Virus record (IMG/VR): IMGVR_UViG_3300017706_000718
Location: 1-27,827 of that record
DNA from: a virus
Length of the DNA stretch: 27,827 bases
Strand: one strand, 5' to 3'
Within the stretch, counting starts at the first letter, position 1, and every line of letters starts with the position of its first letter. Below are positions 1-27,827 of this stretch, one piece after another. A program made the translations under genes and the position numbers. Below the pieces are notes generated by a model. The model did not search any database. It saw nothing but the letters and a program-made list of their open reading frames with translations, and was not told the DNA's origin.

Positions 1-512
1 CGTTCGATTAACCATGTAGGTAAATCATCGTTTGGATTAGCAAGTTCTGTTTCTTCTTTGTATTCGTATGCAATAGATGCAAACTCAGCCCAAGTTCTAG
101 TAGTCAACTGTAATAAGTTGATGCCAGTTGATTGTGGATCTGTTTCCAACAATGGTAAAAGACCGTCTGCAACTGTTTGTACTTGTTGAAGATAATAATC
201 TTCTTCTTTCTTTCGTTTTTCATCGTCCGTTGAATTGAACACCATGATTGTATTCTTTTTAGATTTGAATACGTCCATGATTCCGTTGACTCTTGACTGT
301 TGAAAGACAGGTTTGCTGTCGTGGTCAAGTGCATATTTTCTGTAGTAAAAGTCAGGTAGATGCACAGCATCTTGAGTGTCTCTTACTTCTGAACCAACCG
401 GATCACCGTTGGTGTCCGGAGTATACATAGACTCGTCTGTTTTAAGTGGGTTAACCAACTCTGGTCCTACCTCTTGGTCTGACGGGTCAAAATGATCTAC
501 TGTATTTCCCAT
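1..512 (-). CDS. Hypothetical protein, truncated by left window edge
   Basis: This is an open frame of 170 codons that runs leftward off the window, so the C-terminus is missing. The start at 512 is chosen because AGGAGG lies 5-10 nt upstream on the minus strand. The N-terminal third is acidic and proline/threonine-rich and looks disordered (it begins MGNTVDHFDPSDQEVGPE). A segment around residues 55-110 is more basic and tyrosine/lysine-rich (YYRKYALDHD, then KSKKNTIMVF), and the visible end is helical and acidic (EYKEETELANPNDD). I do not recognise the family. The gene overlaps the end of its upstream neighbour by 26 nt, which indicates translational coupling. It is the largest leftward gene visible and may lead into the early or replication region beyond the window. 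Coding status is quite sure; function unknown. Confidence 0.8.
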   Translation of the reverse strand, partial: MGNTVDHFDPSDQEVGPELVNPLKTDESMYTPDTNGDPVGSEVRDTQDAVHLPDFYYRKYALDHDSKPVFQQSRVNGIMDVFKSKKNTIMVFNSTDDEKRKKEEDYYLQQVQTVADGLLPLLETDPQSTGINLLQLTTRTWAEFASIAYEYKEETELANPNDDLPTWLIE

Positions 513-663
513 AATTTCCTCCTATGGATTTATCTAAGTTTATTCTTCTAATAAGATTCTTTAAGTACTTACCAGATTCGATATGTTTAGCTCGCTCACG
601 CATTTCGCTCACTTCAGCTTTTTGTAGTACCTCGTTGGGTACACTTACTTCTTGTATACACAT
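487..663 (-). CDS. Small helical hypothetical protein (58 aa)
   Basis: A short protein beginning MCIQEVSVPNEVLQ with a charged, mostly helical middle (VSEMRERAKHIESGKYLKN) and a basic C-terminus. The ATG at 663 follows GGAGG with 4 nt spacing. The same frame could also open at 699, which would add a 12-residue extension with a C-x2-H-x6-C arrangement, but no ribosome site precedes that ATG. The last 26 nt overlap the start of the next leftward gene in another frame, as in a coupled operon. A perfect 11-bp hairpin (706-730) sits just upstream. No family recognised. Confidence 0.65.
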   Translation of the reverse strand: MCIQEVSVPNEVLQKAEVSEMRERAKHIESGKYLKNLIRRINLDKSIGGNYGKYSRSF

Positions 664-705
664 AATTCCTCCATGTATTTCACAAATTACACTTGCCATA
701 TATAA

Positions 706-730
706 AACTTACTACAGGATGTAGTAAGTT
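706..730 (-). promoter_or_regulatory. Perfect 11-bp intergenic hairpin with TCC loop
   Basis: AACTTACTACA and TGTAGTAAGTT pair perfectly around a 3-nt loop. On the leftward transcript the stem is followed by TTTTATATA, so it may act as a weak terminator or an mRNA-processing or stability element ahead of the 487-663 gene. Its loop resembles those of the hairpins at 2186, 2384 and 2635. Confidence 0.7.
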
Positions 731-806
731 AACACTACTCAATTAAGCAAGTAATCTGTTGCTGGCTGTTGAACTGAGCAGAGATGCGATAGTGGTGAGG
801 ATCAGA

Positions 807-989
807 GTAGTGAAGAAGCGAACGCGTAAGCGTGCGAATGAACGGTGCGCCAAAGCGCAACTCCCGAAGCACGGCTCGCAAGCGAGGGAGCACGGTCCCC
901 GTGCCCCGAGCGTACACTGCGAAGCAAGATTAACAAGTTGGCTTAGCAACTTGCTCTTACACAATAAAAAATAAACTGCATAGCAGTTT
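807..989. repeat. Cluster of six short GC-rich inverted repeats
   Basis: Six palindromic hairpins are packed in about 170 bp: 822-833 (ACGC/GCGT, loop GTAA), 846-859 (TGCGC/GCGCA), 875-886 (CTCGC/GCGAG), 890-904 (GCACGG/CCGTGC), 934-953 (CAAGTTG/CAACTTG) and 973-989 (AAACTGC/GCAGTTT). The block is much richer in GC than the surrounding phage DNA. Several hairpins share an AAGC-type turn (GTAAGC, CAAAGC, CAAGC, TTAGC, ATAGC). They could be RNA structures, protein-binding palindromes or a decayed repeat element; the sequence does not decide. Confidence 0.65.
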
Positions 990-1011
990 TCATTTGTTAC
1001 CTACATAAAAA

Positions 1012-1037
1012 AAGGGAACACTTGCAAATGTTCCCTT
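1012..1037 (-). terminator. Rho-independent terminator for the leftward genes
   Basis: The 9-bp stem AAGGGAACA/TGTTCCCTT has an 8-nt loop. On the leftward transcript the stem runs directly into a T tract (CCCTTTTTTTATG). It lies 120 nt downstream of the stop at 1157, so it should end transcription of the gene at 1157-1384 and those upstream of it. Confidence 0.85.
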
Positions 1038-1156
1038 AATAGCAATTTACTCTGTTAGTTATGTGTGAATGTTTTCCTAACTTTATCCGAGCGGAAGGAC
1101 GCCAATCGACTCTAATTTATACCCTACGATTTCACTGGGTTGTTCAATAACAAAAA

Positions 1157-1384
1157 CTATGGAGTTTTTGTGTAATAGTGTTGAGCTACATGTTCCTGAA
1201 TTTCTTCAGCAATAGTCGCTTGTGCAGGGTCTGGTGATACAGTAGGACCAACAGGTGTTTTATTAACACCGCTGTATCCTTCTTTAAACCCAGTAACAAT
1301 ACTAGATGTAGACGAAGTCGTTGAAGATACAACAAACTTTGTCAGTTTGCCAAATAAGTTGGCAGTTCCTTTCAATATATTCAT
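1157..1384 (-). CDS. Small hypothetical protein (75 aa)
   Basis: It begins MNILKGTANLFGKLTKFVV. Residues 1-20 form an amphipathic, mildly hydrophobic helix, residues 20-30 are a serine/threonine run, and the C-terminal half is proline-containing and acidic (VGPTVSPDPAQATIAEEIQEH). No family is recognised; a membrane-surface helix is possible. The ATG at 1384 is preceded by ATAAGGAGTAAATT, the leader shared by the other small leftward genes. A structured RNA candidate (1418-1487) lies just upstream and an intrinsic terminator downstream. A run of five A residues near the end of the message and an open -1 frame to 1083 leave open a longer, frame-shifted product. Confidence 0.75.
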   Translation of the reverse strand: MNILKGTANLFGKLTKFVVSSTTSSTSSIVTGFKEGYSGVNKTPVGPTVSPDPAQATIAEEIQEHVAQHYYTKTP

Positions 1385-1417
1385 AATTTACTCCTTATAT
1401 AAGATTGAATATTAAGT

Positions 1418-1487
1418 GACGGTGCTGGGTAGGCTCAAAGACCGTTCTGTCTAACCGAAAAGGTTAAGTTCCCCCAGATTCACCGTC
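1418..1487 (-). ncRNA. Multibranched structured RNA candidate in a 5' leader
   Basis: On the leftward transcript GACGGTG (1487-1481) pairs with CACCGTC (1424-1418), and CTGGG (1477-1473) pairs with CCCAG (1429-1425). Inside are two hairpins, TAACC/GGTTA (1466-1452, loop TTTTC) and GAC/GTC (1451-1449 with 1442-1440, loop AGAACG). This makes a closed multi-helix junction of 70 nt, ending 33 nt upstream of the ATG at 1384 and just ahead of its ribosome site. The position suits a cis-regulatory leader or a processed small RNA. I could not match it to a known riboswitch or to a tRNA fold. Confidence 0.5.
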
Positions 1488-1530
1488 GTGCCCGACTTCT
1501 CATTCGAGCATGTGCTTTCGGTAACAACCC

Positions 1531-1557
1531 CCATGTGTGTTAACAGGCGTCACATGG
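1531..1557 (-). promoter_or_regulatory. Inverted repeat in the 1385-1569 gap
   Basis: CCATGTG (1531-1537) and CACATGG (1551-1557) can form a 7-bp stem. The sequence between this stem and the multibranched element contains further short pairings (CCGA 1492-1495 with TCGG 1518-1521). Almost the whole gap between the genes at 1384 and 1570 can therefore fold. No gene is visible in it. Confidence 0.45.
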
Positions 1558-1563
1558 TAGCCT

Positions 1564-1588
1564 TAAGAGTTACGCTACTGGTAACTCT
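1564..1588 (-). promoter_or_regulatory. 9-bp hairpin overlapping a stop codon
   Basis: AAGAGTTAC and GTAACTCTT pair around a 7-nt loop and contain the TAA of the gene at 1570-1806. No T tract follows on the leftward transcript, so a classical terminator is unlikely. It may protect the 3' end of the message or mark a processing site. Confidence 0.55.
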
Positions 1589-1806
1589 TGTTGAACGCCA
1601 TTGCTGGCTGTTGGTTGTGCTGAAATTTCTTTCAGTACAATCTCTCTCATGAAGACAGGGTATGGTCTGCCGTTGGTTGGGTCAACTGGTACAGTGACAT
1701 CATCCCAACAAGTTAGACTTCCGTCTTTGTTAGTAGTTGCAGTCCCAATCTCTCGAGACCTTTGTTTCCCGTCTTTACCGGGGATTAATATATATCTTGA
1801 ATACAT
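1570..1806 (-). CDS. Small hypothetical protein (78 aa)
   Basis: It begins MYSRYILIPGKDGKQRSREI. The pattern of alternating hydrophobic residues and turns (GKDGK, TNKDGSLTC, DPTNGRPYP) suggests a small beta-rich domain in residues 1-60, with a loose C-terminal tail (SAQPTASNGVQQELPVA). No signal peptide or membrane segment is present. I do not recognise the family. The ATG at 1806 follows ATAAGGAGTAAACT, and a 9-bp hairpin lies about 30 nt upstream of it. The stop codon is embedded in the 1564-1588 hairpin. Coding is well supported by leader and composition. Confidence 0.75.
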   Translation of the reverse strand: MYSRYILIPGKDGKQRSREIGTATTNKDGSLTCWDDVTVPVDPTNGRPYPVFMREIVLKEISAQPTASNGVQQELPVA

Positions 1807-1835
1807 AGTTTACTCCTTATAATTATAAAATAATG

Positions 1836-1857
1836 GCTCGATACACCCGTATCAAGC
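1836..1857 (-). promoter_or_regulatory. 9-bp leader hairpin with one G-U pair
   Basis: On the minus strand GCTTGATAC pairs with GTATCGAGC around GGGT. One pair is T-G on the minus strand but C-A on the plus strand, so the stem is stable only in leftward RNA. CATTATTTTATAA follows, then the ribosome site of the 1570-1806 gene. Confidence 0.65.
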
Positions 1858-1874
1858 TCAGATTGCCCGAACAA

Positions 1875-1950
1875 AGAGTTGCCACGGGACGTGGACAACT
1901 CTCGACGAGCGAGGCACGAAAGTGCCGAGCGAGAGAAAGTAAACTCTCTC
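1875..1950. repeat. Second block of inverted repeats
   Basis: The block contains AGAGTTGCCACG/CGTGGaCAACTCT (1875-1902, loop GGA, one bulged base), GGCAC/GTGCC (1913-1926, loop GAAA on the plus strand) and GAGAG/CTCTC (1931-1950). Longer CTCTCG/CGAGAG pairings could compete with these. It fills the gap between the genes at 1806 and 1960. A frame across it (1785-1979) lacks an ATG and a ribosome site and is not considered a gene. Confidence 0.55.
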
Positions 1951-1959
1951 TCAACTGAA

Positions 1960-2148
1960 TCAAGTAACTCGACTAACAAGCTTCTTCATCCAATAAGTAC
2001 GCTCCGCATCTAATTGATAGAGCTCGCTGTCTCCTTGCCAAGAATCTTCAAGCTCTTCTTGAGAAGCGTTAGCAAATACTTTATCAATACGAGCTATTTG
2101 CTGTTTGATATAGTAAGAACGGTAAAAATCATAGTCATTTGGTTTCAT
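1960..2148 (-). CDS. Small acidic hypothetical protein (62 aa)
   Basis: It begins MKPNDYDFYRSYYIKQQIAR. It is a tyrosine-rich, charged, probably all-helical protein (KVFANASQEELEDS, then GDSELYQLDAERTYWMKKL). There is no membrane segment and no cysteine. I do not recognise the family with certainty. The start at 2148 is preceded by ATAAGGAGTATATT, while the longer frame to 2190 would read back through the leader hairpin and is rejected. The leader is a near copy (59 of 62 bases) of that of the next gene upstream. Confidence 0.75.
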   Translation of the reverse strand: MKPNDYDFYRSYYIKQQIARIDKVFANASQEELEDSWQGDSELYQLDAERTYWMKKLVSRVT

Positions 2149-2207
2149 AATATACTCCTTATATTTATACTTACATGAGAAATGAGCCATAGCTGGATAG
2201 CTATGGC
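2146..2207 (-). repeat. Leader cassette copy A: hairpin plus ribosome site
   Basis: It holds hairpin GCCATAGCT/AGCTATGGC (2186-2207) with loop ATCC on the minus strand, then a short AT-rich spacer, AAGGAG and ATG. 59 of 62 positions equal the segment at 2346-2407, so this is a duplicated leader rather than chance similarity. Confidence 0.8.
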
Positions 2208-2225
2208 CCTTGTTTTAATTAATAC

Positions 2226-2348
2226 TTATACAATTGCAAAAGCTATTATTACAAGCACTAAAGCTAAAGGCTTCAACACATACCAATTAAATCTTTCTAC
2301 GCCTTTCATGTTAGAAAGAAACTCTTTGAACTCATTAAATGATTTCAT
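2226..2348 (-). CDS. Small single-pass membrane protein (40 aa)
   Basis: It begins MKSFNEFKEFLSNMKGVERF. Residues 1-24 are charged and amphipathic, and residues 25-40 (WYVLKPLALVLVIIAFAIV at the end) form a single hydrophobic segment reaching the stop, so it is probably a tail-anchored inner-membrane peptide. The ATG at 2348 follows ATAAGGAGTAAATT. No known family; small phage membrane peptides often act on host envelope or lysis timing, but nothing here decides the role. It is flanked on both sides by leader hairpins. Confidence 0.7.
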   Translation of the reverse strand: MKSFNEFKEFLSNMKGVERFNWYVLKPLALVLVIIAFAIV

Positions 2349-2409
2349 AATTTACTCCTTATATTTATACTTACATTAAAAATGAGCCATAGCTGGATAG
2401 CTATGGCTC
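2346..2409 (-). repeat. Leader cassette copy B: hairpin plus ribosome site
   Basis: It has an 11-bp perfect stem GAGCCATAGCT/AGCTATGGCTC (2384-2409, loop ATCC on the minus strand), followed by ATTTTTAATG, AAGGAG and the ATG at 2348. The T5 after the stem would make this copy the most terminator-like of the set. Confidence 0.8.
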
Positions 2410-2423
2410 CTGTTGTCGGAGCT

Positions 2424-2600
2424 TTATCCGACAGCTCCGGACTTGTATCCACAAGGTAGACAAGCGTAAAGAGGTTTGTCGTCATCTCCTATGTTAATGC
2501 AATAACTAGGAAAGTTAATCATTCCGTAAACGTCACTGTCTAGCTTGTGAGGACAAGTAGGGTTTTGGCATTCTGTTGTTTTGTGTGTTGGATGTTCCAT
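2424..2600 (-). CDS. Small cysteine-rich, zinc-ribbon-like protein (58 aa)
   Basis: It begins MEHPTHKTTECQNPTCPHKL. Five cysteines (C11, C16, C34, C47, C50) plus H18 are arranged as a C-x4-C pair and a C-x2-C pair (YACLPCGYKSG), which suggests one small zinc ribbon. Such proteins commonly bind nucleic acid or a protein partner such as RNA polymerase; that role is inferred. The ATG at 2600 follows TTAAGGAGTAAATT, with a diverged leader hairpin about 35 nt upstream. The stop lies 15 nt before the copy B hairpin. Confidence 0.7.
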   Translation of the reverse strand: MEHPTHKTTECQNPTCPHKLDSDVYGMINFPSYCINIGDDDKPLYACLPCGYKSGAVG

Positions 2601-2660
2601 AATTTACTCCTTAATTTATATACACACGAATAATGATTTACAGCTGGATAGCTGTAAATC
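2598..2660 (-). repeat. Leader cassette copy C, diverged with compensating changes
   Basis: The 11-bp stem GATTTACAGCT/AGCTGTAAATC (2635-2660) has the same ATCC loop and inner AGCT pairs as copies A and B but a different outer stem. Each changed base is matched on the other arm. The constant loop with a covarying stem argues that the structure itself is under selection. Confidence 0.75.
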
Positions 2661-2871
2661 TTGGTTCCACTGGTTCCACTTGGTTCCACGACTCGTGGAA
2701 CACAAATAACGCTGTAAAAATGCAGGTTATAGATGATGGTTCCATGGTTCCATTAGTTTTAGGTCTATAAAACTTATAACAATTATCTACGGTCCACGGT
2801 CCGTTACAAAGCCCAGCTTTGTTTTTCACGGAACCGTGGAACCAAAGCATATCATTCTTGCTCCGAAGCAT
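2638..2871 (-). CDS. Possible small protein in the GGTTCCA repeat region
   Basis: An open frame of 77 codons starts at ATG 2871 (a GTG at 2913 would add 14 residues made of repeat sequence). It begins MLRSKNDMLWFHGSVKNK and has a non-repetitive, protein-like core through KAGLCNGPWTVDNCYKFYRP. Its ends are made of translated GGTTCCA repeats (VEPVEP) and its stop lies inside the copy C hairpin. Only a weak AGAG precedes the ATG, unlike the neighbours. It may be a real gene invaded by repeats or a chance frame. Confidence 0.35.
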   Translation of the reverse strand: MLRSKNDMLWFHGSVKNKAGLCNGPWTVDNCYKFYRPKTNGTMEPSSITCIFTALFVFHESWNQVEPVEPRFTAIQL

Positions 2872-2943
2872 AGTAAACTCTGGCTTGGTCGCGGTTCCAC
2901 GACCTGGTTCCACATGGGGTTAAGCACGTGGAACCAACGGAAC
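2663..2943. repeat. Cluster of about ten GGTTCCA/TGGAACC repeats
   Basis: GGTTCCA occurs at 2663, 2672, 2682, 2738, 2746, 2893 and 2906. The reverse complement TGGAACC occurs at 2837 and 2929, with partial copies at 2696, 2830 and 2939. Some copies face each other (GTTCCACGACTCGTGGAAC, 2683-2701). The copies fall in different reading frames, so they are a DNA-level feature. An extra copy lies at 3335 in the divergent region. They resemble iterons or operator repeats. Confidence 0.7.
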
Positions 2944-2947
2944 AAGA

Positions 2948-2979
2948 AATACTCAGAGATGCAGAGATCTCCGAGTATT
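2948..2979 (-). terminator. Leftward hairpin terminator after the 2992-3171 gene
   Basis: AATACTCGGAGAT pairs with ATCTCTGAGTATT over 13 bp on the minus strand, with a 6-nt loop, followed by TTTCTTGTT. One pair is G-T on the minus strand and A-C on the plus strand, which shows that the functional molecule is the leftward RNA. It begins 12 nt after the stop at 2992. Confidence 0.7.
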
Positions 2980-2991
2980 GATGATAGTAGT

Positions 2992-3171
2992 TTAGAGACG
3001 AAAGAGCCATCTAATGAAGAGGGCTAGAAGAGAGAGGGGTAATAAAAGACCAAAGATAAGAGTGTTTACGACTATTTCTCTAAGAGAAGTGCGAGTAGTA
3101 AAAAGAACTTTGAGTCCTTCAAAGAAACCAAGAGTAAATGTCTTGGTGTAAAGTTTAAGAGTGTGTAACAT
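2992..3171 (-). CDS. Small membrane protein (59 aa)
   Basis: It begins MLHTLKLYTKTFTLGFFEGL. The N-terminal half is amphipathic and aromatic. A strong membrane segment spans about residues 33-56 (VVNTLIFGLLLPLSLLALFI), and the protein ends WLFRL. ATG 3171 has GGAG 6 nt upstream; a TTG at 3183 in the same frame lies before that site and is rejected. It is the first leftward gene after the divergent region, so it is probably the first gene of the leftward unit. Function unknown; small phage membrane proteins include holins and superinfection-exclusion factors, but no specific hallmark is present. Confidence 0.7.
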   Translation of the reverse strand: MLHTLKLYTKTFTLGFFEGLKVLFTTRTSLREIVVNTLIFGLLLPLSLLALFIRWLFRL

Positions 3172-3183
3172 AGTATTCTCCAA

Positions 3184-3486
3184 TAATATAAAGTTAAAAT
3201 TACAAAAACCGGAGAAAGGGTGGGCCGAGGTACGAGGTCCGCTGTGTATTAAGCGATGGCTAGTGAGTGGGCGAGATAGACATCAAGATATAAACTGGGG
3301 GTATGTATATAGACTGGGGTAAAAATCAAAACAAGGTTCCAATGGTTGAAATGGGAAACGGGTTAGTAGAAATGGAATAGGGAGGGGGATGGGTTCTGGG
3401 TGATAGTAGTAGACGATGTATGAGCGATATATTTCATATTTTTTCAAAAAAATTTTTTCAACAAAAAATTTACAAGTTATACCCCA
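3184..3486. other. Divergent gene-free region with G runs and A/T tracts
   Basis: This 300-bp stretch separates the leftward small-gene array from the rightward late operon and should contain the promoters for one or both. The plus strand is strongly G-rich from about 3215 to 3405 (runs at 3295, 3314, 3380-3400), then switches to long T and A tracts (3436-3473). TTCAAC (3457-3462) and TATACC (3478-3483), 15 nt apart, are a weak promoter candidate for the late operon. A minus-strand frame at 3283-3504 is proline/phenylalanine-rich because of the skew and is not convincing. Confidence 0.5.
3380..3400 (+). other. Canonical G-quadruplex motif
   Basis: Four G runs (GGG, GGGGG, GGG, GGG) are separated by loops of 1, 2 and 4 nt on the plus strand. 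This fits the usual G3+N1-7 definition exactly. It lies about 100 nt upstream of the terminase operon in an otherwise AT-rich genome. Confidence 0.7.
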
Positions 3487-3504
3487 ATGTGTTACTTTGG
3501 ACAC

Positions 3505-4014
3505 ATGAGCTTACTAACTTCTCAAGCAGTTGAGGTTACCGACGAAGACAGAATTGAACTTCAGTCTCATTTTCCCTACGCCGGAGTAAAATTATCCGAG
3601 CTTTCGGTCCAAGAAGAAAGAGTCATTTTGTATTTTTTACGGGGCATGAGTAAAGCGGCCGCGGGACGTGCAGCGGGGTACAAGAACCAGGATTCAGTGT
3701 ACGAAGTTTTTAAAAAACCAAAGGTGCAACAAGCTGTTCAATATCTAAGAGAAGAGATGCGAGAAGAAGTTAAGTTTGATCGTAACACCGCGACCCAAAT
3801 GTATTTAGAAGCCCACAGAAAATCCGCGACTTCTACCGAAGAAAAAAATGTTGTCGATTCTCTATGCAAGCTCCACGGTCTATTTGCACCCGAGCAAGCA
3901 ACCCAAGTTAATATAAACGTAGATAAGTTAGAAAGATTAGAAAGATTACCGGACTCCGAGCTGCTAAAGTTAGCTGGGGTAGATACACAATACTTAGAAC
4001 CAAAAGGAGAATAG
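3505..4014 (+). CDS. terS: Terminase small subunit (TerS) candidate
   Basis: TerS binds the phage packaging site and hands the DNA to the large subunit. This 169-aa protein has an N-terminal helix-turn-helix-like region at about residues 38-85 (LRGMSKAAAGRAAGYKNQDS, then FKKPKVQQAVQYLRE), the typical layout of small terminases whose repeated G-Y and K-P-x-V motifs are visible here. A helical central segment (residues 85-135) and a short leucine-rich C-terminal tail follow. ATG 3505 is chosen, although an in-frame ATG at 3487 would add six residues and neither has a clear ribosome site. It is the first gene of the rightward operon, with TerL 1.8 kb downstream, and nothing else here fits the role. 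Family assignment is by motif and position. Confidence 0.75.
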   Translation: MSLLTSQAVEVTDEDRIELQSHFPYAGVKLSELSVQEERVILYFLRGMSKAAAGRAAGYKNQDSVYEVFKKPKVQQAVQYLREEMREEVKFDRNTATQMYLEAHRKSATSTEEKNVVDSLCKLHGLFAPEQATQVNINVDKLERLERLPDSELLKLAGVDTQYLEPKGE

Positions 4015-4015
4015 T

Positions 4016-4150
4016 ATGACTAGTAAATATGAAATGGCTTCTAGAGCCAGAAAGAAAAAACGTAAACTAACTTCTGCTCAAAAAACTTTGCCTAAGTTTT
4101 TGCAGGATAAAATAACCAAAGCGAAAAAGAAAAAAGGGACAAAAAAATGA
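4016..4150 (+). CDS. Lysine-rich mini-protein (44 aa)
   Basis: It begins MTSKYEMASRARKKKRKLTS and ends in a lysine run (KAKKKKGTKK). The start follows AAAGGAGA inside the end of the terS gene, and the stop overlaps the ATG of the next gene (ATGA), so translation is coupled. It is strongly basic with no hydrophobic core, so it is probably disordered or folds on nucleic acid. It is the first of eight such proteins between the terminase genes. No family is recognised. Confidence 0.65.
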   Translation: MTSKYEMASRARKKKRKLTSAQKTLPKFLQDKITKAKKKKGTKK

Positions 4151-4467
4151 GTACCTCAAGTAAAAAGAAAACCCAAAAGAAAAACGATACCATCGGAAAC
4201 GATGATAACAACACGGCCAAAGTAAACACTAAAACATATGCTAATCTTAAAGAAACCCTAAATTTTTTTTCTAAGACCAATAAAGAAAAAAGAAAAAACA
4301 AACGAGTACGAGACGCTTATGCATCTTCTGGGCTTAAGTCCGGCAAAAAAGACAGTTTTGGAAAAGATAAAGTTGTAGAATCAGGAACAGATGTACTAAA
4401 CGCAATAGCAATGCGTAAAAAATCCATAGTAGACAAAAAACCAAAACGTAGGGGAACACCAAAATAA
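4147..4467 (+). CDS. Basic hypothetical protein (106 aa)
   Basis: It starts MSTSSKKKTQKKNDTIGNDD. A lysine/asparagine-rich head (residues 1-30) is followed by a central helical stretch (YANLKETLNFFSKTNKEKRK) and a second part with helical potential (GTDVLNAIAMRKKSIVDKKP). Both ends are basic. The ATG overlaps the stop of the upstream gene by 4 nt and the stop overlaps the next start (TAATG). It could bind DNA or packaged nucleoprotein; no known family is recognised. Confidence 0.7.
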   Translation: MSTSSKKKTQKKNDTIGNDDNNTAKVNTKTYANLKETLNFFSKTNKEKRKNKRVRDAYASSGLKSGKKDSFGKDKVVESGTDVLNAIAMRKKSIVDKKPKRRGTPK

Positions 4468-4547
4468 TGCATTGTATAAATCAACCTCAAAAAAAAATGT
4501 CCGGTAAAAAATCTAAAAAGAAAAAAATGGGCAAAAAGAAGAAATAA
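4467..4547 (+). CDS. Very small lysine-rich protein (26 aa)
   Basis: It starts at an ATG overlapping the upstream stop (TAATG), begins MHCINQPQKKMSGKKSKKKK and ends MGKKKK. More than half of the residues are lysine. Its length, overlap and similarity in composition to the neighbours support translation, but a gene this short is uncertain. Confidence 0.45.
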   Translation: MHCINQPQKKMSGKKSKKKKMGKKKK

Positions 4548-4572
4548 TATATATATTAAAAAGGAGTAAATT

Positions 4573-4860
4573 ATGAAAAATATTATATTTGTATTGGTAT
4601 CAGTTTTTATGACAGCTTGTGCTACGGTAGGTGCTGTTATAGATGGTGGTAAAGATTTAACCACAAGTGTTATTGATTCTACTGTAAAAACAGCAGGAAA
4701 CATCACAACATCAGCTTTAGAAGATGTAAGTGGAGTTATTGATACTGTCGCTGAATCAACAGAAAATATTGTTGATAATGTGGTCGAGCAAATTGATGAG
4801 CAAACTGATGAGTTGCAAGATTCAAAGCCAGAAGAAAAAGAGGAAGAAAACACTAAATGA
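4573..4860 (+). CDS. Small lipoprotein (95 aa)
   Basis: Residues 1-15 are a hydrophobic signal (MKNIIFVLVSVFMTAC) ending in a lipobox with C16 as the lipidation site, followed by A, T. The mature part is a repeating hydrophobic/polar helix (IDSTVKTAGNITTSALEDVS and similar) and then a disordered acidic tail (KPEEKEEENTK). It is expected to be anchored in the inner or outer membrane facing the periplasm. The ribosome site AAGGAGTAAATT is identical to that of the leftward small genes. Phage lipoproteins of this size include superinfection-exclusion factors and spanin partners; neither is proven. Its acidic character is opposite to that of its neighbours. Confidence 0.75.
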   Translation: MKNIIFVLVSVFMTACATVGAVIDGGKDLTTSVIDSTVKTAGNITTSALEDVSGVIDTVAESTENIVDNVVEQIDEQTDELQDSKPEEKEEENTK

Positions 4861-4985
4861 AAGGATCCCACGGTATCAACGCCCCTCACCCAACCAATAT
4901 GGCCAAGTTTGCAAAGAAAATGAATAAATATAAGAGCATACCAAAAACAGGAGGTAAAAATGCCAGCAAAAAGAAAAACTACTAA
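4857..4985 (+). CDS. Small basic protein (42 aa)
   Basis: It starts at an ATG overlapping the lipoprotein stop (ATGA) and begins MKGSHGINAPHPTNMAKFAK. The rest is lysine-rich and ends NASKKKNY. Its last 26 nt overlap the start of the next gene in another frame. The GGAGGT ribosome site of that gene is read as Gly-Gly here. Not recognised. Confidence 0.6.
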   Translation: MKGSHGINAPHPTNMAKFAKKMNKYKSIPKTGGKNASKKKNY

Positions 4986-5133
4986 AAAGAAAAGTGGCTC
5001 GAAGCCAACAAACCCTAGTTTATATTCTAGAGTAAAAGCAGAAGCTAAACGAAAGTTTAAAGTTTATCCAAGTGCTTATGCTAACGGTTGGTTAGTAAGA
5101 ACTTATAAGAAACGTGGTGGCGGTTACAGATAA
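4960..5133 (+). CDS. Basic conserved phage protein (57 aa)
   Basis: It begins MPAKRKTTKKKSGSKPTNPS. A lysine-rich head (1-15) precedes a compact motif I recognise from many marine phages and some large algal viruses: NPSLYSRVKAEAKRKFKVYP, SAYANGW, then a basic RGGGYR end. The function is unknown; the conserved tyrosine, tryptophan and basic residues suggest a small nucleic-acid-binding fold. GGAGGT lies 5 nt upstream of the ATG, and the stop overlaps the next ATG. Confidence 0.75.
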   Translation: MPAKRKTTKKKSGSKPTNPSLYSRVKAEAKRKFKVYPSAYANGWLVRTYKKRGGGYR

Positions 5134-5450
5134 TGGCTAAACCCACCGGTGGCCTATCCGCATGGTTTGGTAAAGGCCCCAAAGGGGATTGGGTTGATAT
5201 TGGTGCCCCAAAAAAAAAGGGCAAGTATCAAGCCTGCGGTAGAAAATCCGCGAAAGGCAAAAGTAAACGTAAGTACCCTAAATGCGTACCACGTTCGAAA
5301 GCTCAGTCTATGACTGCAGCTCAGAAGAAAAGCGCAGTGAAGAGAAAACGTGCAGCGGGGAATCCAGGCGGGAAGCCACGTAACGTGAAAACTATAGTTA
5401 GGAAAAGAAAACCTACTACAAAAAGGAGAACTCGTGCCAAGAAAAAGTGA
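5133..5450 (+). CDS. DUF5872-like basic protein (105 aa)
   Basis: The N-terminal half carries the pattern I associate with DUF5872: GGLSAWFGKGPKGDWVDIGA, then GKYQACGRKS, KYPKCVPRSKAQSMT and KKSAVKRKRAAGNPGG. Two cysteines (in QACGR and PKCVP) could bind metal. The C-terminal 20 residues are a lysine/arginine tail. The family has no known function; it occurs, as I recall, in tailed phages and in large eukaryotic viruses. It overlaps the upstream stop by one base and the next gene by 17 bases. Recognition is from memory. Confidence 0.75.
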   Translation: MAKPTGGLSAWFGKGPKGDWVDIGAPKKKGKYQACGRKSAKGKSKRKYPKCVPRSKAQSMTAAQKKSAVKRKRAAGNPGGKPRNVKTIVRKRKPTTKRRTRAKKK

Positions 5451-5718
5451 TAATATGCCCAAAAGGAACAAAAAGAACTTTAGGGCAACTAAAAAAGGCG
5501 CTGGAATGACCAAAGCAGGGGTAGCAGCCTATAGAAGGAAGAACCCAGGCTCTAAATTAAAGACAGCAGTTACAGGAAAAGTTAAAAAAGGATCAAAAGC
5601 AGCTAAAAGACGTAAGTCTTACTGCGCAAGAAGCGCAGGACAGATGAAGAAGTTCCCAAAAGCAGCTAAAAACCCGAATTCTAGGCTAAGGCAAGCCAGA
5701 AAACGTTGGAAATGTTAA
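5434..5718 (+). CDS. DUF6321-like basic protein (94 aa)
   Basis: The start is the GTG at 5434, which has GGAG 5 nt upstream; an ATG at 5455 is the alternative. The conserved core is GAGMTKAGVAAYRRKNPGSK, then LKTAVTGKVKKGSKAAKRRK, SYCARSAGQMKK and a C-terminal SRLRQARKRWKC. I associate this pattern with DUF6321, a short basic family of unknown function found in phages and giant viruses. The two terminal-half cysteines and the many K/R residues fit a nucleic-acid-binding role, which is inference. It overlaps the preceding gene by 17 nt in another frame. Confidence 0.75.
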   Translation: MPRKSDNMPKRNKKNFRATKKGAGMTKAGVAAYRRKNPGSKLKTAVTGKVKKGSKAAKRRKSYCARSAGQMKKFPKAAKNPNSRLRQARKRWKC

Positions 5719-5733
5719 CAAAAGGAGTAAAAT

Positions 5734-5817
5734 ATGGGATACGCAGGTATGTACAAAAAATCAGCACCTAAAAAAGCCAAAAAAAGTAAGAAAAAGACTA
5801 AAAAAACTAAAAAATAA
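5734..5817 (+). CDS. Lysine-rich mini-protein (27 aa)
   Basis: It begins MGYAGMYKKSAPKKAKKSKK and continues as lysine/threonine to the stop. AAAGGAGTAAAAT precedes the ATG, one of the better ribosome sites in the window, which supports translation in spite of the length. It ends 3 nt before the TerL start. Confidence 0.6.
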   Translation: MGYAGMYKKSAPKKAKKSKKKTKKTKK

Positions 5818-5820
5818 GTT

Positions 5821-7464
5821 GTGACAGACCTTCAGAAGCTAGAATGCTACAAGTGTAAGAAACTTTTGGCAGAAAACCTCGTATTACCCAAAGGGTTATG
5901 CGTATATTGTGCTGCAGATGAAGCAGAACAGCTTCCTGAACCCAAAAAACAACAAAAAACTAATAAAAGAGAAGAAAACGCGCAAATAAAAGCCGAAAAA
6001 GAGCTCGCAATGCGTATTTTAGCAAGAAAACGCATGCTGCCCTTTGTAGAAAAGTTTAATCCCGATTACCAAGCAGGCTGGGTCCATAAAGATGTCTGCA
6101 GAAGGCTAGAAAAATTTAGCCAAGATGTAGCTGAGAAAAAATCTCCTCGATTAATGCTTTTTATGCCCCCTAGGCACGGAAAGTCAACCTTAGCTAGTAT
6201 CGCCTTTCCTGCTTGGCATCTTGGACGTAACCCGGGGCACGAATTCATTAGTTGTTCGTATTCTGGATCTTTGGCCATGAGCTTTTCTAGAAAAGTTAGA
6301 CAAGTGTTAAGAGAACCTAATTATAAGAATGTTTTTGAAAATGCAAAGTTAGATAAAGATTCACAGTCCGTAGAATCGTGGCAAACAACCCAAGGCGGTG
6401 GTTATGTAGCCGCGGGTGTTGGCGGTGGTATCACAGGTAAAGGTGCGCACGTATTGTTGATCGATGATCCGGTAAAAAACCGAGAAGATGCAGAATCTGA
6501 GAACAATAGAGAAGCAACTTGGGATTGGTACACTTCTACCGCTTATACACGTTTGTCTCCAGGTGGCGGAATACTAGTTATTCTTACGCGTTGGCACGAT
6601 GATGACTTGGCCGGCAAACTTTTAACTGCTGGTGAGAATGGAGCAGATGAATGGGAAGTGGTTAAATATCCTGCTGTTGCTGAAGAAGACGAAGAATTTA
6701 GAAATGTAGGAGATGCGTTGCACCCAGAACGTTATAACTTAGAATCTTTAGAAATGATACAAAAAGCTATTGGCCCAAGAGACTGGACTGCTCTATATCA
6801 ACAAAACCCTGTATCAGATGAAGGTGATTATTTTACCCGAGATATGATTAGGTATTTTGAACCAGAAGAAGTAGAGTACGACAAGATGCGGTACTATTGC
6901 GCGTGGGATTTGGCTATTGGGCAAAAAGATAGAAATGATTATTCTGTAGGAGTTGTAGTAGGAGTTGACGAATATGATAATATGTTTGTTGTCGATTTGG
7001 TCCGTGGCAAGTATGATGGGTATGAGTTAGTAGAAAAGATATTAGATCTATACGAACAGTGGCGACCCGGAATAGTTGGAATCGAACGAGGCCATATAGA
7101 AATGTCCATTGGTCCTTTTCTACAAAAACGTGTAGCAGAACGTAGATTACATTCTGCATATTTTAAAGATTTAAAAGTAGGACGACGTGATAAAGAAGCA
7201 AGAGCTAGAGCAATTCAGGGTAGAATGCAGCAAGGTAAAGTTTACTTTCCTTCTGATTCCGTTTGGACGGGGCCAATGGTTGCTGAACTTTTGCGTTTTC
7301 CTAACGGTGTACATGATGACCAAGTTGATGCTTTGGCCTGGGTTGGTTTAATGATGATGGAATATGCTACATTTTATGAAGCACCAGAACATATACCTTC
7401 TTGGAGAGATAGGTTAGAATTGGTAGCAAAAGGGTCGAAAAAGAAATCGGCAATGAGTGCATAA
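5821..7464 (+). CDS. terL: Terminase large subunit (TerL), ATPase and nuclease
   Basis: This is the motor that pumps DNA into the procapsid and cuts it. The ATPase Walker A-like motif is at residues 114-122 (FMPPRHGKS) and Walker B at about 211-216 (LLIDDP). The nuclease acids include D363 (CAWDLAIGQKDRNDYS), E and R in GIERGHIE, and D499/D500/D503 (HDDQVDA). Its 547 aa are typical. It starts with GTG 3 nt after the upstream stop, with no clear ribosome site. Residues 9-30 form an unusual extra C-x2-C-x14-C-x2-C zinc-ribbon-like head joined by a lysine/glutamate linker. If the true start were later, this head would be lost, but the frame is continuous and has protein-like codon use. Confidence 0.95.
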   Translation: MTDLQKLECYKCKKLLAENLVLPKGLCVYCAADEAEQLPEPKKQQKTNKREENAQIKAEKELAMRILARKRMLPFVEKFNPDYQAGWVHKDVCRRLEKFSQDVAEKKSPRLMLFMPPRHGKSTLASIAFPAWHLGRNPGHEFISCSYSGSLAMSFSRKVRQVLREPNYKNVFENAKLDKDSQSVESWQTTQGGGYVAAGVGGGITGKGAHVLLIDDPVKNREDAESENNREATWDWYTSTAYTRLSPGGGILVILTRWHDDDLAGKLLTAGENGADEWEVVKYPAVAEEDEEFRNVGDALHPERYNLESLEMIQKAIGPRDWTALYQQNPVSDEGDYFTRDMIRYFEPEEVEYDKMRYYCAWDLAIGQKDRNDYSVGVVVGVDEYDNMFVVDLVRGKYDGYELVEKILDLYEQWRPGIVGIERGHIEMSIGPFLQKRVAERRLHSAYFKDLKVGRRDKEARARAIQGRMQQGKVYFPSDSVWTGPMVAELLRFPNGVHDDQVDALAWVGLMMMEYATFYEAPEHIPSWRDRLELVAKGSKKKSAMSA

Positions 7465-7465
7465 T

Positions 7466-9571
7466 ATGGCATATAGTAAAAAACCAAAAAAGAACTTATC
7501 AAAAGCTGAAGAACTTACTTTGGCAAAAAAACAATGGAGCGCATACTCCCGCGCACGAGACCATGGGCACGAAGATTATATTCACATGGCTAAAAAATGC
7601 GACGCTTATTATCGAGGGGAGCAATGGGACGAGTTTGACATGCAGCAACTCGATGATCAGGGCCGACCTGCTTTGACTATAAATACTATACTCCCAACTG
7701 TTAATGCTGTTCTAGCAGAACAAAGTACAAAAAAAGCAGATATACAATTTAAACCTAGGGGCGGCGGCAACCAAGATGTTGCAGATGTTCTTACTCAAGT
7801 TTATGCACAAATAGCAGATAATAACAAATTAGACTGGATAGAATCACAAGTTTTTTCTGATGGGCTAATTCAAGACCGTGGCTACTTTGACGTACGTATA
7901 GATTTTGATGACCATGTAAATGGAGAAGTTCGAATAGAATCAAAAGACCCTTTAGATATTCTTATTGACCCAGACGCAAAACATTATGACCCAAGAACGT
8001 GGAATGAAATCTTTGAAACTAAATGGATGAGCGTAGATGAGATAGAAGAAATATATGGGCAGCAAAAAGCAGACAAATTAAGATTTTTAGCAGAAACAGG
8101 TACTACGCTTGGAGCTGATTCTATGGAGTTCGAAGAATCTAGGTATGGAGATACGGATGAATACAACTACGGACAACAGTATCCTGGGGATCCAGACAAC
8201 GCACGAACACTTAGGTCTATTAGAGTTATAGAAAGACAGTATTACAAATTAGATGATTGTATGTACTATGTTGACCCTGTAACTGGAGATAAAAGAAAAA
8301 TACCTAACTCTTGGGGCAAAAAGAAAAGAGAAGAGTTTGCGGATACGTATGGGTTAGGAATTATTTCTAAAAAAATGCGACGAGTCCGTTGGACAGTGAC
8401 CGCAGATACTGTAGTACTCTTTGATGACTACTCTCCGTATGATCATTTTACAATCGTGCCGTATTTCCCATACTTTCGTAGAGGCAAACCGTTTGGAATG
8501 GTAAGAAACTTATTGTCACCACAAGAACAATTAAACAAAATAACTTCACAAGAACTGCACATAGTGAACACAACTGCAAACAGTGGTTGGATTGTAGAGT
8601 CTGGATCTTTGTCTGGTATGACGGCCGACGACCTTGAAGAACATGGAGCTGAAACAGGTTTAGTATTAGAATTTAACCGTGGCTCTACCCCTCCTGGTAA
8701 AATTCCACCAAACCAAATACCTACAGGTTTAGATAGACTCGGACAAAAAGCAGCTAGAAATATAAAAGAAATAAGTGGTATCACAGATGCTATGTTGGGT
8801 ATGGATAGTCCTGAAGTTTCTGGTGTTGCTATACAACAAAAACAAAATAGAGGATCTTTATTGCTACAGGTGCCTTTAGATAACTTAGCAAAAACTAGAC
8901 AGTATTTAGCAGAAAAAATATTACAAATGGTACAAACCTATTATACAGAAGAACGTTTATTACAAGTAACAGATGAACAAGACCCTTATAAAACTAGAAG
9001 TAAAATAAAAGTTAATCAAATGACCCCAGAAGGAATGGTAATAAATGATTTAACTCTAGGAGAGTATGACGTAGTTGTAGGCACGGCTCCTGCTAGAGAT
9101 AATTTTGATGAAATGCAATTTGCTGAAGCTATTGAGCTTAGAAACGTTGGAGTGCCAATACCAAATGACATGATAGTAGAGTATTCTCATTTGTCGCGTA
9201 AAGCAGATATAGCCGATAGAATTAGAAAATCAGAGGGAACAGCTCCTCCATCAGAAGAACAAATGCAATTACAACAGTTCCAAATGGAATCGCAAATCAG
9301 AAGTACGCAGCTTGAGATTGCTAAACTAGAAGCTGAAGTAACAAGGTTACAAACAGAATCAGCTCTAAATGTGGCAAAAACAGAAGCAGCAGAAGCTGAT
9401 CCACAGTTGAAAGTTGCTGATATGCAAAGTAAACTACAACAAAAACGTGAGGAACTTGATTTACGTGAAAGGTTGTCCGCAATGACAAACGACATGCGCA
9501 AGAACCAAGCAGACGCCGCAATTGCTTCTAAATTAGCAGTTGCAGCCATTAAACCTACAGGAGGTAATTAA
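7466..9571 (+). CDS. Portal protein, P22-like
   Basis: It forms the dodecameric ring at one capsid vertex through which DNA enters and leaves. The 701-aa product begins MAYSKKPKKNLSKAEELTLA. It shows the P22-type portal layout: a helical head with CDAYYRGEQWDE and RPALTINTILPTVNAVLAEQ (residues 40-95), then the wing with an IDPDAKHYDPR motif, a clip and crown region, and a long glutamine-rich C-terminal helix (residues ~590-690) like the P22 barrel. ATG 7466 lies 1 nt after the TerL stop; a GTG at 7457 is less likely. Its length matches P22 portals (about 725 aa). The downstream scaffold and coat order agree. Confidence 0.9.
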   Translation: MAYSKKPKKNLSKAEELTLAKKQWSAYSRARDHGHEDYIHMAKKCDAYYRGEQWDEFDMQQLDDQGRPALTINTILPTVNAVLAEQSTKKADIQFKPRGGGNQDVADVLTQVYAQIADNNKLDWIESQVFSDGLIQDRGYFDVRIDFDDHVNGEVRIESKDPLDILIDPDAKHYDPRTWNEIFETKWMSVDEIEEIYGQQKADKLRFLAETGTTLGADSMEFEESRYGDTDEYNYGQQYPGDPDNARTLRSIRVIERQYYKLDDCMYYVDPVTGDKRKIPNSWGKKKREEFADTYGLGIISKKMRRVRWTVTADTVVLFDDYSPYDHFTIVPYFPYFRRGKPFGMVRNLLSPQEQLNKITSQELHIVNTTANSGWIVESGSLSGMTADDLEEHGAETGLVLEFNRGSTPPGKIPPNQIPTGLDRLGQKAARNIKEISGITDAMLGMDSPEVSGVAIQQKQNRGSLLLQVPLDNLAKTRQYLAEKILQMVQTYYTEERLLQVTDEQDPYKTRSKIKVNQMTPEGMVINDLTLGEYDVVVGTAPARDNFDEMQFAEAIELRNVGVPIPNDMIVEYSHLSRKADIADRIRKSEGTAPPSEEQMQLQQFQMESQIRSTQLEIAKLEAEVTRLQTESALNVAKTEAAEADPQLKVADMQSKLQQKREELDLRERLSAMTNDMRKNQADAAIASKLAVAAIKPTGGN

Positions 9572-9573
9572 AA

Positions 9574-10635
9574 ATGGCAAAAAAAGATAATACTAACGAA
9601 ATAGACGACAAGCTAATGTTTGACGGCATGCCGGGGGCAGATAAAAAAACAGAAGAAGACGCAAAACCTTTTGAAGTTGATCTTAATTTTGAAGATGCTC
9701 CTAAAGCTGAGCTCGAAGAAGACGAAACAGAAAACGTCAAGGAGGACGAAGTTGAAGAAATTGAAGAACAGGAATCCACTCCTAATACAGAAGAAACGGA
9801 AGAAAACGATGTTGAGGAAGGAGAAACAGAAGAAGTTGAAACTGAATCAACAGTTGCAGAAAGTGAAGGAGAAGAAACAGTATTGGCAGACGATGGGGCA
9901 AATACACAAGAACCTGAAACGGCACTTGAGAGAAACATTGATGAGCCAAAAGAACCAATGATTCCAAAATCTCGATTTGATGAAGTTCTTGCTAAACAAA
10001 AAGCATTAGCTAAAAAACTAGAAGAAGCTACAAACCCTGTAGAAACTTTTGATAAAGCTCCAGAGTTCGATTATGAAAGTAAAGAGGCAGAGTACCAAGA
10101 GGCTATTTTAAATGGAGATCCTAAAAAAGCAGCCGACCTTCGTTCTGAAATGAGAGATGCTGAAAAGAAACAAATGATGTTTGAAGTTCAAAATCAGATG
10201 GGGCAAACAGTACAACAAAGTACAGAACTGTCTGCTTTGCAAACAAAAGCGGCAGAATTAGCAACTTCTTTTCCTGTTTTAGACGAAAATCATGCGTCTT
10301 TTGATGAAGTTAAAACACAAGAAGTTTTGGATCTGAGAGATGCTTTTATGGTTCAAGGTTTTACGGGGTCAGATGCTTTAGATAAAGCTGCAAAATATGT
10401 AATGGGAACGCCTGTTGCGCCAGAACCTAAAAAAGATGTAGTAGGAGAAAAAATAGTACAAAAGAAAAAAGTAGCTAACACTACTAAAAAACTAGAAGCT
10501 GCTGAATCTCAACCACCTGCTTTAAAAGGTAAAAGCAAAGTTGAGAAAAAAGTAGACTTAGATGTTCTTTCTACAGAAGAATTTGATGCACTACCAGAAG
10601 AAACTTTACGAAGAATGCGTGGCGATTTCGGATAA
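9574..10635 (+). CDS. Scaffolding protein
   Basis: It directs coat assembly and leaves or is degraded before packaging. The 353-aa protein begins MAKKDNTNEIDDKLMFDGMP. Residues 15-125 are extremely acidic and disordered (for example KEDEVEEIEEQESTPNTEET), and residues 130-215 are a charged helical/coiled-coil region. The C-terminal 80 residues are lysine-rich and end in a small helical domain (STEEFDALPEETLRRMRGDF), where scaffolds usually bind coat. AGGAGG precedes the ATG, 2 nt after the portal stop. Identification rests on position between portal and coat plus composition, since scaffolds diverge strongly in sequence. Confidence 0.85.
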   Translation: MAKKDNTNEIDDKLMFDGMPGADKKTEEDAKPFEVDLNFEDAPKAELEEDETENVKEDEVEEIEEQESTPNTEETEENDVEEGETEEVETESTVAESEGEETVLADDGANTQEPETALERNIDEPKEPMIPKSRFDEVLAKQKALAKKLEEATNPVETFDKAPEFDYESKEAEYQEAILNGDPKKAADLRSEMRDAEKKQMMFEVQNQMGQTVQQSTELSALQTKAAELATSFPVLDENHASFDEVKTQEVLDLRDAFMVQGFTGSDALDKAAKYVMGTPVAPEPKKDVVGEKIVQKKKVANTTKKLEAAESQPPALKGKSKVEKKVDLDVLSTEEFDALPEETLRRMRGDFG

Positions 10636-10850
10636 ACTGTGTTATAAATTAAATAAGTTCGCACGCCAAAGCGATATTTGGCCTGGGTCGTTCCAGTAAA
10701 AAATCGTATTTCGCCTGTTACGGCGTTAATCTAACCGGATTCGTAATCCGCAAACAACGAGAGCGTTCCCCCTACGATAGTGGGTATACGGATAGGTAGT
10801 CGCTCCAAAAGACGACTGGTTTTTAAACAACTTTGATAAGGAGAATTATC
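10636..10850 (+). promoter_or_regulatory. Structured 215-nt leader before the coat gene
   Basis: No gene is visible. Consecutive stems are GCCAAA/TTTGGC (10665-10682), CTGG/CCAG (10683-10696), CGCC/GGCG (10712-10725), CGGATT/AATCCG (10736-10750) and CCTAC/GTGGG (10771-10784). GAGCG (10761) can pair with CGCTC (10801), or instead AGTCG (10798) with CGACT (10813), the latter followed by GGTTTTT. The two are mutually exclusive, as in an attenuator. The coat ribosome site ATAAGGAGAATT is at the end. It may also contain a promoter, which I cannot place. Confidence 0.6.
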
Positions 10851-11996
10851 ATGGCAAATACAAACTTTGCCGCGTTGACCAGTGAACAATTAACGATCTG
10901 GTCGCGTGATTTTTGGCGTGTCGCTAGAAATATGTCCTTCATCAACCAATTCGCGGGAAGCGGATCTAACGCAATGGTTCAGACTATATCTGAACTTACT
11001 CAATCAGAAAAAGGAGCTAGAGCAGTATTAACTCTTTTAGCCGATATGACTGGTGACGGTATCGTTGGAGACAACACTCTCGAAGGTAATGAAGAATCAT
11101 TAAGAGCTTTCGACATAGTAGTACAATTGGATCAACTAAGATTCGCTAATAGACTTTCAGGTAGAATGAACGACCAGAAATCTGTTGTGAACTTTAGAGA
11201 ACATTCTAGAGATGCACTTGCTTACGCAATGGCTGACAGAATGGATCAATTAGCATTTTTAACCCTAAGTGGTATTGGTTATACACTTAAGAACAATGGT
11301 GCATTAAGACCTGTTCAGAACTCTGGACAAAATCTTGGTGACTTAGCGTTCTCAGCTGACATAACTGCACCTACGTCTAATAGACATAGAAGGTTTGATG
11401 CTACAAATGGTATCGTAGCTGGTGATGTTACTGCAACTGTTGCAGCTGACAAACTAACTTACGGCGCTATTGTTGATCTAAAAGCTTATGCAAAAGACCA
11501 ATATATTAGAGGTCTTAGAGGAGCTGGTAACGACGAAACTTACCATCTTTTCGTAACACCACAGGTAATGGCTGACCTAAAACTCGATTCAGATTTTCTT
11601 GCTAACGTAAGACAAGCTGGAGTAAGAGGACCAGGTTCAAGCTTATTCTCAGGTTCTTCAAGCCTAATGGTTGATGGAATCATGGTGCATGAGTTCAGAC
11701 ATGTGTTTAACACATCTGGTGCTACAACTGGTACATCATCAAATGCTGGTGCTGCTGGGTACAAATGGGGCGCTGACGCTAATGTTAACGGTTCTGCATG
11801 TTTATTCTGCGGAGCTCAATCATTAGCAATGGCTGACATTGGTATCCCTGAAATAGTTGAAGATACATTTGACTATGGAAACCAAAACGGTATATCAATT
11901 GGTAAAATATTTGGTCTTAAAAAGCCTAAGTACAATTCTGACGTAACAGGTCAAGATGAAGACTTTGGTGTCATAAGATTAGATGTAAGTTACTAA
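10851..11996 (+). CDS. Major capsid protein, N4-gp56/DUF4043-like
   Basis: It forms the icosahedral shell. The 381-aa protein begins MANTNFAALTSEQLTIWSRD. The motif region LSGRMNDQKSVVNFREHSRD (about 104-123), followed by ALAYAMADRMDQLAFLTLSG, matches the pattern I know from the DUF4043/N4-gp56 capsid family, which has the HK97 fold. The C-terminal part is glycine-rich with beta-type spacing and ends in GVIRLDVSY. The ATG at 10851 follows AAGGAGAATTATC; an upstream TTG is not needed. The structured leader and terminator on either side suggest its expression is set separately from neighbours, as expected for the most abundant virion protein. Confidence 0.9.
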   Translation: MANTNFAALTSEQLTIWSRDFWRVARNMSFINQFAGSGSNAMVQTISELTQSEKGARAVLTLLADMTGDGIVGDNTLEGNEESLRAFDIVVQLDQLRFANRLSGRMNDQKSVVNFREHSRDALAYAMADRMDQLAFLTLSGIGYTLKNNGALRPVQNSGQNLGDLAFSADITAPTSNRHRRFDATNGIVAGDVTATVAADKLTYGAIVDLKAYAKDQYIRGLRGAGNDETYHLFVTPQVMADLKLDSDFLANVRQAGVRGPGSSLFSGSSSLMVDGIMVHEFRHVFNTSGATTGTSSNAGAAGYKWGADANVNGSACLFCGAQSLAMADIGIPEIVEDTFDYGNQNGISIGKIFGLKKPKYNSDVTGQDEDFGVIRLDVSY

Positions 11997-12010
11997 TTGT
12001 GATATATTTT

Positions 12011-12036
12011 ATGGGTGGCTAATTAGGGTCACCCAT
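12011..12036 (+). terminator. Hairpin after the coat gene
   Basis: ATGGGTGGC pairs with GTCACCCAT over 9 bp (one G-T) with an 8-nt loop and is followed by ATTTTAAGG. The T tract is short, so it may be a partial terminator that lets some transcripts continue into the tail genes. Confidence 0.65.
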
Positions 12037-12053
12037 ATTTTAAGGATTAAAAA

Positions 12054-12404
12054 ATGAAAATAATTTCTAGTGATGATAAATACATAGCTTCAACCTGGGG
12101 AGCAGCAATACATTTAAAAGCAGGAGAACCAAAAGAAGTTTCAAATGAACTTGGTTTACTCTGTTTGCAAGAAGGGTGTTCACAATACGAAGGCGAAATG
12201 CCAACACCAGTTATAGAAGAATCTCCAGTAATAGACGAAGACTCTGGTGGAGCAGCTGAAGAAGTTCCAGTAGAAGAAGTCTCAGTAGACTTAGAAAGTA
12301 TGACTAAAGTGCAATTAGAAGAACACGGACGTACTATTGGTATTGAGTTAGACAGACGCAAAAAGAAATCAGATTTAATACAAGAATTAAAAGCAGTAGA
12401 ATAA
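12054..12404 (+). CDS. Head-associated protein with C-terminal HeH/SAP-like domain
   Basis: This 116-aa acidic protein begins MKIISSDDKYIASTWGAAIH. Residues 1-40 look like a small beta-rich unit, residues 45-80 are acidic and disordered (EESPVIDEDSGGAAEEVPVE), and residues 82-116 are a short helix-extended-helix-like domain (SMTKVQLEEHGRTIGIELDR, then KKKSDLIQELKAVE) of the SAP/HeH/LEM type. Such proteins often follow the coat gene in phages and may decorate or fill the head, possibly touching DNA. The role is inferred from position. AAGGATT precedes the ATG. Confidence 0.7.
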   Translation: MKIISSDDKYIASTWGAAIHLKAGEPKEVSNELGLLCLQEGCSQYEGEMPTPVIEESPVIDEDSGGAAEEVPVEEVSVDLESMTKVQLEEHGRTIGIELDRRKKKSDLIQELKAVE

Positions 12405-12413
12405 GGATAAATA

Positions 12414-13127
12414 ATGGCAGGGACACTTACAGGTGCTAGTTTAATTACAAGAATACAGGACACTTTGCAAGATACTACAAGTGTAAGATGGCCTGAAGCA
12501 GAATTACTTAGATATATTAATGATGCACAAAGAGAAATTATAAATTTTAAACCAGATGCCTCTGCTACTACTTCTAATGTTCAGTTAGTCACAGGAACTA
12601 AACAAACTTTACCTACTGCGGGGTTACGGTTAATTAAAGTAACTAGAAATATGTCCGATGCTTCTGGGGGTGCTACAGGAGCTAGAGCAATTAGGTTAGT
12701 AAATTCTGATATTCTTAATACTCAAGAGCCCGATTGGAACAATCCATCTGTATCTGGAGATGCGGCACACGGCACAAATGTTAAGCATTATATATTTGAT
12801 GAAGATGACCCAAGGACTTTTTATGTGTATCCCGGAGTTGCAGGTAACGCATTTGTAGAAATTGTGTTTTCTAAATCCCCTACAGACTTAGCAAATACGT
12901 CAGCAACTATAGATATAGACGATACCTATGGCAACGCTATCGTAGATTACTCTTTATTTAGAGCTTATTTAAAAGACGCAGAATACGCAGCTAATTCTCA
13001 AAGGGCAAGCACTCATTATCAATTGTTTACAGCTAGTATAGGACAAGGAAACCAAGCTCAAAGTTTATTAAGCCCTAATAATGATGGTATGCCACAAACC
13101 ATATCACAACCTAATCTAGGACGTTAG
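12414..13127 (+). CDS. Head-tail connector (adaptor) candidate
   Basis: This 237-aa protein begins MAGTLTGASLITRIQDTLQD. The N-terminal helices (RWPEAELLRYINDAQREIIN, residues ~22-45) fit head-completion adaptors that sit under the portal, as in the DUF6682 type that I recall from such phages. A beta-rich middle (TFYVYPGVAGNAFVEIVFSK) and a helical end (NAIVDYSLFRAYLKDAEYAA) follow. Position directly after the coat and head genes supports the role. The assignment is by layout and motif; a tail-tubular protein is the alternative. Confidence 0.65.
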   Translation: MAGTLTGASLITRIQDTLQDTTSVRWPEAELLRYINDAQREIINFKPDASATTSNVQLVTGTKQTLPTAGLRLIKVTRNMSDASGGATGARAIRLVNSDILNTQEPDWNNPSVSGDAAHGTNVKHYIFDEDDPRTFYVYPGVAGNAFVEIVFSKSPTDLANTSATIDIDDTYGNAIVDYSLFRAYLKDAEYAANSQRASTHYQLFTASIGQGNQAQSLLSPNNDGMPQTISQPNLGR

Positions 13128-13129
13128 CC

Positions 13130-13804
13130 ATGGCTAACTTTTCTTCATTAGTAAAAGAAATACTACCCTACGTTCCTTTTTGCCCCGACTCTTTAGTAGA
13201 ACAACAAATAAGAGCCGCCGCTATAGAATTTTGTGAAAGGTCAAAAGCTTATGTATTAGACATAGATCCTTTTACTACTGTGTCAGGGGTTTATGAATAT
13301 GATTTTGACATACCTGTTGCTACTGAAGTTCATCAAGTCTTATACATGACTTATGATGGCCAAGACATGGACCCAATTAGCCCACGAAGTCTAGAACTAA
13401 ACTACCCAGACTGGAGAGATAAGACAGGCAATCCGCATGTATACCTACAAAAATCTCCTAGTTTGTTTTGGATAGTACCAGTGCCTAGTGGCGCAAAACA
13501 AATTATAACTAGCGTAGCTTTAAAACCAACTAGGACCAGCAGTAACATAGATACTATAGTTTCTAATCAATATAGAGATGCTATTGTGTATGGCACTTTA
13601 AATAGGCTATTGCGTATGCCTAATAGAGAATGGTCAGACCCTGGAAGTGCACAAGAGTATGGATATCAATTTGGTATAGAAGTAAATCAAGCTGAATTAA
13701 GGGCCCGAGGCGGAGACCTTGGGGTAAAAAGAACTGTTAAGTACAAAGGAATCGGAATGCCAAGGAGACGGTATGGAAGGTACGGAAAGGAAATCGACTA
13801 TTGA
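13130..13804 (+). CDS. Second head-tail connector or tail-tubular candidate
   Basis: A 224-aa protein that begins MANFSSLVKEILPYVPFCPD. Early helices (EQQIRAAAIEFCERSKAYVL, residues ~24-43) and an alternating beta region (VSGVYEYDFDIPVATEVHQV) resemble short-tail adaptor proteins of podoviruses. The C-terminal end is basic and glycine/arginine-rich (GMPRRRYGRYGKEI), suggesting contact with DNA or the portal. It starts 2 nt after the previous gene and overlaps the next by 32 nt. Assignment by position and general fold pattern only. Confidence 0.6.
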   Translation: MANFSSLVKEILPYVPFCPDSLVEQQIRAAAIEFCERSKAYVLDIDPFTTVSGVYEYDFDIPVATEVHQVLYMTYDGQDMDPISPRSLELNYPDWRDKTGNPHVYLQKSPSLFWIVPVPSGAKQIITSVALKPTRTSSNIDTIVSNQYRDAIVYGTLNRLLRMPNREWSDPGSAQEYGYQFGIEVNQAELRARGGDLGVKRTVKYKGIGMPRRRYGRYGKEIDY

Positions 13805-14207
13805 GGAACCTGTTTATACTGACATAAGAAAGTGTTGGAATGTTATAAAAACAGGCATACTTGATATTTTAAAAGAGAACCCGCATCTTACTTATATTCC
13901 TGAAGATGTTTACAGTGAGTGTGTAAATGAAAGAGCGTTTCTTTACACTTCTCCTGTAGGTTTTTTAGTGCTGACTACAGAAGTAGATCAGTTTACAAAA
14001 GACAAGACATTGCTGTTATGGATAGCGTATACTTATAATAAAGGTGGGCATAACTGGTTAGCCCATGAAGAATGGTTTAACAACCTAGCAAAAGAAGCAG
14101 GTTGTAAACGCCTTGAAGCGAGATCACGAGTACCAGAAATGGAGTCGTACGTAAAACAGATAGGTTGGGAATTAGATACACGAATATATAGGAAAGAAGT
14201 TAAATGA
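13773..14207 (+). CDS. Hypothetical protein, possible GNAT-like fold (144 aa)
   Basis: It begins MEGTERKSTIEEPVYTDIRK. The ATG at 13773 follows GGAG with 5-nt spacing inside the end of the previous gene (32-nt overlap). The order of helix (CWNVIKTGILDILKENPHLT), strand (AFLYTSPVGFLVLTTEVD), strand (TLLLWIAYTYNKGGHNWLAH) and late helix and strand (CKRLEARSRVPEMESYVKQI) recalls a truncated N-acetyltransferase, but the acetyl-CoA loop is only weakly suggested by NKGGHN. Podoviruses often have such a small protein before the internal virion proteins. Both readings are tentative. Confidence 0.5.
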   Translation: MEGTERKSTIEEPVYTDIRKCWNVIKTGILDILKENPHLTYIPEDVYSECVNERAFLYTSPVGFLVLTTEVDQFTKDKTLLLWIAYTYNKGGHNWLAHEEWFNNLAKEAGCKRLEARSRVPEMESYVKQIGWELDTRIYRKEVK

Positions 14208-14812
14208 GTAGTAAACCGCCAAAGTCAGATTTTGAAGCTACCGAAGCTGAAAAAATGCAGGCTAGTATTGCTAAAGCTGAAAAAGATTATTTTAATCAGA
14301 CGTATTCTCCTTTACTAAAAGAAATGCGAGACATTTCTATGAAAGAAGATTATGGGTCTTTTGCTGCAGGCAAAGGACAAGCTGATACTATGCAAGCTCT
14401 TAGTAAACCTTCCTACGCAGCTTCGCGATCTGTAGATGCCGGCGCTGATTTAGCTTCTGCTGCTATAGGACAAGCTGTTCAAGCTAGGGGTCAAGGTTTG
14501 GCAGCGCAACGAGAAAGACAAGTGGGTGTTTTAGCTACAGCTAGAGGGCAACAAGCTGCTGCAACTACAGGACTTGCAAGTATAGCTAAGATAAGTGCAA
14601 GTGAAAATCTACAACAAGCAAAAAGAAGACAATTAATGCGAGACGCAAGACAAGAAGCAGGCCTTAAAATAGGCGGCACTATGTTGGCACAAGGAATGCA
14701 AAACTTAGGAAGTGGAGAAAATAGTAGTTTCTTTAAAAATGCAAATGCTCCTGATCTTGCAGAAGGTTTTAAAAATCTTCAAGATAGCAACTTTGGGGGG
14801 CTAATAGGCTAA
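14204..14812 (+). CDS. Putative internal virion (ejection) protein, 202 aa
   Basis: It begins MSSKPPKSDFEATEAEKMQA. It is rich in alanine, glutamine and lysine, mostly helical, with a long amphipathic helix (AIGQAVQARGQGLAAQRERQ, residues ~89-108, then ATARGQQAAATTGLASIA) and a glycine-containing end. This composition and position (after connectors, before giant proteins) match T7 gp14/P22 gp7-gp20-like proteins that are packed in the head and injected with DNA. ATG overlaps the previous stop (ATGA) and the stop overlaps the next ATG. No sequence family proven. Confidence 0.55.
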   Translation: MSSKPPKSDFEATEAEKMQASIAKAEKDYFNQTYSPLLKEMRDISMKEDYGSFAAGKGQADTMQALSKPSYAASRSVDAGADLASAAIGQAVQARGQGLAAQRERQVGVLATARGQQAAATTGLASIAKISASENLQQAKRRQLMRDARQEAGLKIGGTMLAQGMQNLGSGENSSFFKNANAPDLAEGFKNLQDSNFGGLIG

Positions 14813-15393
14813 TGGCATCTCTATCCAAAGCCATCAAAAACACTATGGCATATCAAAACTACCAAACATCAAATTTAGCTTCAGTAAGTGATCCTCAATC
14901 TGTTTATTCTGGTATGGCTAGAGATGATTACGATAACTACTTAAAAGATTTTAGAGGTTTTGAAGAAGCTTTAATAAAAGCTAGAGATGATACAAGTTTG
15001 ATTGATAAAAGTAGAGAAGACGCTGCTATGCAAACTAGAATAGCTTCAGAAGTTTCACAAAGAAATACAGAAAGGTACGGAGGGGCAGGTTTATCTAATG
15101 CTCAAAAACAAGAACAAAATAGAGCTATGCAAAGGGGTTCTAATTTAGCAACGGTTGGCGGAATAAATAATGCTAGAGTTATGCAAAGAGAAGTAAATCA
15201 ATCTACTTTAGCCGATTTAATTAATATAGGACAAGGGTTAAATAGAAATGCTTTAGGCCAATTAAATACGGCTGCCGGGCTACAAAGTCAAAGACAACAA
15301 GCTTATAAAAACGCAAAGGCACAACATAGTGCTAACATGATAGGGATGGGGGGCCAATTAGGTTCTGCTTTATTAGCAGCCTTTTTAATTTAA
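14812..15393 (+). CDS. Putative internal virion (ejection) protein, 193 aa
   Basis: It begins MASLSKAIKNTMAYQNYQTS. A charged helical region with many aspartates (YDNYLKDFRGFEEALIKARD) is followed by a glutamine/asparagine-rich helix and a hydrophobic glycine/alanine tail (MIGMGGQLGSALLAAFLI) that could insert in a membrane. Its size, composition and tail resemble the preceding gene, so the pair may be distant relatives or partners in the ejected channel. It starts at TAATG overlap. Confidence 0.55.
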   Translation: MASLSKAIKNTMAYQNYQTSNLASVSDPQSVYSGMARDDYDNYLKDFRGFEEALIKARDDTSLIDKSREDAAMQTRIASEVSQRNTERYGGAGLSNAQKQEQNRAMQRGSNLATVGGINNARVMQREVNQSTLADLINIGQGLNRNALGQLNTAAGLQSQRQQAYKNAKAQHSANMIGMGGQLGSALLAAFLI

Positions 15394-15394
15394 T

Positions 15395-18136
15395 ATGGCA
15401 ATTAAACCAAAATACGGATCTGGAGCAGTAAGCGCATTATCGCAAGGCCTTAAAATGCCCGCTAACCAGGCAATGATGAGCTATCAAGGTGATTTAGCTA
15501 GAGCAGGAAGCGCTGAACTTAAAACATCACAAGAGCTAGGAGAATTAAATAGTAGAACTGCAATATTAACAGATCGAGATTCCGGTGTTGTTAATTTAGT
15601 TGGCGACGAGTATCAACTGCGTGATGATTGGTTAGAGCAAAACAATAAACTAAATGGGAATGCAACTTTTGGAGAAGCTTTAGGAATGAATGAACTAGGC
15701 GGAGGTTATTATAAAAGAGGCATAAGAGGCAACCCTAAGAAAGTTACAAATAAAGCAGTTTTCGCGCCTACTGCTGCAAAACAAGGCGTTGTTCCAGTTA
15801 GTTTGTTAGATAAAATAGAAGCAGCTACAGATGATGAAACTAGAAATGCTTTACAGGCGCAAGCTAACAAGTACAAAACTGGTGAGCTAACAGCTTACGT
15901 AACAGGCGCTATAAATGCAGACCGTAAGTTTTCTTTGTTAAATAGGTTTGGTACAGACAGCCCAGACGATATTCCTTTAGCTTTTTCAGAAGAAGAAGTA
16001 ACTGCTATGTATCGGGGCGTAGTTAATAAACTAAACCTGGATAGAAAAAAACTTAAACCCGGTGATGCAATGGATGCAGATCTTAGAGCGAATGCGGAAG
16101 AGCAACCATTACTTGCTACCCGTGGAGCAGGGGTAGAGGGTTATACTACTCAAGGTGTTGGCGATACCGTTACGCCAGAATCTGATTTAAAAGGCATGGA
16201 AGATGAATTAACTAATATGATTTTTGATCCAGAAACAGGTAGGTCTGAAACTTTGATGGGCTTAGAACAGTTAAAACAAATATACGCACAAAATCCTTTG
16301 GTTACTACTCCAGCTCCTTATGAAGAAGAGTATCAAGAAACAATAACAGATCCAAAAATTCAAGATGGGGTAGATTTTAATGATGAAAAAGCGAGAATAT
16401 TTAAAGAAATAAACAATGAAAGAAGCAATAGAAATACTCGTTTTCCTTTACTTAAAAATTCAGGACCGTTAGAAAAACTTTTACCTTCTTTAACAAGCAT
16501 ACAAAAAGGCGATTTAAGAAATGTGCCGTACCCTACTTCTACTGGCCTTTATAATTTTTGGAAAAGTAAAACAGGAAATGAGGGCAAAACTAGAATTGGC
16601 AATGAATGGCGGTCTGTTATAAATAACCCAGAAGAATTAAAAACGCTTGCTACTGAGTATGAAGCAGGTGTAAAACAACAGATAAGCGATGCTGGCTATG
16701 ACTTAAGATATTTAGAAGATTATCAACAAGGAGATGCTACGACCACGGGCGGAACAACAACTGTAACTAAAACACGTACTATAACTCCAGACCCTATAAC
16801 AACAACTTTTGAAAATGCTTACCCAGAACTTACAGGCCTTACTGGAGAAGCTTTAGATAATGCAGTTCAAGGCTTAATAGAACAAGGTAGGTTTGATGAA
16901 GTATTATCTGATGCGCAAAAAAAATCTATTATGGATGGCTTTGCAGAAGAAGGAGTAAACAACTTATCAGAATTTGCTACAAACGAAGAAAGTAAACCTG
17001 ATTTTGATCCTGCTAAATCTTACAATAAGCTTTACATCGCTTATTCTATGATGGCTACAAACGGACAACTAGCTAATGGTCAAACTGTTAAACAAGCTAC
17101 AGATATCGCATTTAATGAGTACTTTACTGGTGGTACTGTTACTGTTAACCCAAGTTCTGGTAAATTAGAAGGTGACACTATACAAAACATAGCTGATAGA
17201 AGAGAAAAAGCGTTTGATTCAAACACTGCTAGAATGGAAGCTGATACTGATAGACTTACATTATTAATGGACTATCAAGCAGGGGTACAAGAAGGATATA
17301 GTAAAGCAAATGCAGCAGATATAAAGAAGTTTGATGCTGCTAATACTAATTTTACAACGCGTGTTGAAACAGACCTTCTTCCTAATTTTGATGGATATCT
17401 TGCGGAGCTCACTAAGGGCATACGAGAAGGAGAAGAAGTTAATTACAACACTATTCAAGGTTTTGAAACTAGCCTAAACAGTATAGCAAACGATCTTGTT
17501 AATGATCATAGAGATACAAGAAAAGGTAATAAAGATTATCTGAAAGCCCAAGAAGCATGGAATACTTTATATGCAACCCCAGAGGGAGCGAATAGTGAAA
17601 CAGCAAAACAATACGAAAAATTAAGAAACAGATTTGATCCTTATATATACGCTACTATGTTTGCACAACCCGGAAAGTTTACAGAGTTTAATTACATAAA
17701 AGACACTATTCCGGCCTACAAGATATATGAGAGTCTTAAAACTAATAGATTTTGGATTCCGTTTATAACTGATAACAGGCTTATGGATTATCTTGGTGAT
17801 TTCCCTGCAGCTGACGTTAATCCTGCTTCTTATATAAATAACTTATATAACAGGTTAGGCATGAGATATGTAAATGGTAAACCGGTTGAATTAGTAGCTA
17901 TAGATGCGAATGGAGTAGAGTTAGAAGCCAGTATAGATTTATCAAAGATTATAGAAAGTAATGCTTTATCCCCAACAGAAATTCAATATCTTGTTGAAAA
18001 TTTACGACACACTACAAACTCAACTTACGGAGATGGGCCAATTAAAGCAGAAGACAATAAACCAAAAGATACTGCACCCAAATCTGAAACTCAGTTAAAA
18101 AACGAAGCTTTATCATCAGTTGGAATAAGTACCTAG
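15395..18136 (+). CDS. Large putative internal virion protein (913 aa)
   Basis: It begins MAIKPKYGSGAVSALSQGLK. It is soluble, helical and charged throughout, without membrane segments or recognisable enzymatic motifs. Helical stretches (for example DRLTLLMDYQAGVQEGYSKA) alternate with disordered linkers such as a threonine-rich part around residues 445-470 (GDATTTGGTTTVTKTRTITP). Length and position match the middle ejection protein of short-tailed phages (T7 gp15-like role), but I recognise no family. It starts 1 nt after the previous stop and is followed 1 nt later by the 2145-aa gene. Confidence 0.55.
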   Translation: MAIKPKYGSGAVSALSQGLKMPANQAMMSYQGDLARAGSAELKTSQELGELNSRTAILTDRDSGVVNLVGDEYQLRDDWLEQNNKLNGNATFGEALGMNELGGGYYKRGIRGNPKKVTNKAVFAPTAAKQGVVPVSLLDKIEAATDDETRNALQAQANKYKTGELTAYVTGAINADRKFSLLNRFGTDSPDDIPLAFSEEEVTAMYRGVVNKLNLDRKKLKPGDAMDADLRANAEEQPLLATRGAGVEGYTTQGVGDTVTPESDLKGMEDELTNMIFDPETGRSETLMGLEQLKQIYAQNPLVTTPAPYEEEYQETITDPKIQDGVDFNDEKARIFKEINNERSNRNTRFPLLKNSGPLEKLLPSLTSIQKGDLRNVPYPTSTGLYNFWKSKTGNEGKTRIGNEWRSVINNPEELKTLATEYEAGVKQQISDAGYDLRYLEDYQQGDATTTGGTTTVTKTRTITPDPITTTFENAYPELTGLTGEALDNAVQGLIEQGRFDEVLSDAQKKSIMDGFAEEGVNNLSEFATNEESKPDFDPAKSYNKLYIAYSMMATNGQLANGQTVKQATDIAFNEYFTGGTVTVNPSSGKLEGDTIQNIADRREKAFDSNTARMEADTDRLTLLMDYQAGVQEGYSKANAADIKKFDAANTNFTTRVETDLLPNFDGYLAELTKGIREGEEVNYNTIQGFETSLNSIANDLVNDHRDTRKGNKDYLKAQEAWNTLYATPEGANSETAKQYEKLRNRFDPYIYATMFAQPGKFTEFNYIKDTIPAYKIYESLKTNRFWIPFITDNRLMDYLGDFPAADVNPASYINNLYNRLGMRYVNGKPVELVAIDANGVELEASIDLSKIIESNALSPTEIQYLVENLRHTTNSTYGDGPIKAEDNKPKDTAPKSETQLKNEALSSVGIST

Positions 18137-18137
18137 T

Positions 18138-21100
18138 GTGGCGGTACTTGACCCCTTTAGCGGCGCCCCAATTGACTTAACTAAAGTTAAAGATCCTACC
18201 CGTGTAAAAAATATAGCTAATCAGCTTTCTAGGAATCAAAGACAACTTACAGGTGGACCTTCTTCCTACGAAGAAGCTCTTACAGCCCCTCGTGTTCCAA
18301 TGCGAGAACTTAAACAAGCCACTAATGTTATACCGCGTGACTATGAGGTAGAAGTCGGAGATTACAACGACCCTATTTATAACATTACTCAAGGTTTTAA
18401 AAAAGGCACTCGTACCCTCTCTAGTACTAATCAATTTATGGTAGCAGCTGCTAACTCTATTTTAGGTAGAGAAGAAGCAAGAGACGAAGCTATAGCAAAA
18501 GCTGCAGGAGCAAGACAAGAGGCAGCAGCCATACCTGGGGCTTTAGACATGGCCCAAGAGTGGGAACAATTTGCAGATGAACCTACTTTCAATGGTTTTA
18601 TTCGTGGTTTTACTTCTAGTCTTGGAGAAGTAGGCCCTACTGCAGTAGCTAGTATTACAGCTGCTCTAACCGGTACGGCGGTAGCCGCCTTAACTGCTCC
18701 CGCTTCTGTACCCACAACTGCAGGAGCAATTTTAACTGGCGCAGGTGTAAAAGGGTTAGTAAGAAAAACAGTTATGGACGGTTTTGCTAAAAAAACTATA
18801 CAAGATGCTATAAGCCGTACTTTAAAAAAGAAAAAGCTAAGTGACGCCCAAGAAGAAATTATGGCAGCAGTTTACAAAAATTATCAAAGCCAAATGTATA
18901 AAAGACGATTAGCTAGGGGTGGTTTAGGCGGAGCATTTGCCCAAGAACAAACACAAGGTACTGGAGTATTTTTTGGTAACTATGCTGATCAAGGTATGGT
19001 AGACCCTATTTCAGCTTTAAAATCTTATGGCTTGTCCCTTCCTTTTGCCACTATAGGTGTTGGATCTGAAGCTTTAGTTTTTAATACAGTATTAAAAAAC
19101 TTAAATAAATATTCTTTTAAGTCTGGTTTAACTAAAGCAGGACGAGAAAACTTACAGAAAGGCGCCCCTAGTATTACTGGAACAACTTTAAAAATAGGAG
19201 GGGTTACTGCTTTAGCGGAAGGAGGCGCAGAACTAGGCCAACAAGGTTTAGAAATTATGCAACGTTTTAATATAGACCCAAGTTACACAGAAGAACAAGC
19301 AAGGTTAGATGCCTACATTTCTTTTATGGCCGGTGCTTCTGCTGGGTTTGGTTTTGGTGGAGGAGCAGGAGTTACAACAGGAGCCGCTAATAAAGCACGA
19401 CATGCTTTAGACAGCCTGCATCAAAAAAGAACACTTAATCAAATGTATGCTAATAAATTTGGAGACCCCAAGAATGAAGTTATTTTAGAACCTTCCCAAT
19501 GGTATTTAGATAAATTTGAATTAATGTTTGATCCGGAAAACGACATTGACGCAGTATGGGTTCCTATAGAAAGTAAAAAAACATATGAAGATGTTTTACC
19601 TCAACTTAAAGAAAAGTATAATTTTGATAATTTGTATCAATATGATATGAATTTTGAACAAGCTGGTTTAGGAGGAATAATGATTTCTACTAACCCACAG
19701 ACTACAGAAGCTTTTGCTAATACCATGGAAAATACTTATCCTAGCACTGCTTTATTAGAACAGCAGTTGGCTCGTTTTCTTAAATATCCTAGAAGAAGAG
19801 ATCCTAATGACACGCATGTTATTCAAGTTAGGAATAAACAAACAAAAGGAATACCTCATTATTTTCAAACAACCGCTCCTGAAGAAGACGGAACGCATCC
19901 AGATTTAGAAAAAACAAAAGCTTTGTTTAGAAATAGCCCTAAGTACGATTATGAAATTGTAGAAGCAGAAGATCATTTAGAAGAAAGAATAAACTTAACA
20001 GGGCGACCTGATCTTGAAGTAAACAAAATGGAATTTGATTCCGAATCTGAAATGCGACAGGGACGAAAAGACGCAGTTGGACAAGAAGATTTTTCTGGAG
20101 AAAGCCCTACAACTTTAAGAAATCAAATAGGAAGACTAGTAGAAGAAGGATATTTACCGGGGGGTGAGTTTGATTTACCTACCCCAACTAAAATTGAAGA
20201 CAGGCCTTTAATTTTAAACAGAAACAAAAAACCTTGGACTCTTCCAAATCCTAAATACCTTAAAGACCAAGCCCCAGATGAAAATTTAATTGCGGACGCA
20301 AGAACTGCTACACACCCAAACTTTGTACGTGAGTTTGATAGAAAGATACAAGAAAATCAATATTCAAGAATTTTATTAAAAGAATTTGTTAAACAAACAA
20401 ATAAAAAATTTGAAGTAAACCCTGAAACCAACACTGAAGTTGTTTACAAAATAGAAGAGGTAGAAGGGGGGTATGGCATAGCTACTTATGAAACTACTAT
20501 ACAAAAAGTAGAGAGTATGGAAGCTTTGCAAAAAGCAATAGATAGAATCATTAGAAATGCTAAAGACGGAACAATAGTAGGAAAAGGAGTAAGAGGCAGT
20601 CGTTTTAGAATACGTTCTTTAACTCAAGAAGGAGCTACACCACAACCGTTCGATATGCCTTACGTTGTTAACAGTTTTTATAGACAAGTTATGGCTAGGC
20701 TACGAGATACTCCTTCAGGTTTAAATTACAAAGCGCAATTAGCAGATTCTGCAATTACTTTCATAGAAACAATGTTAGATCCAGAGTTTGGGTATGAGTT
20801 ACTTTTTGATTTTAAACCCATAACAGAAGCAAATGTTGATACAGTATTTAACGACGCGATTGTATATACAGAAAATAAAAAGAAAAACCAACTTACTATT
20901 GCAGACCTACAAAGAGAAGGTAAACCAGAAGAAAAAGAACTTACTGCAACAGAAAAAAAAGTACAACAAAAATTTCGAATAGACCCTAGAGATTTAAAAG
21001 CTGTTCAAGCAAAAATAGAACAATTACAATCCGGCAGGTCTGACAAAGGAGTAGACCCTTTCGTTAGAAACGATATAGAACTTTTAGAAAAACTTCTAGC

Positions 21101-24100
21101 AGAAGGCACTTTTGACCCTAGCACTGATGTAGGGCCTGAGACAACTGGCGAGAAAGTAAAAAAAGGTACGAAGCAAACAGAGGAAACAATTGAAGGAGAT
21201 CCTATTTTTTCAGACCCTACTGTAGAACAGGTTTGGGATGCTGAATTAGAACAGTCTAAAAATACATTAAGTAGATATAAAAAACCAGGACAACCAAAAG
21301 AACCTTTGTCAGATGAAGCAAGACTACAACAAGCGCAAGAAGAAGCTGAGTTTCAACAAGCTGTACGAAATTTAGATAAACGAAAATCAAAATCTACTTT
21401 AAAAAAACAACCAAAGAAAAAAACAGTTAAACAAAAACAACCAGTAGAACCAATTGTATCTGAAGGAGTACAAGAATATTTCGGACAAAATAGGTTTAGC
21501 AAAACTCTTTTAAAACAAATTTTAACTGCAGCTAAAAAACATTTAAAACTAGAAAGGCCTATGTTGGTGTTTACTACTACTGAAGATATAAAACTAAGTT
21601 ATGTTTCTCCTGAAATGAAAGAAAATAATATTACTGCTCAACAGTTAGAAAACGAAATAAAAAGATATGTTGAGCTTGTAAAAACAGGCGAAATAGGAGG
21701 GTTTGTAGGGGGTTTTAATGCTGGCGGAAAAGTAGATTTTGATATAATAGTTTTAAACACTGAAGCAGACCCAGATGCAGCAACTTTAGGAAACCAGTTG
21801 TTAGTGCTCGCCCATGAGTTAGGACATTCTCTTTATAGACAAGAATTAGACAAAAGTTTAACAAATTCAGTTTTACGAAAACAGTTACAAACAGAATTTT
21901 TAAAAGACCAAAAAGCTAACCCCGATATATTTCAATATAATGACCCAGACCCAGAGGCAGACAATTTTCAAGAATGGTTTGCAGATAAAGTAGCTTCTAC
22001 TCTTTTAGATTTAGATAAAGGATTAATTCTTAAAAAGAACAAAACTCTGTCTGATCGTCTTATTACAAATATGGCAAAAGCCATACAAGCTTTTTGGAAA
22101 GCAACACGTTTAAACATCCCAAAACAATTTATAGAGGGAACTGTAAGAAGAAGAAGAGAAGAAAATATAGTCGCAGCAGAAGATCCAGATTTTAGAACAG
22201 ACAGGATTTTTGAAACAGACCCTGCAGCTGTAGAAGCTGAAGTTTCACAAGGCGTTTTGGGAGAAGCAAAGTTAAGATTTACTTATAATGAAACATTTGC
22301 TGATTATATTAAAAACCTTACAGCAACAGCTACTAACTCTAATCCTAATATACGTAATTTATCAGATCCTAATTTTATGGTTTCTTGGACAGATAAAGCA
22401 CGTATAGAAGAAACGTTAGACCAACTTTTAGACACTGTTTTTGGTAATACAAAAACAGAAAAAATGATAAAAGAAATAAATGCTCTTGCTGAAAAAATAG
22501 TAAAGACTGATAAATTACCAGGTTTTCTTAAAAAAATATTTTATGATGCGCACTCTTATACAAAGACTTTAGGAAAAGACAAAGGAACAGGGCAAAAAAT
22601 AGCAGACTTTTTTCATATAGAAAGTAATACCGCTGCTTTAGGGCCCGGTATAACTTACCAACCTCCTGGTTTTATTAATGAATCTAATAGACTTACTAAT
22701 GAAATAATGCAAAGACTAGTTGATATATTAGAAATAGATGAAAGTAATCTTAACCCTTTTGAAAAAGGCCAAAAAGTTATTACCGGCGTAAAAGGAGCTA
22801 CGTTTGGTAAACGAGAAATAGAAGCTTTTAAACAAGCTAATAATGAACAATTATCTTTTGAACAGCTATCTCCTTTAGCCCAAAAAGTTAGAACGTTTTT
22901 AAAAGAAGATATATATGATTATTTAAATTTAAAAAAAGCTGGAGTAAAAGAAAGAGAAAATTACTTCCCTCGTACTGTTTTAATAGAGGAAATTGCTACT
23001 AACCCAGAAAAAAGACAAATATTTTTTGATTTAATTGCAGAAGCTGAACCCACTAGAGATGCAAAATATATTAATAGTCAAATAGATGGAATGATAACAG
23101 GCAATGAAAGAGATGCGACTGAAGTAGATGAATCAAATTTAACAAATGAAGAACTTCAAACGTTAAGAGCTAAAGAAGATAGGAAAAAACTTAAAGAAGA
23201 ACTTCAAGATTTAAGTTTAGGTATGGCGGCGGAAAGAACAGAAATGCTTAGAAATGTTGGCAACAAAGATCTTTTAGAAGCCGGACTAATCGCCCCACCT
23301 GAAGTTGCAATAATCGAATACATAAGAAATATGGCTAGAAGAGTAGAGTTTAAACAAAGAGGAGGAGCGGCTCGTCTTAAAAATCTTATAGATGAATTAC
23401 CAAAAGAAGAACAGTCTTTAGCTAAAGAAGCTGTGCAAGCTATGATGGGCAAAGTAAGTCCAATCGAACATAATTTGTGGAGAAACATAAGCGATGGTGT
23501 TACAACTGTAAACGTGTTTTCTATTTTAGGTTTAGCAGTATTTGCTTCTTTACCAGATGGTGCTGGGCCAATAATAAGAGCAAAACAATTTGAACTTTCT
23601 ACTATTATTAAAAACATCACTCAGGGGCTAGGAGAGAAAGAAGGTGCTCAACTAGCAAGAGATATAGGCACAAACGGAGTAGAAGCTGCTGCAACTACAA
23701 TTTTGTATGCAGGAGAAGTATCAAGTTCAAAACCTTGGGCTAACAAAGCAACAACCGCTTTCTTTAGATACACACAGTTAGAAAGGTGGACTATATTTAC
23801 TAGGAAATTTGCAGCCGGCATGGCAAGAGATTTTTTACTTAAACAAGCTAAAATAATTCAAGAAGGGTATCAAGGCGACCCAGAGGTACTTTTAGCAGTA
23901 AGATATTTAGCAGATTTAAACCTTACTGTAGATGACGTAGTTAAATGGGACCAAGGGGGGCAAAACCTTAGGTATGGAGAAAATCAAAAAATTAAATCAG
24001 CTTTGAATAGATTTGTAGATGAAGCTATTGTAAGACCAAACGCAGCAGAAAGACCTATTTGGGCTTCTGACCCACATTGGGCAATAGTTTGGCAGCTTAA

Positions 24101-24575
24101 ATCTTTTTATTATGCTTATGGTAAAAATATTGTAGGTGGCATGATTAGAGAAGGGAAAACTAGAAGAGGAGAAACAGATAGATATAGTGACGCTGTTTTA
24201 CCTCTTTTGTTTGGGGCTGCTTTAATATTACCTTTAACAATGATTGGTTGGGACCTACGTGAAAGATTTAAAATAGGGTTAGCTTATGCTTTACCCGGCG
24301 TAAGCCCAAATGATCCTGGTGTTAATTATAGAAGGTCCAGAAGTGTAGGCCCTGGAGAATACACTTTTGAAGTTCTTGATAGATCTGGTTTATTGGGAGC
24401 GCCTGCTTTAGCCCTGCCTTTATTTTTTGAATCTAAAAGGTATGGAAACCCTGGTTTTGTTCCTGTGTTTGGGCCTGGGTTTGAAAAAGCTTGGAGTGCT
24501 ATTTCTGGGGACTTTGATGCATTTGACTACGCCCCAGGTTATAGTTCTCTAGACACTCGTAACATAGGAAGGTAA
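18138..24575 (+). CDS. Giant putative ejection protein with zinc-metallopeptidase motif (2145 aa)
   Basis: It starts with GTG right after the previous stop, as MAVLDPFSGAPIDLTKVKDP. Visible parts are alanine/glycine-rich membrane-like segments at residues ~163-203 and ~396-416, a lysine-rich linker at ~1080-1105, and a zinc-peptidase motif H1226-E-L-G-H1230 (VLAHELGHSLYRQE) with a likely third ligand E1279 in QEWFADKVAS, 49 residues later. Near the C-terminus are hydrophobic segments at ~1794-1812 and ~2020-2040 (LPLLFGAALILPLTMIGWDL). This is the pattern of the largest T7 gp16-like or polyvalent-type virion protein that crosses the cell envelope with the DNA. The peptidase may process phage or host proteins. 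No RNA polymerase or transglycosylase motif is seen. Confidence 0.65.
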   Translation: MAVLDPFSGAPIDLTKVKDPTRVKNIANQLSRNQRQLTGGPSSYEEALTAPRVPMRELKQATNVIPRDYEVEVGDYNDPIYNITQGFKKGTRTLSSTNQFMVAAANSILGREEARDEAIAKAAGARQEAAAIPGALDMAQEWEQFADEPTFNGFIRGFTSSLGEVGPTAVASITAALTGTAVAALTAPASVPTTAGAILTGAGVKGLVRKTVMDGFAKKTIQDAISRTLKKKKLSDAQEEIMAAVYKNYQSQMYKRRLARGGLGGAFAQEQTQGTGVFFGNYADQGMVDPISALKSYGLSLPFATIGVGSEALVFNTVLKNLNKYSFKSGLTKAGRENLQKGAPSITGTTLKIGGVTALAEGGAELGQQGLEIMQRFNIDPSYTEEQARLDAYISFMAGASAGFGFGGGAGVTTGAANKARHALDSLHQKRTLNQMYANKFGDPKNEVILEPSQWYLDKFELMFDPENDIDAVWVPIESKKTYEDVLPQLKEKYNFDNLYQYDMNFEQAGLGGIMISTNPQTTEAFANTMENTYPSTALLEQQLARFLKYPRRRDPNDTHVIQVRNKQTKGIPHYFQTTAPEEDGTHPDLEKTKALFRNSPKYDYEIVEAEDHLEERINLTGRPDLEVNKMEFDSESEMRQGRKDAVGQEDFSGESPTTLRNQIGRLVEEGYLPGGEFDLPTPTKIEDRPLILNRNKKPWTLPNPKYLKDQAPDENLIADARTATHPNFVREFDRKIQENQYSRILLKEFVKQTNKKFEVNPETNTEVVYKIEEVEGGYGIATYETTIQKVESMEALQKAIDRIIRNAKDGTIVGKGVRGSRFRIRSLTQEGATPQPFDMPYVVNSFYRQVMARLRDTPSGLNYKAQLADSAITFIETMLDPEFGYELLFDFKPITEANVDTVFNDAIVYTENKKKNQLTIADLQREGKPEEKELTATEKKVQQKFRIDPRDLKAVQAKIEQLQSGRSDKGVDPFVRNDIELLEKLLAEGTFDPSTDVGPETTGEKVKKGTKQTEETIEGDPIFSDPTVEQVWDAELEQSKNTLSRYKKPGQPKEPLSDEARLQQAQEEAEFQQAVRNLDKRKSKSTLKKQPKKKTVKQKQPVEPIVSEGVQEYFGQNRFSKTLLKQILTAAKKHLKLERPMLVFTTTEDIKLSYVSPEMKENNITAQQLENEIKRYVELVKTGEIGGFVGGFNAGGKVDFDIIVLNTEADPDAATLGNQLLVLAHELGHSLYRQELDKSLTNSVLRKQLQTEFLKDQKANPDIFQYNDPDPEADNFQEWFADKVASTLLDLDKGLILKKNKTLSDRLITNMAKAIQAFWKATRLNIPKQFIEGTVRRRREENIVAAEDPDFRTDRIFETDPAAVEAEVSQGVLGEAKLRFTYNETFADYIKNLTATATNSNPNIRNLSDPNFMVSWTDKARIEETLDQLLDTVFGNTKTEKMIKEINALAEKIVKTDKLPGFLKKIFYDAHSYTKTLGKDKGTGQKIADFFHIESNTAALGPGITYQPPGFINESNRLTNEIMQRLVDILEIDESNLNPFEKGQKVITGVKGATFGKREIEAFKQANNEQLSFEQLSPLAQKVRTFLKEDIYDYLNLKKAGVKERENYFPRTVLIEEIATNPEKRQIFFDLIAEAEPTRDAKYINSQIDGMITGNERDATEVDESNLTNEELQTLRAKEDRKKLKEELQDLSLGMAAERTEMLRNVGNKDLLEAGLIAPPEVAIIEYIRNMARRVEFKQRGGAARLKNLIDELPKEEQSLAKEAVQAMMGKVSPIEHNLWRNISDGVTTVNVFSILGLAVFASLPDGAGPIIRAKQFELSTIIKNITQGLGEKEGAQLARDIGTNGVEAAATTILYAGEVSSSKPWANKATTAFFRYTQLERWTIFTRKFAAGMARDFLLKQAKIIQEGYQGDPEVLLAVRYLADLNLTVDDVVKWDQGGQNLRYGENQKIKSALNRFVDEAIVRPNAAERPIWASDPHWAIVWQLKSFYYAYGKNIVGGMIREGKTRRGETDRYSDAVLPLLFGAALILPLTMIGWDLRERFKIGLAYALPGVSPNDPGVNYRRSRSVGPGEYTFEVLDRSGLLGAPALALPLFFESKRYGNPGFVPVFGPGFEKAWSAISGDFDAFDYAPGYSSLDTRNIGR

Positions 24576-24583
24576 AATTAATT

Positions 24584-24958
24584 ATGGCATATTCAGATAC
24601 AATAAAATTAGTAGTAGGAGATACACTCCCTGAACTTACTTTTAATTTAAAAGATAGCAATACTGCGGGCTCTGGTCTCACGTTAGATGTAGAAGACAGC
24701 ACGACATGGGCTGCAGTTAATCTAACAGGCGGTTCTGTAAAGTTAAGAATAAGAGAAGTTGGTAAAACTACAGTACTTTCTACAATTACAGCTACGATAT
24801 CAGCTCCTAGCGCAGGCACTTGCACTTTAATATTTCCGTCAGGAACATGGGCAACTGCTGGTACTTTTGAAGGAGAACTTGAATTTACTAAATCAGATGG
24901 AAACATACAAACAGTACAAGATCTAATAAAATTTAAAGTACGTGACGACTTTGATTAA
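24584..24958 (+). CDS. BppU-N-like baseplate or fibre-base domain protein (124 aa)
   Basis: It begins MAYSDTIKLVVGDTLPELTF. The whole chain is an immunoglobulin-like beta fold: LTFNLKDSN, then VNLTGGSVKLRIREVGKTTV, GTCTLIFPSGTW and GTFEGELEFTKSDGN. I associate this pattern with the BppU N-terminal domain family of phage receptor-binding structures. It probably connects fibres to the tail or neck. Ribosome site is weak, 8 nt after the previous stop; TAATG overlap links it to the next gene. Confidence 0.65.
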   Translation: MAYSDTIKLVVGDTLPELTFNLKDSNTAGSGLTLDVEDSTTWAAVNLTGGSVKLRIREVGKTTVLSTITATISAPSAGTCTLIFPSGTWATAGTFEGELEFTKSDGNIQTVQDLIKFKVRDDFD

Positions 24959-25962
24959 TGGCATTCAAGTTTACAGTAGACTACCAGCAACTAAAGCTGG
25001 TAATACAGACAGATTCTACAGAAGCTGTAAACTCATTTGAGCACCTAAAAAGTACAGTACAATTTATCGACATGCAACAAATCGTTGCATTTCAACAACT
25101 TACAGCTGCAGATGTCTTTATAGATGCAGACACCAAAAACCTTTACTTTAGCACTCAATACAACTCACCTAACGCGGAATCCTTTGGTTTTACTGATTCG
25201 GACGCGTTTGAGTTTGGTAAAGGGCTAGGCGACACGTCAATAATTACAGAACAATTAGCTAACGCTATGCAAAAAGGCGTAACAGAATCTGTTTCTGTAA
25301 GTGAAAGTTTAAGCAAAGTAGTAACTTTTGTTAGAGATTTTACAGACTCAACTAGTGTGTCAGAGTCCCATTTATATGCGTTTGGTAAGAACTCGTCTGA
25401 TTCTGTAAGTATTAGTGAGGCGCAGGTTTTTGATGTAAGCACTGTATTAGCTGACAGCTACTCTTTTAGTGATTCTCAAGTTTTAGATGTATCTAGTTTA
25501 TTAGAAGATTCTTTTAGTATGGCGGAATCTTTAGATAGAACAGTAGTTTATTCACGTGATTTTGCAGATGCGTACGGCTTAGATGATTTAGCTTCAGCTA
25601 GTGATGAGTTGGCTACGCAAAGTGATCTAAACAAAACAAATGTTGTGAGTGTGTCAGAAACTACTGCGTTTGCGTTTACCCCGGGTGATATAGCAGAGGG
25701 TGTAAGCGTAGCAGAAGCTTATGCTAGTTCGTTCGTGCCGGGCGACATTGCAGAGGGAGTGTCCGTAGCAGAAGCTTATGTTTCTAGTTTTACACTAGGT
25801 ACAGTAGCAGAAACAGCCACAATTAGTGAAAGCGCAGTTTTTTCTGTACTACCTGTTTTTGCAGATACTGCTACAATAAGTGAATCAATTGATGTAGAAT
25901 TGATAAGAGGAGGCGGGCCTATGAATGTCACGTCTCTTAATAGTAATATGTTAAACGCTTAA
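24958..25962 (+). CDS. Repeat-rich tail fibre protein (334 aa)
   Basis: It begins MAFKFTVDYQQLKLVIQTDS. The N-terminal ~80 residues are a mixed domain. Residues ~100-310 are degenerate repeats of about 19-25 residues with the core DSxSxSE or similar (DSVSISEAQVFDVS, DSYSFSDSQVLDVS, EGVSVAEAYASSF). Two 57-bp copies side by side at 25681-25737 and 25738-25794 encode nearly the same 19 residues. Such repeats form fibrous beta structures in phage fibres. The C-terminus (RGGGPMNVTSLNSNMLNA) is short and not a typical receptor-binding head. Start overlaps previous stop (TAATG). Confidence 0.7.
   Translation: MAFKFTVDYQQLKLVIQTDSTEAVNSFEHLKSTVQFIDMQQIVAFQQLTAADVFIDADTKNLYFSTQYNSPNAESFGFTDSDAFEFGKGLGDTSIITEQLANAMQKGVTESVSVSESLSKVVTFVRDFTDSTSVSESHLYAFGKNSSDSVSISEAQVFDVSTVLADSYSFSDSQVLDVSSLLEDSFSMAESLDRTVVYSRDFADAYGLDDLASASDELATQSDLNKTNVVSVSETTAFAFTPGDIAEGVSVAEAYASSFVPGDIAEGVSVAEAYVSSFTLGTVAETATISESAVFSVLPVFADTATISESIDVELIRGGGPMNVTSLNSNMLNA
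25681..25794 (+). repeat. Tandem 57-bp repeat inside the fibre gene
   Basis: Two copies (25681-25737, 25738-25794) encode PGDIAEGVSVAEAY plus five residues, with 17 of 19 amino acids equal. Many third-base positions differ, so the duplication is not recent and the protein sequence has been kept. Confidence 0.8.
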
Positions 25963-25974
25963 AGCGAGGTAATT

Positions 25975-26403
25975 ATGTCTAAAATACAAGACAACCTAAA
26001 AATGAAAGGTCGTTTACAAGTTAGCCTAAATGGTGAAGTTGTACGTGATATTGACAACTTAGTGGTTACTGCAGGTAAAGCTTACGTAGCAGACCGTATG
26101 AAAAACAACTCCAGCGTCATGTCTCACATGGGTATTGGTAGTGGTAATACAGCGGCAGCTGCTGGTAATACAGCATTAGGAAGCCAACTTGGTAGAGTAT
26201 CTCTAACAAGTAGTACCGTTTCTAGTAATGTTATCACTTACGTAGCTAGTTTTGCAGCAGGTACTGGTACAGGCGCAGTCACAGAAGCAGGTATATTTAC
26301 TGCATCTTCTGGTGGAACTATGCTCTGTAGAACAGTGTTCTCAGTTGTTAATAAAGGTTCAGCTGACTCAATGACCATCACTTGGACTGTAACAGTAAGT
26401 TAA
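25975..26403 (+). CDS. Small fibre-associated structural protein (142 aa)
   Basis: It begins MSKIQDNLKMKGRLQVSLNG. The region GEVVRDIDNLVVTAGKAYVA, then DRMKNNSSVMSHMGIGSGNT, is a pattern I have seen in phage tail-fibre assembly or collar proteins. The rest is a glycine/serine/threonine-rich beta region (SFAAGTGTGAVTEAGIFTAS). No transmembrane part. AGCGAGGTAATT precedes the ATG, and the next fibre gene follows 14 nt after the stop. It is probably a trimeric fibre component; the exact role is unknown. Confidence 0.6.
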   Translation: MSKIQDNLKMKGRLQVSLNGEVVRDIDNLVVTAGKAYVADRMKNNSSVMSHMGIGSGNTAAAAGNTALGSQLGRVSLTSSTVSSNVITYVASFAAGTGTGAVTEAGIFTASSGGTMLCRTVFSVVNKGSADSMTITWTVTVS

Positions 26404-26417
26404 AATAGGAGTACTTT

Positions 26418-27827
26418 ATGGGCGTAGTTTTTACAAACAATGCCGAAACTACTCTAGCAGCGGCTATATCTAGTACAAGTGCTACCAGCATATCCGTTAC
26501 TAGCAGTAGCACCTTTCCTACCGTAGGCGCAGGAGAATACTTTTACGCCACGATATCTGACGGCACCAATCTTGAAATTGTTAAGATCACTGCTGTTTCA
26601 GGCACCACATGGACCGTAGTTCGTGCATCAGACAATACTACTGCAAGAACCTTTGCTAACGGTTCTTCGGTACAGTTAAGAACGACTGCAGCGCTTCTTA
26701 CGGACATACAAGAGAACATTGCATCTAAATCAGCTAACCAGACAGTTTACAACGCTACAGCGGCTTCTAGTGCAACTGCCTATGATGTAGGTATAAACCC
26801 GGGCGTAGAAGCTAACGCTATGGTATTCCTTGATGGTGTTATGCAGCACCACGATACATTTAGCTTTAGTGGTAGTACATTAACCTTTGATGCGGCCCCA
26901 ACAGACGGCACAAAAATAGAGGTGATAGTAGATAACCTTATTAATCTACAGTCTTCTAATCTTACTGTAGATACTTTTACAGCTACTTCTAACCAAACAG
27001 CTTTTACTTTATCTGACTCCCCAGCAGCAGAAGCCAACCTTATAGTATTTATAAACGGTGTGTTTCAAAACCAAGCTGCGTACACGATCAGCAACAACAC
27101 TCTTACGTTAGACACGGGCGTTGTAACAGGTAGAACTGTTACTGTTTATGTAATAAACCCTGTCAACATAGGTACACCAAGCGACGGCACCGTAACAAGT
27201 GCAAAGCTTTCGGGCAACATTACTACACCAGGTACCTTAACTGTAGGGGCTTTCGATGTAGCATTTGATTCTCCTACCTTCTTTGTAGATAACGCTAACT
27301 CTCGTGTAGGATTGGGAACCTCTACACCATCCGTGCCCGTAGATATAGTTGGAGATGTAAAAATGTCTGCCAACCTAACAGTTGATACATCTACCTTACA
27401 TGTAGATTCTACAAACAATAGAGTTGGAATGGGAACGAGCAGCCCTGCCCAAACGCTTCATGTAAATTCAGGTGCATCAAATGTAGTTGCTAGATTTGAA
27501 AGTTCAGATTCAATAGCTGTAGCATCTTTTAAAGATAATAATGGTGAAGCAGAAATTGGAAATATTGGTAATGATATAGGTTTCTTCCCAGCAGGTGCAG
27601 AAAAAATGAGAATAGACTCATCAGGCAAGGTTGGAATTGGAATTACACCAAGTTATAAATTAGACATAGTAGAATCTAGAGGTGATTATGCGGCACAGAT
27701 TACAAACAATCATGATAGCTCAGAAGGATTACTTATTAGATGCTCTGATAATGATAACAATAGATATTTAATTAATTGTCAAAGTTCAACAAGTGCTACA
27801 GGTACAAACTATGGCTCAAAATTTTTA
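26418..27827 (+). CDS. Tail fibre protein, truncated by right window edge
   Basis: The open frame runs 470 codons to the end of the window, so the C-terminus is missing. AGGAGTACTTT precedes ATG 26418. The N-terminal domain begins MGVVFTNNAETTLAAAISST and has a beta-rich tail-attachment look. Then two homologous modules appear (VFLDGVMQHHDTFSFSGSTL at ~135-154 and VFINGVFQNQAAYTISNNTL at ~211-230). From ~290 on there are repeats with the pattern VDxxNxRVGxGTSxPxxxLxV (DNANSRVGLGTS; DSTNNRVGMGTS), typical of fibre shafts before an intramolecular chaperone. It is likely to be the host-recognising fibre. Confidence 0.8.
   Translation, partial: MGVVFTNNAETTLAAAISSTSATSISVTSSSTFPTVGAGEYFYATISDGTNLEIVKITAVSGTTWTVVRASDNTTARTFANGSSVQLRTTAALLTDIQENIASKSANQTVYNATAASSATAYDVGINPGVEANAMVFLDGVMQHHDTFSFSGSTLTFDAAPTDGTKIEVIVDNLINLQSSNLTVDTFTATSNQTAFTLSDSPAAEANLIVFINGVFQNQAAYTISNNTLTLDTGVVTGRTVTVYVINPVNIGTPSDGTVTSAKLSGNITTPGTLTVGAFDVAFDSPTFFVDNANSRVGLGTSTPSVPVDIVGDVKMSANLTVDTSTLHVDSTNNRVGMGTSSPAQTLHVNSGASNVVARFESSDSIAVASFKDNNGEAEIGNIGNDIGFFPAGAEKMRIDSSGKVGIGITPSYKLDIVESRGDYAAQITNNHDSSEGLLIRCSDNDNNRYLINCQSSTSATGTNYGSKFL

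Follow-up and report, generated by a model that had tools for sequence, protein, structure and literature searches.

The window analysed here, a stretch of 27,827 nucleotides from IMG/VR virus record IMGVR_UViG_3300017706_000718, carries eight small basic ORFs (b1 to b8) between the genes coding for the small (TerS) and large (TerL) subunits of the terminase (Table 1). Their number, their sizes of 26 to 106 aa and their coordinates all agree with an earlier note on this DNA. TerS is assigned by its PHROG match, its score to Pfam Terminase_2 (22.2 bits) lying under the 26.1 cut-off. The eight basic ORFs span 85% of the TerS-TerL interval, and their products have Lys+Arg contents of 26-48%, pI values of 10.3-12.0 and net charges of +11 to +35 per protein that sum to +156. 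The overlapping starts and stops described in the note are found as ATGA junctions at 4147 and 4857, TAATG junctions at 4467 and 5133, and longer overlaps of 26 bp between b4 and b5 and of 17 bp between b6 and b7. AGGAG-type ribosome sites precede positions 4573, 4960, 5434 and 5734, and scans of the cassette for promoters and terminators gave no dependable signal on the plus strand. The set is not purely basic: a ninth ORF in the middle of the cluster, overlooked in the earlier note, encodes an acidic polypeptide with an N-terminal signal and a lipobox-like MTAC motif. A family search with this product gave no hit above cut-off and, among relatives of the window, the ORF is found only in two loci (L003 and L004).

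Table 1. Genes and ORFs from TerS to TerL (positions of the window)
Feature	Coordinates	Strand	Basis
TerS (terminase small subunit), upstream boundary	3487..4014	+	phrog_51, E 3.4e-9
b1, 44-aa Lys-rich mini-protein, net charge +16	4016..4150	+	ORF
b2, 106-aa basic protein, net charge +19	4147..4467	+	ORF; ATGA overlap with b1
b3, 26-aa Lys-rich peptide, net charge +12	4467..4547	+	ORF
Acidic 95-aa lipoprotein-like ORF, net charge -14	4573..4860	+	ORF with AGGAG site
b4, 42-aa Lys-rich protein, net charge +11	4857..4985	+	ORF
b5, 57-aa DUF5872 protein, net charge +17	4960..5133	+	PF19197 match
b6, 105-aa protein, net charge +35	5133..5450	+	phrog_23735 match
b7, 94-aa DUF6321 protein, net charge +33, C-terminal W-x-C	5434..5718	+	PF19846 match
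b8, 27-aa Lys-rich peptide, net charge +13	5734..5817	+	ORF with AGGAG site
TerL (terminase large subunit), downstream boundary	5821..7464	+	phrog_38, E 6.1e-124

A TerL search of IMG/VR yielded 80 relatives. Locus counts and dN/dS were obtained from the 57 loci holding both TerS and TerL, window included, with genes detected by BLAST. Gene b7 is present in 54 of the 57, followed by b3 (45), b5 and b6 (37 each), b1 (33), b8 (30), b4 (10) and b2 (7). Profile searches place b7 between TerS and TerL in 55/55 loci where all three genes were found. Since the cluster is retained between TerS and TerL in this clade, the lack of conservation that the earlier note had named as grounds for dropping its proposal was not found. 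Median dN/dS (Nei-Gojobori) is 0.07 for b5, b6 and b7, next to 0.08 for TerS and 0.05 for TerL, these ratios being approximate because synonymous divergence is near 1. The companions have values of 0.35 (b1), 0.21 (b3), 0.12 (b4), 0.28 (b8) and 0.31 (b2, from five pairs only). The interval ranges from 221 to 2552 bp among relatives and its content changes, with an epimerase-like ORF in one locus (L025). Its two shortest versions, in L012 (221 bp) and L080 (335 bp), have no b5-b7 and carry two Lys-rich mini-ORFs each; both contigs are short enough that copies of b5-b7 may lie outside them.

Lys codons are A-rich and could make non-genic open frames of A-rich DNA look basic. AT skew is strongly positive across the interval and b1, b3 and b8, listed as the smallest ORFs, are near poly-Lys in parts, with dN/dS of 0.21-0.35. 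Such an artefact is nevertheless a highly improbable origin for the cluster: the eight basic ORFs observed compare with a mean of 1.4 and a maximum of 5 when the interval was dinucleotide-shuffled 500 times, b5-b7 are under purifying selection, and the family matches described below exceed curated cut-offs. Purifying selection and the shuffle test rule it out for b5, b6 and b7. The tiny Lys-rich ORFs appear less certain as individual genes because conservation across the set is uneven (dN/dS 0.07 for b5-b7, 0.12-0.35 for b1-b4 and b8).

Three of what had been taken for eight unknown proteins fall in described families of unknown function. The product of b7 is a member of DUF6321 (PF19846; 46.7 bits for a gathering cut-off of 28.5) and that of b5 a member of DUF5872 (PF19197; 40.9 bits for a cut-off of 27.5), the latter match spanning positions 1-38 of 116, the first third of the profile. 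The b6 product matches phrog_23735 (E 8.7e-27). A b6-type protein of phage C72C1 aligns to PF19197 positions 53-106 with 24.4 bits, just under cut-off, suggesting that DUF5872 may cover b5 plus b6. Further labels carried by these families are phrog_727, phrog_10346 and the cyanophage cluster T4-GC119. No convincing family match was found for b1, b2, b3, b4 and b8, and NCBIfam gave nothing above cut-offs. In alignment A8, b6 has invariant Leu8, Trp11, Trp20, Cys35 and Cys51; basic proteins with conserved pairs of cysteines bring disulfide-linked protamines to mind, by analogy only.

The AlphaFold2 model of b7 is a compact helical domain of four helices (pLDDT 87.8, pTM 0.68), and a purely disordered set of histone- or protamine-like chains is therefore not what the cluster is predicted to encode. 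The predicted structure of b6 is partly ordered and less certain than that of b7 (pLDDT 68.5). Comparison of the b7 model with the PDB gave no fold match (Foldseek best E 9.7; VIA-align best Z 2.2), the significant viral matches of its fold search being DUF6321 proteins; the b6 model gave no match in a fold search of the PDB either. Sequence searches for relatives of solved structure found none for b5 or b7 up to E 1, and hits of b6 at E 0.5-0.7, including the I-TevI DNA-binding domain (1i3j), were treated as noise. The literature searched held no paper on DUF6321, and DUF5872 is merely listed in an algal virus genome (PMC12085832).

The same families are found in several other groups of phages. 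A DUF6321 protein is encoded between TerS and TerL in the T4-like cyanophages S-B68, P-TIM68, S-CREM2 and S-SZBM1, and the order TerS-DUF6321-TerL is present in 12 of the 13 IMG/VR loci with all three genes that came from a cyanophage-led scan. In S-SCSM1 the DUF6321 protein has the same place as seen from the TerL side, the stretch covered reaching TerL but not TerS. Roseophage CRP-7 has gp65, gp64 and gp63 immediately upstream of TerL: gp65 is DUF6321-like, gp64 is DUF5872-like by phrog_727, and gp63 is b6-like by sequence inspection. BLASTP of the window TerL against those of S-CREM2 and CRP-7 gave no meaningful similarity, and the association of the cassette with the terminase is thus not simply a matter of joint inheritance. 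Adjacency to TerS or TerL is not universal, pelagiphages and T7-like cyanophages placing the families elsewhere in the late region: the T7-like cyanophage P-SCSP1i encodes them after the major capsid gene, away from the terminase, and pelagiphage HTVC010P in a late block of small genes close to the endolysin gene. Phage C72C1 carries DUF5872 and b6 as a pair, placed between TerL and portal. In the survey of 218 DUF6321 loci, 129 of 130 cases have their nearest detected head gene on the same strand. Among the 22 loci of the two viral scans that have long flanking sequence to either side, 11 showed no head gene; as the panel of head-gene queries was small, the head-gene association is a minimum, yet not proven for those 11 loci. 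PHROGs revealed tail or virion proteins in two (L179, L202) of five head-gene-free loci checked.

In T4-like cyanophages, a single fused protein often combines the counterparts of b6, b5 and b7, its gene lying between those of TerS and TerL. In S-BM3 a single 337-aa protein directly after TerS combines a b6-like part, DUF5872 and DUF6321, and has relatives in 497 phage records. The b6 domain is N-terminal and DUF6321 C-terminal in 19 of the 23 long ORFs of loci L099-L127, and DUF6321 forms the end of its protein in 211 of 218 loci. One 381-aa ORF (L143) strings together several basic modules and DUF6321. DUF6321 is also found C-terminal to a HicA-type domain (L139) and to a cytidylyltransferase-like protein (L312), a class of enzyme repeatedly reported in cyanophage virions (PMC9602691). 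An Lpd-DUF6321 ORF (L295) was not counted as a fusion, its contig looking like a chimeric MAG contig. The C-terminal position on enzymes leads to the idea, and only an idea, that DUF6321 could be a portable domain loading cargo into virions.

Published virion data concern relatives outside the clade of the window. The mass-spectrometry table of S-CREM2 virions lists ORF137 (108049-109521) with values of 4 and 4.1 (PMC10665884), which we read as peptides and percent coverage. ORF137 is a DUF6321 protein (40.8 bits) that is net acidic as a whole (-20) with a basic end; with its low coverage of 4.1% and this net charge, it may have a structural role on other grounds. S-SCSM1_29, with 79.5 bits to DUF6321, is annotated 'virion protein' in GenBank, and the S-SCSM1 paper reports 45 virion proteins identified by mass spectrometry (PMC9602691). 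The DUF6321 protein of S-SZBM1 (_192) is absent from the 30 virion proteins reported for that phage (PMC9146016), and the S-BM3 record labels the T4-GC_119 family 'Hypothetical' and other families virion structural. Absence from virion proteomes is weak evidence because the tryptic peptides of such proteins are short: in silico trypsin cleavage leaves no peptide of 7-35 aa from b1 and only one from b7.

Where the genes lie, how they co-occur and fuse, and what virion data there are all speak for proteins that are associated with the head and produced along with the packaging genes. We favour the hypothesis, at roughly even odds (about 0.5), that the b1-b8 interval encodes a module of small head proteins that associate with DNA, are produced late along with the packaging motor and are packaged with the genome in the manner of T4 internal proteins. 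Its core would be b5-b7, with the remaining Lys-rich mini-proteins as less conserved companions. Gene order suggests late expression alongside the packaging motor. The products would then bind electrostatically to phage DNA at about the time it is packaged, come to lie within the head and partly neutralise or organise the genome there, and might enter the next host together with the DNA. DNA binding would be the natural reading of such charge, and condensation of the DNA may be part of the role. The link to packaged DNA put forward in the earlier note has indirect support from conservation in the clade, from the head-module position in unrelated phages, which in two further lineages is next to TerL, and from the S-CREM2 virion listing; terminase adjacency is not general.

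The amount of charge involved could be substantial. Internal proteins of phage T4 are packaged at about 360 copies each (PMC9026906); eight proteins at ~360 copies each would supply ~+56,000, nearly half of the charge that a genome of 60 kb carries, on the assumption that T4 copy numbers apply and that the genome is of that size (contigs of relatives are 56-63 kb). Against the favoured reading stands a paper on chloroviruses, which states that evidence is lacking for any large share of basic proteins in the neutralisation of phage dsDNA (PMC3281028). A wider generalisation, which we regard as tentative and rather doubtful, is that in many marine tailed phages the genome is packaged along with a nucleoid-protein cassette of the phage's own: two or three small basic domains, separate or fused and encoded beside terminase or head genes, that load with the DNA and neutralise a sizeable share of its charge.

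The proteins might instead stay in the cell as packaging accessories, binding concatemeric DNA, the terminase or the portal as recruitment or DNA-bridging factors. Direct adjacency to TerS or TerL in three lineages with unrelated TerLs would fit such a role, as would the overlapping starts and stops, a hint of translational coupling that extends as far as the terminase gene. We consider it unlikely, given that a virion proteome includes one DUF6321 relative and that another is labelled a virion protein, that pelagiphages and P-SCSP1i carry the same proteins away from the terminase, near capsid, tail or lysis genes, and that L012 and L080 do without b5-b7 in the TerS-TerL interval, within the limit set above by their short contigs. 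No more probable is a set of host-acting proteins, injected or made late and directed at the nucleoid, RNA polymerase or ribosome, whose charge would serve nucleic-acid binding in the cell. The genes lie in head modules and on the head-gene strand, and searches of Pfam, PHROGs and NCBIfam found no known host-takeover domain in b5-b7; the precedent of the T4 internal proteins, basic proteins that are packaged and then reach the host by ejection (PMC9026906), speaks for this reading, and the DUF6321 fusions to HicA-type and cytidylyltransferase-like partners fit effector delivery.

It is quite improbable that the interval is only a gene-dense insertion hot spot accepting unrelated small genes without a common packaging-linked role. 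The cyanophage gp16-gp17 interval has been described as a hot spot by Sullivan et al. (PMC3037559), and the variable length and content of the interval in the clade, with its epimerase-like ORF, also speak for this reading. However, b7 is retained in nearly all TerS-TerL loci with a dN/dS like that of TerL, the three families occur together in unrelated phages, where they are also found fused and within head modules, and two Lys-rich mini-ORFs remain even in L012 and L080, where the interval is shortest.

The cluster is real and more general than the earlier note could see. Its families already have names, but that they are linked to packaging modules in phages unrelated to one another seems not to have been described, the literature searched containing no paper that describes a basic-protein set as a packaging-linked module and no function for DUF6321 or DUF5872. 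The usual view is that cations and polyamines, not proteins, neutralise phage DNA (PMC3281028). If true, a conserved packaging-linked basic module shared by several groups of ocean phages that are unrelated to each other would alter this view. Two Pfam families would thereby gain a function, as would a protein with relatives in 497 phage records.

Cyanophage members of the Pfam, PHROG and T4-GC119 families carry between TerS and TerL the same domains as b5-b7; in the window these domains are separate small genes accompanied by additional Lys-rich peptides. The T4 internal head proteins IPI, IPII and IPIII are, like the products of the cluster, small, basic and encoded with head genes. They have N-terminal capsid-targeting propeptides cleaved by gp21, and no sequence relation of the cluster proteins to IPI, IPII or IPIII was found. 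The phage alpha3 histones are likewise phage-encoded proteins proposed to organise DNA (PMC11390915); they have a histone fold, and the b7 model gave no fold match in the PDB. Protamine-like core proteins (adenovirus VII/mu, baculovirus P6.9) share with the cluster a very high Lys/Arg content (26-48% in b1-b8) and the proposed neutralisation of the charge of packaged DNA. The cluster differs from them in that b7 is predicted to fold rather than to form a disordered chain, in its conserved Trp and Cys residues, in being dominated by Lys rather than Arg, and in its bacterial hosts. The virion of PBCV-1 offers a further parallel, with several basic proteins (A278L, A282L and others) proposed to neutralise the packaged DNA (PMC3281028); DUF5872, too, is present in an algal virus (PMC12085832).

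The window carries an array of TGGAACCA 5' of the terminase small subunit gene (TerS), in apparently non-coding DNA, with eight copies, counting either strand, within 275 bp versus 0.68 expected across its whole length. Most relatives with enough DNA upstream have 5-8 copies, whose spacing is near-constant while the distance from the array to TerS is variable. The array is a candidate for origin iterons or for a packaging (pac) site.

The acidic ORF inserted amid the small basic genes is restricted to the window and relatives L003 and L004. Its family search gave no match over the cut-off; the product is possibly a spanin-like or entericidin-like protein. The 2145-aa ORF is predicted to code for a very large late protein.

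DUF6321, the family of basic protein b7, is also found fused to other domains. Its occurrence at the end of a dihydrolipoamide dehydrogenase ORF in a MAG contig is probably an assembly chimera.

Features and their coordinates
Feature	Locus	Positions	Detail
TGGAACCA array	window	2662-2936	
Acidic lipoprotein-like ORF	window	4573-4860	
2145-aa ORF	window	18138-24575	HELGHS zinc-peptidase-like motif
Cytidylyltransferase-like protein	L312	6322-7953	DUF6321 fusion
Protein with HicA-type domain	L139	7662-8285	DUF6321 fusion
Dihydrolipoamide dehydrogenase ORF	L295	6711-8225	DUF6321 at end

An epimerase/dehydratase-like ORF replaces b5-b7 in relative L025, between TerS (end 4338) and the terminase large subunit gene TerL (start 5696). 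The TerS-TerL intervals of L012 and L080 are minimal, with two Lys-rich mini-ORFs each. One of those in L012 has a GTYGKKVGRPPKKKK motif, to which a GTYGSKVGRPKKK stretch in the L143 fusion is similar, and which resembles an AT-hook core.
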